From the NCBI RefSeq assembly GCF_004210295.1, contig NZ_SDAK01000003.1, forward strand, positions 1 to 63,285: 63,285 bases of DNA, read 5' to 3'. This document shows positions 1 through 63,285 of this stretch, piece by piece. The stretch comes from Lactococcus sp. S-13 (lineage in GTDB: Bacteria > Bacillota > Bacilli > Lactobacillales > Streptococcaceae). Position 1 is the first letter of the stretch. The number at the start of each line of letters is the position of its first letter. Under the pieces are notes generated by a model, which saw nothing but the letters and a program-made list of their open reading frames with translations, was not told the DNA's origin and searched no databases. Both the position numbers and the translations under genes were made by a program.

Positions 1-339
1 ATATTCATCTTTTGTGATTTTGTGAAAGAGCATTGAGAGCTGAAAATGTTCAGTTTGAGAAAGTGAATTAATACCATCAAAATAAGATGTAAAAATGTTC
101 AATTTATCTTCATGAGGGGCAGTCACATAGTTTGTTGTCCCTAAATCATAGGTTTTAGAGTACTCATTATCTGTAACATGCATTGCCCCGCCTTTCTCTA
201 ACTCTAGATACGCTAAAGTATTTTGAGTTGTTGGAGCTTGCTTTGATTTCTTGATGTTTTTATTTTGAACTGTGTTTTTTTTGTTTTTGGCTTGAGGAGT
301 GCTTTTTATTGATTCTTTCTTTTTTGACCGTAGTGACAT
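1..339 (-). CDS. VirB4-like conjugation ATPase, N-terminal part (continues at 63285)
   Basis: The minus-strand frame opens with ATG at 339, preceded by a GGAAAGGG-like ribosome site, and stays open for exactly 113 codons to position 1. The frame entering at 63285 continues it in phase, so this is the amino end of the 61192-63285 gene read across the linearisation point of a circle. The first about 40 residues are Lys/Ser/Gln-rich and probably cytoplasmic. The start lies 80 bp inside the end of the PrgI-like gene (260-625), an overlap that suggests translational coupling. The join is seen as phase and length; circularity itself is inference. Confidence 0.82.
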   Translation of the reverse strand, partial: MSLRSKKKESIKSTPQAKNKKNTVQNKNIKKSKQAPTTQNTLAYLELEKGGAMHVTDNEYSKTYDLGTTNYVTAPHEDKLNIFTSYFDGINSLSQTEHFQLSMLFHKITKDEY

Positions 340-625
340 TTGTTTCCCTTTCCACTTTATAATTTCTTCGATTAGTTGTTAATCTGAACTTTAAGGCTAA
401 TAAAAAGAACTGCCATAACGGTAGCCCTTTAAATCTTCCAAACGTCGATATACCAGTTAAAAATACTGAAATGATTGTGAACGTTTGAATTTCAAGAAAT
501 GGTAGTTTCAATGAAAAAAGAGCATAGGCTGACAAAGCAATAATGAGTCCAATAATTGAACCTGCAATGATTAGCTTAGTCGTTTTTCCGGTTTTTGCAC
601 CATCTTTATAAACACGAATTTCCAT
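260..625 (-). CDS. PrgI-family small membrane protein of the type IV secretion system
   Basis: The 121-residue protein has two hydrophobic segments at about residues 18-38 and 42-60, followed by a basic, Lys/Arg-rich tail. This is the topology of the PrgI/TcpE-type proteins that sit just upstream of the VirB4 ATPase in Gram-positive conjugation operons, and it holds that position here, overlapping the VirB4 start by 80 bp. The start ATG is at 625, directly after the VirB6-like stop at 627. The family call rests on size, topology and position, with only weak sequence recognition. Confidence 0.7.
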   Translation of the reverse strand: MEIRVYKDGAKTGKTTKLIIAGSIIGLIIALSAYALFSLKLPFLEIQTFTIISVFLTGISTFGRFKGLPLWQFFLLALKFRLTTNRRNYKVERETNVTTVKKERINKKHSSSQKQKKHSSK

Positions 626-626
626 T

Positions 627-1463
627 TTATACTCCTACTCCAAATAATCGTTTTGAAACGCTTAGTGTTTGCCAAATCATAACAATATATGAAATTGCAT
701 AAACAAGGCTTCCTAGAGCACTTCCCCAGTTATCTTTAAGTTCTGAAAAAGTGCTCAATGAGCCGCTTACATCAATTGTAGGTTGAGCAAAGAAGCTAAA
801 TAACCACATTACTGCTACCAATACTACAGTTTGAAATGCATATGCAAAAGCATATTTTAAATAATTCTTTCCGATGGAATCAAATTCACGAGAGGCAAAG
901 CTTACCAATGGAATTGGTGAGAGTAATGCCATAAGATAGAGTTGGAAAAATCGAAGGTAGATGATAACTGAAACTGAAATGACAGCTACAATTTGAGCAA
1001 TCAAACAGAGAAGATACATCAAAACACCAGTGATTGCTGTATTGATTAACTTTCCGGGGTTCGTTAACATTCCAAAGATCTCCCCCAGAGCAGAGAGCGG
1101 GTTATCCGGTAGTTTAATTTTGGGGATAAAGCTATTTATAAGAGCGTCAGTTATTGAGCCAGACTGGTTAAATAGATTAATTGCCCCAGTAGAAATCATT
1201 GTGATAAACACAAAAATAGAAACACCTGCAGTTGCGACAGCCATTGCAACAAGCCAACGCATAAATGCCATTGATATATCTTTGAATTGAACGTTATCGC
1301 CTGCTTGACTTTTTGGAACAACTACATTTATAACTTCCATCATGAAAAAGAAAAGAGAAATATAAAAAGCCACTGGTAAGATGACTTGAGTTGACATTTT
1401 AACTACCCATGAAAAAGCACTAGGGTTGTAGTTCGTAATGTTTTGAGTAAAATTAGAGAACAT
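627..1463 (-). CDS. VirB6/TrbL-like polytopic membrane protein of the mating channel
   Basis: The 278-residue protein has about six hydrophobic segments, roughly at residues 25-45, 70-95, 140-160, 160-180, 205-228 and 250-268. It resembles the integral channel components (TrbL/VirB6, PrgH-like) of Gram-positive type IV systems. It lies between the VirB2-like gene (stop at 1480) and the PrgI-like gene, with only a few bases on each side, so it belongs to the same transcript. Its expected role is the inner-membrane translocation channel for single-stranded DNA. There are no catalytic motifs and none are expected. Confidence 0.72.
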   Translation of the reverse strand: MFSNFTQNITNYNPSAFSWVVKMSTQVILPVAFYISLFFFMMEVINVVVPKSQAGDNVQFKDISMAFMRWLVAMAVATAGVSIFVFITMISTGAINLFNQSGSITDALINSFIPKIKLPDNPLSALGEIFGMLTNPGKLINTAITGVLMYLLCLIAQIVAVISVSVIIYLRFFQLYLMALLSPIPLVSFASREFDSIGKNYLKYAFAYAFQTVVLVAVMWLFSFFAQPTIDVSGSLSTFSELKDNWGSALGSLVYAISYIVMIWQTLSVSKRLFGVGV

Positions 1464-1479
1464 ATATTTTCTCCTTTCT

Positions 1480-1800
1480 TTACGCTCCTGGAGGAGCAGT
1501 TATTGCTGCGGCAATCGCAAAACCAATCCCCACTAAAACAACCCCTCCTACAAGTGTAAAAATTGGTGAGCGACGAGCTGCAGGACCATCATCCCAGCTC
1601 AAGAAAAGCCACCCTAAACCAAGAAGTGCAACAATTATTCCTGCCGTACCAAAGCCCCACTTAATATTGCTTTGCATTGTTTTGACCGCACTTGTTGTCG
1701 TTACATCAGCTAATGCTGTCATTTTATATCCCACTGTAGTTGTTACTGCAGCAAGACTAAAGTTTGTTTTTGCAGCAATTTTTTTTAATTTTTTGTTCAT
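1480..1800 (-). CDS. VirB2-like small membrane pilin/channel protein
   Basis: The protein has 106 residues. A basic amino end and hydrophobic stretch end in an Ala-Leu-Ala motif near residues 29-31 that could be a signal-peptidase site. Two transmembrane helices follow at about residues 48-68 and 80-101, separated by a short basic loop. This is the topology of VirB2/TrbC-type pilins and the comparable PrgF-like proteins. It is placed between the coupling protein and the VirB6-like gene, as in related Gram-positive operons. Sequence identity to a named family was not established. Confidence 0.6.
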   Translation of the reverse strand: MNKKLKKIAAKTNFSLAAVTTTVGYKMTALADVTTTSAVKTMQSNIKWGFGTAGIIVALLGLGWLFLSWDDGPAARRSPIFTLVGGVVLVGIGFAIAAAITAPPGA

Positions 1801-1823
1801 TTAAATTCTCCATTTATTATTGA

Positions 1824-3641
1824 TTAAGCGACTTCGCTTAAATTTGCTTCCAAACACTCCATTGTGTCAGGATTTTTGGCTATGTTATCATCAATTTCAG
1901 CTTTATCATCAACATAGCGTACCGCTTCGTACCAACGGGGGTCGTTTTTTGATTTCGCCCACTCTTTGGCACGAGGGTGTTTTTTTGAATTATATTTTCT
2001 TACTTTAACAATTGGGACATCCCCAGTTATTTTTATCAGTGCATCTAGTCGATTCGAACGTTCAATCTCATCAATCATATAGACATCCCGACCTAAACTG
2101 TCAGTATTTTGTGAACCACCCCCATGACCGCCAAATTGTTTTCCTTCACTTTTCTTACCAATGGTTTGTTTTCCAGATAGTTCCGCAAACTTCTCTTTGG
2201 TTAGTTTTGTTGTTGCCCCTGTCATATAAATAAGTGAATCACAAGCCCCCAATATTTCTTCCCATGTATCTTTATAAACTCTTTTTAACTGATCGAAATT
2301 TTGTGCTGTAAATTCAAAGCTCATTCCACGACCCCGCAAGACCGCAATTGCTTTTAAAATATTAGGAATTGCTCCAATACTTGGGAATTCTTCTAAGATT
2401 AAACGGATTGGAACTGGCAAAGCACCTCCATAATTATTGTCCGCCACTTCTTCTGTTATTTGGAATAGCAACGTGAAGACCATATTTGAGAGGAAATTAT
2501 AGGTATCTGATAAATCTGACAACCCAATATAAAGCACTTGTTTACGAGTTCCCATTTTGTCCAGCTCTAAGGTATCTCTACTGGTCATTTCACGTAAACG
2601 TGGTAAGGTAAACATTCTAAAGCGAGCAGTAGGCATTGAAACAACCGATGCTCGTGTTTCTCCTTTGTAATTCTTGAAAGAATGGAAATCAAGAACTGCA
2701 GGACAATCTGATCCAAAATACTCTTCAAAATCTTCAAACATCAGTTCAACTGCACTAGGAACTTCTGGATTCTTACGTTCAAGGTTACGAATTAAATCTC
2801 CAATATCCGCAAGTGTCGGAAGTTCTCCACTCCCTTCAATTCCTTCATAGCCTTTGTAGTTGTAGTACAGGAATGAGAATAAAGAAGATAGTAATAATTT
2901 TTCAGAATTATCCCAGAAAGGTTCTCCTCTTTTTTCATTTTCTCCATCTGTTGCTTTGATAAGAAGATTAATCATATCTTGCAATGTTTCCTCACTATTG
3001 ATGTAAACAAAAGGATTGAATTGATCAGTATTCAAAAAGTTAATCAAATTCAATATTTTTACTTGATACCCATTTTCTTTCATCATCAATCCTGTTTTAT
3101 GATAAATTTCAAGTTTAGGGTCAGTAATCACATAAGATGCATTCATTTGTGATAAATTAGGAATATTGTAACTGGTTGTTTTCCAAGCTCCAGTCCCACC
3201 AACAACAAACACGTTTTTTGCACGTTGATATTTTGGATTTTTATAGTTATTTTTCACCCACATATAAGCTTTCCAACCCAAAATAATATTTTGGTCAAAA
3301 TTTTCTTTTTTGGGAGCAGCAAAAGGTTCTAAATCTTTGAGCGTTCCTTCTTTTGAAGAACCAAATTCTTCTCGATGTCGGTAAGTTCTTGTATCACGAG
3401 AGGCAATCACAAGAACAATGACGCCTATGAAAAATGCACAGGCCAGAAGTGGCTCTGATCTAAAACTAAAAGCAAGAGGGTGTGCTTTTAGTTCAGGAAG
3501 CAGTCGAGCTTGAAAGTTTGGGAGTTTATTTTCATACAAACCACCACTTGTAGTGATAAAGATTTCAGTTACTCGATTCACTAAGAATAAAAGAACGAGT
3601 CCAATCAAACTTGAAAGCACATATCTTCTGATAAACTTCAT
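1824..3641 (-). CDS. VirD4/TraG-type coupling protein
   Basis: The 605-residue protein is the ATPase that brings the relaxase-DNA complex to the secretion channel. Two amino-terminal transmembrane helices (about 10-30 and 65-82) precede a nucleotide-binding fold. The P-loop, near residue 150, reads GGTGAWKTT, with Trp where the classical motif has Gly. A Walker B-like segment ILEEFPSIG lies near residue 415, and the family-typical region FTAQNFDQL follows. The start ATG at 3641 overlaps the stop of the upstream PcfB-like gene as ATGA, implying coupled translation. Whether the Trp variant is normal for this branch would need an alignment. Confidence 0.9.
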   Translation of the reverse strand: MKFIRRYVLSSLIGLVLLFLVNRVTEIFITTSGGLYENKLPNFQARLLPELKAHPLAFSFRSEPLLACAFFIGVIVLVIASRDTRTYRHREEFGSSKEGTLKDLEPFAAPKKENFDQNIILGWKAYMWVKNNYKNPKYQRAKNVFVVGGTGAWKTTSYNIPNLSQMNASYVITDPKLEIYHKTGLMMKENGYQVKILNLINFLNTDQFNPFVYINSEETLQDMINLLIKATDGENEKRGEPFWDNSEKLLLSSLFSFLYYNYKGYEGIEGSGELPTLADIGDLIRNLERKNPEVPSAVELMFEDFEEYFGSDCPAVLDFHSFKNYKGETRASVVSMPTARFRMFTLPRLREMTSRDTLELDKMGTRKQVLYIGLSDLSDTYNFLSNMVFTLLFQITEEVADNNYGGALPVPIRLILEEFPSIGAIPNILKAIAVLRGRGMSFEFTAQNFDQLKRVYKDTWEEILGACDSLIYMTGATTKLTKEKFAELSGKQTIGKKSEGKQFGGHGGGSQNTDSLGRDVYMIDEIERSNRLDALIKITGDVPIVKVRKYNSKKHPRAKEWAKSKNDPRWYEAVRYVDDKAEIDDNIAKNPDTMECLEANLSEVA

Positions 3642-4621
3642 CGTGAAAGCCCCCTTCCAATATCTTGACCCAATTCTTTTGTTTTATTTGCTGTTTTCTC
3701 AGCTATTTCCAATAGTTTAGATTCTTTTGCTTTGGCTTTTCTCATTGCTTCTTTCATGGTCGGTCTCGCTTTACGAATCTTTTCAGGATGTTTTTCCAAA
3801 TCCAAAAAAGCCGCTTTAAGTGCAGCTTTTTGTTCTGATAATTTAGAAGTATCCAATAAGAAGTACATCTTAGTTGAGCCATCTGCCTGCGTTTTAAAGG
3901 CAACAGACAAATTGTAATCACTCATGAAAGTTTTTAATTTTTCAACACTTACTTCAGCGTCTAAAGGAAGAGCCTTGATAAATGGTTTTCCTTTAAATTT
4001 TGTCGGAAGACCATATTCGTCACTCCCTAACCGTTCTTGATTCTCATAATTTTGATAGACACGGCTTTTATCTTTGAAAAACTCATCATGGTTGACATCA
4101 TCATAAGGTGTCCAGCCCAACTTGTTTTCAGGAGAAGTTTTTTGGCGTTGCTCATTTTTCCAATTTTCTTCAAAGCCATCTTGGGCGGTTTTTTGAGGCT
4201 CCTCTTTATTTAAAGTATCTTCAATTGATTTTTCAAGCGCCCTTTGTATTTTTGACCTGTCTTTTGTAAAAAACACAATCTCTTGAGAATCATCAAGATT
4301 TGACTGTCTAATACAATATTGGAGTCTTTCAGCATTGAGATATTCTTTTAATTTATCTAAATTAGTATTAGGGTCAAGTGTATGGTAGCTGAGATCTCGA
4401 CCAGAATCTAACATGAAATCATAATCTTTTTCTCCAGGGGTTCTCAGATTTTCACGAAAAGCTTTATTTTCTTCACGTTCAGCCTTTTGTTCTTCTTTTT
4501 CAAGGCGTCGCTCTTTTTCTTGAACCTTATTATGATAAAAGCGGAGCGCAGTACTCACACCACGAATCGCATCTTGTTTAATCTCTTTAACCGAACGGTT
4601 AAATTCTGCCTGTTCTTCCAA
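3638..4621 (-). CDS. PcfB-like (DUF3801) conjugation accessory protein
   Basis: This 327-residue, highly charged soluble protein contains a coiled-coil-like amino end (about residues 1-60). It also has a repeated fold in which 'SYHTL...LDKLKEYL' and 'KALPLDAEVSVEKLKTF' resemble each other. DUF3801/PcfB proteins lie directly upstream of the VirD4 coupling protein in enterococcal and lactococcal systems, as here, and are thought to help recruit the relaxosome. The start is TTG at 4621, supported by GAGGAGG 7 nt upstream. The stop overlaps the VirD4 start (ATGA). Confidence 0.72.
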   Translation of the reverse strand: MEEQAEFNRSVKEIKQDAIRGVSTALRFYHNKVQEKERRLEKEEQKAEREENKAFRENLRTPGEKDYDFMLDSGRDLSYHTLDPNTNLDKLKEYLNAERLQYCIRQSNLDDSQEIVFFTKDRSKIQRALEKSIEDTLNKEEPQKTAQDGFEENWKNEQRQKTSPENKLGWTPYDDVNHDEFFKDKSRVYQNYENQERLGSDEYGLPTKFKGKPFIKALPLDAEVSVEKLKTFMSDYNLSVAFKTQADGSTKMYFLLDTSKLSEQKAALKAAFLDLEKHPEKIRKARPTMKEAMRKAKAKESKLLEIAEKTANKTKELGQDIGRGLSR

Positions 4622-4635
4622 ATTTACCTCCTCGG

Positions 4636-5004
4636 CTACTTATCTTTTTTAGCTTTCAGACGCTGAATTTCTTGGATTAACTCATAGTTCTCAGCAATGA
4701 CTTGATTAAAGTTAGCTGCCAACTTGTGATGTTCTTTCTGCAGTTGTTTGTATAACAACCCATTTTTAAACAGTTTAAAAATTTTTGTCAGCGTTGATAA
4801 GAACTGATTTTTGCTTACCTCCTGCTCATTCGGAGGTTTTTCCTTTCCTTCTAACTGATGTATTTTTTTTAAGAGCGCATTATATTGCAAAATCAATTCT
4901 GCTTCTTCATCAATGAGGTCATTGTAGCTACTTCCATTTTGAAGAACTGTAAATCCATCAGGCTGTTTTAATTTAGGTAATTGATTCTCATTAAAAAGAT
5001 TCAA
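4636..5004 (-). CDS. Coiled-coil protein of the transfer operon, function unknown
   Basis: The 122-residue protein is not recognised. Heptad-like Leu/Ile spacing is visible at about residues 30-52 and 85-120, so it is probably an elongated coiled coil. The start is TTG at 5004 behind an excellent AAAGGAGG; no ATG fits as well. It lies 14 bp upstream of the PcfB-like gene, in the same direction. Its place at the head of the transfer block suggests a relaxosome or regulatory accessory role, which is inference only. Confidence 0.6.
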   Translation of the reverse strand: MNLFNENQLPKLKQPDGFTVLQNGSSYNDLIDEEAELILQYNALLKKIHQLEGKEKPPNEQEVSKNQFLSTLTKIFKLFKNGLLYKQLQKEHHKLAANFNQVIAENYELIQEIQRLKAKKDK

Positions 5005-5040
5005 GTTATTCCTCCTTTAATCTACTAGGGACATGTATTA

Positions 5041-5454
5041 TTATTCTTCAAAAAAACTGTCATATTCATCTTGAGTCAAGATACGCTTAATTTTTCCAGA
5101 AGTATTTCCTTGATATACTTCGTTTTTGACATAAATATAAACGTCTTTTCCTGTAAGAAAATCAACCGTTTCTTGGTTGTAATCCCAGTCAATTTCTTCT
5201 GGAATATCAAAACCATTATGTTTAATTGAAGTCAGAACAAACATTAATTGTTCTACGCCAAATTCATCTCCAAATACAATATTGAAAAAGCCGCTTTCGC
5301 CGTCCTCTCCAACAATACGGAGGACTATCATTTCAACTTTACTGTCCTTCGAGTGACTTAATTTTGCACGAGCAATTTTTGCTTCATGTGGTCCTTCAGC
5401 AAAGTCCACGTATTCTGTAGTACGTTGTTCTGTTTTTTCTTGAAATTTTGCCAT
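5041..5454 (-). CDS. Acidic DUF669-like protein of the transfer operon
   Basis: This 137-residue acidic protein has a pattern (EGPHEAKIARAKLS..., then a central GEDGESGFFNIVFGDEF, then NQETVDFLTGKDVYIYVKNE) like the DUF669 family. DUF669 proteins are found in phages and conjugative elements and are associated with single-stranded DNA metabolism. The match is from pattern memory and is tentative. The start ATG at 5454 has AAGGAG upstream. It is the second gene behind the truncated LPXTG gene and is co-directional with the tra block. Confidence 0.6.
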   Translation of the reverse strand: MAKFQEKTEQRTTEYVDFAEGPHEAKIARAKLSHSKDSKVEMIVLRIVGEDGESGFFNIVFGDEFGVEQLMFVLTSIKHNGFDIPEEIDWDYNQETVDFLTGKDVYIYVKNEVYQGNTSGKIKRILTQDEYDSFFEE

Positions 5455-5637
5455 TTGATTTTTTCTCCTTATAATTAATAAATTTTATAAGATTTCACCT
5501 AATAAAATTTCGTGAAATCGCCATTCGGTTATTTTTTAACTTTTTACAGTTTTTCATTAATCTTTCATTTGATTTAACATTAACCTAGACATTCTAGGCT
5601 GCTCTCTGCTATTATTCATGATGTTAACCTATTATTT

Positions 5638-5796
5638 CTATTTATCTAATTTTTCTTCAACTATTAATACATGAAAAATACTTCCAAATAATAGAAAATA
5701 ACAGGCTGTTGGCACCATTGATTTTCCAAAGCTAAAGCATATTACTGATATCAATAAGGTAATGAGAAATAAAACTCTGTATATATTTATCTTCAT
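5638..5796 (-). CDS. Small membrane protein (52 residues)
   Basis: An ATG at 5796 behind AGAAAGGAAAAA opens a 52-codon frame. The product has two hydrophobic segments, about residues 6-22 and 28-46, separated by a short GKS turn, and a charged carboxyl end (EEKLDK). It lies between the adhesin remnant (ends 5845) and the DUF669-like gene, same direction, with a normal start context. No family was recognised. The 183 bp between its stop and the next gene hold only a small CCTAGA/TCTAGG hairpin at 5583-5597. Confidence 0.55.
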   Translation of the reverse strand: MKINIYRVLFLITLLISVICFSFGKSMVPTACYFLLFGSIFHVLIVEEKLDK

Positions 5797-5844
5797 TTTT
5801 TCCTTTCTATAAAAAATACTGAAGAATTCCTCAGCATTTATTAT

Positions 5845-6777
5845 TTATTTACGAATCTTACGAACAGTCTTACGATAAGTAGATACTATCCAGTTCCGTT
5901 TAAGATATGCAGCAAGGCCAAGTAATGCAGCGCCAAAGATTGAAACAGCCAAAGCAGCTTTACCTTCACCAGTAGTAGGTAAAACTTTTTCTATTAGATT
6001 TTCACCTGGAACTTTTAACTTATTGACACGTGTTTCAGTTTGCATTGAAAGTTGTTTACCATTTGCATTAATAACAATTTGACGAGCAACATTTACAATA
6101 TCTTTATCAGCTGCTGCATCTGATTTGACTGTTGCTGGGACAACAATTTTATATTGCTGACCAAGTGGCAATTTTGAAGTATCAACAACTTTTACTTCTT
6201 TTGCACCTTCTGTCCCTTTTGAAACCTCAACTCCATTTTTATCGACAAAAATAGATTTGAAGATATTCATATTTATTGTTAAGGTTTTACCGTTCAATTT
6301 ATTTTCAAAACCACCTTTAACAACTTCTTTTCCTGAAGCATCATAGGCCTTTATATTAGACACGTCAACGTCAAGCATTGATGTGTCAATAGTATCTTCC
6401 ATTCCCATCGTTGTAAGAAGTGACGTTTGGTCATAAGGGGTTGTATCCAGAGTTAGAACATAGAAAAGTTTTTGACCTCGCTTAACGGTTTGAGTGTTCA
6501 AATTAAAATCTTGATTGTTATCTGCCTTATCTACATAGGGATTTTTTGCAGTCGCATTGACAATTTCTTGATAACTTTCGTCAGATTCTACTGCTTGATT
6601 TTTACTCGAATCCCCAATTAGTTTAAAGTTACTAGAAATATCTTTGTCATCATTACGCATAGAGTCATCTTTAATTCCAGCAGTTGCACTATTAGTTTCG
6701 TCTTTGTGAGGTTGTGGCTTATTTACATGAACAGTTTCTTTAGAGTCTTTAGGGTTATTATTTTGGTTCTGTTGCAA
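5845..6777 (-). pseudogene. LPXTG surface adhesin, 3' part only (PrgB/CluA-like aggregation protein)
   Basis: The frame encodes about 310 residues ending in a sortase signal: LPTTG near residue 268, a hydrophobic membrane span, and a basic tail (KRNWIVSTYRKTVRKIRK). The preceding 170 residues resemble the carboxyl-terminal isopeptide domains of streptococcal/enterococcal surface adhesins. These include PrgB, which heads the pCF10 transfer operon, and lactococcal CluA. The 5' end is lost at the IS1216 inverted repeat (6765). The only possible start is a TTG inside that repeat. Without a signal peptide the product cannot be exported, so I call it a remnant. Confidence 0.8.
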
Positions 6778-7573
6778 AGTTTGAAATTTTAAAATAACGT
6801 TTCTGCCCCGTGTTCCTCTTAAGCTGTTATTCCCATTAAAATTTTTATTTCAGTAGAGACCGAAAAGCCGAAGAGCGTTCCATTTCTTCGGTTCTTTTTG
6901 TATATTCCTCGAATGGTCTCCATGCCCTTAATCGTGGTTGAGGCAGTCCGGAGACTTCGATAAAATTTATTGCGACGTTTGACTGGTCTATGATCTTGCT
7001 CAATTAAGTTATTGAGATATTTCACGGTTCGATGCTCTGTTTTGGTGTATAACCCATTTCTCTGTAACTTTCTAAATGCAGAGCCAATAGAGGGTGCTTT
7101 ATCAGTTACGATGACTCTAGGTTGTCCAAACTGTTTATGGAGCCTTTTTAAGAAAGCATACGCCGCCTGCGTGTCTCGTTTCTTTCGTAACCAGATATCT
7201 AAGGTTAAACCGTCCGCATCAATTGCTCGATAGAGATAATGCCAACGACCTTTGATTTTAATATAGGTTTCATCCATTTTCCACGAATAGAAGGACTGTC
7301 TATTTTTCTTTTTCCAGAGATGATAGAGCACTTTACTGTATTCTTGAACCCAACGATAAATCGTAGTGTGACAAACATTTATTCCACGGTCATAAAGCAA
7401 TTCCTGAACTTCACGATAGCTCAGATTGTAACGGAGGTAGTAACCTACTGCGACAATAATCACATCTTTTTGGAATTGTTTGCCCTTAAAATGATTCATT
7501 TGGAACCCCTCGCTCTCTTTTCCCTTCCATTTTATAATAAATCTAGAAAACTTGGAAACTTCGCAACAGAACC
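6765..7573 (-). mobile_element. IS1216-type element, copy A (IS6 family)
   Basis: The 809-bp element is bounded by GGTTCTGTTGCAAAGTTT at 6765 and its imperfect complement ending at 7573 (one mismatch, GCGAAG for GCAAAG). It contains one transposase gene. The flanking octamers ATTATTTT and AAAATTTG differ, so no target duplication is left. Copy A is the inverse of copy D (36164-36972): the encoded proteins are identical and the ends match. Its transposase reads leftwards into the transfer genes. Confidence 0.95.
6819..7499 (-). CDS. IS6-family DDE transposase (IS1216 type), copy A
   Basis: The 226-residue transposase has an amino-terminal helix-turn-helix (LSYREVQELLYDRG, CHTTIYRWVQEY). A DDE catalytic core follows: Asp in 'WKMDETYIK', Asp in 'VIVTDKAPS', and Glu in 'NNLIEQDHRP'. 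These are the expected DDE(K) residues, so the enzyme looks intact. It differs from copies B and C at several positions (for example ADGL versus SDGL, PVKRR versus PIKRR) and is identical to copy D. Confidence 0.96.
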   Translation of the reverse strand: MNHFKGKQFQKDVIIVAVGYYLRYNLSYREVQELLYDRGINVCHTTIYRWVQEYSKVLYHLWKKKNRQSFYSWKMDETYIKIKGRWHYLYRAIDADGLTLDIWLRKKRDTQAAYAFLKRLHKQFGQPRVIVTDKAPSIGSAFRKLQRNGLYTKTEHRTVKYLNNLIEQDHRPVKRRNKFYRSLRTASTTIKGMETIRGIYKKNRRNGTLFGFSVSTEIKILMGITA

Positions 7574-7599
7574 AAAATTTGAATAGGGGGATAATAAAA

Positions 7600-8010
7600 A
7601 TGACAATAAATTTTAGTACAATTAAGGATATTGATATTAAGCAATTAGAAAATTTATATAACGATGTTGGTTGGTTTGCGTATACTCAAGATTTGAAAGT
7701 ATTAAAACAAGCTGTATTACAATCGTTAGATGTTATAGCTGCTTGGGATAATGATAAGTTAGTAGGACTTATTAGAGTTGTTGGAGACGGATTAACGATT
7801 ATGTATATACAAGATATACTTATTTTGAATGCTTATCAGAATAAGGGTATTGCAAGTGAATTATTGCAACAAATGTTAATTAAATATAATAATGTTCGAC
7901 AAAAAGTTCTTTTAACTGAAGAAGCATCTGATGTTAGACATTTTTATGAAAAGAATGGATTTGAATCCTGTGACCAGGGGTCGTTAGTTGCGTTTGCTAA
8001 AATGAACTGA
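7600..8010 (+). CDS. GNAT-family N-acetyltransferase
   Basis: The 136-residue protein has the GNAT layout. A central beta strand (IMYIQDILILNAYQNKGIASELL) contains the acetyl-CoA-binding Q-x-x-G-I-A motif near residues 83-88. It is followed by a carboxyl-terminal 'VRHFYEKNGFE' segment. The substrate is unknown. The start is ATG at 7600, behind GGGGG; the in-frame codons upstream run into the IS1216 end. It sits 26 bp outside IS1216 copy A, so its native promoter may have been removed by that element. Confidence 0.85.
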   Translation: MTINFSTIKDIDIKQLENLYNDVGWFAYTQDLKVLKQAVLQSLDVIAAWDNDKLVGLIRVVGDGLTIMYIQDILILNAYQNKGIASELLQQMLIKYNNVRQKVLLTEEASDVRHFYEKNGFESCDQGSLVAFAKMN

Positions 8011-8173
8011 ATTATAATTTTGAGAGTGGCATATGCCACTCTCTTTTTTGGTTTTACTGAACGAAAAAATGATAAATTTTTAAGTGAATTATCGCCCACT
8101 TTTTGGACTAATGTCAAATTGGACCACTATCAAATAATTAGACATAAAATGAGCTATATTTTTTCAATATTTG

Positions 8174-8203
8174 AGTGTTCAGAAAATGGTCATTTTCTGG
8201 ACA
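8174..8203. repeat. 30-bp inverted repeat upstream of the resolvase gene
   Basis: GTGTTCAGAAAATG is followed at once by CATTTTCTGGACAC with a 2-bp centre and one mismatch. It lies 130 bp upstream of the serine resolvase gene, where recombination (res) or autoregulatory sites of such enzymes usually lie. A related TGTCCATTAACC lies at about 8250. Function is inferred from position only. Confidence 0.4.
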
Positions 8204-8333
8204 CTCTTCTTTTGTTATAAAAAGTCTCAAAATCATTTACATTTATTGTCCATTAACCCGTAATTTATTCTATGTTCATTTATATATATTTTTTTAAGTT
8301 ATGATACAATAAATTAGAACAAAGGAGAATAAA

Positions 8334-8888
8334 ATGAATATCGGATATGCACGAGTTTCAACTGGACTTCAAAATTTGGATTTACAAAAAGATAGTCTTA
8401 AAAAATATGATTGTGAGAAAATATTTACTGACCATATGTCAGGAAGTAAAAAAGAGCGACCTGGTTTAAAATCTGCCATCGAATTTTCTCGTTCTGGAGA
8501 TACAATTGTTGTTTGGCGGTTAGATCGATTAGGAAGAAATATGGAGGACTTAATTAGCATAGTTAATTCACTTAATGATAAAGGAGTAAGCTTCCATAGC
8601 TTGCAAGAAAATATCACAATGGATAAATCAAGTTCGACTGGACAATTGATGTTTCATTTGTTTGCGGCTTTTGCGGAATTTGAGCGAAATCTTATTTTGG
8701 AGCGTTCTGCCGCTGGTAGAGAAGCTGCACGTGCAAGAGGACGACTTGGAGGAAGACCTGAGAAATTTTCGGAGCAAGACGTAAAGCTTCTTAAAACCTT
8801 GGTAGAAAGTGGTACGCCGATTAAGTCGATTGCGGATTCTTGGGGAGTGTCAAGAACAACGATTTATAGATATATTAATAAGTTTTAG
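8334..8888 (+). CDS. Serine recombinase (resolvase/invertase family)
   Basis: The 184-residue protein is a complete small serine recombinase. The catalytic Ser is in 'GYARVST' (residue 9), with the conserved 'VVWRLDRLGRNMEDL' around residue 68. A long E-helix (AEFERNLILERSAAGREAARARG) follows, then a carboxyl-terminal helix-turn-helix (IKSIADSWGVSRTTIYRYI). It probably resolves plasmid multimers or cointegrates. The start ATG has AAAGGAG upstream, with TACAAT as a -10 at about 8302. It is transcribed opposite to its neighbours and ends at a hairpin terminator. Confidence 0.93.
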   Translation: MNIGYARVSTGLQNLDLQKDSLKKYDCEKIFTDHMSGSKKERPGLKSAIEFSRSGDTIVVWRLDRLGRNMEDLISIVNSLNDKGVSFHSLQENITMDKSSSTGQLMFHLFAAFAEFERNLILERSAAGREAARARGRLGGRPEKFSEQDVKLLKTLVESGTPIKSIADSWGVSRTTIYRYINKF

Positions 8889-8899
8889 AATAAACTAAA

Positions 8900-8935
8900 A
8901 AACCAGCTCACAACTATTAAGGTGCAAGCTGGTTT
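8900..8935 (+). terminator. Rho-independent terminator after the resolvase gene
   Basis: AAACCAGCT and AGCTGGTTT form a 9-bp stem starting 11 bp after the resolvase stop, followed by a T-rich stretch. Confidence 0.7.
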
Positions 8936-8995
8936 AATTTTTTTACTTTGGTATACTTAGTAACTCATACTAATTTTACAATCTTCGATAAGATA

Positions 8996-9136
8996 TTAAC
9001 TGATATTTCTAACAAAAGATTTCAAGCGTTCCTTTTTGTTATGTAAATCTAACGCTGTTTGATTTTCCCAATTTTCTGCAATTATATATTGAGTACTGTC
9101 TTGGACAACTACCTGAACCAACTTTGCAATAGGTTG
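8996..9136 (-). pseudogene. Antibiotic-monooxygenase-like gene, 3' fragment
   Basis: Minus-strand translation gives about 46 residues (VQDSTQYIIAENWENQTAL..., ending RNIS) before the stop at 8996. These resemble the carboxyl half of small ABM-fold monooxygenases (putative quinol monooxygenases), with the typical 'W-x-x-x-x-A-L-x-x-H' segment. No start or amino half is present upstream, so it is a decayed remnant. Confidence 0.5.
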
Positions 9137-9237
9137 CTTTCAGTGAATCTTGGGCGAAACGAATATGAATTCTCTCCAAGGTCAATAAGTTAAGCAAGAT
9201 ACAAAAAGCTTATCATTATGATAAACTTTTTACGTTT

Positions 9238-9458
9238 TCAGTTTAAGTATTGCATATTTTCAACTCGTTTTTCCGACCATTTGTGGCATACTTTTAACAA
9301 TTCTACTTTTTGTTCTTCATTCAATTGCTCGAAGTAAGCTCGTGGGTCATTGGGGACATGATTGGGGTAACTCCCATCAGATATCCCGGTGGAAGTTGGA
9401 AGTATTGGGACAAAACTAAAGCAATTTTATTAGCAATAGCTTTTCCTAAAGTTTTCAT
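9238..9458 (-). pseudogene. Frameshifted small gene remnant, unidentified
   Basis: An ATG at 9458 with a GGAGGAA ribosome site opens a frame (MKTLGKAIANKIAL...) that stops early. The sense-looking continuation (ISDGSYPNHVPNDPRAYFEQ, then a charged segment ending MQYLN) lies in another frame and ends at 9238. The frames meet near 9390-9420, so an indel has broken the gene. I do not recognise the family. A further 21-codon frame at 9493-9558 is probably another scrap. Confidence 0.45.
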
Positions 9459-9567
9459 AATTCCTCCTCTATCAATAATATAACAAGCATAATTATAACC
9501 CTTTTGAGAGAAGTTGAAAAGTTTGAGCTAAAAATTCGATAAATTCTTTTTCAGTCATTATCATTAT

Positions 9568-9789
9568 TCATTGTCCTTTTCGTTTAGATTGCTTAGCCTC
9601 TGATATTTTATGCGAATGATGATAGCCTTTTATTAAATCAATCGGAAAATTGCCTGTGACTAGTCTAGTCGTTTTTTTAGTCACAGCGTTCTGATTATGC
9701 CCTCTTAAACCTATAATGATTGATTGTGCTTGTTTTCTTGTCATCGTTGTAAGGGTGCCAGTAAATACAAAATATTCATTCTCTAGCAT
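9568..9789 (-). CDS. Stand-alone BRCT-domain protein
   Basis: The 73-residue protein is essentially one BRCT domain: 'EYFVFTGTL', then 'MTRKQAQSIIIGLRG', then 'VTKKTTRLVTGN'. This is the pattern found at the carboxyl end of NAD-dependent DNA ligase. I start it at ATG 9789 because AGAGGTGG lies 5 nt upstream; a longer frame from 9831 lacks a ribosome site. BRCT domains bind DNA ends or phosphopeptides. It lacks any catalytic domain and may be a fragment of a larger protein. Confidence 0.6.
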   Translation of the reverse strand: MLENEYFVFTGTLTTMTRKQAQSIIIGLRGHNQNAVTKKTTRLVTGNFPIDLIKGYHHSHKISEAKQSKRKGQ

Positions 9790-9948
9790 TAAACCACCTC
9801 TGCTGTTTTTCTGAATGGACTCGATGCTCAACTTATTTGACCTTCTAGGAATCCAATTATATCAGAAAATAAATATAAACCTTTGAAGTATACTCTGGTA
9901 TCCTAACCGTGCTAGCAATAACTCTTTTTATAATATATCAAAAAGTGG

Positions 9949-9986
9949 AAAAAGCACTCATAACTTTGTGATTATAGGTGCTTTTT
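9949..9986 (-). terminator. Terminator downstream of pepO
   Basis: AAAAAGCAC and GTGCTTTTT form a stem about 50 bp past the pepO stop. The stem carries A/T runs on both sides, so it could end transcripts from either direction. The 9840-10035 interval holds nothing else that I can see. Confidence 0.65.
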
Positions 9987-10035
9987 CTAAATTATTTGAC
10001 TCAATTTCAATATATCATTAATATAAATTCAATGA

Positions 10036-11919
10036 TTACCAAATTTTAAGACGATTTTCTGGTGCACGATACATCTTATCTGTTTCTTTAACATCAAAAG
10101 TATCGTAAAATTCTTCGAGATTTGTTGGAGGAATATTGGCACGAAGTTTAGCGGGTGCATGAAAATCCATTGACAAAAGCATTTGTTGGAATTCTTTACT
10201 TGCTTTCATGCGCCAAATCTTAGCCCACTGACTAAAGAAAGCTTTCAAATCAACGTCTTTCTCATCTTTAGCTGCTGTCAGTGCCGCTGTAATTCCTCCT
10301 TGGTCAGCAATATTTTCTGACACAATGAGTTTTCCGTTTGCTGGACCAGCTTCAGTTTCCACACCGTCAAAGAGTGCAATCATTTCTTTTTGCTTTTCTT
10401 CAAAAGCTTCATAATCTTCATCTAACCACCATTTGTTCAAATTTCCTTCTTTATCGAATTGGGCACCGTTGTTATCAAAAGCATGAGAAATTTCATGAGC
10501 AATGACTGCGCCAATTCCACCGTAATTTTGTGATGAAGATTGTTCAAGAGAGTAAAAAGGAGCTTGCAAAATTGCTGCTGGAAAAACAATTGTATTACTA
10601 TCAGGACTATAATAAGCATTGACCATATGAGCAGGCATATGCCAGCTTGTTTTATCAACATCTTCTGAGAATTTTTCAAAAGTTCGAGCAGTCAAAATTT
10701 CATCGAATTTAAGTGCATCTTCATAGAGAGAGCCAGAAGTTGTTTTTAAACGACTATAAATTTCAGGCAATTTATCTGGGAAACCAATGAAAGGAGTAAT
10801 AGCATCCAATTTTTCAATGGCTTTTTCAGCTGTTTCTTGACTGAGCCACTCATTTTTAGACAAACGCGCTTGGTAAACTTTAATCATTGCAGTGACCATC
10901 CGTTTGACATCGGCCTTAGCAGCTTCACCAAAATATTTTATACCATAGAATAAACCAATCACTTGACTAAAATAAGACTCAGTCAAATCAAGTTGATGTT
11001 TTTCTTGACTTCTTGCTTCTTGAACATTTGAAAGGAAACGTCCATAAGCTCCACCAAGAATTCTAAGGTCTTCATTGAAGAAAGAAGTAGCGCCACGTGC
11101 AATTTTAGTCAGCATCCAAGCTTTAATGAGTGACCAATTTTCTTCATTGATAAGTGAATCAAATGATTCATAAAAACGATCTTCGTAAACAATGACTTTA
11201 TCAGGTTCAGTTTTTACTAAATCTTTAATTAAAGATTTTAAATCAAGGTTTTTAACTTTACTGACAAAGCTGTCAGTAGAAATTGGATGATAAAGTTCAG
11301 CATATTTTGCCCACTCTTCAGAAGTATTTGCTGACGGAACTAAAAGAGCATCGAATTTAAGGGCAGACTTTGCAATCTCTTCTGCATTTTCAACATCAAA
11401 TGTCTTTAAAATTTCGATTGTATTTTTAGCCCAAAAATCAAGTAATTCTTTTTTTCTAGGGTGTTCATCATTATAATAAGTGGTATCAGGTAAAATCAAG
11501 CCCGGGCCAGAGAATCCAAGAGAATAGTGAATAGCATCTTTCATATCAGGTTCAACACTAAAAGAAAACGGAAGAGGTGCCTGTGAATGGAAAACGAGTT
11601 GAGTCAAATTATTTTTAAAATCTTCAAAAGTCTTTAAAGTTTCAACTTTAGCAAGTTCATTTTTTACGGCAGAAAAATCCGCTTTTTCTCTTGCTTGCCA
11701 ATCTCCTGCTTTATTATAAAATTTGATTGCTTCAAGCAATTCTGGATTATCAGTAGGTAGGTTTTGTGATAACTCAGCTAAATCTTTAGCCAAATTTTTC
11801 TCATTTTTTAGTACTAATTCATCAAAAGCTGAAATTCTTGGTTTGTCAGCAGGAATTTCTGCATTTTCTAACCATTCAGCATTAACAGTAGCGAATAAAT
11901 CATCTTGAATCCTTGTCAT
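10036..11919 (-). CDS. pepO: Oligoendopeptidase PepO (M13 family zinc metallopeptidase)
   Basis: The 627-residue length equals that of lactococcal PepO. The zinc motif HEISH lies near residue 475 in 'VIAHEISHAFDNNGAQFD'. The third ligand Glu and the conserved Asp are in 'ENIADQGG' near residue 534. 'NAYYSP' and a carboxyl 'MYRAPENRLKIW' are typical of the neprilysin family. There is no signal peptide, so it acts in the cytoplasm on imported casein oligopeptides. It follows oppA by 124 bp with a hairpin in between, the arrangement of the lactococcal oppDFBCA-pepO locus. The start ATG at 11919 has AAAAGGAG. Confidence 0.97.
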   Translation of the reverse strand: MTRIQDDLFATVNAEWLENAEIPADKPRISAFDELVLKNEKNLAKDLAELSQNLPTDNPELLEAIKFYNKAGDWQAREKADFSAVKNELAKVETLKTFEDFKNNLTQLVFHSQAPLPFSFSVEPDMKDAIHYSLGFSGPGLILPDTTYYNDEHPRKKELLDFWAKNTIEILKTFDVENAEEIAKSALKFDALLVPSANTSEEWAKYAELYHPISTDSFVSKVKNLDLKSLIKDLVKTEPDKVIVYEDRFYESFDSLINEENWSLIKAWMLTKIARGATSFFNEDLRILGGAYGRFLSNVQEARSQEKHQLDLTESYFSQVIGLFYGIKYFGEAAKADVKRMVTAMIKVYQARLSKNEWLSQETAEKAIEKLDAITPFIGFPDKLPEIYSRLKTTSGSLYEDALKFDEILTARTFEKFSEDVDKTSWHMPAHMVNAYYSPDSNTIVFPAAILQAPFYSLEQSSSQNYGGIGAVIAHEISHAFDNNGAQFDKEGNLNKWWLDEDYEAFEEKQKEMIALFDGVETEAGPANGKLIVSENIADQGGITAALTAAKDEKDVDLKAFFSQWAKIWRMKASKEFQQMLLSMDFHAPAKLRANIPPTNLEEFYDTFDVKETDKMYRAPENRLKIW

Positions 11920-11940
11920 ATCAAACTCCTTTTTTAATAA

Positions 11941-11971
11941 AAGAAGCTCAAATCATAAATTTGAACTTCTT
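11941..11971 (-). terminator. Hairpin between oppA and pepO
   Basis: Arms AAGAAGCTCAAAT and ATTTGAACTTCTT pair with one mismatch, closely upstream of the pepO ribosome site. It probably works as a partial terminator or mRNA-stabilising hairpin that sets the oppA:pepO ratio; this is inference. Confidence 0.6.
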
Positions 11972-12042
11972 TGACTTTAGAATTGCAAAAACTAAAGTGA
12001 GGGTATTTTTACAAAAAACTTGTAAACAAAAGTTAAGTAAAA

Positions 12043-13845
12043 CTATTTGGTGGCTAACTTATCAGAAGAAACACCAATTTCTGACCAAGTATTCATTGCA
12101 CCATAGTCAAGCGTCATCCCAACTACCCGTTTGTTAACCGGCGTATAACTTAACGAGAAGTTTGTTGGAACAACATAAGCTTTTTTATTCATATCTTCTT
12201 GATATTTAACGAAAGCTGCTTTACGATAAGTTGGATCTTCAGACTTGGCAGAATCAATATCATTTAAATCCTTAGTGATTTCTGAATCATTAAAGTGACC
12301 AAAGTTATAAGGTGCTGCTGCTGAGAACAAATCTTGTTGCGAAGGTTCTGATGACAATGACCAAGCACCGTCAGTAATATCCCAGTCATTTGCACCTGGA
12401 GGAGTCGTCATATGATCAACCCAAGAATTAAATTCCATTAATTTACCATTGTAAAGACTCACTTTTACCCCAATTTTCTTCCATTGTTGGATGTAGTTTT
12501 GGGCAATGGTTTCGGAGTTTGCATCACCTACACGAGCCGCATAAACAAGCGATAATTCTTTTCCATCTTTTTCACGGTAGCCTGTAGATTTATTCAATTT
12601 CCATCCGTCTTCATCCAAAAGTTTATTCGCTTTATCAAGATCTTGTTTTTCATATCCTTTGACTGATGGACTCGTAAATTGCTTAAAGATTGGCGGAATC
12701 AAACTATTTGCAGGAGTTGAAAGTCCGTTTGAGAACTTATTATCCACTTCTGCGACATTTCGAGCATAACCAATGGCTTGACGAACATTTTGATCCTGCA
12801 AAGGCGTTTTACGATCTTGGACATTAATCGAATTTTTAGCATCATAGTGTCCCAAGTTATAGTACATTAAGGAAATATAAAGCGCTTGTTGACCTAAAAC
12901 CTTGTATCCCTTTAAGTTTTTTACTTGTTTATATTGACTATTAGCCATCGACTTGATAATGTCGTATTTATGTGCAGAAAGGGCTGCGACTGATTTTGCT
13001 GTTGATACAATTTCATAAGTAATTGAATTTAGTTTTGGTTTTTTACCCCAATAGTAAGGATTTGGCACATATTTAATAGATTCACCAGCAACCACATTTT
13101 CCGGTTTAAAAGGCCCTGTAACTAATGGTTTCGTTGTCGTTTTTGGACTAGAAGCCAAATCTTTAGGGGCAACATCTTTCAAATATTGGTAAGGAGCGAC
13201 ACTTTCAAGGAAGTAACCATTTCCTGATTGTGTCATCCCTGGTTTCATTTCTTTAAATTGAACCTTGATGACTTTTCCGTTTTCACCATCAGGGAAAGTA
13301 ATTCCTGAGATTGTTTTAGCTTTCCCCGCATGATAATCACTCAAGCCAACAATATTCGCTAGAGAATCAGTCCAACGGTCGGACCCATAAGCAGGATTAG
13401 CAATCGTTTCATAGGTAAATTCATAATCTTTAGCCGTTACTTCTGAACCATCAGACCATTTCAAATCTTTACGAAAGGTAATCGTTGCCGTTTTAGCTTT
13501 TTGGTCAAGGCTGATATTTGCAGGTCCTCCATCAATAAATTTAAAGGCGCTGTTAGTAAAGAAGAGAGCATCTTGACCGCCTCCAGGACCAGACATTGTA
13601 CTAAAAGTGGCATCATCAGAAAGTCCGGCTAACCATTCAGCTTTCATCGGAGAATCGCTTTGATAAGCGACTTTTAAATTTCCACCTTTGATTGCCTTGT
13701 CTGGATTTTGATAAGCAACGTCAAAGTTCCCCGCTTTTAATTTTTTTGTACTTGTACTTGAGCTTTGGTTAGATCCACAAGCACTTAGGAGTGCAGCTGC
13801 TAAAACTACACTACTTGCCAATAAAGTTACTTTGAATTTGTTCAT
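12043..13845 (-). CDS. oppA: Oligopeptide-binding lipoprotein OppA
   Basis: The 600-residue protein is the extracytoplasmic peptide receptor of the Opp ABC transporter. It begins with a lipoprotein signal (MNKFKVTLLASSVVLAAALL) and lipobox LSAC, with Cys at about residue 23. A Ser/Thr linker and the SBP_bac_5 fold follow, including 'KDLKWSDGSEVTAKDYEFTY' near residue 130. Its length matches lactococcal OppA. It is followed by the hairpin and pepO. The 105-bp gap after oppC contains AT-rich sequence and a weak stem near 13920-13955. Confidence 0.97.
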   Translation of the reverse strand: MNKFKVTLLASSVVLAAALLSACGSNQSSSTSTKKLKAGNFDVAYQNPDKAIKGGNLKVAYQSDSPMKAEWLAGLSDDATFSTMSGPGGGQDALFFTNSAFKFIDGGPANISLDQKAKTATITFRKDLKWSDGSEVTAKDYEFTYETIANPAYGSDRWTDSLANIVGLSDYHAGKAKTISGITFPDGENGKVIKVQFKEMKPGMTQSGNGYFLESVAPYQYLKDVAPKDLASSPKTTTKPLVTGPFKPENVVAGESIKYVPNPYYWGKKPKLNSITYEIVSTAKSVAALSAHKYDIIKSMANSQYKQVKNLKGYKVLGQQALYISLMYYNLGHYDAKNSINVQDRKTPLQDQNVRQAIGYARNVAEVDNKFSNGLSTPANSLIPPIFKQFTSPSVKGYEKQDLDKANKLLDEDGWKLNKSTGYREKDGKELSLVYAARVGDANSETIAQNYIQQWKKIGVKVSLYNGKLMEFNSWVDHMTTPPGANDWDITDGAWSLSSEPSQQDLFSAAAPYNFGHFNDSEITKDLNDIDSAKSEDPTYRKAAFVKYQEDMNKKAYVVPTNFSLSYTPVNKRVVGMTLDYGAMNTWSEIGVSSDKLATK

Positions 13846-13950
13846 CTTAGTTTCTCCAATAATTTCTTTTTATTTCTTACTTCAATATAATATTTAATTT
13901 ATCATATCCATTTCTAATAGATAAACATTTTTATCACTCTTGAATGTTGT

Positions 13951-14841
13951 TTATCTTGTAGCTTGTCTTTGGTCAGCCACTCGTCTTAGTGCATTTCCGA
14001 TAAAGATAATAGCAAGCACCACAATTAGGATGACCACTGTTGCTGGAACCCAAGTCCAAGGCTTATCAGTCATTGTTTCTGGATTAGTCGCTTCATTTAT
14101 CATTGTTCCCAAAGATGGTGTCCCCGCTGGAAGTCCAAAACCTAAGAAAGAAAGTCCTGTTTCTAAACCAATGTTTCCAGCAAAAACAAGCGTTGCTTCA
14201 GCAATGACTAAGGTGGACAAGTTGGGCCATATTTCCCGAAACATAATTTTAAAATCAGAAGTTCCCGAAGTTTTTGATGCTCGAACATAATCTCGATTGA
14301 CTTCCGTCATTGTTCTTGCCCGAATTAAACGCGTTGTCCCTATCCAACTAAAGATACTGATAATCCCAATCAAAGACCAAGAATTAAAACGTGGGATGAT
14401 AGTTACAAAAACAATAATGATCATCATTGATGGTAAAATCATAACAAAATCAGTGAAACGCATGAAGATTAAATCAAATCTCCCACCAAAGTAGCCCGTA
14501 ATTACCCCTAAGATATTTCCTACAACTAAAGTAATAAGTGTAACTGCAAAAGCGATATTGAAAGAGTTTCGTGCAGAAATCATTAACATCATGATGATAT
14601 CTCGACCACCATTATCAGTTCCCAGTAAATGTCCATTTGTCAGTGGTGCAAGATACTGGTCCATAATATTAACATCAACATAATTTGATTGTTTTAAAAA
14701 CATCGAGTAAATATAAACGATTAGAAAGACAGCAACTAGGAAAAGTGCTGAAGTCAGTGCTAATTTGTCATTCTTTAGTTCTTCTTTGATTGAGTGAACT
14801 AATGATAAAGAATTTTTGTGTTTTTTTTCTGTCATTTTCAC
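13951..14841 (-). CDS. oppC: Oligopeptide transporter permease OppC
   Basis: The 296-residue protein is an inner-membrane permease with six hydrophobic segments. The first is at about residues 32-52 and the rest lie between residues 95 and 290. The ATPase-docking (EAA-type) loop is 'RASKTSGTSDFKIMFREIWP' near residue 195. It forms the transmembrane pore with OppB. The stop lies 105 bp before oppA, and the start at 14841 is 4 bp from the oppB stop, so the genes are coupled. Confidence 0.96.
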   Translation of the reverse strand: MKMTEKKHKNSLSLVHSIKEELKNDKLALTSALFLVAVFLIVYIYSMFLKQSNYVDVNIMDQYLAPLTNGHLLGTDNGGRDIIMMLMISARNSFNIAFAVTLITLVVGNILGVITGYFGGRFDLIFMRFTDFVMILPSMMIIIVFVTIIPRFNSWSLIGIISIFSWIGTTRLIRARTMTEVNRDYVRASKTSGTSDFKIMFREIWPNLSTLVIAEATLVFAGNIGLETGLSFLGFGLPAGTPSLGTMINEATNPETMTDKPWTWVPATVVILIVVLAIIFIGNALRRVADQRQATR

Positions 14842-14844
14842 TCC

Positions 14845-15804
14845 TTATTGAATCCGAATTCGTGGGTCAACCATTGCCATGATAATATCCGACAGGAGGG
14901 CTCCAAGAAGTCCCAAAAAACCATTTAATAAAATCAAAGCCGTAATCATTGAATAATCTCGCCCAGTGATTGAAGTAATAAAAAGTTGTCCTAAGCCAGG
15001 ATAGCCAAAAATTGTTTCAGCAAAGATTGCTCCTCCCAAGAGTCCAGTAATCACAAATCCAAAATTAGAAGCGATTGGTAATGAGGCATTTCTCAAAATA
15101 TGACGTCTAAAAATCACTTTTTCCTTAACCCCTTTGGCTCGAGCCGTTCGTACATAATCTTGTGTTTGTTCATCTAAAATTCCAGAGCGGAAGTAAGTAA
15201 AGATTCCAACTGTTCCAAAGACCGCCAAACTAAAAGCCGGAAGAATCATGTGATAAATCTTACTAAAGAAAACAGGAATGATTCCCATCGCATTTGGACT
15301 TACCGTCCCACCTGTCGGAAACCAATTAAGACTATAACCAAAGATAAAGATAATCAAGAGATAGAATACGTAAGGTGGAATACCAAAAGTAATTGAATTA
15401 TAGGTCAACCACAATTGGTCTTGCCATTTTCCTTCATTTCGAGCTGCAACTATCGACATCGGAATAGCAAATAAGTAAGTTAAAATAACTGACAAAAGTG
15501 ACATCCAAAAAGTATTAATCGCTCTATGTCCAATGACAGTCATCACAGGCTCTTTGAGATTATAGGACATTCCTAAATTCCCATGTATGGCATTCCCTAA
15601 CCACCTGAGATACTGCTCCCACCAAGGGTCATATAAACCTGCTGCCCGTCTTAATGCTTCAACTTCATGTGGGTCGGTATGAGGACCAATCAACCCTGAA
15701 AAAGGATCACCAGGCATCAATTTAGCAAAGAAGAAAACAAGAATACTCAAGATAAATAATTGAGGAATCATCAATAAAATACGTCTAATAATTACTTTCC
15801 ACAT
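14845..15804 (-). CDS. oppB: Oligopeptide transporter permease OppB
   Basis: I begin at ATG 15804 ([15 protein letters not shown]...), giving 319 residues, because AAAGGAGGGG lies 4-5 nt upstream. A longer frame from 15843 would run back into oppF without a ribosome site. There are six transmembrane segments, the first at about residues 10-30. The docking loop is '[19 protein letters not shown]' near residue 215. It overlaps the oppF stop by 20 bp, consistent with translational coupling. Confidence 0.96.
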
Positions 15805-16744
15805 TTTCCCCTCCTTTTGGCAAAGCAGCCCAATGACTTTCACTTAATTTTTTTAAGGGCAAAGCGTGTCCATCTTTATCATAAAAGTTTGCTTTTTTAT
15901 CCTCAAAGTCTTGTTCAACTTTTAGACGGTTTTTCCGATTTTCCGCTCTTCTTGTAACATCAATCGAAGGGATAGCAGATAAAAGTCGTTTAGTATAAAT
16001 GTGCTGTGGCTCATCAAAAATATCTCTTCGTGTTCCTTTTTCGACAATTCGACCGTTGTGCATGACTGCGATATTATCAGTCATATGGCGGACAACCCCT
16101 AAATCATGAGAAATAAAAAGAAATGCAATTCCCAAGTCCTTTTGAATGAGCTTCATGAAATTCAAAACCTGAGCTTGAACAGATAAGTCTAATGCTGAAA
16201 CTGGTTCATCTGCCACAATTAACTTAGGATTAGTAGCAACTGCCCGTGCGATTCCAATTCTTTGTTGTTGACCTCCAGAAAATTGGAAAGGATACTGCTC
16301 TAAAGCTTGTTTAGGTAGTCCAACAATATCCAATAATTCATGAATCCGTTTATTTTCTGTATTAGCATCTAATTTTTCAAAATTTCGAATAGGCTCCGCG
16401 ATGATATCGTAAATTGTTTTCCGGGGATTCAAACTAGAAAAAGCATCTTGAAAAATCATTTGAACATCTTTATTGTATTTGAGTTGATTCCTTACCCTTT
16501 TCTTGCTGACATCTTGTCCTTTATAAATCAATTGTCCTGATGTCATTTGTTCTAAACCAACAATTGTTTTGCCAATCGTTGATTTTCCAGAGCCAGATTC
16601 ACCAACTAAACCGACAGTTTCTCCTTCATGAATCGTTAAATCTACTCCATCAACGGCTAAAACATTATCTGTCACTCGATTAAAGAAACCAGATCGAATA
16701 GGATAATAAACTTTTAAGTCCTTTAAATTAAGAATTTCGCTCAC
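15785..16744 (-). CDS. oppF: Oligopeptide transporter ATPase OppF
   Basis: The 319-residue ABC ATPase has Walker [10 protein letters not shown] near residue 49, signature FSGGQQQR near 157, and Walker B LIVADEP near 177. The H-loop His is in 'FISHDLG', and the carboxyl extension is typical of the oligopeptide/dipeptide subfamily. It pairs with OppD to energise uptake. The start overlaps the oppD stop (16741/16744), and the stop lies inside the oppB start region. Confidence 0.96.
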
Positions 16745-17757
16745 TTTTCACCCCCTTTCAATTTTTGATCTGGAAATTCAAATTTTTCCCAAGCCTGACC
16801 TCGAACAAAATGATTTGGAGAAATTTCAGTCATTTTTTCCGAAATTACTTTTTGAGCTTCTTCTTTCATCCAAGGTACTCGAGCTAGAAATAAATCTTTG
16901 TCATACTCAATTTCTGACAGAGAAGGCACGGACCCTGGAATCACATATAAATCATCCGAAACTGTTTCGGCAGATGGATTTGAACGCAAAAGTGACCGGG
17001 TGTAGGGATGTTTGGGATTTTGAAAAAGCTCTTCAACAGAAGCTTTTTCGACGAGTTGTCCGGCATACATCACCGCCACTGTATCAGCAACTTCAGCAAC
17101 AACTCCTAAATCATGAGTAATTAGAATAACCCCAGCATTCTTCTTCTTTTGTACTTCTAAAATCAAGTCTAAAATCTGAGCTTGAATAGTAACGTCTAAA
17201 GCAGTCGTTGGCTCATCAGCAATAATCAAATTTGGGTCATTGGCAATGGCTATTGCAATCATTACTCTTTGTCTCATCCCGCCTGAAAGTTGGTGAGGAA
17301 ATTGATTAACGACTCTTTTAGGGTTTAGAATTCCTACTTGTTCTAAAAGTTGAAAGATTCTACTTTCATACTGATTTTCTGGATAAACATCATGCACGGC
17401 CAACATTTCCTTGATTTGCTGCCCAATTTTCATCAATGGATTAAGCGCAGTGAGTGGATTTTGAAAAATCATTCCAACTTTACTTCCTCGAATACTTGCC
17501 ATGGAGTCACCCGTTTTACCAATCACTTCTTCCTCATCCAATAAAATGGAGCCTGTAATTTGAGTTTGATTTGGGTTGTGTAATCCCATAACAGCAGTTG
17601 CCAAAGTTGATTTCCCAGAACCTGATTCCCCAACAATGGCTAAAACTTCACCACGTCTAAGACTTAAATCAATATCATAAATTGCTTTTTGAAATTTACC
17701 AGCAATCCGAAAGGCAACACTCACTTGTTTTGCTTCCAAAATATTTTCACTTTCCAT
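16741..17757 (-). CDS. oppD: Oligopeptide transporter ATPase OppD
   Basis: The 338-residue ABC ATPase is the first gene of the operon. It has Walker [10 protein letters not shown] near residue 43, signature LSGGMRQR near 154, Walker B LIIADEP near 174, and the switch His in 'LITHDLG'. The carboxyl domain carries the 'RVPWMKEEAQKVISEK' segment; the usual Cys cluster of some OppD proteins is absent. The ribosome site TTGAGG precedes ATG 17757, and a sigma-70 promoter lies 40-70 bp upstream. Confidence 0.96.
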   Translation of the reverse strand: MESENILEAKQVSVAFRIAGKFQKAIYDIDLSLRRGEVLAIVGESGSGKSTLATAVMGLHNPNQTQITGSILLDEEEVIGKTGDSMASIRGSKVGMIFQNPLTALNPLMKIGQQIKEMLAVHDVYPENQYESRIFQLLEQVGILNPKRVVNQFPHQLSGGMRQRVMIAIAIANDPNLIIADEPTTALDVTIQAQILDLILEVQKKKNAGVILITHDLGVVAEVADTVAVMYAGQLVEKASVEELFQNPKHPYTRSLLRSNPSAETVSDDLYVIPGSVPSLSEIEYDKDLFLARVPWMKEEAQKVISEKMTEISPNHFVRGQAWEKFEFPDQKLKGGEK

Positions 17758-17796
17758 ATTTACCTCAATGAAATCTTTCTAAATAGACTTAATAAA

Positions 17797-17825
17797 AGTA
17801 TACTGCTTTTTCTGTATATTTGCAA
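17797..17825 (-). promoter_or_regulatory. opp operon promoter
   Basis: On the minus strand TTGCAA (17825-17820) is separated by 17 bp from TATACT (17802-17797), about 40 bp before the oppD start. I see no clear CodY box, but did not test for one systematically. Confidence 0.7.
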
Positions 17826-17928
17826 AAAATTATCATTTTGGATATCTTCATGAATTTTCTGAACATTACGAGAAGTGAAGGTAAAACAACAGTTTTGGAG
17901 TAAATAATAAAAGCAGTAATCATACTAA

Positions 17929-18348
17929 AAACTGCTGACGTTAAGTCAATTTTCAGACGGAAAAACATATACCGACCCTGATGGCTTTGAATTTGAACTT
18001 CCCCTGTGGGCAACAAATAAAAGTGCCGCTAAAAAATATTTCAAACAAGAAGGCTGGCACTATTATAAAAAGTCAGCCTTTTGTAAGGACTCCTTTGAAA
18101 AAATAAATAGTGGATACTTCGTCATTGACCGCTTCAATCAGTTTTATCGTCATGACCTGATTTGCGATACTCCAGACCCTCGTTTCTTGATGACCTTAGA
18201 CCAGGCACGACCATTTACTTCAGCAACTTATAATGATGAACTCGTTCGCTTTAAAAAGGCATTCCCTATTATGTGTCAAATCCTGAGAGGAGAATGGAGA
18301 GTTGATGTTGTGGGACATTATAAATCCGGTTCTGTTGCAAAGTTTTAA
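17929..18348 (+). pseudogene. Internal gene fragment cut by ISS1, family not recognised
   Basis: An open frame with protein-like composition (YTDPDGFEFELPLW..., NSGYFVIDRFNQFYRHDL, DPRFLMTLDQARPF...) runs from the opp upstream region into the ISS1 inverted repeat. It stops at a TAA 20 bp inside the element (18346-18348). No start codon with a ribosome site is present, and the stop comes from the IS. It has lost both ends. I could not assign a family. Confidence 0.55.
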
Positions 18349-19136
18349 ATAAAGAATAAAATCCCTTACAGTATCTATGATTTAAGCTGGGATTCCCAAT
18401 AATACCTTGATTTCAGTACAGACCGAAAACCCGAAGAGAGTGCCTTCTTTTCGGGTTTTCTTATATAATCCTCGGATGGCTTCCATGCCTTTAATCGTGG
18501 GTGAGGCAGTGCGTAAACTTCGATAGAATTTATTGCGTCTCTTTACTGGACGATGGTCTTGTTCAATCAAATTATTCAGGTATTTAATGGTACGATGTTC
18601 TGTCCCTTGATAAAAGCCGTATTCTTTTAGTTTCTTAAAGGCACTTGTAATAGAGGGGGCTTTATCTGTGACTACAACCTTCGGTTCATCAAACTGCTTC
18701 ACTAACCGCTTAAGAAAAGCATAGGCTGCTTGTGTGTCCCGTTTTTTACGTAACCAAATATCCAAGGTTAAACCATCTGCATCGGTGGCTCGATACAAAT
18801 AATGCCATTTTCCTTTAATTTTGATGTACGTTTCATCCATTTTCCATGAATAAAAGGATTTTTTATTTTTCTTTTTCCAAATTTGATAGAGTAGTTTGCC
18901 ATATTCTTGCACCCAACGATAAATCGTCGTATGAGAAACGTTAATGCCACGATCATATAAGATTTCTTGAACTTCACGATAGCTAAGGTTATAACGAAGA
19001 TAGTAGCCCACGGCTACAATAATCACATCCTGCTGAAATTGCTTTCCTTTAAAATGATTCATCGTCATTCCTCCTGCTATCTTTTTCTATTATTCTACCT
19101 TATTTGATAGTAGATTTAAAACTTTGCAACAGAACC
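18328..19136 (-). mobile_element. ISS1-type element (IS6 family), copy E
   Basis: The 809-bp element has 23-bp perfect terminal inverted repeats beginning GGTTCTGTTGCAAAGTTTT. Its transposase differs clearly from the IS1216-type copies (for example EVQEILYDRGINVSHTT, KKTRKEGTLFGFSVCTE) and matches the classical lactococcal ISS1 pattern. The flanks ATAAATCC and GTTTGAAG are not a target duplication. Both flanking genes are truncated at the element ends, so it marks a deletion or fusion joint. Confidence 0.93.
18382..19062 (-). CDS. ISS1 transposase
   Basis: The 226-residue IS6-family DDE transposase has catalytic Asp in 'WKMDETYIK', Asp in 'VVVTDKAPS' and Glu in 'NNLIEQDHRP'. I start at the ATG at 19062, which has GGAGGA eight bases upstream. 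The ATG two codons earlier is too close to that site. It appears intact. Confidence 0.95.
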   Translation of the reverse strand: MNHFKGKQFQQDVIIVAVGYYLRYNLSYREVQEILYDRGINVSHTTIYRWVQEYGKLLYQIWKKKNKKSFYSWKMDETYIKIKGKWHYLYRATDADGLTLDIWLRKKRDTQAAYAFLKRLVKQFDEPKVVVTDKAPSITSAFKKLKEYGFYQGTEHRTIKYLNNLIEQDHRPVKRRNKFYRSLRTASPTIKGMEAIRGLYKKTRKEGTLFGFSVCTEIKVLLGIPA

Positions 19137-20476
19137 GTTTGAAGAGTCAACAAGTTGCCCAAATCGTTCATGAAATTTGGCAAAGAACGGCAGAAAATCA
19201 TTCCACTCAACTTATCTTTTCTGATATAGGGACGCCAAAAGGAACGAGGAAAGTAACCGAAGATAATTTATCTGCAGATGACTTCGATTATAAATTTAGT
19301 GTCTATTCCGATATACGTCAAAGGCTTGAAAATCTTGGTGTTCCAAGTCATGAGATAGCCTTTATTCACGACTACCCGACAGATAAGCAACGTGCCTCTC
19401 TTTTTGATAGAGTTCGCAAAGGAGAAATTAGAGTCCTTTTTGCCTCAACTCAAAAAGGAGGAACAGGTGTAAATATTCAAGATCGTTTAGTAGCTGTTCA
19501 TCACGTTGATGCACCTTGGAAACCAAGTGATATTGAACAACGAAATGGACGTATTATTCGACAAGGGAATCTTAATCCTATTGTTGAGATTCATCACTAC
19601 GTAACAACAGGAACGTTTGATACTTTCATGTGGCAAATTCAAGAACAAAAATTGACCTATATCAATCAAATTAGAACCCGTAAAAGTAAGAGTCGTACCG
19701 TGGATGACTTAGATGAGCTTGTCCTTAATGCGAGCGAAATTAAGGCAATTGCAACAAAAAATCCATTCATCAGAGAGAAAATGGACTTAGAAAATAAATT
19801 GGTTAAACTTTCAATTCTAAGAAACAACTTTTACTCTAGTAAGAATGCGGATAGACTAGAAATTCAACGTTTAGAAAGTAATTTACCTGGAATTGAGCGT
19901 TACTATGAAAAAGCCTTAATAGACAGCTCAGTTGCTAGTGAGTTTCATAGTATGGATGCTGATAACTTCAGTTTAAAGCTTGATGGATATTTCTTTACTG
20001 ACAAAGCTAAAGCAGGAGACTATATTTCGCAGAAAGCCTATCATGCTTCAGAAACGATTACTTTAGGGGAATATGGAGGTTTTGAACTCTTAGTTAAACC
20101 AAACGTCAATACTGATATTATGGCTGAACCAACAATTTATCTTGTCGGACAAAATTCATATTCTACCAAAGTTAACCCTTCAAGTGGTTCAGGGACAATG
20201 ATTCGGATTGATAATTTGCTTAAACGAACAATTGTTAATGCTACTAAAAATCAAGGAGAACAAATCGAAGGGATGAAAGTTCAAATTAAACAGCTAAAAG
20301 CAAAAGAAAATCTTATCTTTGAAAAAGAAGAAGAATTTCAGCAAATCACTCATGACTTGTCAGTTATCAATACAAATATTGAATTAGGAAAAACAGCTGA
20401 AAAAGCAGAAACTCCGATGATTCCAACCTCAAAACTTCCACAAATTAATATTGACAATGAATTAGAAATGGAATAA
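19124..20476 (+). pseudogene. 3' part of a second conjugation-type SNF2 helicase/methylase
   Basis: About 445 residues are colinear with the carboxyl end of the 2655-residue protein at 48289-56256, but clearly divergent. Shared blocks include 'IFSD', 'GEIRVLFASTQKGGTGVNIQ', 'AVHH-D-PW-PSDI-QRNGR-IRQGN' (helicase motifs V and VI) and 'FMWQIQEQK'. Motifs I-IV and the methylase half are missing upstream, removed at the ISS1 end (19136). The only start is a TTG inside the IS repeat. It is a relic of a different transfer region and probably non-functional. Confidence 0.8.
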
Positions 20477-20541
20477 CTCATACCAATTTTAAAGAGTTAT
20501 GACATACTAAAAGAAAAATAAACGACAAAGGAGAATTACTT

Positions 20542-21003
20542 ATGGCATATGGAGATTACTGGAAAGCAGTTTCCCCAACAGATTATGATTTGATTCAAGA
20601 ATGGATAATCAATCATGATGCAGAAGATGGAGTGGATACAGAAGCGATTGATGTCGCATTTCTCTTATTTGGAGATAAATATGGAGAGGATATTAAACTT
20701 GTCGAGCATCATGAAGTAGAGGTGCTGAGAGATGGGGAAACAGGCGAGGAATACTACTTAGATGAGTCAAGAAAACCAGTTTATGGCAATTGGGGAGTAG
20801 AAACTTTTGAAAGTTATCGTTACTTAGATACCGACTTTACTGATTCAACCATTGAATATATCCCTGTCGCAAATGAATCTATTATCTCAATTGCAAATGA
20901 CTTAGCCCAAAACTCTTGGCGTTTTGCGTTTGACTTGAAACCCAAAGAAGGTGTTGAAACACTTGAAGAATATCAAGAACAATTAGATGAATGCGGTTAC
21001 TAG
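20542..21003 (+). CDS. Acidic hypothetical protein downstream of the helicase relic
   Basis: The 153-residue very acidic protein (DAEDGVDTEAIDVAFLL..., ESYRYLDTDFTDSTIEY...) is soluble and not recognised. The start ATG at 20542 has AAAGGAG. It lies 65 bp after the helicase remnant, in the same direction, so it probably belonged to the same lost transfer operon. The acidic composition recalls DNA-mimic proteins, but I see nothing specific to support that. Confidence 0.6.
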   Translation: MAYGDYWKAVSPTDYDLIQEWIINHDAEDGVDTEAIDVAFLLFGDKYGEDIKLVEHHEVEVLRDGETGEEYYLDESRKPVYGNWGVETFESYRYLDTDFTDSTIEYIPVANESIISIANDLAQNSWRFAFDLKPKEGVETLEEYQEQLDECGY

Positions 21004-21021
21004 CAACTATAAAATAATAAT

Positions 21022-21059
21022 AAAAAGCCTCGTAAGTCTTTGGCTTACGAGGCTTTTTT
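21022..21059 (+). terminator. Strong terminator after 20542-21003
   Basis: AAAAGCCTCGTAAG and CTTACGAGGCTTTT form a long GC-containing stem around TCTTTGG, followed by a T run, 19 bp after the stop codon. The -35 of the next promoter (TTGGCT, 21040-21045) lies in its loop and stem. Confidence 0.85.
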
Positions 21060-21069
21060 TGCTATAATA
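21040..21069 (+). promoter_or_regulatory. Promoter of the candidate hydrophobic-peptide toxin
   Basis: TTGGCT (21040-21045) and TATAAT (21064-21069) are spaced by 18 bp. The -35 overlaps the terminator hairpin of the upstream gene. Confidence 0.55.
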
Positions 21070-21145
21070 ATGAGGTAGAGTTTATGAACGGTAGCCTGAT
21101 TGGAGGTGGTGCTTATGGTTTTTTCGTGAGCAGACCTCACAAAAC

Positions 21146-21247
21146 ATGAAAGGCAAAAATTTTTTGACTGTATTTCAGGCATTGAGTCTCATGATTGCTT
21201 TTGCGACCTTGATGGTTCTTGTTACAAATACGAAGAACAAAAAATGA
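21146..21247 (+). CDS. Putative type I toxin, small holin-like hydrophobic peptide (Hol_Tox type)
   Basis: The 33-codon peptide has a short polar amino end, one hydrophobic helix (VFQALSLMIAFATLMVLV) and a basic tail (TNTKNKK). This is the pattern of holin-like type I toxins (TxpA/BsrG and lactobacillar relatives, with 'xxSLMLAFxT'). Its own ribosome site is weak. A strong GGAGGTGG at 21102 instead serves a 4-codon leader (ATG 21115, stop TGA 21127-21129). The mRNA carries GAACGGTAGC near 21087 and its complement GCTACCGTTC near 21294. The stem AAATGACC/GGTCATTT (21242-21279) may be a bidirectional terminator. An antisense RNA is expected but not located. Confidence 0.6.
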   Translation: MKGKNFLTVFQALSLMIAFATLMVLVTNTKNKK

Positions 21248-21319
21248 CCGTTCTGCTTAGCGGGCATTGAAGGTCATTTAGATTAAAATGTGTGCTACCG
21301 TTCTTAAAACGGCTACATT

Positions 21320-21342
21320 AGGACTTGTTTCGAGCAAGTCCT
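21320..21342. terminator. Hairpin terminator AGGACTTG/CAAGTCCT
   Basis: An 8-bp stem with a T-rich tail (CCTTTTTCTTT) lies downstream of the candidate toxin. It would terminate the rightward transcript. Confidence 0.6.
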
Positions 21343-21498
21343 TTTTCTTTAGTCTTATTATATCATATATTTGTCTATAATTGAAGATGGAATGTCTTTT
21401 TATCTTATTATTTTCTCTAGCATTGTCACTTTTATGTCTGTAAGATAATTGATAAAATATACTTATCAGATAACTGGTAAAGAGATAGGGGAAAAATA

Positions 21499-21693
21499 AT
21501 GAAAAATACATTCACAGATACTGAAATAGCCAATGAAGCAATTAAGGGGTATAAAATTGACTTGGGTGATAAAAATGCTATTAAACAACGTATCGCAAAA
21601 AAAATAAGACGATTCGTGAATGAGAAATATGGAATAGGTACAAAAATTAACGAGTCAATTATAAATGACATGATATTCTTTACCCAACATTGA
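21499..21693 (+). CDS. Hypothetical basic protein (64 residues)
   Basis: The small soluble protein has an internal basic segment (AKKIRRFVNEKYGIG). The ATG at 21499 has TAGGGG seven bases upstream. An inverted repeat CTCATAAC/GTTATGAG (21718-21739) follows and may terminate it. No family was recognised, and coding status is probable rather than sure. Confidence 0.45.
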   Translation: MKNTFTDTEIANEAIKGYKIDLGDKNAIKQRIAKKIRRFVNEKYGIGTKINESIINDMIFFTQH

Positions 21694-21717
21694 ATAATTG
21701 GCATACACAAAAAAGAG

Positions 21718-21739
21718 CTCATAACTTAACTGTTATGAG
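21718..21739 (+). terminator. Hairpin terminator
   Basis: CTCATAAC and GTTATGAG form an 8-bp stem followed by TTTCTTCTGTTTTG, 25 bp after the 64-residue frame. Confidence 0.5.
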
Positions 21740-21854
21740 TTTCTTCTGTTTTGTTTTTTAGAGCTGCTCTAAATTATAAATAAAAATAGATTGAATTAGT
21801 TTTTTAAAGTGGTATAATATAGTTGAGACTAGATATAGAAAGTGAGGTTGAAAA

Positions 21855-22154
21855 ATGTTATTAGCAGATAATGTTTTTGAAAAAAATACGCAGGTTAATT
21901 TTAAAACGAATGATGAATTGTTGAGGGCTGCCAAGCAAATTTTTGCGAAAAAAAATTTGGATATTACTTCAACCTTTAATTTGTTTTTACAAAATGTGGT
22001 CGCAAAAGAAGAGCTTCCGTTTGAAACAGAAGCAGAAATTCGTCGTACAGAATTGATTGAACATCTCCAGAAGGATATTCAGCAAAGTATTAGAAATTAC
22101 GAAATGGGATTAGGTGTTTCAGAGCAAGAAGCGAGGGAACGTTTTGGACTTTGA
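21855..22154 (+). CDS. RelB/DinJ-type antitoxin
   Basis: The 99-residue protein has an amino-terminal ribbon-helix-helix domain (TQVNFKTNDELLRAAKQIFAKKNLDI) and a flexible carboxyl end ending 'EARERFGL'. This is the RelB/DinJ organisation: the antitoxin binds the toxin with its tail and its own promoter with the ribbon. TTGAAT and TATAAT (about 21813) lie upstream, and AAAGTGAGG serves the ATG. The stop overlaps the toxin start by 11 bp. Confidence 0.85.
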   Translation: MLLADNVFEKNTQVNFKTNDELLRAAKQIFAKKNLDITSTFNLFLQNVVAKEELPFETEAEIRRTELIEHLQKDIQQSIRNYEMGLGVSEQEARERFGL

Positions 22155-22476
22155 CTATCAAATTGAATATGACCCAACAGTGTTGGACAGGATTTCAGAC
22201 ATTGAAAATTATATTTCCAATGTTCTTTTTTCTCCAGTTGCTGCAAGAAATCGAGTGGAAACTATTTTTGATGATATTGCTCAACTTAAGAAGATGCCAG
22301 CATCTTATCCAAGTGCAGACAAAAAAATCGGTGTCCAAATTTCAAAAACCCATGAAACGAAATTTAAATTGATTGTTGGCGGAAAATACCTGGTATTTTT
22401 CTTTGTCGATGAAAATATAATTTATATTTCGCATTTGTTGCCTACTGAAACAGATTATATGAGCTTGTTTGAATGA
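22144..22476 (+). CDS. RelE/ParE-superfamily toxin
   Basis: About 110 residues have the RelE/ParE layout: 'YQIEYDPTVLDRISDIENYI', then 'LKKMPASYPSADKKIG', then 'KLIVGGKYLVFFFVDENIIYISHLLP'. I start it at TTG 22144 with GAGGG seven bases upstream, overlapping the antitoxin end. The longer in-frame start at 22114 has no ribosome site. The product may be a ribosome-dependent mRNase (RelE-like) or gyrase inhibitor (ParE-like); the sequence does not decide. Confidence 0.82.
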   Translation: MDFDYQIEYDPTVLDRISDIENYISNVLFSPVAARNRVETIFDDIAQLKKMPASYPSADKKIGVQISKTHETKFKLIVGGKYLVFFFVDENIIYISHLLPTETDYMSLFE

Positions 22477-22605
22477 AAAAGACCAGAAGGAATTTTATTT
22501 TAGATTTCGTTGCATAGTTTAAAAACTGAAAAAATCTATTTGAAAGAGATAATTTGATAAAAATAATTTCTAAATTTTTTAAGGTTATAAAGGGTAAAAA
22601 CAACA

Positions 22606-22725
22606 GTGGCAGCGATTCCGGAAAATGGTGACTGGGAGAATGCTTATGATAAATACGACGGTTTTGGCTTATCTATTGGTATGAATAAATACAAGGCAGA
22701 AGCTCAAGAACTTTTAGGGCAATGA
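22606..22725 (+). pseudogene. Short 3' gene fragment, unidentified
   Basis: A 39-codon frame (AAIPENGDWENAYDKYDGF..., ending EAQELLGQ) has protein-like composition but no ribosome site, and is followed by a terminator. It looks like the tail of a deleted gene. The 22477-22605 stretch shows nothing coding. Confidence 0.35.
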
Positions 22726-22732
22726 CAGTCAT

Positions 22733-22778
22733 AAAAAATCTCCTTAAATTTAGGTTACTAGATTTAAGGAGATTTTTT
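22733..22778. terminator. Long bidirectional terminator
   Basis: AAAAAATCTCCTTAAAT pairs with ATTTAAGGAGATTTTTT over 17 bp, with A and T runs on both ends. It ends the fragment on its left and can also end the minus-strand oxidoreductase gene on its right. Confidence 0.85.
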
Positions 22779-22840
22779 ATATTTTTCTTTTTTAGGAAGT
22801 ATCCAGCAGACACCTTTTATTGAATCTGAAACCACTAAAA

Positions 22841-23817
22841 TCAGATATCGTATTTTCCAGTATGTAAATTTTGGATCGTTTCACCACCTGGTAATGGGGG
22901 AAGCCCAAGGCTATCTTCGCGGCTAAAAGCTTCAAATAGTCCAGGAGTTAGTTGAGAGTATTCAATTGTTTGAGGACTAATTTTATGGATAATCGACTCT
23001 CCTTTTCCTTCAATAATTTTTTTAGTAAAGTTAGGATCAAGTAGTGTCCCACGAGCTACCGCAATAAGATCAGCATAATTTTCGACAGCATCAGCCGCAC
23101 TTTCTTCCCCAAAGACCTCGCCAACGATTAAAAGTTTCGTTTCATCATCTAAAATTTGTTTAAATAATTGTGAATAAGACTTTTCATTATTTTTAGGTTT
23201 CGAGTTATACCCTGCCCCTAATGAAAGATGGATGTAGTCAAGTTCATATTTAATCACTTCAGAAATGAGGGAGATTGCATCTTTATAATCATATCCAACC
23301 TCTTCCCCGTGAAGCTCTTCAGGAGAGATACGGTAACCAACAATAAAGCCTTTAGGAGCATATTCATCAATAATCGTTTTAACTTCTTTAACTACAGCTA
23401 AAGGAAATGCCATTCGTTTATCAAGTGATCCGCCCCATTTATCTGTACGAAGATTAGAAAGTTTTGAGAAAAATTGTTGGATTAAATAATGATTTGCGCC
23501 ATGAATTTCGACACCATCAAACCCAGCGTCAATTGCTCTTTTTGTGGCTTTACCGAAATCGAGAATAATATCGTCAATCTCTGCTAGTGTGAGTTCACGA
23601 ACAGGATAATCTAAGAAAGCAAACTCAATAGCACTGGGAGCCACCACATCTAATCCATTAACGTGACGTCCTACAGCAGCTCGCCCAGCGTGATGAATTT
23701 GAAGGATTGCTTTATTTCCATCTTTTTTTAGAGCCTGTGCGGTTTTTCGAAGCCCTTCAAGATGAGCGTCAGAATAAACCCCTAATTGTTCAGGATATCC
23801 TGGGACATAAGCAGGCC
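22841..23817 (-). pseudogene. NADH:flavin oxidoreductase (old yellow enzyme family), 5' end deleted by IS1216
   Basis: About 325 residues of an OYE-type TIM barrel remain. They include 'ILQIHHAGRAA', 'GVEIHGANHYLIQQFFS' (family signature with the substrate-binding His and Asn), 'RTDKWGGS', 'GYRISPEE' and 'DLIAVARGTLLDPN'. The amino end (about 80 residues, with the first flavin-binding strands) is missing: the frame runs into the end of IS1216 copy B at 23818. Such enzymes reduce activated C=C bonds using FMN and NAD(P)H. The remnant lacks a start and is unlikely to work. Confidence 0.88.
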
Positions 23818-24626
23818 GGTTCTGTTGCAAAGTTCCCCATAACTCCTGATTTATTGTAAAATGTAAGAAAACGAGAGTGAGGGTAGACAGATGGATCATT
23901 TCAAAGGGAAACAATTTCAAAAAGATGTGATTATTGTCGCTGTTGGTTACTACCTGCGTTACAATCTGAGCTATCGTGAAGTTCAAGAACTACTGTATGA
24001 TCGTGGAATAAATGTTTGTCACACTACGATTTATCGCTGGGTTCAAGAGTACAGTAAAGTCCTCTATCATCTTTGGAAGAAGAAAAATAGACAGTCCTTC
24101 TATTCGTGGAAAATGGATGAAACCTATATCAAAATTAAAGGACGTTGGCATTATCTCTATCGTGCAATTGATTCTGATGGATTAACTTTAGACATTTGGT
24201 TACGAAAGAAACGGGATACTCAGGCGGCTTATGCTTTCTTAAAACGGCTCCATAAACAATTTGGACAACCTAGAGTGATTGTAACCGATAAAGCACCATC
24301 GATTAGCTCTGCATTCAGAAAGCTACAGATTAACGGTTTATATACCAAGACAGAACATCGGACAGTTAAGTATCTCAATAATTTAATTGAGCAGGACCAT
24401 CGTCCAATTAAGCGCCGTAATAAATTTTATCGAAGTTTACGAACTGCCTCAACCACGATTAAGGGCATGGAGACTATTCGAGGAATATACAAAAAGAACC
24501 GAAGAAACGGAACGCTCTTCGGATTTTCGGTGTCGACTGAAATTAAAGTTCTGATGGGGATCCCAGCATAGTCAAAATGTTAAACTAGGACTTCTATACT
24601 CTTTTGGGAAACTTTGCAACAGAACC
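23818..24626 (+). mobile_element. IS1216-type element, copy B (IS6 family)
   Basis: The 809-bp element has ends GGTTCTGTTGCAAAGTT and its complement. It carries an intact transposase gene on the plus strand. Flanks AGCAGGCC and GTTCGATG differ, so there is no target duplication. It is the inverse of copy C (28467-29275), with an identical protein and identical outer sequence as far as compared. It truncates the OYE gene on the left and an IS3-family element on the right. Confidence 0.95.
23891..24571 (+). CDS. IS1216-type transposase, copy B
   Basis: The 226-residue IS6-family transposase has an intact DDE triad (WKMDETYIK, VIVTDKAPS, NNLIEQDHRP). It begins MDHFKGKQ instead of the MNHFKGKQ of copies A and D, and differs from them by a handful of residues; it is identical to copy C. 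Confidence 0.96.
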   Translation: MDHFKGKQFQKDVIIVAVGYYLRYNLSYREVQELLYDRGINVCHTTIYRWVQEYSKVLYHLWKKKNRQSFYSWKMDETYIKIKGRWHYLYRAIDSDGLTLDIWLRKKRDTQAAYAFLKRLHKQFGQPRVIVTDKAPSISSAFRKLQINGLYTKTEHRTVKYLNNLIEQDHRPIKRRNKFYRSLRTASTTIKGMETIRGIYKKNRRNGTLFGFSVSTEIKVLMGIPA

Positions 24627-25362
24627 GTTCGATGTATTCAAAACAAGAGAGTTGCACTTCCTGAATCGAGTGATAAGTTCTGCGATTAATTTCCCGTTGT
24701 TTGAGGTACTTGAAAAAGACCTCGGTCACGGCATTATCATAAGGATAGCCAGGTTTGGAATAAGAAGCAAGCAACTGATGGTCATCTAATAGCTTTCTGA
24801 AAGAAGCTGATTTAAATTGGCTCCCTTGATCAGAATGAAAAATAATTGGCGCCTTAGGTTTTCTTTTATGCAAAGCTATTTTAAGAGTGTCACAGGCGAG
24901 CCTAGCATCAATCTTATCACTTACTTTCCAAGCAATACATTTCCTAGAGTAGAGGTCAAGAATAGCGCAGAGATAAACGTGACGTTTAGAACCGATAGAA
25001 ATATAAGTAAAGTCGGTTGTCCAAACTTGATTTGGTGACTTCGGATTAAATTCTTGTTTAAGCAGATTATCAGAAGAAAACATAGGAGCTTTCTTTGATT
25101 TAAAGCGAGGTTTGATGGTTGACATTTTAGGGAGCGTCATAGACTTGAGAAGTCGTAAAATACGTCCTTCAGAAATATTGGCGCCATAATCACGCAGAAG
25201 AATGATTTTAAAAGCTCTTGTTCCGATCCTTTTCTTAGCTTTCATATAAATTTCAAGGAGTAGCTTTCTCAAGTTTTGGTTCTCTATTTCTCGCTTTGAA
25301 GGCTTCTTGTTAATGAAATTATAGTAAGTTGACCGGTTGACATGTAAAACACGACAGAGCAT
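24627..25362 (-). pseudogene. IS3-family transposase orfB, 3' truncated
   Basis: The frame carries the helix-turn-helix-like 'LCRVLHVNRSTYYNFINKKP' and a retroviral-type integrase core. That core has Asp in 'VWTTDFTYI', Asp in 'IIFHSDQGSQF' and Glu in 'YDNAVTEVFFKYLK', so the DDE triad is present. Only the last about 30 residues are lost: the frame reads from 'SCFEYIERF' into the IS1216 repeat. Expression would be as an OrfAB fusion through the slippery tract near 25443. Confidence 0.85.
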
Positions 25363-25406
25363 AACTGTCGTGTGTTCAAAACGGAGGCGATAGATTGCTT
25401 TTAATC

Positions 25407-25682
25407 TTACTTGGAGTTTTGCATGAATATGGCACTTGCTTTTTTTAAGATAAGATTTTCCTCTTCTAATTGAGCGTTACGCTTTTGTAATTCCTGAATC
25501 TGTTTAGCAGTTAACACTGTATTATCTTCAAGTTGAACTTGAGAATACTGCTTAATCCATTTTGCAAGTGCAGAAACCGAGACACCATAATCTTTACAGA
25601 GTTCGGATTGAGTTTTACCTGTTTGGTAGAGATTAACGAGAGATTGTTTAAATTCCTCGTCGTAACGTTTAAAGCCTGACAT
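25407..25682 (-). CDS. IS3-family orfA (helix-turn-helix protein)
   Basis: The 91-residue protein has the IS150-type helix-turn-helix (EFKQSLVNLYQTGKTQSELC, then VSVSALAKWIKQY). A leucine-zipper-like coiled coil (LQKRNAQLEEENLILKKAS) follows and serves multimerisation. The start ATG at 25682 follows GAAAGGA. The A7 slip site lies close to its end. Confidence 0.88.
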   Translation of the reverse strand: MSGFKRYDEEFKQSLVNLYQTGKTQSELCKDYGVSVSALAKWIKQYSQVQLEDNTVLTAKQIQELQKRNAQLEEENLILKKASAIFMQNSK

Positions 25683-25768
25683 AAAAGTCCTTTCGTTTTT
25701 GTGTCTTATGAGACAGATTATAGCACACTAGTTTGTGTCCACTTTTATAGTATAGCTCCACACAAACG

Positions 25769-25864
25769 GAATATCAAAACCCTGAACTACGCAAACAAAA
25801 AAAAGAAACAGAAAAGCACAGCGCTGGATTCGGAGACTTGCTAAAAGGCTGGTTCAAAAAATAA
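25769..25864 (+). pseudogene. Carboxyl-terminal scrap of a mobilisation protein
   Basis: A 31-codon frame (EYQNPELRKQKKETEKHSAG..., ending GWFKK) begins at the IS3 end with no start. A second scrap of similar ending style (GWFKKIIKTVKDNQKKVEEQ, stop 26093) follows at 26013-26093. Basic 'GWFKK' tails followed by a mob control region fit the ends of plasmid mobilisation genes. The assignment rests on composition and on the oriT-like and mobC-like sequences downstream. Confidence 0.4.
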
Positions 25865-26309
25865 AAACTGGGGATTGGGGACACCCCCAAAAATTAAGTA
25901 AATGGATAAGGAAGAAACCTTATCCATTTCTTAAATTCCGTAACATGGGGACATGTTACTATGCTTGCAAAAGGTGAAACCTCGTCCCCCTTGCAAAAGG
26001 TCAAAAATAAAAGGATGGTTTAAAAAAATAATCAAAACGGTGAAAGACAACCAAAAAAAGGTGGAAGAACAACGTAACCTTCTAAGTCAGTAGTGAGTGT
26101 TTGACTAATGTTGACCAAAGGAAGAAAACAAAGCTTTTTTCTTTCTTAATTGGTTCAAAACAGCCTTAAAAGACACGATACAAAAACTATAAAATGAGAA
26201 AACTCTCATAATGCAATCCTATACAAACACTATACGAGCTTGTGGTTGAGCCATTTCAAGTCCTATACAAACACTATAAATGAGAAAAAATCTGACCCCT
26301 AGCTAAAAC

Positions 26310-26364
26310 AAGTCGCACTGCGACTTCTATCAACTTTTGATAGCAGTTTCTCTTATGCTCTTAT
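26310..26364. other. oriT-like site of a small mobilisable plasmid
   Basis: Two adjacent inverted repeats, AAGTCGCACTGCGACTT (26310-26326) and CTATCAACTTTTGATAG (26327-26343), are followed by CAGTTTCTCTTATGCTCTTA. They lie about 60 bp upstream of a MobC-like gene. Nested repeats followed by a conserved unpaired nick region are the usual oriT format of lactococcal/staphylococcal mobilisable plasmids. The exact nick is not determinable here. Confidence 0.5.
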
Positions 26365-26421
26365 TAAAAAAACACAAAATTAGATTAGAAAACCAAAAAA
26401 GCTCTTCAAGAAAGGGAACAG

Positions 26422-26559
26422 ATGGAAATTAAAGTTAGAACACTGACCGATGAGCAAGTGAAAAATCTTGACCAGATTGCTAAAGAAAACAAACTTTCGA
26501 GGGATAAAATCATTTCAAAAATCATCGGAGAGTCCCTCGACGGGTTAGAGACTATATAG
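26422..26559 (+). CDS. MobC-like ribbon-helix-helix protein, short
   Basis: The 45-residue protein (MEIKVRTLTDEQVKNLDQIA..., KLSRDKIISKII) has the beta-strand/helix/helix pattern of MobC/CopG-type DNA-binding proteins. AAAGGGAAC lies before the ATG. Full MobC proteins are longer (about 120 residues). A further mob-like frame with coiled-coil character (ETSLERKLEGLKNEVEIQEE) follows at about 26620-26760, so the gene has probably been split by a stop or indel. Confidence 0.5.
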   Translation: MEIKVRTLTDEQVKNLDQIAKENKLSRDKIISKIIGESLDGLETI

Positions 26560-26702
26560 CGTCTAAATGGCAATATTTGAGCCATAGAAGAACGAAAATA
26601 GAAAAAAGGTAAATACCCTTGTCGACAAAGAAACGAGCTTAGAACGCAAATTAGAGGGTCTTAAGAACGAGGTAGAAATTCAAGAAGAAAGTCTTGCGGA
26701 TA

Positions 26703-26750
26703 GTGAACCACCCCTACCTCTTAGCGTATGCGTAGGTAGGGGTGGTTCAC
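26703..26750. terminator. Long GC-containing inverted repeat
   Basis: GTGAACCACCCCTACCT and AGGTAGGGGTGGTTCAC pair perfectly over 17 bp around a 14-nt loop, just upstream of the par locus. It could be a terminator or a recombination or replication site; there is no long T run, so the function is open. Confidence 0.5.
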
Positions 26751-26766
26751 GTTTAGGAATGTAAAT

Positions 26767-26866
26767 TTGACAAAAAAACGAAGATGTGATAAATTCAAGA
26801 TAGCGAATTTGAAGAAGTCGCTATTGAACACAAAATCAAAACCACAGGACTGCAATCCTGTGGTTT
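26767..26866 (+). ncRNA. Antitoxin RNA (RNA II) of an Fst/par-type type I toxin-antitoxin locus
   Basis: A rightward promoter (TTGACA at 26767, weak -10 near 26788) is followed by direct-repeat copies TTTGAAGAAGTC (26808-26819) and GAACACAAAATCA (26826-26838). It ends at the bidirectional terminator AAACCACAGGA/TCCTGTGGTTT (26839-26866). The same two repeats recur at the toxin start (26987-26998, 27002-27014). This is exactly the layout by which RNA II pairs with the toxin mRNA in the pAD1 par system. Confidence 0.75.
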
Positions 26867-26905
26867 TTTTAATCAGTTGCGAACCTGATGTCAGGTTGAA
26901 TGGCG

Positions 26906-27007
26906 CTAATCGTCATTATCTTTCTCTTTCAACCAACGAGAAAATAGCTTGAGTGCTATTCCAACTAAGATTGGAGCAATGACGTATTTGAAGAAGTCTA
27001 GGAACAC
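26906..27007 (-). CDS. fst: Fst-family membrane toxin (par locus RNA I)
   Basis: The 33-residue peptide starts at GTG 27007 behind a perfect AGGAGGTGATTTT. It contains the Fst hallmark 'VIAPILVGIALKLFSRWL' and a charged tail (KEKDNDD). Fst peptides insert in the membrane and kill plasmid-free segregants. Here the mRNA would read leftwards from an extended -10 (TGTGATACAAT, about 27055-27065) into the shared terminator. Direct repeats overlapping the ribosome site allow RNA II to block translation. The peptide is too short for routine gene finders. Confidence 0.85.
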   Translation of the reverse strand: MFLDFFKYVIAPILVGIALKLFSRWLKEKDNDD

Positions 27008-27172
27008 AAAATCACCTCCTCTCCTAGGCGAGATTTGGGTTAAGCGCCAAAACATATTGTATCACAAGTCAAAGTATCCGCAAAGGCTCTGCCTGCGCCA
27101 GTTCTTTTAGCAGTAATGTCAGCTATTTTTATCGAGAAGTACAAGCGGAGCGACAAAAGCAATTTGAACACT

Positions 27173-27192
27173 CTCGGCACTAAAGTACCGAG
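27173..27192 (+). terminator. Hairpin terminator upstream of the repB origin
   Basis: CTCGG and CCGAG close a CACTAAAGTA loop, followed by TTTTTT. It probably insulates the origin from upstream transcription. A further inverted repeat, GCTCATATTTTGC with GCAAAATATGAGC, spans 27211-27303. Confidence 0.6.
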
Positions 27193-27563
27193 TTTTTTAA
27201 CTGGTTTTAAAAGCTCATATTTTGCGTTTTAAACGATTTTAGAATAATTTGCGGCAAATTCTAAATCCGCGGGCGTAAATCTTTAATACGAGCAAAATAT
27301 GAGCTCGTGTCGTGAGCCTTGGCGAACTTTTCCTTTTTGGCAACCTCGAAGAGTGGGGGAATTTTTGCGAATGCAAAAAGGGGGCAAAGCCCCTTAAAAT
27401 GCTTTTGGGAAAAATCGAAGATTTTTGTCATTTTAAACCTCTTTTTTCGAGGGCAAAGAATTTTAGAAAAAAGAGATTAAATCAGAGGGGTCTCTTTTAT
27501 AATTCTTTTAAACCTCTTTTAGGAAGCTGGAAAACGTTGGTACATCTGGCGTGGAACAATGTT

Positions 27564-27629
27564 TACATGACCCTCTTTGATACTCTACATGACCCTCTTT
27601 GATACTCTACATGACCCTCTTTGATACTT
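27564..27629 (+). repeat. Three 22-bp iterons of the lactococcal theta origin
   Basis: TACATGACCCTCTTTGATAC plus CTC/CTT repeats three times head to tail with a 22-bp period (27564, 27586, 27608). Degenerate copies ending TGTTTGATAC follow up to about 27740. This is the standard repB iteron cluster of lactococcal theta plasmids, directly upstream of repB. Confidence 0.9.
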
Positions 27630-27800
27630 TATTCTTTATAAGCCCTGTTTGATACACCTCATAAATCGCTTTAAATAAGCTTTTAAATGTTTATAAGCCT
27701 CGTTTGATACCGTCTATAAGCCTTGTTTGATACTTGATTTTATTTCTATATTTTAGTATTATTTTTATAAGCCCTAAGACTTATAAAGGAGTTGAGAAAT

Positions 27801-28466
27801 ATGCACGAAATAGTTCAATATCATAATGATTTTAATACTGTCCCTCTTAGAGGGTTCAATGAACGTGAAAAACGAATTGTAATGGCTCTCCTTCATGAAG
27901 TCAAAGGAAAGGACACTCAAGTTGTACAACTCGACTTTAATACTTTGCGTGGACTTGTTGGATGGGACGAAAAAAATGGAAAAAGGAATTCATCTGAATT
28001 TGTTAAGTATCTTGAAACACTATCTGAAAAAATCATGACACTTCGAGGAACTCTAAGAAGTGAGAGCGGACTAAAAGTCGTTAAATTTAGTCTATTTCCA
28101 ACATTTATTATTGACGGCGAGGACACACAAACTCTGAAAGTTTCTATAAATCCTGAATTCAAGTATCTTACAAATATTTTTGATATGTTTACTGCCTTTG
28201 AGTTAGAAGACTATAACAAAATGAGTACAAGCTATGGACAAGAACTCTATCGATTAATCAAACAATTTAGAACAACTGGCTTTTATCGAGTGAAAGTAGA
28301 AGATTTGAGGCACTTACTTTCTGTTCCAAAAAGCTACACCAATGCGGATATGGATAGAAAAGTCTTTTCTAAAACCACTATCATTGACCTTACAAATGCT
28401 TTCCCTAACTTTAAAATCAAGCAAGAGCGAGGCACAGGTCGAGGACGTCCAATCATTGGTTATACC
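27801..28466 (+). pseudogene. repB: RepB theta replication initiator (Rep_3 type), 3' truncated by IS1216
   Basis: About 222 residues of a lactococcal RepB remain: 'LRGFNEREKRIVMALLHEVK', 'LSEKIMTLRGTLRSESGLKV', 'TAFELEDYNKMSTSYGQELY'. These winged-helix segments bind iterons. The frame then runs into IS1216 copy C after 'GRGRPIIGYT'. Family members are usually about 380-390 residues, so the carboxyl domain is missing. I start at ATG 27801, ten bases after AAAGGAG. A TTG start at 27792 is too close to the site. Replication from this origin is probably lost or impaired. Confidence 0.88.
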
Positions 28467-29275
28467 GGTTCTGTTGCAAAGTTTCCCAAAAGAGTATAGA
28501 AGTCCTAGTTTAACATTTTGACTATGCTGGGATCCCCATCAGAACTTTAATTTCAGTCGACACCGAAAATCCGAAGAGCGTTCCGTTTCTTCGGTTCTTT
28601 TTGTATATTCCTCGAATAGTCTCCATGCCCTTAATCGTGGTTGAGGCAGTTCGTAAACTTCGATAAAATTTATTACGGCGCTTAATTGGACGATGGTCCT
28701 GCTCAATTAAATTATTGAGATACTTAACTGTCCGATGTTCTGTCTTGGTATATAAACCGTTAATCTGTAGCTTTCTGAATGCAGAGCTAATCGATGGTGC
28801 TTTATCGGTTACAATCACTCTAGGTTGTCCAAATTGTTTATGGAGCCGTTTTAAGAAAGCATAAGCCGCCTGAGTATCCCGTTTCTTTCGTAACCAAATG
28901 TCTAAAGTTAATCCATCAGAATCAATTGCACGATAGAGATAATGCCAACGTCCTTTAATTTTGATATAGGTTTCATCCATTTTCCACGAATAGAAGGACT
29001 GTCTATTTTTCTTCTTCCAAAGATGATAGAGGACTTTACTGTACTCTTGAACCCAGCGATAAATCGTAGTGTGACAAACATTTATTCCACGATCATACAG
29101 TAGTTCTTGAACTTCACGATAGCTCAGATTGTAACGCAGGTAGTAACCAACAGCGACAATAATCACATCTTTTTGAAATTGTTTCCCTTTGAAATGATCC
29201 ATCTGTCTACCCTCACTCTCGTTTTCTTACATTTTACAATAAATCAGGAGTTATGGGGAACTTTGCAACAGAACC
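28467..29275 (-). mobile_element. IS1216-type element, copy C (IS6 family)
   Basis: The 809-bp element is bounded by GGTTCTGTTGCAAAGTTTCCC and its partner. The flanks GTTATACC and TTATTTTC differ. It is the inverse of copy B. The two copies face each other around a 3840-bp segment (24627-28466) that homologous recombination could invert. Confidence 0.95.
28522..29202 (-). CDS. IS1216-type transposase, copy C
   Basis: The 226-residue IS6 transposase is identical to copy B, with intact DDE residues. Transcription is leftward, into the truncated repB from its 3' side, so read-through would give antisense RNA to repB. Confidence 0.96.
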   Translation of the reverse strand: MDHFKGKQFQKDVIIVAVGYYLRYNLSYREVQELLYDRGINVCHTTIYRWVQEYSKVLYHLWKKKNRQSFYSWKMDETYIKIKGRWHYLYRAIDSDGLTLDIWLRKKRDTQAAYAFLKRLHKQFGQPRVIVTDKAPSISSAFRKLQINGLYTKTEHRTVKYLNNLIEQDHRPIKRRNKFYRSLRTASTTIKGMETIRGIYKKNRRNGTLFGFSVSTEIKVLMGIPA

Positions 29276-29319
29276 TTATTTTCTTTGTTCCCACGAATCA
29301 ATTTTTCGTGTAATCCAAC

Positions 29320-29631
29320 CTACATTCCAATCGCTGCGAGCGCTTGCTCTGCATATATTGATGCAACACTTGCCTTTGAAGAATTGTTGAAATCATCTAT
29401 GGACACTTCAGCTATTCCATCTGATATTTCTGTCAGTGCCTTTTTCATGGCTTCGTTATCTTTTTTGAGCTTTTCAACTTCTCTTTCGGCAGCTAATTTT
29501 TCTTGATGAAGCTGCACAAATTCTGAAGCAGTGACTAGCTGCATTTTTTCGTCTCTAATTTTCTGAATCGAATCTGACTTATAAGCTTTAAGATAATTCT
29601 CTAAACAATCTTTTACAGTTCCTTCTGCCAT
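29320..29631 (-). CDS. Coiled-coil hypothetical protein
   Basis: The 103-residue protein has a strong coiled coil at about residues 40-72 (HQEKLAAEREVEKLKKDNEA) and a small carboxyl helix ending AEQALAAIGM. The start ATG at 29631 has GAGGG upstream. No family was recognised. It is the last gene of a leftward set (tRNA-like RNAs, zinc ribbon, this gene) downstream of the repressor-controlled promoter at 30.47 kb. Confidence 0.6.
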   Translation of the reverse strand: MAEGTVKDCLENYLKAYKSDSIQKIRDEKMQLVTASEFVQLHQEKLAAEREVEKLKKDNEAMKKALTEISDGIAEVSIDDFNNSSKASVASIYAEQALAAIGM

Positions 29632-29644
29632 AAATAATCCCTCT

Positions 29645-29800
29645 TTATTTTCTACTGCACTCCAAGCATTGGGTCACATGACCTCTTGTTTCTGTGATCT
29701 CACTCTCTTTTTTACCCTTCTGACAATATTGACAAATGTTTTGATAGCTTGGTAACTGATGAATTTGACCGCATTCCTTACACGTTTTATCCCCTTTCAT
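29645..29800 (-). CDS. Small zinc-ribbon protein
   Basis: The 51-residue protein begins at ATG 29800, chosen because TTGGAGGC lies 6 nt upstream. A longer frame up to 30049 runs back through the tRNA-like region and lacks a site. Cysteine pairs C-x-x-C near residues 6-9 and 24-27, plus C-x-x-C near 46-49, suggest one or two zinc knuckles. Its stop is 14 bp from the next gene. Function is unknown. Confidence 0.55.
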   Translation of the reverse strand: MKGDKTCKECGQIHQLPSYQNICQYCQKGKKESEITETRGHVTQCLECSRK

Positions 29801-29984
29801 TGATTGCCTCCAATTGTATTCTAAAAACCGCATTAACGGAAAAACCCTATCCTCATTTAAAGAGAATAGAGTGCTTATCATCAGCAAGAACTGCTTCGCT
29901 AATTTAGATCCCCATATCTCCCGTATGATATCAATGCCACTTATTTTAAATTTGACATTAGGATAAATTAAATTTGTTTTGAAT

Positions 29985-30060
29985 AGCACTGACAGGAGTC
30001 GAACCTGCGATAAACTATATACGGGATGTTTATAGAATATCATTACCAATAATCAGTGCT
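29985..30060 (-). ncRNA. tRNA-like sequence TLS1
   Basis: The 76-nt minus-strand sequence is closed by a perfect 7-bp acceptor-like stem (AGCACTG/CAGTGCT). It has a canonical T-arm (GCAGG, loop TTCGACT, CCTGT with one G-T pair) and a D-loop-like TTGGTAA with the GG pair. The middle is abnormal: CTATA/TATAG would enclose an 11-nt loop instead of seven, so no credible anticodon is defined. The discriminator base is A and no CCA is encoded. It may be an eroded tRNA or a structured RNA that keeps the tRNA elbow. Confidence 0.6.
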
Positions 30061-30100
30061 GCCTTTAGCAATTGCTAACTTCTAGGGAAGCCCTAGAAAT

Positions 30101-30159
30101 GCCTATCAGAGGAGTTGAACCTCTTTGTGATCCGTTGTTCCCAAGTGAACGTGACAGGT
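30101..30159 (-). ncRNA. tRNA-like sequence TLS2
   Basis: The 59-nt minus-strand sequence has acceptor-like arms ACCTGTC/GATAGGC (five standard pairs, one G-T, one mismatch). The T-arm is perfect (AGAGG, TTCAACT, CCTCT). A single hairpin GTTC/GAAC stands where the D-arm belongs. The anticodon arm is essentially absent. Between TLS2 and TLS1 lie two further hairpins, TTCTAGGG/CCCTAGAA and TTAGCAATTGCTAA. Confidence 0.5.
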
Positions 30160-30463
30160 GTTTAAGCCATGTTTAAGTAAATTATAAAGTAAGGGGTATG
30201 GTTTAATGGATAAAAATGTTATAATGAGGGTTGGTATTATAAGAGAAATAGTACTCTAATTTTAGCTTTTATCATCTAAAAATAGGCTATTTTTATCCAT
30301 TACTCTTGATTTCTTGTTTAAACAAGAGTTGAGAGTTTTTTTGTGAATTCCAAATATTATGGATTTCGCTTTTTAAAGGTACCATAAAGCTTGATAGGGA
30401 AAGTGTTGTTCGGGTTTTTTTAAATGCTTAGTAACAAGAAGTTTTCTTTTTCCCCTGTGAATA

Positions 30464-30493
30464 TATAATACGACTTTAAGTCGTGTTTGTCAA
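30464..30493. promoter_or_regulatory. Overlapping divergent promoters with a 15-bp operator palindrome
   Basis: Leftward: TTGACA (30493-30488), 17 bp, TATTAT (30470-30465), a near-consensus promoter aimed at the tRNA-like cluster. Rightward: TATAAT (30464-30469) with TTTTCT 16 bp upstream, serving the repressor gene. ACGACTTTAAGTCGT (30470-30484) fills the leftward spacer and abuts the rightward -10, so a bound repressor would block both. That it is the operator of the adjacent repressor is inference. Confidence 0.75.
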
Positions 30494-30521
30494 GCGGTAA
30501 TTCGAAAATTTGAGGTAAAAA

Positions 30522-31277
30522 ATGAATTTTTCAACTAGACTAAGAGAATTAAGGAAAAAAAAGGGGTTAACTCAATCTGAACTAGCAAAAAAATTAAATG
30601 TTACATATCGGGCAATCCAGAAGTACGAATCTGGTGAGGGCAAGCCTAGAAATACAAACCTTGTTGCCTTAGCGAAAATCTTTGACGTAAGTGTCAGTTA
30701 TCTTTTAGGTGAAACAAATGTTAATCCAAAATTTTCCATTGCTGAAGTAATGGAAGAATTAAATGAGCAACGTCAAGAAAAAACTTATAAGTTTGCCAAA
30801 AAACAACTTACCGAACAAAACGAAGAAAATAAAATTGTTCAATTAAGTAATTCATTGATTCCCTATGAAGTCGAGGAAGAACAAGCCTTGTCGGCAGGTA
30901 TGGGGGAAGCCTATACAGACGAAGTTAGTAAGGAAATCGTCTATTGGAACAAACAAGTGAAGCATGATCGTTCAGTCGTTATTAGGGGCAATTCAATGGA
31001 ACCTGATTATCACTATGGAGATGTTGCCCTGATCTGTTATCAAGATTCAGTGGACGTCCCTGGTGGGATATATGCGGTAGATGACATCGAGAGAGGTTTG
31101 GCTTACATCAAATCTGTTTTTGTCGAAGACAAATACATTCGATTAGTTTCTTTGAACGACTCAGAAGACATCGAAGGCAATAGATTATTCCCTGATATTC
31201 TTTTGCCAAGAAATGAAAACACAAGGATAATTGGAAAAGTTGTAGAAGCTTTTACGCCAATTAAAAAAGAGTATTAA
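30522..31277 (+). CDS. LexA/HdiR-like repressor (HTH_XRE plus S24 peptidase domain)
   Basis: The 251-residue protein has an XRE helix-turn-helix at about residues 8-62 (LTQSELAKKLNVTYRAIQKY). A linker contains the Ala-Gly self-cleavage candidate in 'LSAGMGE' near residue 126. The S24 catalytic pair is Ser in 'VIRGNSMEPDYHYGD' near 163 and Lys in 'LAYIKSV' near 199. This is the organisation of lactococcal HdiR and phage CI repressors, which RecA inactivates after DNA damage. The uvrX/yolD remnant at 35.5-36.2 kb is a typical target of such a regulator. The start ATG follows TTTGAGG. Confidence 0.88.
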   Translation: MNFSTRLRELRKKKGLTQSELAKKLNVTYRAIQKYESGEGKPRNTNLVALAKIFDVSVSYLLGETNVNPKFSIAEVMEELNEQRQEKTYKFAKKQLTEQNEENKIVQLSNSLIPYEVEEEQALSAGMGEAYTDEVSKEIVYWNKQVKHDRSVVIRGNSMEPDYHYGDVALICYQDSVDVPGGIYAVDDIERGLAYIKSVFVEDKYIRLVSLNDSEDIEGNRLFPDILLPRNENTRIIGKVVEAFTPIKKEY

Positions 31278-31281
31278 AAAA

Positions 31282-31318
31282 GTGAAAATCAACAAATCTT
31301 TTAAGCGTTGATTTTCAC
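31282..31318. terminator. Terminator after the repressor gene
   Basis: GTGAAAATCAAC and GTTGATTTTCAC form a 12-bp stem flanked by A and T runs, 5 bp after the stop codon; it is probably bidirectional. Confidence 0.85.
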
Positions 31319-31392
31319 TTTTTTATTCTTGTTATTCATTATGTTTTTAAACCCTTTGAAGGATTAGCAGACCAACAACGATGAGAGTTATC

Positions 31393-31590
31393 TTAGAGCT
31401 CTTCTTCTAACTTTTCTTTATCAGATTTTTTTGTAGTTGGTTTCCATATTTTTTCTTCAGGTAACATATTGCTAGTAATATCTCTATACGCTTCTTTAAT
31501 TCCACTTTTTACAGCCCATTTGATAACAAAGTATAAAGTAACAAAAAATATAAAACCACTTCCACCGCTAAGACCTAAATTTTCCCACAT
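31393..31590 (-). CDS. Small single-span membrane protein
   Basis: The 65-residue protein has one transmembrane helix at about residues 10-30 (GSGFIFFVTLYFVIKWAV) and a charged cytoplasmic tail (KKSDKEKLEEEL). The start at ATG 31590 is supported by AGAGGAG. It resembles DUF6019-type small proteins that recur beside plasmid rep genes, though I could not confirm the family. It follows repA in the same direction. Confidence 0.6.
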   Translation of the reverse strand: MWENLGLSGGSGFIFFVTLYFVIKWAVKSGIKEAYRDITSNMLPEEKIWKPTTKKSDKEKLEEEL

Positions 31591-31620
31591 GATATCTCCT
31601 CTTTCAAATTCAATTTATAA

Positions 31621-32808
31621 TTAAATACTAGCCTTCAATTTTTTTTGAGCTTCAAGCTTAATTTCCTCAAGATAAGCTAATTCTTCTTGACTTGTTTTAT
31701 TCTCATAATCAGGTTCAGACCAATCAAAGCCTTTGCTATCTTGCTCAGCTCCATCTTTTTGTCCTAAAAAATCTTGGTGTGTCTGATTATTCCAGTATTC
31801 AGAAAACATATTTTTCATCGAACCGAAAAGGTAATTCTCAAAATTTGTGATATTTTTTTCTTTCGTTCTAATCACGTTAAAATAGCGTCTCAGCGTGTTT
31901 AGTAACTTTTCTTGTAATTCTGGTTCTTCAAGGACGAAGTAAACACCAACAGCCTCATTTTCCTTGCATACAGCATTCTTAGCATTCAGAATTATCCCAA
32001 TTGTTTTTCTAAGTTGCTGAGGCGAGTTACACCACATTTGAAGTAAGTTGATAGCTTCTTCGCTAAGAAATAAATCGTGAGTTCCTTCTTTGAGGAACTT
32101 TTTAGAATTTTTAACCAAGTCTTGATTTTGGGCTTTAATTTGAGCAGCTGAAAAATTAGAAAAAGAAAAATCTAGTTCTTGAGTATCTTTAATATTATCT
32201 AAAGAGGTATCTAAAGAGTCTTTATATAGATTTAGTGCAGAATTTGCACCTCCGCTTGTACCAAGGGGTTGAGGGGGTTCTTCAACGTAACTATACGGAA
32301 GTGCAGAATTTGCACTTCCGCTTGTACCAAGGGTTTGAACGAAGTTCTGCGGAAGTGCAGAATTTGCACTTCCGCTTGTACCAAGGGTTTGAGGGCTTTT
32401 TTTATCATAATCGCCTCGCAAATATACATCAGTAGCACTAACTTCTAATTCAGCTAAGTAAAGTCGGTTCGGCTCATTTTTCCCACTTTTCGGATTAAAA
32501 CCCATTTTCTTTTGGAGTAAGAGATTTGCACTTTCTAATTCTTTTTTGATGTTAATTACTGTACGAGGAGAAACATCTAACAGATCAGCCAGTTCTTGGT
32601 TCGTAAAAATGAAATAGACATTACCAGATTCATCGATCCAATTATTCTTGAGAGAATATTCTTCACGATCCATAAGAACCATGTATGCTGCTTTCGCACT
32701 GAGAGATAAATTTTTCTTGTATTTTTTACTGTAATATAGTACTTTAGGAAATTGAAAAAAAAGTTCTTTATATCGATTGTCAGCTTTTCTAAAATTAAAA
32801 GTAGTCAA
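31621..32808 (-). CDS. repA: RepA_N-family plasmid replication initiator
   Basis: The 395-residue protein has an amino-terminal RepA_N winged-helix domain: 'FQFPKVLYYSKKYKKNLSLS', 'NGN/DESGNVYFIFTNQELADLL', 'SPRTVINIKKELESANLL'. The middle carries three copies of a 'LGTSGSANSAL'-type peptide encoded by the DNA iterons. The carboxyl half is a host-adaptation domain. In RepA_N plasmids the origin lies inside repA, as seen here. It is divergent from parA across AT-rich repeats. As the only full-length initiator of a large-plasmid type here, it probably drives replication. Confidence 0.9.
   Translation of the reverse strand: MTTFNFRKADNRYKELFFQFPKVLYYSKKYKKNLSLSAKAAYMVLMDREEYSLKNNWIDESGNVYFIFTNQELADLLDVSPRTVINIKKELESANLLLQKKMGFNPKSGKNEPNRLYLAELEVSATDVYLRGDYDKKSPQTLGTSGSANSALPQNFVQTLGTSGSANSALPYSYVEEPPQPLGTSGGANSALNLYKDSLDTSLDNIKDTQELDFSFSNFSAAQIKAQNQDLVKNSKKFLKEGTHDLFLSEEAINLLQMWCNSPQQLRKTIGIILNAKNAVCKENEAVGVYFVLEEPELQEKLLNTLRRYFNVIRTKEKNITNFENYLFGSMKNMFSEYWNNQTHQDFLGQKDGAEQDSKGFDWSEPDYENKTSQEELAYLEEIKLEAQKKLKASI
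32235..32393. repeat. oriV iterons inside repA
   Basis: GTGCAGAATTTGCAC followed by (T/C)TCCGCTTGTACCAAGG recurs at 32235, 32301 and 32355. Spacings of 66 and 54 bp keep the reading frame. Each unit contains its own inverted repeat (GTGCA/TGCAC). The position in the middle of repA matches the known origin location of RepA_N plasmids. Confidence 0.85.
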
Positions 32809-32875
32809 AATAACAATTCCTTTCTGTGATGTTTCTCGTTAGCAATAGCATAACAAAAAAAACATCAAATTTCAA

Positions 32876-33200
32876 ATAGTTTTTTAAGGTATAGAAATAT
32901 AGATATTAGTAAATTAGTAATTATCTCTATTTCTATATTTAAAAAAATACTAATTTACTAATATCTATAAAACGACGAGCAGAAATACTTTAGGCAATGC
33001 ATTTATACAAGTAATATCTATATATAGATAAATAGATATTAGTGAATATAGTAATATCAATATTTAGAAATATAGATATTTACTAATCTGCCAAAGACAA
33101 CTATTTTGTTTAAAAACAGTAGTGTGGGGAGGTTAGATAGGAATATGGATAAAATACTAATATGTAAATATAGATATTTCTATATTTACATATTAGTATA
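32876..33200. repeat. Centromere-like AT-rich repeats between repA and parA
   Basis: The motif ATAGATATTAGTAAAT and variants occur many times on both strands. They include an inverted repeat pair around 32888-32968 and the palindromic block TAAATATAGA/TCTATATTTA near 33162-33192. The block overlaps the parA promoter (TATAAT at about 33209-33214). A further copy pair lies at 34426-34480, after parB. Binding by the small ParB-like protein, for partition and autoregulation, is inferred. Confidence 0.75.
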
Positions 33201-33234
33201 GTTGTGTTATAATATAAATAACAAGGAGGCAAGC

Positions 33235-34083
33235 ATGGAAGAATTAAATCAGGCAAAACAATTGCTAAAAGAACGCAAGAAAGCTGTCACTATTATTATT
33301 GGTAATCAAAAAGGAGGAGTTGGTAAAACAACAAATACTTACTTAATTGCTTATACACTTTCGAAGTTAGGGATTAAAACATTAGTGTGTGATCTTGATC
33401 CTCAATCAAACTCTACTAAAGCACTAATGCTTACAAAATCTCAGAATAGTAATGAAATAATGACTATTGATAAGACTTTGATGTGGGGAGTCCAACAACG
33501 TAACTTAAAAGATTTACCAGTGCCAATTATTGAAAACCTTGATTTATTACCAAGTTATATTGATTTTGAAGACTTTGCAAAGTATTTATATAAAAATACT
33601 AGTACAGAATATGAAGAAACTCATTTATTAGAGCCATTGTTTGAGCCGCTAAAAGAAGATTATGACATAATACTAATTGACGTTCCACCTTTAAGTATTG
33701 AGGTAACAAGCAATGCTGTTATGTTTAGTGATTATGTTCTTATCTCATTGCAAACTCAGGATGATAGCATGACAGGAGCAGTTGAATATATTAAAACATT
33801 AGTTAAGCTGAAGATGAAATATGACCTTGGTATAGAGGTGCTTGGTGCCTTGCCGATGCTATCAAATAGTAGAGGTTCAGTGGATAAACTAATTATTGAG
33901 TCAGCAAAAGAAGAGTGGGGGGAAGATCTTGTTTTTGAAACTGTAATTCCTCAAATGGAACGGATAAAGCGATTTAGTATAAATGGTATAACTGATGAAG
34001 ACCGTTTTGACCGAAAAGTTCTTGAAATGTATGAAAAAGTTGTTTCAGAAATGCTATCTAAGCTTATAGAATTTGAAGAATAG
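33235..34083 (+). CDS. parA: ParA-type partition ATPase
   Basis: The 282-residue deviant Walker ATPase has motif A 'GNQKGGVGKTT' near residue 23, A' 'VCDLDPQSNSTK' near 53, and B 'DIILIDVPPLS' near 147. I start at ATG 33235, five bases after AAGGAGG. The longer frame from 33202 has no ribosome site. It segregates plasmid copies together with the downstream ParB-like protein and the flanking repeats. There is no amino-terminal helix-turn-helix, so regulation is probably by the small partner. Confidence 0.93.
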   Translation: MEELNQAKQLLKERKKAVTIIIGNQKGGVGKTTNTYLIAYTLSKLGIKTLVCDLDPQSNSTKALMLTKSQNSNEIMTIDKTLMWGVQQRNLKDLPVPIIENLDLLPSYIDFEDFAKYLYKNTSTEYEETHLLEPLFEPLKEDYDIILIDVPPLSIEVTSNAVMFSDYVLISLQTQDDSMTGAVEYIKTLVKLKMKYDLGIEVLGALPMLSNSRGSVDKLIIESAKEEWGEDLVFETVIPQMERIKRFSINGITDEDRFDRKVLEMYEKVVSEMLSKLIEFEE

Positions 34084-34100
34084 AAGAGAGGAAATTTAAT

Positions 34101-34400
34101 ATGGTAAGAAAAGGATTATTAGAACGCAAAGTTGAAGGAGCAATATCTCCAAATCAAAAGTTTGAAAGTGAGGCAAATATCAATATTGTAAAACCAGAAA
34201 AAAAACAGAAAAACCAATTTAAAAATCAAAAAGTTACTCTCAAAATTTCAGATGATATTAAAACAAGTTTGGAAGCAATAAAAGTATTGCAAAAATTGAA
34301 ATTTGATTATGAAGCAATTCAGTTTTTGATTGATGATTTCACTCAAAACCTGAGTGCAGATGAAAAACGCAGGTACTCTGTTTTAAAAGATAATCTCTAA
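34101..34400 (+). CDS. Small ParB-like centromere-binding partner
   Basis: The 99-residue basic protein follows parA by 17 bp with AGAGAGG before ATG. The amino part is unstructured and Lys-rich. The carboxyl half (KVTLKISDDIKTSLEAIKVL..., YEAIQFLIDDF) has the strand-helix-helix order of ribbon-helix-helix proteins (as in the small PrgO/ParR-type partners). It probably binds the ATAGATATTAGT repeats on both sides of the operon. Confidence 0.75.
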   Translation: MVRKGLLERKVEGAISPNQKFESEANINIVKPEKKQKNQFKNQKVTLKISDDIKTSLEAIKVLQKLKFDYEAIQFLIDDFTQNLSADEKRRYSVLKDNL

Positions 34401-34425
34401 GAGTGGTATAAAAACATTATTTGAA

Positions 34426-34480
34426 AATAGAAATATAGATATTAGTATATTGGCGAATATCTATATTTCTATATTTTTTT
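34426..34480. terminator. Palindromic block after parB (terminator and repeat copy)
   Basis: AAATATAGATATT and AATATCTATATTT with a T run follow the parB stop. The same motif as the upstream centromere-like repeats is used, so it may combine termination and ParB binding. Confidence 0.55.
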
Positions 34481-34541
34481 TAAAACAAAGAGTATTGAAG
34501 TATGAGTCAAATGCTCAATAAATAATAAGGAATCTCTGAAT

Positions 34542-35345
34542 ATGTTAACTGAAAAAGAATTAGAAGAAAAAATTGGAAATTTGATACACTATGTGGGGAA
34601 CAGAGAGCTAGGAGGAGATGACTCAAGTGAAGAATTAACAAGTATTATATCTGGAGCAAAGAAAGAATTACAAGTCAGATTAGGAATGATAGAACCAGGA
34701 TCAATTCTTTGTAAGTTTATAAAAAACCCACCACGGAATCCTAAAGAAAAACCTACTGATTATAGAGGGCTTTTATATTACCATGAAAAAAATTTGCAAA
34801 AGTTAATTGAAGAGCATTCTGAGCCAGAATATGAAGATATTTTTGGTAGAATGAAACCGGCTAAAATTGCAACCAAAGAGGATATTATTAGCAATTACAA
34901 TGATACATTAAAAAGATTTAGTGAGGTTTATAACAATTATAAAGATGGTAAACAAATCAAATACGGAAATTTTTCATCTTTTACTTGTGAACCGACTAAA
35001 ATAGACGTGAATTCTTTTAAATCACACCATGTTTGTGAACGGGTTATTGTGATGCGTGCAAGTGCAAACAATATTTATCCTCATAACGCATTAGGACAAC
35101 TTGAATATGAAGTATTTGATATTGTGTTAGAAGAAAATATTATAGAATGCATCACATTTGATGAGTGGATGATTAAATATCCGAAATATAGTTTAGCATT
35201 TAAAGAGTATGAAGAAAGTATAACTCAGGTAAAAATCATCAAATCAACAAGTGATAAAAAAGTTTATAATGATGAAGAATTGGAAATTATAAACATTATG
35301 GATAAAATAAGTTCTGAAATAGATAAAGATCGAAACCAAAGTTAA
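34542..35345 (+). CDS. Hypothetical protein downstream of parAB
   Basis: The 267-residue acidic soluble protein is not recognised. A central segment (FSSFTCEPTKIDVNSFKSHH, CERVIVMRASANNIYPHN) looks structured, while both ends are charged and helical. There are no membrane segments or catalytic motifs that I can name. The ribosome site is modest (AAGGAATC). It ends about 80 bp before a terminator. Confidence 0.6.
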   Translation: MLTEKELEEKIGNLIHYVGNRELGGDDSSEELTSIISGAKKELQVRLGMIEPGSILCKFIKNPPRNPKEKPTDYRGLLYYHEKNLQKLIEEHSEPEYEDIFGRMKPAKIATKEDIISNYNDTLKRFSEVYNNYKDGKQIKYGNFSSFTCEPTKIDVNSFKSHHVCERVIVMRASANNIYPHNALGQLEYEVFDIVLEENIIECITFDEWMIKYPKYSLAFKEYEESITQVKIIKSTSDKKVYNDEELEIINIMDKISSEIDKDRNQS

Positions 35346-35424
35346 AGTCAAGATAAAGGTATGACCTTAAAGACACCTTTGTCTTGACAAGGTGGTAATA
35401 TTCTATGGATAAGAATTCAAGTAT

Positions 35425-35457
35425 AAAAAGACTAATTGTTTTGTAACTAGTCTTTTT
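35425..35457. terminator. Bidirectional terminator
   Basis: AAAAAGACTA and TAGTCTTTTT form a 10-bp stem around TTGTTTTGTAAC, after the 267-residue gene. The 35460-35567 gap holds nothing else evident. Confidence 0.75.
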
Positions 35458-35567
35458 ATGTATTTATAAGTTATTTTATTCTCATAGTTGAGCGATTTGT
35501 ATATACAAAGAGAACAAGGAGTAAAGTAGAACTGAACGAATCGTTTCATAAATCGGGTTCTACTTTT

Positions 35568-35918
35568 TTAAGAAATATTCATAATTTGTTCAATGGAGAT
35601 GAGGTAAATTTTATCTGTTGATTTTATTCTCACTTGATTATTGATAAATTCAGAAACAAAACCAAAGACTTCAGTTATTTTATTTTTAGAATGATATTTA
35701 ACTTTGATTTGTACCTGATTAGAAAAAGACTGGTTAAGAAGATGGAGCACTACATGAGGTGATAAAGTTTGAATGACTTTATCATTTTTTTGTTCCTTTT
35801 CAAAAGTATTTTGAGCCTCCGTAAGTTCTCCAGTCGCAAATGCGCCCCATTTCATCATCCCTCGGTCGTGATAAGTCCGAATGACCTCATAAGGGCTATA
35901 TGAACGGTCAACTGACAT
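35568..35918 (-). CDS. YolD-like protein
   Basis: The 116-residue protein has the YolD-family pattern: an amino 'DRGMMKWGAFATGELTEA' and a carboxyl Sm-like half 'QVQIKVKYHSKNKITEVFGF...'. YolD-like genes lie directly after Y-family polymerase genes (uvrX/umuC) on plasmids and phages, as here. The ATG (35918) overlaps the uvrX stop. An AGGAGG lies upstream. It is thought to act with the polymerase in SOS mutagenesis. Confidence 0.82.
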   Translation of the reverse strand: MSVDRSYSPYEVIRTYHDRGMMKWGAFATGELTEAQNTFEKEQKNDKVIQTLSPHVVLHLLNQSFSNQVQIKVKYHSKNKITEVFGFVSEFINNQVRIKSTDKIYLISIEQIMNIS

Positions 35919-36163
35919 CTGTTTCCTCCTTGTTTTGGCTTGCTGCGTGACCTCCGATAAGCTTGTTCCGATGGATCACACGTGATCCTGCAGATAAACT
36001 ACTTGCCTTTTGGATGGAGAGAAAATCGAACTTTTCTCTAATCTCATCGATGGCTTTTTGAAGGGCTTCTTGCTTTTCATTGGATTGATTTTCTTCAACA
36101 CTTTCAAATAGTGAAAGTTGTTTGACCGAACTATCAGAGAGCTGATTCCCATAGATAGTTTAT
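35908..36163 (-). pseudogene. UvrX/UmuC-type Y-family polymerase, 3' end only
   Basis: About 85 residues remain from the IS1216 copy D boundary to the TGA at 35908-35910. They read 'GNQLSDSSVKQLSLFESVEE', a coiled segment, then 'SSLSAGSRVIHRNKLIGGHA', the typical tail of plasmid UvrX/UmuC proteins including the clamp-binding 'QLSLF'. All polymerase catalytic motifs are missing, deleted at the IS end. It overlaps the yolD start. Confidence 0.85.
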
Positions 36164-36972
36164 GGTTCTGTTGCGAAGTTTCCAAGTTTTCTAGATTTAT
36201 TATAAAATGGAAGGGAAAAGAGAGCGAGGGGTTCCAAATGAATCATTTTAAGGGCAAACAATTCCAAAAAGATGTGATTATTGTCGCAGTAGGTTACTAC
36301 CTCCGTTACAATCTGAGCTATCGTGAAGTTCAGGAATTGCTTTATGACCGTGGAATAAATGTTTGTCACACTACGATTTATCGTTGGGTTCAAGAATACA
36401 GTAAAGTGCTCTATCATCTCTGGAAAAAGAAAAATAGACAGTCCTTCTATTCGTGGAAAATGGATGAAACCTATATTAAAATCAAAGGTCGTTGGCATTA
36501 TCTCTATCGAGCAATTGATGCGGACGGTTTAACCTTAGATATCTGGTTACGAAAGAAACGAGACACGCAGGCGGCGTATGCTTTCTTAAAAAGGCTCCAT
36601 AAACAGTTTGGACAACCTAGAGTCATCGTAACTGATAAAGCACCCTCTATTGGCTCTGCATTTAGAAAGTTACAGAGAAATGGGTTATACACCAAAACAG
36701 AGCATCGAACCGTGAAATATCTCAATAACTTAATTGAGCAAGATCATAGACCAGTCAAACGTCGCAATAAATTTTATCGAAGTCTCCGGACTGCCTCAAC
36801 CACGATTAAGGGCATGGAGACCATTCGAGGAATATACAAAAAGAACCGAAGAAATGGAACGCTCTTCGGCTTTTCGGTCTCTACTGAAATAAAAATTTTA
36901 ATGGGAATAACAGCTTAAGAGGAACACGGGGCAGAAACGTTATTTTAAAATTTCAAACTTTGCAACAGAACC
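36164..36972 (+). mobile_element. IS1216-type element, copy D (IS6 family)
   Basis: The 809-bp element is the inverse of copy A, with the same one-mismatch terminal repeat (GCGAAG at its left end) and an identical protein. Flanks TAGTTTAT and GGCAGTTC are unrelated. It truncates uvrX on the left and the 126-codon frame on the right. Confidence 0.95.
36238..36918 (+). CDS. IS1216-type transposase, copy D
   Basis: The 226-residue IS6 transposase starts at ATG 36238 (GAGGGG upstream), with the DDE triad intact; it is identical to copy A. An upstream extension of the frame to 36118 crosses the IS boundary and is not credible. Confidence 0.96.
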   Translation: MNHFKGKQFQKDVIIVAVGYYLRYNLSYREVQELLYDRGINVCHTTIYRWVQEYSKVLYHLWKKKNRQSFYSWKMDETYIKIKGRWHYLYRAIDADGLTLDIWLRKKRDTQAAYAFLKRLHKQFGQPRVIVTDKAPSIGSAFRKLQRNGLYTKTEHRTVKYLNNLIEQDHRPVKRRNKFYRSLRTASTTIKGMETIRGIYKKNRRNGTLFGFSVSTEIKILMGITA

Positions 36973-37320
36973 GGCAGTTCTAACAAATCCAAAATCAGCG
37001 GCTGCCTGCAAAAGTTCACTATATTGTCTATCAGTTAATCCAAAATTTCTTTGTTTAGATTTTTCAACTGATCTAATTGGATTAATTAGAACTGGTTTGA
37101 TACTTCTTGCTTCACTAATTTCGAGTTCAGTATCAGTATTACTTTCACCTGCAAGAGGTCTTGTTTCCCAATTTGATGTAACCAGATTTAATTCTTGACC
37201 ATTGTCCACCTTTGGATTTGCAGGTAGTCCTGGTTCAATAGTATTGAGGTCAGTATCACTATCAGTATTACCTCCTCGCATAAAATCAAGAAATGAATTT
37301 GCTTGTTCGTTATTAGCCAT
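36973..37320 (-). pseudogene. Gene following the third Rep-like gene, 3' truncated by IS1216
   Basis: The first 116 codons are intact from ATG 37320 (AAAGGAG upstream). The frame then reads through the IS end and stops at 36940. The amino part is rich in Asn/Thr/Asp/Glu (GGNTDSDTDLNTIEPG). The last native residues 'FGLTDRQYSELLQAAADFGF' look like the beginning of a ribbon-helix-helix or helical DNA-binding domain. It may have been a small partition or copy-control partner of the 37579-38514 gene. The family is not recognised. Confidence 0.6.
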
Positions 37321-37333
37321 TTAATGACTCCTT

Positions 37334-37470
37334 TGTGTAAGATTTTTGTCGATTAGACAAGGAAGCCTGTATTCTTCCAAAGCAGACAGAGGGATTCCAA
37401 CCCACATTCAAGCTATCTTACACAGTGGTGAGACAGAGTGGTGTTACTCCACATTACAGGAAGTCTCACC
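37334..37470 (-). promoter_or_regulatory. Highly structured 5' leader (cloverleaf-like)
   Basis: A 10-bp perfect stem TGTGTAAGAT/ATCTTACACA (37334-37343 with 37415-37424) closes three internal hairpins: TTGTC/GACAA, GGAAG/CTTCC, and GGG/CCC around TTGGAA. On the minus-strand mRNA the closing stem ends exactly at the AAAGGAG of the 37320 gene. A second element upstream has an 8-bp stem GGTGAGAC/GTCTCACC (37427-37470) enclosing a GTGG/CCAC hairpin. It may control translation. There are no covariation data. Confidence 0.5.
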
Positions 37471-37578
37471 AGTGAGCTTGAGCTTTATGCTTTTAAGCGA
37501 TGTCCACATCTCTAAACAATTGTTTAGATAAGTAGTTTATTGACATACTTAGGTCAAGGTCTTTATCATCCTTCTTTT

Positions 37579-38514
37579 TTAGAAATGTACAGAAGAAACT
37601 GCTTTTCTTGTTGCTATTTTCTGTTGTAATCCAATTCTGAAGTAACTCAAATAGTTTTGTCTACTGTTATATTTGTTATCTATCAATTGTTCTTTAACCA
37701 ACTCAGCAAATGCAATTGATGCTTGTTCTGGGTCAGAGTAATCTAAATCAAATCCAACTCGTGTGGTAAACAAGAAGTCCATTAAGTCGGTTTTGACATC
37801 CTCAGAAAATTTTGTTTTCAAAAGAGATTCAATCAAATCTTTTTCAAATGGAAAGCATTCAAGATAATCCATTTTTGCTTTTTCAAGTTTATTTTGAAAT
37901 TCTGAAATTTCTTTATTATTTTCTTCTTCTTCTTCACCATTTATTAGTAAACCTTTATTAATAGATTTAATACCTGTTGATTTTGTGCTGTCCGTTTTAT
38001 GCTGTTCAAAATCAACACCCATAGAAATCCCATGGTTATCAGTGTGTTGATTTTCAACACCCTGATTAACACTGGGTTTAGGGTCACTTGATTTTTGTGC
38101 ATTTTCTATCAATTTTTTATTTCGATAGTATGAAGCAGGCTTTCTATTCGTTCCAGAACGATAAGCAATATCCCAACCAGTTGTTAAGTACTCCTCATTT
38201 AATTCTTGAATAGTTTCTTCTGAAAATCCTTCATGACTAAAAAGATACTCAAATTGTTGTTTAGGTTTTTTTCCTTTGGAATATGCGATAATGAAATTTT
38301 GGTCAAGAAGTTCATTCCAAATTCTTTCAACTGAGGTTTTTTTATTTTTTTCAAAGCATGTATAAAGATTTGTTTTATGAAAAATATAATTATCTGGCAT
38401 ACTTTCCATATAACTTAGTAACCCTCTAGCTTCTAAACTTAAATCGTTTCTTTGCAAAAATTCTCTATTTAAACTTTCATAGCCTTTTTGTTTTTTAAAT
38501 TTCTTAACTGCCAT
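37579..38514 (-). CDS. Replication-initiator-like protein (third rep gene)
   Basis: The 311-residue protein has an amino-terminal winged-helix segment as found in phage and plasmid replisome organisers: 'YESLNREFLQRNDLSLEARGLLSYMESMP', 'TSVERIWNELLDQNFI'. A low-complexity linker (EEEEENNKE) and a helical DnaD-like carboxyl end follow. It is the first gene of a leftward unit that begins with two tRNA-like sequences. The ribosome site is weak (GGAAAC). Whether it still replicates DNA or is a leftover of a fused plasmid cannot be told from the sequence. Confidence 0.65.
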   Translation of the reverse strand: MAVKKFKKQKGYESLNREFLQRNDLSLEARGLLSYMESMPDNYIFHKTNLYTCFEKNKKTSVERIWNELLDQNFIIAYSKGKKPKQQFEYLFSHEGFSEETIQELNEEYLTTGWDIAYRSGTNRKPASYYRNKKLIENAQKSSDPKPSVNQGVENQHTDNHGISMGVDFEQHKTDSTKSTGIKSINKGLLINGEEEEENNKEISEFQNKLEKAKMDYLECFPFEKDLIESLLKTKFSEDVKTDLMDFLFTTRVGFDLDYSDPEQASIAFAELVKEQLIDNKYNSRQNYLSYFRIGLQQKIATRKAVSSVHF

Positions 38515-38577
38515 AATATGTTTCCATTTTCTAACTTAAACGTATCCGCCAAGATACGATAAGAATTAAGTTTTAAA

Positions 38578-38638
38578 GCGAAATCGAGGATTCGAGCCTC
38601 TATCGTCCTTATTGACTTAAGTCAATACAGAATTTCGC
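38578..38638 (-). ncRNA. tRNA-like sequence TLS4
   Basis: The 61-nt minus-strand sequence is closed by a perfect 7-bp stem GCGAAAT/ATTTCGC. It has a T-arm-like AGAGG, CTCGAAT, CCTCG (four pairs). The whole D/anticodon part is replaced by one palindromic hairpin, TATTGACTTAAGTCAATA. It lies 64 bp upstream of the Rep-like gene. Confidence 0.5.
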
Positions 38639-38707
38639 AAATGCAAGTACTGTTGGCGCAGACCCGCAAGGCTATTATGGCAGATAGCGATATGAGCTAA
38701 TGCTCAA

Positions 38708-38772
38708 TGATTTATGCAGGAATCGAACCTGCGAAATTAAGTAATAATTACTATCTAGCACCAATTAAATCA
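38708..38772 (-). ncRNA. tRNA-like sequence TLS3
   Basis: The 65-nt minus-strand sequence is closed by a perfect 7-bp stem TGATTTA/TAAATCA. It has a perfect canonical T-arm (GCAGG, TTCGATT, CCTGC) and a D-loop-like ATTGGTGCTA. In place of the anticodon arm is AGTAAT-T-ATTACT. It starts about 12 nt after a promoter-like -10. The 69-nt gap to TLS4 contains the small hairpin GAGC/GCTC. Confidence 0.55.
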
Positions 38773-38784
38773 GTATATTGTATA

Positions 38785-38814
38785 TTTATATAACTAGAGT
38801 GCATATAAATGCAA
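38785..38814 (-). promoter_or_regulatory. Promoter for the TLS3-TLS4-rep transcript
   Basis: On the minus strand TTGCAT (38814-38809), 18 bp, then TATAAA (38790-38785). It lies between an upstream terminator and TLS3, so the RNA would begin almost at the tRNA-like fold. Confidence 0.55.
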
Positions 38815-38817
38815 AAA

Positions 38818-38847
38818 ACCATCACTCAAATCTAATTGAGTGATGGT
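38818..38847. terminator. Terminator insulating the TLS3 promoter
   Basis: ACCATCACTCAA and TTGAGTGATGGT form a 12-bp stem; on the minus strand it is followed by TTTTTT. The 38848-39250 stretch beyond it has an AT-rich region, a TTTCCGAAAGG hairpin and a possible 18-codon minus frame near 38990-39040, but no convincing gene. Confidence 0.8.
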
Positions 38848-39256
38848 TTATAAGTTCCATTATTTATTGTTATTTAGTAATATTTGCTCTTCTGCTTCTG
38901 CCAATTCTAATGTAAAAAGAATTACAGTTTTTCGGAAAGATGTTACTTAAAACATATAGGAGTTCTGTGTCACACCTTTCCGAAAGGTTTCATAAACCTT
39001 GCTATTATAAGGTTTTTGTAACACATTGCTCTCCTGCTTTTTGTTTTCATCATCTTTCTAAAAAATTTTTTCAGAAGTTTTTTCTTTTTCTTACTAAAAT
39101 AAATTAATAGATATTATTATAAATCAAATCACTCACAAAAAAGAGAGATTCCTATTAAGAATCTCCCTTTTACATCATTTGACTTGACTTTTTATGCATA
39201 TTTATTTATAATATCATTAAGTAAGTCGATTGAACGGAATGTGTTCTTAATCGGCA

Positions 39257-39292
39257 GGTCTGATTAAGCTGTAACTTTATCAGGCCTTTTTT
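39257..39292. terminator. Hairpin terminator
   Basis: GGTCTGATTAAG-type arms pair with ATCAGGCC, followed by TTTTTT, about 70 bp outside the 39362 gene end. Confidence 0.55.
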
Positions 39293-39361
39293 AGTTGCCT
39301 TAATTATAGCATAAACTATTCTTGCGTGCAAGGATTTTTTTGTTATGCTCTGTTAGGCTGA

Positions 39362-39649
39362 TTAATCAGCTTTTGGAGGGTATTTGACTTCCATTGTTTT
39401 TCTGTCAAAGAATGCTAAGACCTCCTGTTTAACTTCAAATTTGTGCCAGGTATCTCCATTTTTCCAATACAAAAATCCATCCTTTGAGGTCACTACGGCA
39501 ACAATCTTAACCCTTTGTGGCCCACTTTTGGTTTCAACAGCCGCCTCGTCGCCTTTACGTAGTCTAATTGGTTGTAGGTGGTCTGGTACCTTCCAATAGC
39601 GTTTATGTTTGTCAGTTCCGTTAATATGGACGGCTTGAATGATTTTCAT
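39362..39649 (-). CDS. Hypothetical basic beta-rich protein (DUF5839-like)
   Basis: The 95-residue basic protein (KHKRYWKVPDHLQPIRLRKG, VKIVAVVTSKDGFLYW) looks like a small beta-barrel. It recalls DUF5839-type proteins of lactic acid bacteria, an uncertain recollection. The start ATG at 39649 has GGGGAG upstream. It follows the recombinase gene by 83 bp in the same direction. Confidence 0.55.
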   Translation of the reverse strand: MKIIQAVHINGTDKHKRYWKVPDHLQPIRLRKGDEAAVETKSGPQRVKIVAVVTSKDGFLYWKNGDTWHKFEVKQEVLAFFDRKTMEVKYPPKAD

Positions 39650-39732
39650 GGTTACTCCCCTGTCATTTAATTACGTTAATCTGATTATATCAAAAATTAC
39701 ACGTTAAATAAATTTTAGATAGTTTGTGAAGT

Positions 39733-40788
39733 TTATAACTTTCTTAATGCATCTTTAGCTTCAGCACTAACAATATGGGTATATAACTCAGTTGGTTTGG
39801 TTGAAGAATGTCCTAATTGGTTGCTGACAAGGACTTGGGAGTGACTGACATTATAAAGTCTTGTTGCGAATGTATGCCTTAGTGTATGAGGTGTCACTCG
39901 TACTTTATAAGCTGCTGAATACTTTGCGACTAGCTTATTTATCGAAGCATTTGATATTTTTCTTATTTTTTGGTTGTAATCTGTGATGAATAAGGCTTGA
40001 ACTTCAGTATCTATGCTACTTCTTGCCTCAAAATAATCAGTTATATATCTGTGTGAAAAGTGGGCAATTGGAACAACATCTTTTTTTCCTTCTTTTCGCA
40101 TCACACTCACTTTCCCTGTTTCAAGGTTTAAATCATTGAGATTGATCCCTACAAGTTCCGCACAACGTAATCCAGAAGATAAAAAGAGGCTTAGTATGGC
40201 TAAATCTCTTTTTTTATTTTTTTTGAAACTTGTTTTCGCACGATTACTGACAGACTTTTCATAGTCTTGCTCAACAAATTCTAAAAAGGCTTTGGTTTCA
40301 TCTCCTAGGAATAGTTTACCTTCTAGTTGAGCAGCACGGTAATGCAAGGTTTCGCTCTTTTTTCGGATATGAATTAAGCGGCTGACATTTCTTGTCATGT
40401 ATGTATTTCCGTGAATATCTTCAGTTTGTTCACACAAGTAGTTATATAGGCTCTTAATCGCTGCAATGGTTCGATTTAGTGCTGATGTATGTGTATTAGA
40501 ACCACATTTTGATTCTAAACGGAGCCGTTCGTGAAGTACAAAAGCTTCTAGCTCACGTTTCGTTACGTTTTCCATTTCTTTCAAAGTAATTTCTTTGATG
40601 TTAGCATGGCTCGTTATATTATTTTCATTCATCCATTTCAAGTATTTTCTAAATTCTAAGCAGTAAGAGTAAATCGAGGCAATACTCAGTGGTACAGTGT
40701 CCTTAGACTGGATAAACTCATTGACGTAGTAGGGAAACTCAAGCATAAGTTTATTTACATTATAACGATAACCATGGTTTTCTGACAT
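39733..40788 (-). CDS. Tyrosine recombinase, XerS-like
   Basis: The 351-residue protein has an amino SAM-like DNA-binding domain (residues 1-150) and the catalytic domain. Arg is in 'LFLSSGLRCAELVGI' near 209, the HxxR block is 'TPHTLRHTFATRLY' near 299-302, His/Gly in 'NQLGHSS' near 325, and the nucleophile Tyr in 'TELYTHI' near 336. Size and amino pattern (YVNEFIQSKDTVPLSIASIYSY) resemble XerS, the single Xer recombinase of streptococci and lactococci. It may resolve plasmid multimers. No adjacent dif-like site was identified with confidence. Confidence 0.88.
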   Translation of the reverse strand: MSENHGYRYNVNKLMLEFPYYVNEFIQSKDTVPLSIASIYSYCLEFRKYLKWMNENNITSHANIKEITLKEMENVTKRELEAFVLHERLRLESKCGSNTHTSALNRTIAAIKSLYNYLCEQTEDIHGNTYMTRNVSRLIHIRKKSETLHYRAAQLEGKLFLGDETKAFLEFVEQDYEKSVSNRAKTSFKKNKKRDLAILSLFLSSGLRCAELVGINLNDLNLETGKVSVMRKEGKKDVVPIAHFSHRYITDYFEARSSIDTEVQALFITDYNQKIRKISNASINKLVAKYSAAYKVRVTPHTLRHTFATRLYNVSHSQVLVSNQLGHSSTKPTELYTHIVSAEAKDALRKL

Positions 40789-41022
40789 CTCTTTTTATTG
40801 TTCCTCAACATTTTCTATTCAAATTAGAATATATTGTAGTCAAATATTAAAGTATTGTCAATTTTTATTATAAATCAAAATTTTATGATAAGGGGTCTGT
40901 TTAGGCTGATTTAACAGAATCTGGAATATCCGTAAACGGTTATTTCATCCGATTGAAACGATAGATATCTTTCCGAAAAAGTTTGATTTTTCTCATACTA
41001 ATTTAAATATTTTTTTCGATGC

Positions 41023-41322
41023 AATACTGACCCTAATACTAACCTTAATACCGACCCTAATACTAACCCTAATACCGACCCTAATACTGACTCTAATACT
41101 GACCTTAATACTAACCTCGATACCGACCCTAATACTGACCTCAATACTGACCCTAATACTGACCCTAATACTGACCTCAATACTGACCCTAATACTAACC
41201 CTAATACTAACCCTAATACCGACCCTAATACCGACCCTAATACTAACCCTAATACCGACCCTAATACTAACCTCGATACCGACCCTAATACTGACCTTAA
41301 TACTGACTCTAATACCAGCCCT
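41023..41322. repeat. Array of 25 tandem 12-bp repeats
   Basis: Consensus AATACYRACCCT repeats 25 times with no indels over exactly 300 bp. Every variant position differs by a transition only (A/G or C/T). Read on the plus strand in frame it would give Asn-Thr-Asp/Asn-Pro/Leu/Ser tetrapeptides, but a TAA lies 8 codons upstream and no start codon follows it. So it is not an evident gene. No iteron-binding protein is adjacent except the P-loop gene 125 bp downstream. Confidence 0.9.
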
Positions 41323-41447
41323 ATTATTTAAACAATGACTTCACTTATATAAGAAAAAAGCTTAATACACCCCTCCAATAGTCCCTGGTTTTTTTTATAA
41401 AATTTGATATACTTGGTACATAAAAAATATGCTTGGAGGATAAATTA

Positions 41448-41942
41448 GTGACAAAAGCAATACTTATATCTGGTACTGAAAACACAGGAAAAACAACAGC
41501 AATTAATAATCTTTATGATTACTATACGTCAAAAGAGGGACGAAAAGCAAAGGTTTTATTTAAATTAACTGAGCGTACTGAGATATCTACAATTTTAGAA
41601 TATGAAGTAAACAATGAAAAAAAATTAGTTGTTTTAATATCAATTGGAGATTCAAAAGATGACATCATAAATCAAAAAAATAATATAGTGGATGAATTAA
41701 AAAAACTATCAAAAGGAACAAAAGATGTAGATTATTGGATATTTACAAGTAGGACAAAAGGAAAAAATCGTTCAAGCGCAATATCAATAGCAGCTGACTT
41801 AGACCATGAATATACAGAATATCCAACTTTAAATGCTTATTACAATAAACCATCTTCTCCGTATACAAAATACAGCATATCTAAAATTAATTTAATAAAT
41901 AGCTTATTTATTGATAACATCATTTCATCTGAGAAGTTATAA
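41448..41942 (+). CDS. P-loop NTPase of unknown function
   Basis: The 164-residue protein begins with a Walker A motif (ILISGTENTGKTTAINNLY, residues 5-23). A strand-rich segment follows (KLVVLISIGDSKDDI), possibly Walker B-like with Asp. The rest is Lys/Ser-rich. I start at GTG 41448 because GGAGG lies 8 nt upstream; the in-frame TTG start at 41433 would overlap that site. No family was recognised: it could be a kinase-like or ParA-unrelated P-loop protein. It stands alone between the 12-bp array and a strong terminator. Confidence 0.6.
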   Translation: MTKAILISGTENTGKTTAINNLYDYYTSKEGRKAKVLFKLTERTEISTILEYEVNNEKKLVVLISIGDSKDDIINQKNNIVDELKKLSKGTKDVDYWIFTSRTKGKNRSSAISIAADLDHEYTEYPTLNAYYNKPSSPYTKYSISKINLINSLFIDNIISSEKL

Positions 41943-41974
41943 TAAAACTCTACTTCCTAAAAATTCACAATTTT

Positions 41975-42015
41975 AAAATGGAAAAACACATCATATAGAT
42001 GTGTTTTTCCATTTT
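41975..42015. terminator. Strong terminator after the P-loop gene
   Basis: AAAATGGAAAAACACATC pairs with GATGTGTTTTTCCATTTT over 18 bp. A second hairpin, AAAAAGA-TGCCC/GGGCA-TCTTTTT, lies at 42061-42090. The 42091-42289 stretch contains no gene that I can support. Confidence 0.85.
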
Positions 42016-42289
42016 AATTAATGATATTATAGATTTACTCTCTTAAAAATTAGAAAGGCAAAAAAGACTGCCCAAATGGGCAATCTTTTTAAATATTCAT
42101 AAATATAATGAATCAAAAATCATATTGTACAGTAAAGTGTACTTCAGTATCTCGTATGAAAAATATGTAGGACTTTATTTTCTATGTCCATTTTAGAAGT
42201 GGCTTTACATAAAGGCTTACAGGACTTTTCATATTTTGAGATTATCGAAAAACTCAATGCCTAAAATACAAACAAAAGATTTTCAAAGT

Positions 42290-42553
42290 TTAATTGTAAT
42301 CAATTTTGTATTGTTTTAAATTACTAAGTCTTAACAGACTACTAAATGGTTCTGTTCCAGTCAAAACAATTGCTCCATTATCTTTAATGATTCGCTTGTA
42401 TTGTTTCCATAATTTATCAAAAGGAATGATCACATCCCAGGCACATTGAGTTGTACCATAAGGTAGGCCACAGAGAATCATATCAATTGATTTAGAAGGG
42501 ATTCGTTTCATCCCCTCTAAACAATCTTCATTATATATTTTATTAATTTCCAT
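42290..42553 (-). pseudogene. DNA N-methyltransferase, N-terminal fragment
   Basis: The 87-residue frame matches the start of small phage-type DNA methylases: 'NKIYNEDCLEGMKRIPSKSI', 'DMILCGLPYGTTQCAWD', 'FDKLWKQYKRIIKDNGAIVLTGTEPF'. The catalytic (D/N)PPY-type motif reads GLPY, with Gly in place of Asp. The protein stops after 'NLKQYKIDYN', well before the S-adenosylmethionine-binding FxGxG motif that follows in this family. It is truncated and probably inactive. Confidence 0.75.
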
Positions 42554-42591
42554 ATATCTCCTTAAATAAGATGTCTAGTATCTGTCGTAAC

Positions 42592-43113
42592 TTATTCTTT
42601 TCTATTTGCTACTTCTTGAAATATTTTTTGAACAGCTTCAGCTAAATTTTCATCATAATCAACTGCCCAAATTTCTTCAATAAATGATGAACCACCATCT
42701 TTACTCTTTAACTTTAGAACAAAATAATCTCCCACCTCCGCTTCAGCTAAATTCACGTGTCCTTTAGTAGGCATATAAAAATCAATTTTTCCTCTAAAAG
42801 TTGAAAACTTTGCTTGTCCGAAGTATCCAGATTCTAAAGTGAAAAAGGTGGTAATTGCCATGTGACGTCCCCATTCTTTAAAATCCAAGCGTCCTAAACA
42901 AAAGATATTTTCCTGGATACTTGGATATTCCCAATACGGGAAACCAATTTCTTGCGTTTGTCTTAATGTTAATGCACGTCGAGAATTAAGAAAGTCCATC
43001 ATGGATTCCTCTTTGGAATTATAATAATCTTTCTCATAAAAATGCTCTTTCAATCGACGAGTTTCAATTTCTTGCTCCAACATATCAAAGGGTTCTTTTT
43101 TATCTTCTGGCAT
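42592..43113 (-). CDS. Hypothetical protein following the relaxase
   Basis: This 173-residue acidic protein starts at 43113 and overlaps the relaxase end by 14 bp, so it is coupled to it. The first third is helical and charged. The remainder (FGQAKFSTFRGKIDFYMPTK, VGDYFVLKLKSKDG) looks like a beta-barrel. No family was recognised. Its position suggests a transfer-related role, as the last gene of the tra transcript. Confidence 0.65.
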   Translation of the reverse strand: MPEDKKEPFDMLEQEIETRRLKEHFYEKDYYNSKEESMMDFLNSRRALTLRQTQEIGFPYWEYPSIQENIFCLGRLDFKEWGRHMAITTFFTLESGYFGQAKFSTFRGKIDFYMPTKGHVNLAEAEVGDYFVLKLKSKDGGSSFIEEIWAVDYDENLAEAVQKIFQEVANRKE

Positions 43114-44632
43114 GTGTTTGGTTCTCCTGTTCTTGTGATTCTTTCATTTCTTGATGATGTTCTTGGAAATTTTCAAGTTGGTCATATATTTCCAATTCAT
43201 CAGTAATTTCTTTGTAAGCAACCTCTAATGTCCGTCGCTCTTGTTGTAATTGTTTGAGTTGTTCCAGAAGTTTTGGATTATCTTGATTGAATTTAACAGC
43301 TTCTGTTTGTGCAATTATCTTATTGTCCAATCGCTCAAGAGATAACTCTACATTTTCCATATTTGAAATGAATTCCTCTCCAAGATGTTTGAACGATTCC
43401 TGTCCGCTAATCCCGTGCTTGCTTAACAAGTTTTGAGCTTCAAAAAGATCATGAACATAATTTAAACCGTAGTTTTTCCTTTTAGGTAGGCGATCGTTTT
43501 CTTTTGAAAGTTGACCGATAATTTCTTTTCCTAAAATAATAGATGAGTAGTTTTGATTTTTATCATCTAAAAATTTGAACTTTGAAAAATTGTTGAGGTA
43601 AAGTTCTATATTTTCGCCATTTTTATCAAAATGTGAAGTAGCAATTTTTACTGTACCTTTACGATGTCCTGCTTCTACAAAAATTCTAATACCATCAGGG
43701 GTCTCAGATTCAATTTGCCAAGGTTCAATAGTTAATCGAATATCTGTGTTTTGTTTGTACCAGTTCTGCTGCTTTTGATATTCCGCATAAATTTCAGACT
43801 TACCAAAAACAATCGAATGATTCTGTGCGTTTTTTTCACAGCGTTTCACTATTTCTTCTTGTGAGAAAATCCTTTTTTCTGGGTGGTTTTCCATCCTTTT
43901 TTTATCCGCTTTTGAGATTAAGCTGCTATCTCGAATCGGACGTTCTTGTTCAAAATCAGTTAACCGATAAGTCGTGTACTTACCAGATGTATCAACTTCA
44001 ATGTTAAGTAATTTTGCTTTTTGAAGAAAATCAGAGAGACTTAGAGAATGCTTTAAAAGAAACTTTAAACGTTGTTTGAGTTCAGGGCGAATTGGATTTT
44101 CTGACAGGTATTTTTGATAGTTACGGTGATAGTTTTGGTAGGGTCTAGTATTTTCTAAAATCGCACCATGTTTTTCAGCAATCTTATCAGAGAGTTCACG
44201 TGCTAACTGAAGTGTGTCTTTTTGCCATCTATAATTTCTAAAATCAGTGCTTGAAGTCGCGTTAAAAATGATATGGTTGTGAATGTGGTCTTTATCAATG
44301 TGAGTCCCAATAATGTATTCATGGCTACCGCCAGTAAGCTCCTCTATCCATTCACGACCAATCTGATGAATTTCTTCTGCAGATAAACCATCCTCCGGAC
44401 GAAATGATTGAACTAAGTGATGAGCTAAAACTTGTTTGTTTTGTCGTCCAATCATTTTTCGAGCCAATATTCTGGTATAGTTCATTTCAACATCCGCATA
44501 GTTGAGATTAGAAATATGATAACCACTGGTTAAAATTTGCTCATCAGTTTTATCAGGATTTAAAATATATTTAACAGCACTTTTTAGTGCTTTTTCTGAA
44601 CGAATTTGTTTAGGTTCTGGTACAACAACCAT
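43100..44632 (-). CDS. Conjugative relaxase (MobP type, LtrB/PcfG-like)
   Basis: The 510-residue protein nicks oriT and pilots the strand. The amino domain holds the metal-binding triad 'HIDKDHIHNHIIFN' near residues 127-140, and the Tyr candidates lie in 'SAVKYILNPDKTDEQ' and 'MNYTRI'. The carboxyl half is coiled-coil rich (residues 430-505). It resembles LtrB of the lactococcal sex factor and pRS01. The ltrB intron insertion point is present and unoccupied. The start is ATG 44632, two bases from the MobC-like stop, with GGGGGTGG upstream. Confidence 0.9.
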   Translation of the reverse strand: MVVVPEPKQIRSEKALKSAVKYILNPDKTDEQILTSGYHISNLNYADVEMNYTRILARKMIGRQNKQVLAHHLVQSFRPEDGLSAEEIHQIGREWIEELTGGSHEYIIGTHIDKDHIHNHIIFNATSSTDFRNYRWQKDTLQLARELSDKIAEKHGAILENTRPYQNYHRNYQKYLSENPIRPELKQRLKFLLKHSLSLSDFLQKAKLLNIEVDTSGKYTTYRLTDFEQERPIRDSSLISKADKKRMENHPEKRIFSQEEIVKRCEKNAQNHSIVFGKSEIYAEYQKQQNWYKQNTDIRLTIEPWQIESETPDGIRIFVEAGHRKGTVKIATSHFDKNGENIELYLNNFSKFKFLDDKNQNYSSIILGKEIIGQLSKENDRLPKRKNYGLNYVHDLFEAQNLLSKHGISGQESFKHLGEEFISNMENVELSLERLDNKIIAQTEAVKFNQDNPKLLEQLKQLQQERRTLEVAYKEITDELEIYDQLENFQEHHQEMKESQEQENQTHARR

Positions 44633-44634
44633 TA

Positions 44635-45030
44635 TCAGTCCACCCCCAATTGTCTGAGTTTTTCATTAAAACTGTCGACCACGTTTCTTTCAAAATGTTC
44701 AATTTGGTCTTTCATACTATTAACTTCCTCTTGTAAAAGGTAGAGATCCATTGCATCAATTTCTTTGCTTTCATTCACATGTTTGGTCACTTGGTTAATA
44801 TTATTCCCAATACGATTGAATTCATTTCTCAACGAACCGATATCGCCTAATGCACCACGTAATTCTGAAAAGTCCACATTGATAATAATCCCCTCTAAGC
44901 CCATTTTTAATAAATAACTTCCTAGAGTTTGGTACCCAGCTTGTAGCTTATTTCGTTCCAGTTGTGCTTTCTCATCTGAAGTTGCCATAAAATGTACGTG
45001 CTTATTTCTGAAACGTTCTGCATCGTTCAT
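44635..45030 (-). CDS. MobC/PcfF-like relaxosome accessory protein
   Basis: The 131-residue protein has an amino ribbon-helix-helix ('RNKHVHFMATSDEKAQLERNKL') and the MobC-type 'LRNEFNRIGNNINQVTKHVN' helix near residue 75, followed by a coiled coil. It binds oriT and recruits the relaxase. I start at ATG 45030, 9 nt after GGAG, rather than the TTG at 45045. The GC-rich oriT candidate lies directly upstream. Confidence 0.88.
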   Translation of the reverse strand: MNDAERFRNKHVHFMATSDEKAQLERNKLQAGYQTLGSYLLKMGLEGIIINVDFSELRGALGDIGSLRNEFNRIGNNINQVTKHVNESKEIDAMDLYLLQEEVNSMKDQIEHFERNVVDSFNEKLRQLGVD

Positions 45031-45084
45031 TAGTAAATGCTCCAATCTATAATATTTAAATTCTTAAAAAATTAAATAAAAAAC

Positions 45085-45200
45085 AATGTCGGGCTACGCC
45101 CTCCCAGACCCAACCCTTTAGGGAGAGCTTTGCTCTCGCGGGCATAGCAAGTGTGTTCACACTTGCAAAAAAACAAAAAGGTCAGAATAGGTCAAATGTT
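45085..45200. other. Candidate oriT of the conjugative system
   Basis: This intergenic stretch upstream of the MobC-like and relaxase genes is far more GC-rich than its surroundings. It carries three nested inverted repeats: GGGCTACGCCC, GAGAGC/GCTCTC (45123-45137), and GCAAGTGTG/CACACTTGC (45147-45166), followed by an A-rich strand. Position and repeat structure match oriT of pRS01/pCF10-type systems; the nick site is not assigned. Confidence 0.65.
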
Positions 45201-45303
45201 CCACTTTGAACATTTTCCTATCCTGCCTTTTATGCTGATTTGGGGAGTTTCCCCAAGCCCCTAATTTTTTATTTTGTTTATTTTTCAAATAATTATTTGC
45301 GCT

Positions 45304-45549
45304 TTATTGCGCACGAGTGATGTAAAATTGTGACGCAATTTTTTTCCATGCTTCAAATTCTTCACTTTCCATTATCTGCAGACTATTTTCAATTTCTGTC
45401 AGTTCCCAAAATTCATCTTCACTAATAAAAGGTTCAATTTCTGTTAGAAATTGCTTAAACCTTTTTGACGCTTTAGCATGACTGAGTTTGCCATGTTTCT
45501 TCATCATTAAAGAAATTCCATAGGCTATATTAACTGTATCTTCTTCCAT
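45304..45549 (-). CDS. Hypothetical small helical protein
   Basis: The 81-residue acidic helical protein (MEEDTVNIAYGISLMMKKHG, WELTEIENSLQIMESEEF) lies between the primase and the oriT candidate. The ribosome site is AAGGAGG, nine bases before ATG 45549. That site abuts the TAA at 45566-45568 which ends the alternative (shifted) frame of the upstream primase. No family was recognised. Confidence 0.65.
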   Translation of the reverse strand: MEEDTVNIAYGISLMMKKHGKLSHAKASKRFKQFLTEIEPFISEDEFWELTEIENSLQIMESEEFEAWKKIASQFYITRAQ

Positions 45550-45627
45550 TTCTAAGATAACCTCCTTACTTAGATTTTTCCATTTCAGCTTTTAATGCTG
45601 CAAGTTCACTTGCTTTTTTGTCACTTT

Positions 45628-48249
45628 TTAAATCTGTGGGGCTTGATGAGGTTCCACCCCCAGTGCTTTTTTTGAGGTATCAACCGCCTCTCCAAGTTCA
45701 GCTTCCTTATTTTTGGCAGCATCCATTTTTTCTTTCAATGTCAATTTTCTATTTTTATCAATAGGGGTCATTTGTTCATAATTTTTAACAACCTTTGGCT
45801 TCAGCTGTTTATCAAAGTTTTGTCCTAAAGTTTTTGAAATTTCTTGAATTCGATTTAAAAGACTTGAAAGATGTTCTTGAGATAATGAAACTTCTTTTAT
45901 TGAAGGTGGAGGTGTTTCTAGTCCTTGCCTACGAAGTAAAAGATAAGTGGTTGCTTCGATTTTCAATTTTTCAATTTCAGGAGTTTCTGAAATTTCAGGA
46001 TTATTTTGATAGACCAACTCTTGAACAAGGGCTTTTAATGCTTCCTTTGGAGTCAGCCCTTTTTGAATATAGATTTCTTTTTGAGAAGACTTTAACCAAG
46101 AATGTTCAAAAGAAATTTCTCGACCTTCTTGCAAGACAGGTTTTTCTGTAAAGCGAATCGAATGAGTTGAAAGTAGGGCAAGATTTTGAAAAATTTCTAA
46201 CGCTCGTTCACGTGGGATTTCATCAACAATTGACGGTTTTAAACTTGGCCCTACGGTTTGACTTTCGTCGAAAACTGAAACCACACTTTCAGTTACTTTC
46301 TCAATCTTTGGTTCGCCCTTATCATTTAAGATGACTTTTCCAGATTCGTCACGTTCGAGCTGAGGGTTAGGTAAAATGATTTTTAAAGCTTTACTCTTAG
46401 CTTTTATCTTTCTTTTTTTGATATCAGACCATGTTGTAAAATCAGCAACTTGACTCACATTAGGATTTTGAGCAATTAACAAACGGATATTTTTTTCGGT
46501 TTGTTCTGGCATAAATGTCATTACCTTTAGTAATTGATGAAAATGTTTATCCTCTTGATATTTTTTCAAGTCGTCTGATAAATAGTGATGAAGTTTATTA
46601 ATTTCTCTTTTTTGTAAAAGGGTTGATAAATCATTTACTGTGTCAGAAACTTTTGGACTAATTCGAGCATCAGGAGTCTTTGGGTTTTTAGGAAATTTCC
46701 CTCCATTTTTTGCTTGTCTCAATTTACGAATTTCTTCTAATGTAGGCCGAGAGAGTTGTTCACTAGGCACATTAATAGAGAGGATAAAACGGCTGTTTTT
46801 TATCGTTTTATCATCGCTGTTTTTTGCTTCTTCAAACTTTGATTTTTTTTGTTCAAGAGTCAAAATACTTACTGCCTCTAAAGAAAGTCGCCCCGCACGG
46901 TCAGTTTCTAACTTTGAGAAGTCAGTTAAATTGAGTAATTCATAAATTTTAGAAATCGTATATGGCTTACCTTTGCTATTAATACGAGAGATTGTTTGCT
47001 TTACAAATTTCGATGTTGCGCTGGTTGGATTTGCATGGATAGGAGCGGCTTTTGGGGGAGAATATTTAGAAACTATATCTTCTATTTTTTCTATTTCTGA
47101 TTGACTTTTAGGACGAGGAATCATGTTTTTTTGCATTTTTAATTCATCGTTCCAGTCAGCTTTTTCTTGCCCCTCCACAAGTGGTGGAAGGTCAGTTTCA
47201 ATTTTTTTAAGAACATCAGGATAGGAATTTTTGAATTTTTCAATAAATTCATGCCCCGCTTTATCGTTATCAAATGCGAAAATAAAGCGACCTGCCTGTG
47301 GCTCACTTAACGTGATGAAGCTATGATAATTTTTTCTCAGAAAATCATCAGGGCTATCGATTAAACGTTGCACAAGCGCTTCTTTATGATGATATTTTTC
47401 ATTATTAACTAGCGGAGAAGAGACAATCGTTTCTGCCATTGCCCGCCAGTAGGCGTCAGGTTTGTATCCGTCATTTGCGACTAATACAACATCTTTAAGT
47501 GTCCCTTTATGGAGTTCATAGTAGGACATTAAATCTATTGGGGCTTCAAGAGGAATGACGGATTTGGGTGTTCCAATGGTTACTTTAAGACCACTATAAC
47601 TTCCAGAATTGAGTAAGGCTTTTTTCAATATTCCACTCTTATGTTTATGACCAGGTATTTCTGGGTGTGGTTCTAAACCATGAACACTTCCGCCAATAAT
47701 TTTTCCTTCTAAATCAAAAGTTTTAAAGAAGATGACAGTCTCATAAAAGTATTCTCCATTTTCAAGTTCAGTTCTATATTTCCCTTGACTGATGACACCT
47801 TTTTCTAAAAAGAAGTCAATCGTTTCATCAGATAAGCCACGTTTTTCTTTAAGAAAAACTCGACCTAAATCGAAATTATCATCTTCATCATAGAAGAAAT
47901 GAAAAGGTTGTTTTTTAGGATTATCAATCGGCTCAAATGTTCCGATTTCCATTTTTGCGAGACTGACAATACTTCGCTTGGCATATTTTTTGGCTTCTTC
48001 ATGAGAAGTTGCTCCGTATTTTAAAACTGAAACAAGGTCAATGACTCCACCACCAAAACCTTTACCATTCCAGTAAAATTGATTGGTTTGTCCATTGAGT
48101 TTAAAAGATTCATGCCCCTGCCACTTTCCACTAAATTCTTTGCCTTCTTTCTCCAACTCCATTCCAAAAGATTGAGCAACTTCTAAAATGGCCTTGCTAT
48201 TTGCGACATCTGTCAGTTTCTGTCTTTGAGAATTATTATCATATTTCAT
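45628..48249 (-). CDS. LtrC-like primase (DUF3991 and TOPRIM domains)
   Basis: The 873-residue protein combines an amino CHC2/DUF3991-like region ('KWQGHESFKLNGQTNQFYWNG', 'GFGGGVIDLVSVL') with a TOPRIM-like domain: Glu/Asp in 'IGTPKSVIPLEAPIDLMSYYE' and 'RFIFAFDNDKAGHEFIEKF' near residue 325. A long helical carboxyl half follows. Related proteins (LtrC) are encoded in lactococcal transfer regions and may prime the complementary strand in recipients. Near the 3' end a run of seven A (45667-45673) separates two possible endings: stop at 45628, or, one nucleotide shifted, at 45566. Confidence 0.82.
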   Translation of the reverse strand: MKYDNNSQRQKLTDVANSKAILEVAQSFGMELEKEGKEFSGKWQGHESFKLNGQTNQFYWNGKGFGGGVIDLVSVLKYGATSHEEAKKYAKRSIVSLAKMEIGTFEPIDNPKKQPFHFFYDEDDNFDLGRVFLKEKRGLSDETIDFFLEKGVISQGKYRTELENGEYFYETVIFFKTFDLEGKIIGGSVHGLEPHPEIPGHKHKSGILKKALLNSGSYSGLKVTIGTPKSVIPLEAPIDLMSYYELHKGTLKDVVLVANDGYKPDAYWRAMAETIVSSPLVNNEKYHHKEALVQRLIDSPDDFLRKNYHSFITLSEPQAGRFIFAFDNDKAGHEFIEKFKNSYPDVLKKIETDLPPLVEGQEKADWNDELKMQKNMIPRPKSQSEIEKIEDIVSKYSPPKAAPIHANPTSATSKFVKQTISRINSKGKPYTISKIYELLNLTDFSKLETDRAGRLSLEAVSILTLEQKKSKFEEAKNSDDKTIKNSRFILSINVPSEQLSRPTLEEIRKLRQAKNGGKFPKNPKTPDARISPKVSDTVNDLSTLLQKREINKLHHYLSDDLKKYQEDKHFHQLLKVMTFMPEQTEKNIRLLIAQNPNVSQVADFTTWSDIKKRKIKAKSKALKIILPNPQLERDESGKVILNDKGEPKIEKVTESVVSVFDESQTVGPSLKPSIVDEIPRERALEIFQNLALLSTHSIRFTEKPVLQEGREISFEHSWLKSSQKEIYIQKGLTPKEALKALVQELVYQNNPEISETPEIEKLKIEATTYLLLRRQGLETPPPSIKEVSLSQEHLSSLLNRIQEISKTLGQNFDKQLKPKVVKNYEQMTPIDKNRKLTLKEKMDAAKNKEAELGEAVDTSKKALGVEPHQAPQI

Positions 48250-48288
48250 TTTTTACCTCATAATAAAAAAGACATGAACGCTCATGCC

Positions 48289-51200
48289 CTATCTCGTTAA
48301 TTCCTGTGTTTTTTCCTGCTCTTGTTCTTGCACATTTTGATTAGGATTTAATTCAGAACGTAAATCATTCAATCGTTCTTTAGAATGTTGATATTCTTCT
48401 TCTTTGGGAAATTCCATATTTTGATTTTTTAATATCCCAGAAATTGAGGAATTTAATCGTTTGACTTCTTCTTCGGTCTGCAGTAAATCACGAGTTAGAC
48501 CACTTTCAAAAAAATTATCAATTTTAGAAAAAATTCCTAAGGGTTTATCAGGACTGACTAACAATGAGTATTGCGCTTCATTTTTTAAGATTATTTTTTC
48601 ATCTATTGACTCGCCTATTATCGTTAATCTTTCTGTTTTAGGAACATAAAGCACTTCAAATCCCCTATAATCGGCAATTTTAATCAATGTTGTTTCTTTA
48701 TCTACCCGGCTCTGTAATGAATGATTTTGAATTTGACGAGCTAAAAATTCAGCGACATCTGTTTTTTTATCAGTATCATTAAAGTGTCGAGTGGTTTCTT
48801 TATAATAAATATCAATACTAAATGGAGTCTCTTTTGTTTCTTCAAGGGCTTTTAAGTCATTCTTGACTGCAGTTATTCGCTGCTCAAAACGTGGTAATTG
48901 TTCTTGTGCTGTTTTAACACGCTTTAAGTCAGTAATTTTACTATCAAAGAAACGAGTTCTTGAACGTTCTAATTCTTGGAATTTTTGTTCAAGTTGCATG
49001 TACTCTTGTTTAAGTGGATTCCCTTCCGCAATCGTTTTGTATTTCCCCATGTTAATCTGAGTGTCTCCGATTTCTTCCATCTCACGAACGTCAGATTGAC
49101 CACTCATGATTTGATTGATCACTTTGGCTTTGTTTTCCTGAGTTTGCCATAAGAAAGCATCCATAGAGCCTTTAGTGATATAGTAATGAACGGATACATT
49201 AGGGTTTTCATTTCCTTGTCGAATTAATCTTCCGTTACGCTGCGTAATATCTGAGGGACGCCAAGGAACATCAAGATGATGAACTGCAATCATTTTATCT
49301 TGTACGTTAAGCCCAGTCCCTGCTTTGCTCGTACTTCCAATTAAAACACGTATTTTACCAACACGCATATCACGCATCATTGCTTCTTTATTTTTTTCAG
49401 TTGCCTCATGAATGAATCGTACTTCTGATTCTGGAACGCCTTTAGCAACAAGCATTCGTTTTATTTCATCATAAGCTGAAAACATATTGATACTGTCATC
49501 GCTATTTTTAGGTTGACTATTACGATATTTGACAGGAACGGAAAGGTCAGAAAATATCATTTGAGTAGATTTTTTATCATCATTTTCGGTATAAATTCTA
49601 AAAACTTCATCAACTACCTGGGTTAACTTATCAGAATCAAAAGCGCTATAGCGTTTATCGTCGAGCGCCCGCATATCAAGCGTTAATTTACGGTTTTCTC
49701 CAACAATTTTAAGCATGTTGTCCTCTTTTGGTTCAACTACACCTGCCTCAATGGCTTTAGCTCTGTTTATTAAATACTCGATATAACGTGCCTGCTCTCC
49801 AGTCACATTAGTTTCATGTGCTACCATTTCTGCGTGAGGAACAGGTAAATCAAGCATTTCTTGAGTTTGTATATCCCATGTTTCACGGAACATATTCATC
49901 AATTCAGGGACGTTCCCAAACTTCGTGAATCTTCGATTGACTTTAAATGTGCCAGAGGCAGTCAATTCAAAGTTATTTTCAATGATTCCAAAGCTTGATA
50001 CCCAGCTATCAAAGTTGGCAACCCCATACTTTTCAAGGACATCAGGCTCAGTATATTTCATCATCGTATAAAGTTCTACAACAGAGTTTGACATCGGTGT
50101 TCCCGTAGAAAAAACAACACGTCGATTATCATAAAGGTTATGCATATATTCAATCTTCATCATTAAGTCCATAGACTTCTCAGCACGTGTATCAGATATT
50201 CCTTTTACATTTTCCAGCTGTGTGTAAGGTGCTAGGTTTTTATAACCATGCGCTTCATCGACATAAAGCATATCAATACCTAATTCTTCAAATGTAATAA
50301 AAGAATCTGTATCTGTTTTTTGAAGTTTTTCTAAGCGAGTTTTGAGAGCTTCGATCGTTTTCTCAGCTTTTTTAACTGTATATGAACCTTCATCCGCTTG
50401 TTCAATCATTGAGCGAGCTTCATAAAGCTGTTCCTTGATATAGTTTTCCTGATAGGCTTTACTCATTCCAATCTTACCGAATTGTGAATCCGCAATAATA
50501 ATCGCATGATATTTTCCTGTTGCAATACGACTAACAAATCTTTTGCGTCCTGCTTTAGTGAAGTCTTCTGGCTGAGCGACAAGTACTTTACTTTCAGGAA
50601 AATATTTATAAATCTCACGTGCAAATTGATTAATTAAAGGCTTAGGAATTACAAAGAGTGCATTATGTACCATCCCAAGCTCTTGAAGTTTCATATTTGA
50701 GGCAAGCATGGTCAAGGTTTTACCTGAACCTACTTCATGTGCATAACCTGCTCGTAACTCTTGAACAGTACGCATTATTGCATTATTTTGATGTGGTCGA
50801 GGTTGAAACTGTTTTGCCAATCCATTAATCGTAAGTCCACTTCCATCATAGGTTTTGACCACGTAACGATTGAATTGCTCATTATAAATATCTACAATCG
50901 TTTCTTGGGCTTCTAAATTTTGTTCAACCCATTGTTTAAAGCGTTCAATCAAGGCTTCGCTTTTCTCCTCAAGAACAGCAGTTGCTACCTGATCTAAAAT
51001 TCTTTTTCTGCCAGAAGGGTCCTCTGGGTCAGGCATATAAATTTTACCAGGCTTTTGATTAAGCAGAACATTGGCGAGTTTTTGTCCATCAAATCCTTTG
51101 TGACCATAGGTATTCGTAATCGCAAACCTATGAAGGGAGGCAAAATTGACATCATAACTATCTGAGGCATTATCATAGACTACAGATACTTTGGTTTCCA

Positions 51201-54200
51201 TGACTTCACTTAAAAAGTCTTGATAAAGTGAGGTTGGAATAAAACGAGAACCAAATTTGTAAGTGATGTCAGATAAAGGTAAATCTTTAGGGACCACTTC
51301 TTCAAGTGCATCAATATTCTCAAACCAGTTTCTTTCTTCAACTTGAAAGGCTTGATTATTTCTTGCTTCGAGCAACTTCGTTTTAACATCTCCAGAGAGA
51401 TAATCTTCTTTGGTTTGATAGATTCCATCGCCAATATAAAAAAGCCTGTCTCCAAGCTCATCAATGATTTCTTCTTTAGTATGGCCATAAATAGATTCCA
51501 TATATTCAAAATCGAGTTTTCCTCGATGATTGAGGGAAGCTAAGAGCGCATCTGAGGCATTATTAACGACAAGGCTTGTAGGTTGAGGTTGAATTGTTGG
51601 CTCATAAAAGACCGTTCCTTTCACTATTTTAGGCTCTTTTGTGAGTTCATCTTCAGTTTCCTCTTCAATTGAGGCTAAAAACTCATAATAATCATCTGTC
51701 CTCATTAACAAGCTATTTGCCTGATTTGAAATAGGACCAAATTTATCAACGAATTTATCATATTGAGCATTCAATCTCAATCGTAAATTTTCATATTCGC
51801 CTTGGTCATAATCAGGAAGATGTTGAATATTGAGGAGTTCTTGCAAAGTATGTCTCATCTCAATCATTTGGCGCATGGCTTGAACATCTTTGGTCGAGTA
51901 ATCAACTTTATAGCGGTATTGTGTACTTATAACCTCTTCAATAATTAAACGGTTTTGAAGGTCTCCTTTAACGTATTGGTAACGTTTATCTGAATCAGTA
52001 ATCTCATGCTCTCCATTGGCTAATCGGTCAAGGATTTCACGAGGAATTTCTGGTAGAGGAACGCCATTAAGTGACTCAGTAACTATAAAATTATTCCAGG
52101 TATCTAAGTAGCCTTTAGTGTTAAAAACCTCTTTAAATTTAGGAGTGGTTTCAAAAATCTTTGATTTGTTATTCTCATATCGAGAAAGCTGATTTTTTCT
52201 GGTTTCGTTCCTGTTCAACGTCACGCTAGAAGATTTTTGATGAGGGGTAACGCTCTTACCATCAAAATAATAAGGCTTGTTTTTATAAATAAAGAGCGTA
52301 TAAGGTTCAGCTTGTGCAATGATTTCTTGGGGCACATCTGATTCAATTTGAAGTGCTTCTTCAAAAACGCTTGCCTCATGTTCGCCATAATAAGCTGCCT
52401 CTGCTTGCTGAGAAAAGGCTTCAGAAATCTTATCATAAAGCTGTTCTTGCTCAAAATCACGAACAACTGAAAGCATTCCTCGATTAAAGGTCTCTATTTT
52501 GATTTGACCTAACAAATATTGAGGGTTTTCCATAAAATAGTGATTGACATTGATTTGATTGTCCTTACCGTCTTTTTGAAGCTCTGTTTTTATCCAGTTG
52601 GGGTGAGGGTCTGGAGTGCTTGTCTTTTGAAAAATTAAAAGGTCAGAACTAACATCTGTCCCTGCAATCGACTTAAATGTTCCATTAGGCAGTCGAACTG
52701 CAGAAACTAGATTTGCAGTTTTTGAGAGTTCTTCACGAAAACGACTGTCTTTCTTATCCATTGTTCCTGTAGAGGTAATAATGGCAACTAAGCCCCCCTC
52801 ATGGACTAAATCAAGCGATTTCTTAATGAAATAATCGTGAATCGGATAAACCTTATCATATTGCTCGTCGGCTAAACGAATGACTTCACTAAAAGGGACA
52901 TTGGTAATAACTAAATCTAGCCCATCATTAGCAAAGTTCGTCGATTCAAAGCCTTTAATTTGAATGTCTGATTTTTGGTGCAATTGTTGAGCAATTTCGC
53001 CAGTAATATTGTCAATTTCTACTCCATAGAGGCTAGAATTTTCTTTCATTTCTCCTGGCATCGCAGCAAAAAAGTTTCCTGTTCCCATTGAGGGGTCTAG
53101 AATTCTACCGCCTTCAAAGCCAAGCGTTTGAAGTTGAGCGTAAATTGTTTGAATTACTTTAGGGTCAGTATAAAATGCAGTCAGACTTGATTTACGCATT
53201 TCTGCGTACTCATCTTTTGAAACTAAGGCTTTAAGTTCATTGCGTTGGTTTTCAAATCTAGGGTTACTTTCATCAAATATCGTATCAGCTAAACCACCCC
53301 AACCGACGTATTTTCCTAAGATTTGTTGTTGCTCAGGTGTAGCCAGTTGCCCCTTTAATTCTTTGGTTAATTTTATAGCAGCAAGGTTGGCATTTACCTT
53401 TTCAGTAGGCGTCTTAGGGTAGAACTCATTTGAATTTTTAGGAAACTCGAAATCTATTAATGGTTTATCGCTTAATTGTGGGTCCACTTCTAATTGAGGT
53501 TTAGCTTCATAAGGGATTTCCATTACTTCACTTAATCTCTGACGCAGTATATCCCGTTGTTCTACAGTCCATTTATCAAGGAATGTCTCATCAGGAATAA
53601 ACTGACCAGATTGTAAATCAAGATTCACAAGCCCTTTTCTACTTTCCTCTATCATTTGATCGAGTTTTAAGCGTTGTAGCCCGCCTGACCAATCGAACAA
53701 TATTTGAGGTTTGCGTTGTTCAATTTCGTTAAGCATTTCAGATAAAATCTCACCAGCTTGATAAAGTTGGCTATCCGTGGGTATTTTTTCGTGGGGGAAA
53801 GTTGTTTCTGCTTCCTCAAAACTAGAAGTATCTTCCGCCCTCTGAGGAGTTTGAGTAGAAGCAGTCTGGTTTTCTTCTGTGAATGCCACATCTTCAATAT
53901 CATCAAACAGAGAGATTTCTTTCACTTCTTTTAAATTATTTCTTCGAATCTCCTCTTGTCTCAGTTCTGCCCAACGATTAAATGAACCACGAGAGTATCC
54001 ATTTCCCTCATTACCAATCATTTTTCCATAGCTATCAATGATTTGTTCTTGAAGTTCTTCATCAGATAACTGGGTAATCTCATTGATTGTATTTTCAGGG
54101 TTATTTTCTAAGTCTGTCTCAATGGAGTCTGGGGAATCAAAAAGGTCAATTTCCCCATTTTCAGCTGCAGCTTCTTGTAAATCTTTTTCTTCAATGATTT

Positions 54201-56256
54201 GTGGCCAACGTAATTCAGCAAAGTTGACTATAGCCTCATCAAGTAACCATTCTTGATAATCATTAATTTTATTGCCGGTTAAATATAAACTATCCTGGAC
54301 AAATTGTGAGACTCTCTCAGCAATATTGCTCCACGAAAGGGTCAACTCAATCGGTTCTTTTATTTTCAAACCTTTGCTATCATAATCATAAGATAGTTCT
54401 TTGCTGCTATATCCGCCAGTTCCGTATTCTTTAGCAAGAAATGCGGAGGCATATTTTTCAAAGCCTGATTCTTGTGGAAGACGTTGTTCAAAATAGTGCT
54501 GGATGCGAAAACTACCTTCTGCAATATTGGAACTTCTTAATAATACTTTTTCGATTACTTCTTCTTGGTCATAAGCTATTTCAGAGGGCTCTAGCTCAAA
54601 TTTTGTAAATAATTCGTCTTTTTCAGCCTCTTTTTGAACTTCAAAATTTATAGTTTCGAGAGCTTGGTCAAAAGTCTTAAAAATACGTGACCGAATTGGC
54701 GTACTCATAGGGTCAGTAGAATAAGCCTCAACATCTGTGGACGCCCAGAAAACAACTTTTGAATCATCATTTGTGCCTTGTTCACGTCCAATGTAGTTAT
54801 AGCCTAGTTGAACTGCTCCTTGTGTGGTTTTAAAATCAAATGTATCATAAGCACCCGATACATTTTGTCCTTTTAATTTCAGGTCTTGAAAGTGCATGTA
54901 AGAATCGTAAAGTTGCGTATACCCACGTTCAACGATCTGATTATACTCTTCAATATTTTTAACAATTTCTTGAAAGGATTCCAATCTTTCGGTTTGAGTA
55001 TCCTTTTCTTCAAGCATTGTGTCAGACTTTGAGACTTCTTCTGTTTTAAGTGTCACTGTGTCTTGTAGATATTCATAAATCTGTTTCCCAATGACACGTG
55101 GAAAATCAATCGGTTGATGATTGAGTAAAAAATTAAACAACGCTTTATTATCAGAGTGATGTTCTAAGAGGTAAGCCCCTATAGAATCATTAAAGGAGGA
55201 CTCAAAAGCTCTATAAGTATTTACTTTTGCCGAATCTCTTAGATTGTTATCTGAAGCTAAAGTATCTCTCATTTGCTCTACAAGTGCTACCAATTCCTCG
55301 TCGGTAGTCTCGGAAGGGAAATCGGGATAAAACGTAGGAATGATTTCTTTCATTGCCCAGATTTGCTCAGGATTAAAACTGGGAAAATCATTGCTAGAAT
55401 CTTGTTCAATTTCTGAAATATTTTCTAAAGCAACTGTTTCTTTTTTATCAATATCATCATTTATAACATTAAAGTCAACATCTGCAGTAATTTCGTCAAT
55501 TGATTCATTGAGAGTCGCTTGATTTAACATTAAATCATCAGTCAGACTAGAAACTTGTTCGTATCGCTCATTAATTAACTTGGTCAATTGGCGAGAAAAA
55601 CTGTTAGCGAGGGAAAAAGTTCGTAAGAGATTATCTTCAGCATTTAATTGCTTAAAAGACTCTAAAATATGATTAGAAAAATCTTCATGACCTACACCCG
55701 TATCTAAATAAGCTCCAAACTCTTCAAAAATATTATACTGTGCAATAGAGAGGGCTACAGAACGTTGACGGTCGGAATAGCCAGATAGATTGGGGACTGT
55801 CTTCTCAATATAATCTTTAATGAACATTGTTGAACTATCTAAAAACTCATCTTCATCTCTATTTCCAAGAAGATAATCATGACCTGAAATGTCTGCGAGT
55901 GAGTTAACTAACACTCGATTTGAAAGAAGTGTACTTTTGATTTCAAAAGGGTTAATCAAAGTGGTTTGTGCTAGATCAAATAAAACCTCTTGTACTCGAC
56001 CGTTGGAATCCCAAAGTCGAACACTTGCTTTTTGACCAAATTGCACACTTGATTCATTCGTTAAATCCTTCCAGAAATCAAAAGAACCCAGAATACAAGC
56101 TTCAGGGTTCTGAATATATATTGAAATCACCTCATTGATAGGGCGCAGATGATGATAACGATTAAATCTGAGGAAATCAAGTTGTTCCTCTTTACTTAAT
56201 TTTGTAAATTCTGCGATAAATTGTTGTTGGGCTTTGACCACTTCGTCTCGGTTCAT
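48289..56256 (-). CDS. Giant conjugation-associated DNA methylase/SNF2 helicase fusion
   Basis: The 2655-residue protein has an amino third of repeated, plasmid-type small domains. A methylase-like core follows around residues 1030-1150, with S-adenosylmethionine motif 'RILDPSMGTGNFFAAM' and a 'DLVITNVPFSEV' catalytic-like motif (NVPF rather than NPPF/NPPY). An SNF2-like helicase occupies about 1830-2350: Walker A 'AHEVGSGKTLTM', box II 'MLYVDEAHGYKN', motif VI 'QRNGRLIRQGN'. Such proteins recur on conjugative plasmids and are thought to protect or process incoming DNA. The start ATG has ATGAGG upstream. A divergent partial paralogue lies at 19.1-20.5 kb. Confidence 0.88.
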   Translation of the reverse strand: MNRDEVVKAQQQFIAEFTKLSKEEQLDFLRFNRYHHLRPINEVISIYIQNPEACILGSFDFWKDLTNESSVQFGQKASVRLWDSNGRVQEVLFDLAQTTLINPFEIKSTLLSNRVLVNSLADISGHDYLLGNRDEDEFLDSSTMFIKDYIEKTVPNLSGYSDRQRSVALSIAQYNIFEEFGAYLDTGVGHEDFSNHILESFKQLNAEDNLLRTFSLANSFSRQLTKLINERYEQVSSLTDDLMLNQATLNESIDEITADVDFNVINDDIDKKETVALENISEIEQDSSNDFPSFNPEQIWAMKEIIPTFYPDFPSETTDEELVALVEQMRDTLASDNNLRDSAKVNTYRAFESSFNDSIGAYLLEHHSDNKALFNFLLNHQPIDFPRVIGKQIYEYLQDTVTLKTEEVSKSDTMLEEKDTQTERLESFQEIVKNIEEYNQIVERGYTQLYDSYMHFQDLKLKGQNVSGAYDTFDFKTTQGAVQLGYNYIGREQGTNDDSKVVFWASTDVEAYSTDPMSTPIRSRIFKTFDQALETINFEVQKEAEKDELFTKFELEPSEIAYDQEEVIEKVLLRSSNIAEGSFRIQHYFEQRLPQESGFEKYASAFLAKEYGTGGYSSKELSYDYDSKGLKIKEPIELTLSWSNIAERVSQFVQDSLYLTGNKINDYQEWLLDEAIVNFAELRWPQIIEEKDLQEAAAENGEIDLFDSPDSIETDLENNPENTINEITQLSDEELQEQIIDSYGKMIGNEGNGYSRGSFNRWAELRQEEIRRNNLKEVKEISLFDDIEDVAFTEENQTASTQTPQRAEDTSSFEEAETTFPHEKIPTDSQLYQAGEILSEMLNEIEQRKPQILFDWSGGLQRLKLDQMIEESRKGLVNLDLQSGQFIPDETFLDKWTVEQRDILRQRLSEVMEIPYEAKPQLEVDPQLSDKPLIDFEFPKNSNEFYPKTPTEKVNANLAAIKLTKELKGQLATPEQQQILGKYVGWGGLADTIFDESNPRFENQRNELKALVSKDEYAEMRKSSLTAFYTDPKVIQTIYAQLQTLGFEGGRILDPSMGTGNFFAAMPGEMKENSSLYGVEIDNITGEIAQQLHQKSDIQIKGFESTNFANDGLDLVITNVPFSEVIRLADEQYDKVYPIHDYFIKKSLDLVHEGGLVAIITSTGTMDKKDSRFREELSKTANLVSAVRLPNGTFKSIAGTDVSSDLLIFQKTSTPDPHPNWIKTELQKDGKDNQINVNHYFMENPQYLLGQIKIETFNRGMLSVVRDFEQEQLYDKISEAFSQQAEAAYYGEHEASVFEEALQIESDVPQEIIAQAEPYTLFIYKNKPYYFDGKSVTPHQKSSSVTLNRNETRKNQLSRYENNKSKIFETTPKFKEVFNTKGYLDTWNNFIVTESLNGVPLPEIPREILDRLANGEHEITDSDKRYQYVKGDLQNRLIIEEVISTQYRYKVDYSTKDVQAMRQMIEMRHTLQELLNIQHLPDYDQGEYENLRLRLNAQYDKFVDKFGPISNQANSLLMRTDDYYEFLASIEEETEDELTKEPKIVKGTVFYEPTIQPQPTSLVVNNASDALLASLNHRGKLDFEYMESIYGHTKEEIIDELGDRLFYIGDGIYQTKEDYLSGDVKTKLLEARNNQAFQVEERNWFENIDALEEVVPKDLPLSDITYKFGSRFIPTSLYQDFLSEVMETKVSVVYDNASDSYDVNFASLHRFAITNTYGHKGFDGQKLANVLLNQKPGKIYMPDPEDPSGRKRILDQVATAVLEEKSEALIERFKQWVEQNLEAQETIVDIYNEQFNRYVVKTYDGSGLTINGLAKQFQPRPHQNNAIMRTVQELRAGYAHEVGSGKTLTMLASNMKLQELGMVHNALFVIPKPLINQFAREIYKYFPESKVLVAQPEDFTKAGRKRFVSRIATGKYHAIIIADSQFGKIGMSKAYQENYIKEQLYEARSMIEQADEGSYTVKKAEKTIEALKTRLEKLQKTDTDSFITFEELGIDMLYVDEAHGYKNLAPYTQLENVKGISDTRAEKSMDLMMKIEYMHNLYDNRRVVFSTGTPMSNSVVELYTMMKYTEPDVLEKYGVANFDSWVSSFGIIENNFELTASGTFKVNRRFTKFGNVPELMNMFRETWDIQTQEMLDLPVPHAEMVAHETNVTGEQARYIEYLINRAKAIEAGVVEPKEDNMLKIVGENRKLTLDMRALDDKRYSAFDSDKLTQVVDEVFRIYTENDDKKSTQMIFSDLSVPVKYRNSQPKNSDDSINMFSAYDEIKRMLVAKGVPESEVRFIHEATEKNKEAMMRDMRVGKIRVLIGSTSKAGTGLNVQDKMIAVHHLDVPWRPSDITQRNGRLIRQGNENPNVSVHYYITKGSMDAFLWQTQENKAKVINQIMSGQSDVREMEEIGDTQINMGKYKTIAEGNPLKQEYMQLEQKFQELERSRTRFFDSKITDLKRVKTAQEQLPRFEQRITAVKNDLKALEETKETPFSIDIYYKETTRHFNDTDKKTDVAEFLARQIQNHSLQSRVDKETTLIKIADYRGFEVLYVPKTERLTIIGESIDEKIILKNEAQYSLLVSPDKPLGIFSKIDNFFESGLTRDLLQTEEEVKRLNSSISGILKNQNMEFPKEEEYQHSKERLNDLRSELNPNQNVQEQEQEKTQELTR

Positions 56257-56283
56257 CGTTTACCTCATTTCTTTAAATTTTTA

Positions 56284-57474
56284 TTAGCCCTCAACTTGTA
56301 AAGGCTCTTGTATTGGTTGTTTTCCATCCAATTGAGCAAGTCCGCTACGATACCATTGGTTTAAATACTGACGACGAAGGTCAATCCGCTTTTCAATCTC
56401 GTCTTTTTTATCTTGCTCCATTTGAATGATTGCATTATTTTTTTCAGTGGTTAACTTTTCAGCATATTCTGATGAAATTCTAGTTTCTTTTTCCTCGAAC
56501 TTTTGCCGTTCTTGCTCAATCGCTTCTTTCTTTTGAGTCTCAACTTCTTCTTGTACTTTCTTCAAGATTCCATCTTTTTTCATTTCAAATTCAAGAGCAA
56601 CTTCATGCTCGATTTTAGGACGAATATTCCAACCTTCTTTAAGAGAAAAAAGTTTAGAAAACTCACTTGGTAAGTCTTCTAAGACTTTTTCATCCAAGAC
56701 CTCAAGTGAGAGGGGGACTTCTTTAGCAGCTGTCGCTTTAAACCCACTTAAGCTATTTCCGCAAGATGAACAAAATCTTGCCCCCTCAACATTTTTAAAA
56801 CCACATTGAGCACATTGTCCCTCTTCCTCATTTGAACTTGATTCTTTTGAGGGTTCGTCAAAAGTATTAACATGTTCGTTGTTTTCAGTATTAGTTGAGA
56901 TAATAGGTCTAGAAATAGATTTTGCGAGTTCTTTATACTCGCTTTCTTCCTTATCTTCTGCAGATGATTGATTAATTTGTTTCCGAAGACGCTCAATTTC
57001 AGCATCTTTTTCCGCAATCAAAGTATCAGGAAAAGGTCTTAGTTTTTGTTGGGAATCATCGATTTGTTCCTTGTTGACCTCATCTTGAATATTTTCCTCA
57101 ACTGGCACTTTTTCTACTTCTTCATTTTCCGTAATTTCCTTATTAGAAATCTCAACCTCAAATGGTCTGATGTTAATGGCATGTGGTTTATTTGAATTAA
57201 AGTTGTCAAGTAAAGCATAGAAATCTGTAGAGACAGGCATTGGTAGTTCAAGCGTTAGCCCATAAATTGTTTGCTTTTCATTCTTTTTAAAAACGTTGAA
57301 TGCTGCCTCACGTTCATCACGTAACAACAGCTGGTTAATGCTTTCAATTGTTACCACAAAATCGTCAAAGGCTTTATTTACTTCAATTCCTTGTTTTTCG
57401 CTATCGGTAAGACCTAAATTGTCTGATACCTCGTAACTTACTTTTTTAGATGATTTAAGATTATTCCAAAACAT
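56284..57474 (-). CDS. Zinc-ribbon and coiled-coil protein of the tra operon
   Basis: The 396-residue acidic protein has a double C-x-x-C zinc ribbon near residues 220-240 ('CAQCGFKNVEGARFCSSCGN'). It is flanked by long charged coiled coils (about 130-175 and 295-365). No enzyme motif was seen. It lies directly downstream of a small coiled-coil gene and upstream of the giant helicase. It may act as a scaffold for DNA processing at the channel; this is inferred. Confidence 0.7.
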   Translation of the reverse strand: MFWNNLKSSKKVSYEVSDNLGLTDSEKQGIEVNKAFDDFVVTIESINQLLLRDEREAAFNVFKKNEKQTIYGLTLELPMPVSTDFYALLDNFNSNKPHAINIRPFEVEISNKEITENEEVEKVPVEENIQDEVNKEQIDDSQQKLRPFPDTLIAEKDAEIERLRKQINQSSAEDKEESEYKELAKSISRPIISTNTENNEHVNTFDEPSKESSSNEEEGQCAQCGFKNVEGARFCSSCGNSLSGFKATAAKEVPLSLEVLDEKVLEDLPSEFSKLFSLKEGWNIRPKIEHEVALEFEMKKDGILKKVQEEVETQKKEAIEQERQKFEEKETRISSEYAEKLTTEKNNAIIQMEQDKKDEIEKRIDLRRQYLNQWYRSGLAQLDGKQPIQEPLQVEG

Positions 57475-57475
57475 A

Positions 57476-57799
57476 TTATTCTCCTTCGTAGTTTATTGGC
57501 TTGTTGTTGATATTTATTTCACTATTGCCTTGATTCAACTCCTTAAGTAGCTCTACAGCTTCAAGTGGAGATAAATTAAGTTTTTTAAATTCTTTAAATA
57601 AATTGGCGGCTTCCATAGGGGTCGCATTTTGTTCTTTGAGCGCAGAATGTAATTCTTGTGATTCTAAATCTTCGATTTGTTTTTCAATATCTGTAAATTG
57701 CTTCGTTAATTTGTCTAGCTCTTTCTTTTTTTTATCTTTTTTTTCTGAAATTACATTTTGTTTAACTCGTAATTCAGCAATTTTTTTTTCGAGTTCCAT
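57476..57799 (-). CDS. Small coiled-coil protein of the tra operon
   Basis: The 107-residue protein is almost entirely heptad-patterned coiled coil through residue 55, followed by a short repeat 'AANLFKEFKKLNLSPLEAVELLKEL' in which two similar helical units are visible. ATG 57799 follows AAAGGAG. The stop lies next to the start of the zinc-ribbon gene. Family unknown. Confidence 0.6.
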   Translation of the reverse strand: MELEKKIAELRVKQNVISEKKDKKKKELDKLTKQFTDIEKQIEDLESQELHSALKEQNATPMEAANLFKEFKKLNLSPLEAVELLKELNQGNSEININNKPINYEGE

Positions 57800-57840
57800 T
57801 ATTTCTCCTTTTTTTTTAATTAAAATTACTACATAAAAAA

Positions 57841-57860
57841 AAGAACTTGATAAAGTTCTT
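57841..57860. terminator. Hairpin within the tra block
   Basis: AAGAACTT and AAGTTCTT form a stem with A and T runs, between the membrane-protein gene (ends 57872) and the coiled-coil gene. It may attenuate the tra transcript. Confidence 0.65.
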
Positions 57861-57871
57861 TTTGTATTTAA

Positions 57872-58540
57872 TCATTTACCCTTTAAAATTAGTTGATACT
57901 CAATGTCCTTAAACAATCGCAAATATCTCCTATTTGAAAATGTGTGAATTTGTAGAACTGCATAGACCATTGCGAGAGCCCCAACAATAAGGACAGTGAA
58001 TGTAGAAATTATCTCAAATGAACCTGAAACTAAATCATTTGATGATAAAAATATACTGTTTAAAACGTCTAGTGTTTCTATATTATTAGGCAGTGTTGCG
58101 ATTACGGCATTTGATACACTCGCAATTAATTGCCCCCCTATAAATATTACTATAGTTAAAATACCACCAACTGCCCATTGTGCAACTCGTCTTGCATTTT
58201 TAATTGAAGTTTCTGTCTCATTAATCAAATGTTTAATATACGTAAGATTCACATTTGTTCTATCAATTATCTCTTCTGCAAGTTTTATTTCTTTATACAT
58301 TATATTACTTATTTTATTAATATAAAATCTATAGAATAACCAAATAGCGCCCAAAATAAACAAAGGGAAAATAGAGGTTTGAGAAGATGCATCCTGTAAA
58401 TTAGTAAAAAAAAGCAAGGTACTTGATAATAATAATATCCATAGTAATGCTTGTCCTATTTTTTCTCCCCACCAATTATAATCAAATTCCTTAGAGATAC
58501 TATTGGCAATTGAAATAATCATTCTATATTGAGCACTCAT
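57872..58540 (-). CDS. Polytopic membrane protein
   Basis: The 222-residue protein has four hydrophobic segments at about residues 28-46, 55-72, 122-142 and 175-200, and cytoplasmic helices between them (residues 75-115). Sequence is not recognised. It sits inside the transfer block but is separated by a 115-bp AT-rich gap from its upstream neighbour. The function could be entry exclusion or a channel part; neither is supported directly. Confidence 0.6.
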   Translation of the reverse strand: MSAQYRMIISIANSISKEFDYNWWGEKIGQALLWILLLSSTLLFFTNLQDASSQTSIFPLFILGAIWLFYRFYINKISNIMYKEIKLAEEIIDRTNVNLTYIKHLINETETSIKNARRVAQWAVGGILTIVIFIGGQLIASVSNAVIATLPNNIETLDVLNSIFLSSNDLVSGSFEIISTFTVLIVGALAMVYAVLQIHTFSNRRYLRLFKDIEYQLILKGK

Positions 58541-58655
58541 TATTAACCTCTTCCCATTTAACGTAAATTAATAAATGTATTATACTAATATTTATCAATT
58601 TAGTAAAGCACTTGTAATAATAGAAGGATTATTTTTGAGATAAAATTTCGCTCTA

Positions 58656-59303
58656 TTATTTGCTTTGTGCTTTACTAATTAATTCAAGAGTATTTATCTT
58701 ATTATCTACTATAGTAATCTCATATTTTGCTACTATCTTATAGCCTTTTGATTCATAGATTGGGGTTTCAGAATAATAAAGTTCTACATAATATTGACCT
58801 GAAACGTTCGCATTTAAATAAAGGTTACTTTCTAGGTATTTTCGAGCAACGAGCTGTGTTGAATTTGAAGTATCAATCTGTTTTGTCTTTTCATATTTAC
58901 TTAAAAGACTTTTAAGTTCATTACTATCTTGCACAATATAGTTTGCTTGATAAGCAGCTTCTGTCATTGATTCTTTTAATAACTTAGCTCGATTATCAAT
59001 TGAGTCATTGTCAAGTTTTACAGTAGAGAAGTCTTCCAAAAACTGAGTTAACAATTCCTTTTCACTTTTATGTTTGTTTGATTCTTCTGAATTGCTTTTT
59101 GAACCAGAGGAATTATTTTGAGAACTTGATTTTTGGGTATCATGTCGTTCTTTACTGATACTAATTGATTGGGACTGACTCGCTTTATTTGTAGCAACCT
59201 GTTTATTGATTTTTCCTACCGCAAATATTCCGATAAGAACCAAAACAATGAAAACACCGGTCGCAATCAGAACAAAGAGGCTAACATTTTTTTTATTAAT
59301 CAT
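58656..59303 (-). CDS. Membrane-anchored transfer protein (VirB8-position)
   Basis: The 215-residue protein has a single amino-terminal transmembrane anchor (residues 9-30), a Ser/Gln/Lys-rich linker (35-80), and an exported domain of about 130 residues ending with beta strands ('GQYYVELYYSETPIYESKGY', 'VAKYEITIVD'). This is the topology of VirB8/TcpC-type channel proteins of Gram-positive systems, but sequence similarity was not established. It is next to the VirB1-like hydrolase, with a 13-bp gap. Confidence 0.55.
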   Translation of the reverse strand: MINKKNVSLFVLIATGVFIVLVLIGIFAVGKINKQVATNKASQSQSISISKERHDTQKSSSQNNSSGSKSNSEESNKHKSEKELLTQFLEDFSTVKLDNDSIDNRAKLLKESMTEAAYQANYIVQDSNELKSLLSKYEKTKQIDTSNSTQLVARKYLESNLYLNANVSGQYYVELYYSETPIYESKGYKIVAKYEITIVDNKINTLELISKAQSK

Positions 59304-59316
59304 CTAAACTTTCTTT

Positions 59317-61188
59317 CTATTTTGGTGGGTGGATAACTGAGGCTACACCTGAATTATAGGTATAGGTCCACGTTCTAAGAGGGCTAGGGTTTTGGTCATA
59401 AATCAGTAGTTTATTTCCGCCAAGTATTTTTCCAACTACTGCAGTATGTCCATTTTCGGAGTCTGTATTCCATGTTCCCATGTTTGTGCCACGCTTAAAG
59501 TTGATAATATCTCCGACTTTGATATCCGAATACTTAGGGTTATTCACGACTGTCCAACCCCAACCTTTCCAATCATAATCAGAACCAATATCTGATGCCG
59601 CAGTTCCACCTCTAAGGATAATTTTTGAGTTAATTCCATGAGCATAGTAAGCAGAAACCGCATAACATTGTCCAGTTTGTCCACCAAATTCCCCCGTTAT
59701 GACTTGCCCCATCATTTTATCAAGAGCGGCTAAACCACCTCCACCTCCATGGTCTGCTGGACCATATCCGCCAGGGGGTTCAGGTGTTCCACCGTGCTTA
59801 CTAATATAATCATTGAACTTTTCTTCTATTTTAGCTCGCTCAACACCAGAATTAAGCGCAGTCCAGTAGACTGCCTCTCCGGGTTTTAAAGCACCTGCAT
59901 GATAGGCTGCTGCTCTTAAATCACAAATATAGAGCGAACTATTGCCGTAACTATCAATTTGAGTACTTCTGAAATCAGCTACTGCCCGGCTATTATCCCA
60001 ACTTGCTCCCTGATTAGGATCATTATCAAAAGCACCATATCCAAATATATTGGCTTTAGGGTAGTCATGAGCGACCCCTGCAGTACCAAATGAACTCTCC
60101 ATTTGCCCGAAAGCAACTAATGTTCTAACATCAATTCCTGATTCTTGTTGAAGTTTGAGGAATTCTTTACCAGAGGCACGTTCATCTAAATTATTGAACC
60201 CCTCACTTTTGATAAAACCATCAATTTGCTCGGCTGTGATACCATAACGTTGAGCTAAAAATGAGGAATGATAAGCGTCTTCCCCGTCCCAGTTCTTAAC
60301 ATAGGTTACCCCTGTCAAAGCGGGATTACTTTGTTGCTGGCTGCCACTAATCAGATTAACGATGAATATTCCGCATATAAGCAAAAGAGCTCCAAGTGCA
60401 ACTATTCCACCGCCTATCGCTAGAAACTTTAAAGCCAGTGCTTTGGGCGAAAGGACTTCTGAAGCCAATTTACTCAATTGTTTACCAACATTTGAAACAG
60501 ATAAACCAGGAGTCTTTAAGGTGGGATTAATATATTTTGTTGTATCAACGACTTTACCAACTTCTCTTGTCGTCTCTTTAGCACGATTACCAAAAATACT
60601 GCTTTCACGTGCATTTTTCTCTACACCTGAACCAAACTTTTTTTGTTTCTTTGTAAAATTAAACCGTTTCTTAGCTTGATCAACAATTTCTTTACCTGAA
60701 TCATAAGAACGTTTGGAATCATCTGTCCAGTTCGTTTGCTCATTACTATCTGCGAGTTCTCCTTTTGAACCTGACCCACTCGTGAGCGCAGAACTTTTTG
60801 ATTTACGTTTGGCTTGTTTTTTTATGAAAGCTTTCTTAGACTCTTTTTTGGGTATCAGGGACTTATCTTTATCTTTATCTTTATTTTTATTAAATTTAGT
60901 AGGTTTAGAGCGATTTTCTGATTTCTCTTGCACCTTTTTTGAAGTCTTAGCTTTTCCTTTTTTAAAATTTTCTTTATCAGAATAATTATTTGTTGATTTA
61001 AAACTCCCCTGTTTCCATCGTCCACCAGAAGCCCCTTTTTTCAAGTTTTTAGTAGTTGAAGTAAGTTTGGGAACTTTATCTGAATGGTCTGAAACTGATA
61101 CTTTCTTCGTTTTCACCGAGGATTGAATTGTCTCTTTGGCAGACTTTTTACTTTCATAAAGTCCCAAATCGTTAAATTCATAAGCCAT
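59317..61188 (-). CDS. VirB1-like cell-wall hydrolase (muramidase-like plus CHAP domain)
   Basis: The 623-residue protein opens channels in peptidoglycan for the mating apparatus. The first 230 residues are very basic and cytoplasmic. A transmembrane helix follows near 255-280 ('GGIVALGALLLICGIFIVNL'). A lytic domain lies at about 325-465, with a catalytic Glu candidate in 'AFGQMESSFGTAGV'. A CHAP amidase/peptidase domain occupies 500-623, with Cys in 'GGQTGQCYAVSAYY' and His in 'SENGHTAVVGKI'. It is adjacent to VirB4 (3-bp gap), as in pCF10 and pIP501 type systems. Confidence 0.88.
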   Translation of the reverse strand: MAYEFNDLGLYESKKSAKETIQSSVKTKKVSVSDHSDKVPKLTSTTKNLKKGASGGRWKQGSFKSTNNYSDKENFKKGKAKTSKKVQEKSENRSKPTKFNKNKDKDKDKSLIPKKESKKAFIKKQAKRKSKSSALTSGSGSKGELADSNEQTNWTDDSKRSYDSGKEIVDQAKKRFNFTKKQKKFGSGVEKNARESSIFGNRAKETTREVGKVVDTTKYINPTLKTPGLSVSNVGKQLSKLASEVLSPKALALKFLAIGGGIVALGALLLICGIFIVNLISGSQQQSNPALTGVTYVKNWDGEDAYHSSFLAQRYGITAEQIDGFIKSEGFNNLDERASGKEFLKLQQESGIDVRTLVAFGQMESSFGTAGVAHDYPKANIFGYGAFDNDPNQGASWDNSRAVADFRSTQIDSYGNSSLYICDLRAAAYHAGALKPGEAVYWTALNSGVERAKIEEKFNDYISKHGGTPEPPGGYGPADHGGGGGLAALDKMMGQVITGEFGGQTGQCYAVSAYYAHGINSKIILRGGTAASDIGSDYDWKGWGWTVVNNPKYSDIKVGDIINFKRGTNMGTWNTDSENGHTAVVGKILGGNKLLIYDQNPSPLRTWTYTYNSGVASVIHPPK

Positions 61189-61191
61189 AGA

Positions 61192-63285
61192 CTAACTCGC
61201 TTTCTTTTTCTTTGCGTCCGTGTTTACAAGGTTGAAGAGCAGACTGTTCTTAGGAATAGGATTGTTGAAAGGCACAATTGTATCCCCTGCAATCACTAAC
61301 CCTGCTCCTTTCTCTTCTTTTTTCAGATAGGTTTCTAACTTCTCAGTCAATTCAAACCGCTCTTTAATTGTTTTCAGCGCTTTCCCTTTTTGACGCAAAA
61401 TCACAAAGTATTCTGAGTTAAAGAACATACTTTCGCCTTCAGGAGTCGCAAGAATTAAGTTAATATTTTGAGAAATACCAGTTACGGTTGCGCCATATTT
61501 ACGCAACCGGGCCCACATATCCGCAAACATTTCACGAAGAATTGGTGGGGATGCTGGAGCAACAACGGTTTGCACTTCATCGGCGTAAACCCAAATTTTA
61601 ACGCCTCGACGTCGAGCATCAATCACTCGGTTTTGAATTTGGTCGATAATCGCCATATAACCAAATTTTTTCATTTTCCCTTTAGCCAGCTGTTTCACAT
61701 CATAAATGACCATTCGATTATTTAAATCGACGTTTGTTTCATGAGCGAAAATGTCATAGCTCCCTGTGATGTAAAGCGCAAGTTTAGACCACAAATCAGA
61801 AGCCTCTGCCTCTTTTATGGTTTCATCTTTACTAGAAGCATGCGATGTTTGCACTTGGTCTCCAAGGACACCATACCAATCCGTCAAAGTTGGTTTTTCA
61901 AATTTTTCAAATGTTTTAATCGTAATATCATCCACGATTGTTTCTTGAATTTCAGATAAGCCATTTCGAAGTAGATTACTAAACATGGCACTCAAAAGAT
62001 CTGATTTAATAGCTACTGGGTCATCATCTTCGTCCATTTCATCCACGTGTTCAGGTAAGTCTAAAACGCTAATATGTGTTTTAGACTTCGGTGCTACTCT
62101 AACAATCTGGGCGTTGAGTTTTTTCCCAATTCCAACATATTCACTTTCTGGGTCAAGAATAATAAATTCATCGTCAGGGTTTTGATAAAAATCTGTCAAA
62201 ATATTATATTTACAAGTCACAGATTTACCAGAACCTGAAACCCCAATGATCCATCCATTGGAGTTTTGTAAGGTTAATCCACGTCGATCAATCGAAATAA
62301 TATTTTTAGATAAAAGGTTAATCCCAAAATATTTTCCGTGGCGATGCTGTAGTTCAACGGATGTCCAAGGGATATTGATCGCAATATTTGGAGTAATTAA
62401 ACCACGTGTAAAGTTCTTAATTCCTTCAAGATAATTTTTCCCTAGAGGCAAGGTAGAAGTTAGACCTTGTTCTTGGAGATAACGTAAAGGTTCAAAGCGG
62501 ACACTGTGTTTTTCTTGAAGTTCATAGACTTTATCAAGACTATCTGTCAATTCCTCACGACTTGAAGCATAAATATAGAGAACCATACTAGTTTCAAATT
62601 GTTTTGAACCCGTTTTTCTCATATATTGCCCTTGTTCGTCTAAATCTTCCCATGCCTCTTTTAACGCTGGAGATACGAATTCTTGCGAATAGCCTTCTGA
62701 AGAAGCTCGTTTTTGTTGGGGAAGGAGTGCCATTCCAACATTTGTTTTTTGATTTTTTACTTTTTTATTACTGTCCGCAAAGCTATAAGGAGTAGCATGG
62801 ATTGTAAAAGCACCCTCTACCCCCATTTCGCAAATATCTTTGAGGAAAGTATCAGATAATTCATAAGGAAAATCTTCAACGTATAAAAGTTGTCCTACTT
62901 TTTCATCAAGTTGAACATAGGCTTGCTCAAATACCATTTCTTGTGGAGCGCACCAATCTTGAGTTCTTGTTAAAGCAGGAGGAAACGCTTTAGGTTGGGG
63001 TTTATGGGGACGTAAGATACTGTTCATCAATTGCAAGCGTTGTAAGCCATCTAATTCGTGCATTGTTACACCAATTTTATCTAACTCAGTTGTAAAGGCA
63101 CCTTGTGAGCTCTCAAGTTTTGCCATCGCTCGACGTCGATCTGATTGTCGAGTAGCTAAACTAATATAGCGACTAATTCGATAATTGTTTTTTCCATCAT
63201 CATATTTTGAAGCAATTAACTCATTTAATTCTTCTCGAATGCTATCTTCATCATCATAGCCTAAAGGGAAATGGTTTTCATTGAC
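61192..63285 (-). CDS. VirB4-like conjugation ATPase, main part (starts at 339 across the origin)
   Basis: The frame from the right edge runs 697 codons to the stop at 61192. Joined with 1-339 it gives about 810 residues, the usual VirB4/TraE length. The ATPase domain has Walker A 'IGVSGSGKSVT' about 460 residues from the true start. Walker B is 'VKIWVYADEVQTVV', the ATPase-typical 'ISQNINLILAT' follows, and 'EYVGIGKKLNAQ' lies between. It energises substrate transfer and pilus assembly at the membrane. An internal ATG at 63126 is not the start, because coding sequence continues upstream without interruption. Confidence 0.92.
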   Translation of the reverse strand, partial: VNENHFPLGYDDEDSIREELNELIASKYDDGKNNYRISRYISLATRQSDRRRAMAKLESSQGAFTTELDKIGVTMHELDGLQRLQLMNSILRPHKPQPKAFPPALTRTQDWCAPQEMVFEQAYVQLDEKVGQLLYVEDFPYELSDTFLKDICEMGVEGAFTIHATPYSFADSNKKVKNQKTNVGMALLPQQKRASSEGYSQEFVSPALKEAWEDLDEQGQYMRKTGSKQFETSMVLYIYASSREELTDSLDKVYELQEKHSVRFEPLRYLQEQGLTSTLPLGKNYLEGIKNFTRGLITPNIAINIPWTSVELQHRHGKYFGINLLSKNIISIDRRGLTLQNSNGWIIGVSGSGKSVTCKYNILTDFYQNPDDEFIILDPESEYVGIGKKLNAQIVRVAPKSKTHISVLDLPEHVDEMDEDDDPVAIKSDLLSAMFSNLLRNGLSEIQETIVDDITIKTFEKFEKPTLTDWYGVLGDQVQTSHASSKDETIKEAEASDLWSKLALYITGSYDIFAHETNVDLNNRMVIYDVKQLAKGKMKKFGYMAIIDQIQNRVIDARRRGVKIWVYADEVQTVVAPASPPILREMFADMWARLRKYGATVTGISQNINLILATPEGESMFFNSEYFVILRQKGKALKTIKERFELTEKLETYLKKEEKGAGLVIAGDTIVPFNNPIPKNSLLFNLVNTDAKKKKAS

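Follow-up and report, generated by a model that had tools for sequence, protein, structure and literature searches.

Two tRNA-like folds belong to a predicted leader RNA at the head of conjugation operons on Lactococcus plasmids

Introduction

What are two tRNA-shaped stretches without a usable anticodon doing behind a repressor-controlled promoter on a plasmid? The locus lies in a 63,285-nt stretch of Lactococcus DNA, here called the window, which is contig C3 of a 2.27-Mb host genome assembled in four contigs. The original prediction, made from the letters alone, described two RNAs with intact T-arms, TLS1 and TLS2, and offered two explanations. Either the plasmid makes free-standing tRNA mimics in response to DNA damage or, more plainly, the folds are eroded tRNA genes of phage or plasmid origin. 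How lactococci control conjugation is described as a poorly studied subject (PMC10873654).

The minus strand of the window carries genes for RepA_N, T4SS coupling, TraG/HerA-like ATPase, CHAP, toprim, SNF2/helicase and relaxase proteins, and the RepA_N gene bears out the plasmid setting that had been predicted. Other features of the window include an Rfam match to the Listeria sRNA rli28 (21053-21234, plus strand; 50.6 bits, cut-off 45), a 2655-aa ORF (48289-56256, minus strand) that was scanned over its C-terminal 903 aa and shows SNF2/helicase domains there, and a gene for an M13-family peptidase on a conjugative plasmid (10036-11919, minus strand). Loci in other records are referred to below by number (L001 and so on).

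Results

The TLS1 and TLS2 folds

Inspection of the sequence gave TLS1 a 7-bp acceptor (AGCACTG/CAGTGCT), a T-arm with a 5-bp stem (GCAGG/CCTGT) and the loop TTCGACT, and a discriminator A at 29984 that is not followed by CCA. TLS2 combines a 4-bp D-like arm (GTTC-ACTTGG-GAAC, with GG within the loop) with the T-loop TTCAACT, and its acceptor and T stems form a stack of 11 pairs that can be divided as 6+5 or 7+4 (CCTGTC/GATAGG being the acceptor of the 6-pair version). The 206-nt TLS stretch has a folding energy of -56 kcal/mol (z = -3.37), which was equalled by none of 200 shuffles. A relaxed scan for tRNA-like folds, with a chance level of 0.5-0.9 hits per shuffled window, picks TLS1 and misses the window's TLS2, whose acceptor stack is one pair short and includes one G-U. 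ARAGORN found no tRNA genes in the window, and the Rfam tRNA model (RF00005) gave TLS1 20.1 bits, under its 29-bit cut-off, and TLS2 no hit. Neither fold has the full cloverleaf with anticodon, at 29 bits or more, that marks a member of the tRNA class. That the predicted folds exceed chance is indicated above all by compensatory changes, which keep them in diverged relatives (see below). The claims that T-arm-bearing, tRNA-like folds occur at both sites and that neither offers a usable anticodon were therefore upheld. The "oversized anticodon loop" ascribed to TLS1 is actually an extended arm, the loop of which matches a site downstream.

The leader and its surroundings

Taken together, the features in Table 1 suggest that TLS1 and TLS2 are parts of a single predicted leader of ~620 nt, running from an operator-bearing promoter to an intrinsic terminator. 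The TLS region is flanked by a divergent HTH/S24 repressor gene on one side and by two small ORFs on the other. The near-consensus promoter with its palindrome-filled spacer, the adjacent LexA/HdiR-like repressor gene and the small zinc-ribbon and coiled-coil genes had all been named in the original prediction, and each was found. Partial relatives of the 103-aa ORF are present in 13 Lactococcus plasmid records.

Table 1. Features of the leader locus and of related elements (positions in the window unless a locus is named)
Feature	Position	Strand	Details
Repressor gene, HTH + peptidase S24 (LexA/HdiR-like), divergent	30522..31277	plus	Pfam HTH_3 5.1e-18, Peptidase_S24 6.8e-12
Leader promoter	30465..30493	minus	-35 TTGACA, 17-bp spacer, -10 TATTAT
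Palindrome ACGACTT-A-AAGTCGT, likely operator	30470-30484		in promoter spacer; 7-bp arms
Hairpin, leader 5' domain	30302..30343	minus	from alignment; type of L001-L003
TLS2	30102-30158	minus	acceptor, GG-bearing D-like arm and T-arm; anticodon arm absent
TLS1	29985-30060	minus	acceptor, TTGG-bearing D-like loop, extended arm at anticodon position, T-arm
Predicted pseudoknot, 5' strand UCCCGUAU	30019..30026	minus	TLS1 anticodon-position loop
Hairpin between TLS1 and pseudoknot partner	29932..29960	minus	both-sided changes at 6/8 pairs; 86.3% of cells paired
Predicted pseudoknot, 3' strand AUACGGGA	29919..29926	minus	58 nt past TLS1 acceptor
Hairpin ahead of terminator	29881..29902	minus	both-sided changes at 4/8 pairs; 94.8% of cells paired
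Intrinsic terminator, leader end	29840..29872	minus	5' arm ACTCTATTCTCT, identical in 11/11
First ORF past leader, 51 aa, zinc-ribbon-like	29645..29800	minus	three CxxC cysteine pairs
Coiled-coil-like ORF, 103 aa	29320..29631	minus	weak Pfam coiled-coil hits, below cut-off
IS240/IS6-type transposase gene	28522-29202	minus	directly beyond coiled-coil ORF
Rep3-type initiator gene	27792-28499	plus	directly beyond coiled-coil ORF and transposase
tRNA-like element outside leader	38709..38771	minus	relaxed scan; upstream of ORF 37579-38514
tRNA-like element, T-loop CTCGAAT	38578..38638	minus	relaxed scan; upstream of ORF 37579-38514
Second structured stretch, C2 copy	~33519-34073	minus	in L028
Second structured stretch, other copies	L001:4267-4905; L034:6700-7380; L052; L106		common motif ATCAGNGTNGCTACTAAAG

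Sixteen promoters were tried, two of which fell outside the strict pattern; the 14 that were parsed, including two from other loci (L015 and L016), all have a 17-bp spacer. Palindrome arms of 7-10 bp were found in eight of these (the window's and, in the corresponding position, seven of the 13 others) and vary in sequence by plasmid, the arms in the remaining six being 3-5 bp. Such varied operator palindromes would fit plasmid-specific repressors. From the family to which the repressor belongs, we infer that DNA damage would inactivate it. L015 (G013:C35) and L016 (G011:C7) show a like promoter layout beside S24-type repressor genes, with different sequences downstream.

Past the 103-aa ORF, the insertion sequence and Rep3 gene (Table 1) are followed by several plus-strand ORFs, and the window's leader is thus severed from tra genes. 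The IS240/IS6 transposase and Rep3 genes likely mark a cointegrate or an insertion by which leader and operon were separated. A 99% copy of the leader (the match covering query bases 61-891) is present on contig C2 of the same genome, and the two contigs have the leader and both small ORFs in common until about window position 29246. Past the leader, C2 continues with a series of ORFs that are all on the minus strand, and five of the six that were scanned gave a hit; their products include an adhesin, a MobL relaxase, a lysozyme/CHAP protein, a T4SS coupling protein and a TraG-like ATPase. By this comparison, the window looks like a recombinant that has retained only the head of the operon. 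The C2 promoter has a spacer of its own (TTGACA-ATATACGCAAAAAGGTA-TATTAT). These two plasmids of one genome, 99% identical over the leader, diverge near window position 30470 from the -10 box upwards, giving C2 a different spacer/operator.

Relatives of the leader

A distant blastn search of 72,556 plasmid records yielded 12 relatives of the leader, all from Lactococcus and with 69-74% identity; the match spanned 72-74% of the query in five records, 41-54% in another five and 21% in the remaining two. None of 50,697 phage records matched the leader by blastn, and further queries likewise returned no phage match. When L010 and L004 served as queries, each retrieved 12 Lactococcus records. Ten of the 12 relatives were analyzed (NZ_AP024212 and NZ_AP024224, which match like H3, were left out), and alignment A1 was made without L007, whose sequence begins at the record start. 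A repressor gene lies upstream of the leader in all nine relatives that do not begin at a record end, and tra genes follow the leader on the same strand in six longer plasmid stretches. In C2, as in the relatives, a conjugation (tra) operon begins with the leader.

The 5' part of the leader is of at least two types in the alignment, the hairpin type not found in Table 1 being that of L004-L006 and L008-L010. Plasmid p14B4 joins an L004-like 5' part (87%) to an L002-like TLS1 part, which indicates that the leader is modular. L004, L008, L009 and L010 are four plasmids of L. lactis LB7, each with its own version of leader and repressor. Between the repressor gene and the first ORF of L004-L006, one locus tag is missing from the CDS tables (IL310_RS00055, LLUC06_RS13840 and FO444_RS13420); these skipped tags perhaps belong to a tRNA or pseudo-tRNA annotated at TLS2.

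Eleven sequences spanning TLS1 to the terminator were the basis of a covariance model, R1. In a search for spread beyond Lactococcus, R1 found matches in 45 of 295 family genomes and 42 of 395 order genomes, and all matches other than the leader itself scored only 28-42 bits. Of the 32 such loci that were fetched, 24 were checked, and in 23 of these the match fell on an ordinary tRNA; the one that differed, L052, is a Lactococcus plasmid. Since R1 gives ordinary tRNAs 28-42 bits, the 32-40 bits of L034, L035 and L052 are no proof of homology.

Covariation of the leader structure

R1 was used to realign 14 sequences (alignment A4). Because A4 is fitted to its own structure, its counts lean towards that structure: 92.0% of 527 cells are paired vs 83.3% after shuffling, both-sided changes occur in 18 of 42 pairs vs 9.8, and the covariation score is 0.292 vs 0.153, with none of 500 shuffles reaching the observed value in any of the three. 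When partners were slid by 1-3 columns, pairing dropped to 36-48%. Further pair types were at chance level (41 vs 38.1; 82 of 500 shuffles). The TLS1 acceptor has 98.0% of cells paired across the 14 sequences and both-sided changes at five of seven pairs, and the weakest helix is the lower stem in the TLS1 anticodon position (69.4% paired). The TLS2 acceptor pairs through base changes in the seven versions listed, a list without L001 (bulged acceptor) and L007, with an internal U-U in L002 and L003. Compensatory changes in the acceptor stems of homologous plasmids, which the original prediction had proposed to look for, are thus present in both folds. Pairs of the terminator hardly vary, and its stem is therefore not tested by covariation.

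A predicted loop contact in cis

In all 11 leaders (eight distinct, the window's included), the anticodon-position loop of TLS1 can form 6-9 perfect Watson-Crick pairs with a site 52-61 nt past the TLS1 acceptor. There are six compensating versions of this predicted pseudoknot: UCCCGUAU/AUACGGGA in the window, UCCCAGU/ACUGGGA, UCCCGUC/GACGGGA, CCCCCGGUU/AACCGGGGG, UCCCGG/CCGGGA and CCCCGUU/AACGGGG. Cognate helices average 7.25 pairs vs 4.7 in 56 non-cognate swaps; matches of 7 or 8 pairs do occur in seven of the swaps, of which six fall inside one version group. The best loop match was reached by 0-17 of 1000 shuffles per row, and in L001, L002, L003 and L007 it is tied by a second site, TGGGATG, at 69-70 nt.

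Leaders of the L. garvieae/petauri type (L034, L035 and L052) have loop matches of 10, 9 and 9 pairs to a site 56-57 nt downstream, reached by 1, 7 and 2 of 1000 shuffles, respectively; L035 and L052 represent one version, and the U and A run varies in length on both strands. Both leader types have the loop contact in common though their sequences hardly align, which brings the cis match to all 14 leaders examined. The partner site of the L. garvieae type overlaps a Shine-Dalgarno-like purine run (AAAGGGGG) before the first ORF, and the terminator precedes the TLSs. In leaders of the L. lactis type, the partner site lies ~47 nt ahead of the terminator. Two other candidates were rejected: a short leader peptide overlapping the pseudoknot partner has its frame kept in some rows and not in the window, L001 or L009, and an antiterminator pairing of GGAGA with the terminator's UCUCU is not kept in L010.

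Other tRNA-like folds and a second structured stretch

Across the window and 12 plasmid or contig stretches, most tRNA-like folds picked by the relaxed scan lie close to tra heads and on the strand that is transcribed (0.1-1.0 hits per shuffled stretch). Exceptions were AT-rich plus-strand hits at 9930, 35998 and 40758 in the window, single hits in L022 and L027, four in L018 and one further down the L026 operon. Plasmid relatives were sought for window positions 38500-39361, around the two elements outside the leader (Table 1), and none were found.

Acceptor length was left free in 34 distinct rows from chosen hit-bearing regions, among them 11 TLS1 and six TLS2 versions: 20 rows have 7 pairs, nine have 6, three have 8, one has 9 and one has 10. 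About five of these rows are evidently wrong pairings (e.g. the 9-pair L002 row and an 85-nt insert in L008), and the list misses folds with interrupted acceptors (e.g. L004:4567, L009:4731 and L010:3398). Within the initial 40 nt of the insert, GG is present in 33 of the 34 rows vs 23.5 expected by chance, an excess so modest that GG was dropped as a sign of a tRNA elbow. CC was found at positions 74-75 in none of the 34 rows; host tRNA genes are likewise without CCA (0 of 30 checked, from a total of 63). Several folds have a short hairpin in place of the anticodon arm, with a GAAA loop in L034 and L035. A sibling fold at L035:4857-4937 scores 41.3 bits, above the Rfam tRNA cut-off, L033:1468-1595 is narrowly under it (28.7 bits), and the related fold of L106 retains a classic tRNA D-arm. 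ARAGORN reported no gene in L033-L037, L052 and L106, and it labels two TLS2 relatives tRNA-??? and tRNA-Asn(att). Permissive Rfam scans of the leader gave nothing except hits far under the cut-offs, and no family matched.

Several tra operons contain a second conserved structured stretch of ~500-600 nt, which begins with a tRNA-like fold and follows a 96-101-aa ORF in L001-L003, L005 and C2. It is absent from the window and retained in C2. Rfam gave no match in the loci scanned (L052 and L106 were outside the scan). The consensus of seven sequences has 107 pairs, with 661 of 734 cells paired and both-sided changes at 33 pairs, the structure having been predicted on the same alignment that was used for the counts, without a shuffle control. 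In L036:3544-4025, L029, L009:4203-4784 and L035:4046-4488, the stretch is bracketed by two tRNA-like folds, which include a 43-nt minihelix of acceptor and T-arm.

Discussion

Based upon these observations, it is likely that the TLS folds help control when the transfer genes switch on, rather than acting as tRNAs. Our preferred reading, which we hold tentatively and at slightly less than an even chance, is that TLS1 and TLS2 act in cis within the leader as a tRNA-like/pseudoknot gate on the tra operon and have no part in decoding. We envisage that release of the repressor would let RNA polymerase transcribe the leader. The stacked acceptor, T-arm and D-loop of TLS1 would then hold the anticodon-position loop in a way that lets it grip its partner downstream, and the pseudoknot, formed just ahead of the leader exit, would set how often expression passes through. 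In the L. garvieae type the pseudoknot might mask the Shine-Dalgarno-like site; in the window type it might act beside the terminator. The input could be host proteins that read the tRNA elbow, which is a guess. The case for such a gate comes from the relatives and C2, rather than from the window's own copy, which has no tra genes behind it and may gate nothing. We keep the gate tentative because the two leader types put different signals at the contact, namely a Shine-Dalgarno-like site and the vicinity of the terminator. Since the partner site is Shine-Dalgarno-like in the L. garvieae type only and the position of the terminator differs, the two types may not share one gating step.

Erosion of phage or plasmid tRNA genes, the plain alternative in the original prediction, is extremely improbable. 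It would account for window folds that fall below tRNA detection, and descent from tRNAs is made plausible by the D-arm of L106 and the score of L035:4857-4937. However, the compensatory acceptor changes, the covarying loop partner, the T-loops conserved across 69-74% identity and the lack of a phage relative all argue against decay, and for TLS1 the covariation refutes it. The other half of the prediction held that damage inactivates the repressor and releases small tRNA-like RNAs, which then occupy host tRNA-binding proteins in trans. An operator-bearing promoter beside an S24 repressor gene would suit this, as would an acceptor/T-arm kept across many unlike sequences while the anticodon arm is dropped or replaced. 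Nevertheless, all of the folds lie inside longer conserved leaders and the TLS1 loop has its partner in cis in 14 of 14 leaders, so that free-standing, damage-induced mimics are unsupported and, in our view, improbable.

The folds could instead be sites at which RNase P and RNase Z cut the tra transcript, freeing the leader and the neighbouring structured RNAs. This is unlikely, even though it would explain why the acceptor/T stack has mostly retained the tRNA measure. The shape of an RNase P/RNase Z substrate (a ~12-pair acceptor/T stack, a T-loop and no CCA) is present, with 12 pairs in TLS1 and 11 in TLS2. The mostly tRNA-like acceptor lengths, the early GG and the missing CC in the 34 rows also agree with it, as do the CCA-less host tRNA genes and the bracketing of the second structured stretch in L009, L029/L036 and L035. 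Against this, the covarying partner of TLS1 lies beyond the RNase Z position, and cutting would part the loop from its partner; further, the rows come from hit-selected regions and contain about five wrong pairings, and the TLS2 stack of the window is one pair short of 12. We consider it quite unlikely that the leader is a conAn2-like RNA for processive antitermination, with which polymerase would read through the terminators of the tra operon. A 101-aa tra-head protein and a 172-aa protein of the first operon of pLS20, which we take from its place to be ConAn1, weakly match the same stretch of NCBIfam TraE_Enteroc (0.021 and 3.4e-4, below cut-off); however, when the 101-aa family was set against the pLS20 protein by profile comparison (hhalign probability 2.4%, E 0.02, 19 columns), homology to ConAn1 was not supported. 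A terminator ends the leader, and terminator-like sites in six tra operons number 60 on the transcribed strand and 34 on the opposite strand vs 10.2 per strand after shuffling, which is suggestive, though some are bidirectional or intergenic. With a regulated promoter ahead of it and a conjugation operon following, the leader has the place described for conAn in Gram-positive operons (PMC8955417). No tRNA-like fold was found in pLS20 1-30000, and, as a candidate for conAn2, the leader is surpassed by the stretch behind the 101-aa ORF.

If the gate is read more broadly, the leader could represent a new family of cis-regulatory RNAs, derived from tRNAs and carried by conjugative plasmids of lactococci. 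Such retired tRNAs would have kept the acceptor, T-arm and elbow and exchanged the anticodon for a loop able to read a "codon-like" site within their own message, and transfer would be gated via the host's tRNA-handling machinery. We regard this wider proposal as speculative and rather unlikely in its entirety. What the locus offers is a conserved, testable RNA device at the heads of conjugation operons with plasmid-specific operators, and the compensating changes pinpoint the pairs to break. If it is true that tRNA-like folds gate transfer, tRNA processing or tRNA-binding proteins would become an input to plasmid spread. There is also a warning for annotation, in that look-alikes of broken tRNAs can be conserved parts of another RNA.

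Several known systems resemble parts of this leader. In tRNA punctuation, RNase P and RNase Z process polycistronic RNA, e.g. mitochondrial transcripts. The likeness lies in the ~12-pair stack of acceptor and T-arm and in host-like, CCA-less 3' flanks; in contrast to that system, tRNA detection passes over most of the folds described here, and TLS1 is linked to a site farther down the leader. The tRNA-Other or pseudo-tRNA of Bacillus cereus is a Firmicute tRNA-like RNA thought to be non-decoding, which it has in common with our folds; it is a separate gene, whereas these are domains of a plasmid leader. T-box models of Rfam had no match in the window, the leader or the further loci scanned. 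The translational operator of E. coli thrS is a tRNA-like fold in an mRNA leader beside a Shine-Dalgarno site, in which the anticodon arm is mimicked for the synthetase. The arrangement of fold, leader and Shine-Dalgarno site is similar, but our folds retain acceptor, T-arm and elbow, and a loop matching a site in cis stands in for the anticodon. The GOLLD and ROOL ornate RNAs are described in PMC12286853 as large, structured RNAs of mobile elements that occur near tRNAs, the linkers of GOLLD sometimes containing tRNAs. Their Rfam models had no match in the window (gathering score), in 29700-30540 (E up to 10) or in 16 further loci (E up to 1), and they differ in that our folds have no usable anticodon and sit in a plasmid tra leader rather than in a phage. 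A search of the open-licence literature found no description of conjugation leaders with tRNA-like folds. Similar in position is conAn, which PMC8955417 presents as an RNA element opening a Gram-positive conjugation operon that contains terminators and is preceded by a regulated promoter. The pLS20-type system (ConAn1 protein with conAn2 RNA) and our leader take the same place at the operon head in the relatives and C2, the window's copy being cut off; they differ in the tRNA-like folds, absent from pLS20 1-30000, and in the protein link, which profile comparison does not support. A structured leader RNA of a conjugation operon is a known kind of element, and it is the tRNA-like build that makes this one unusual.
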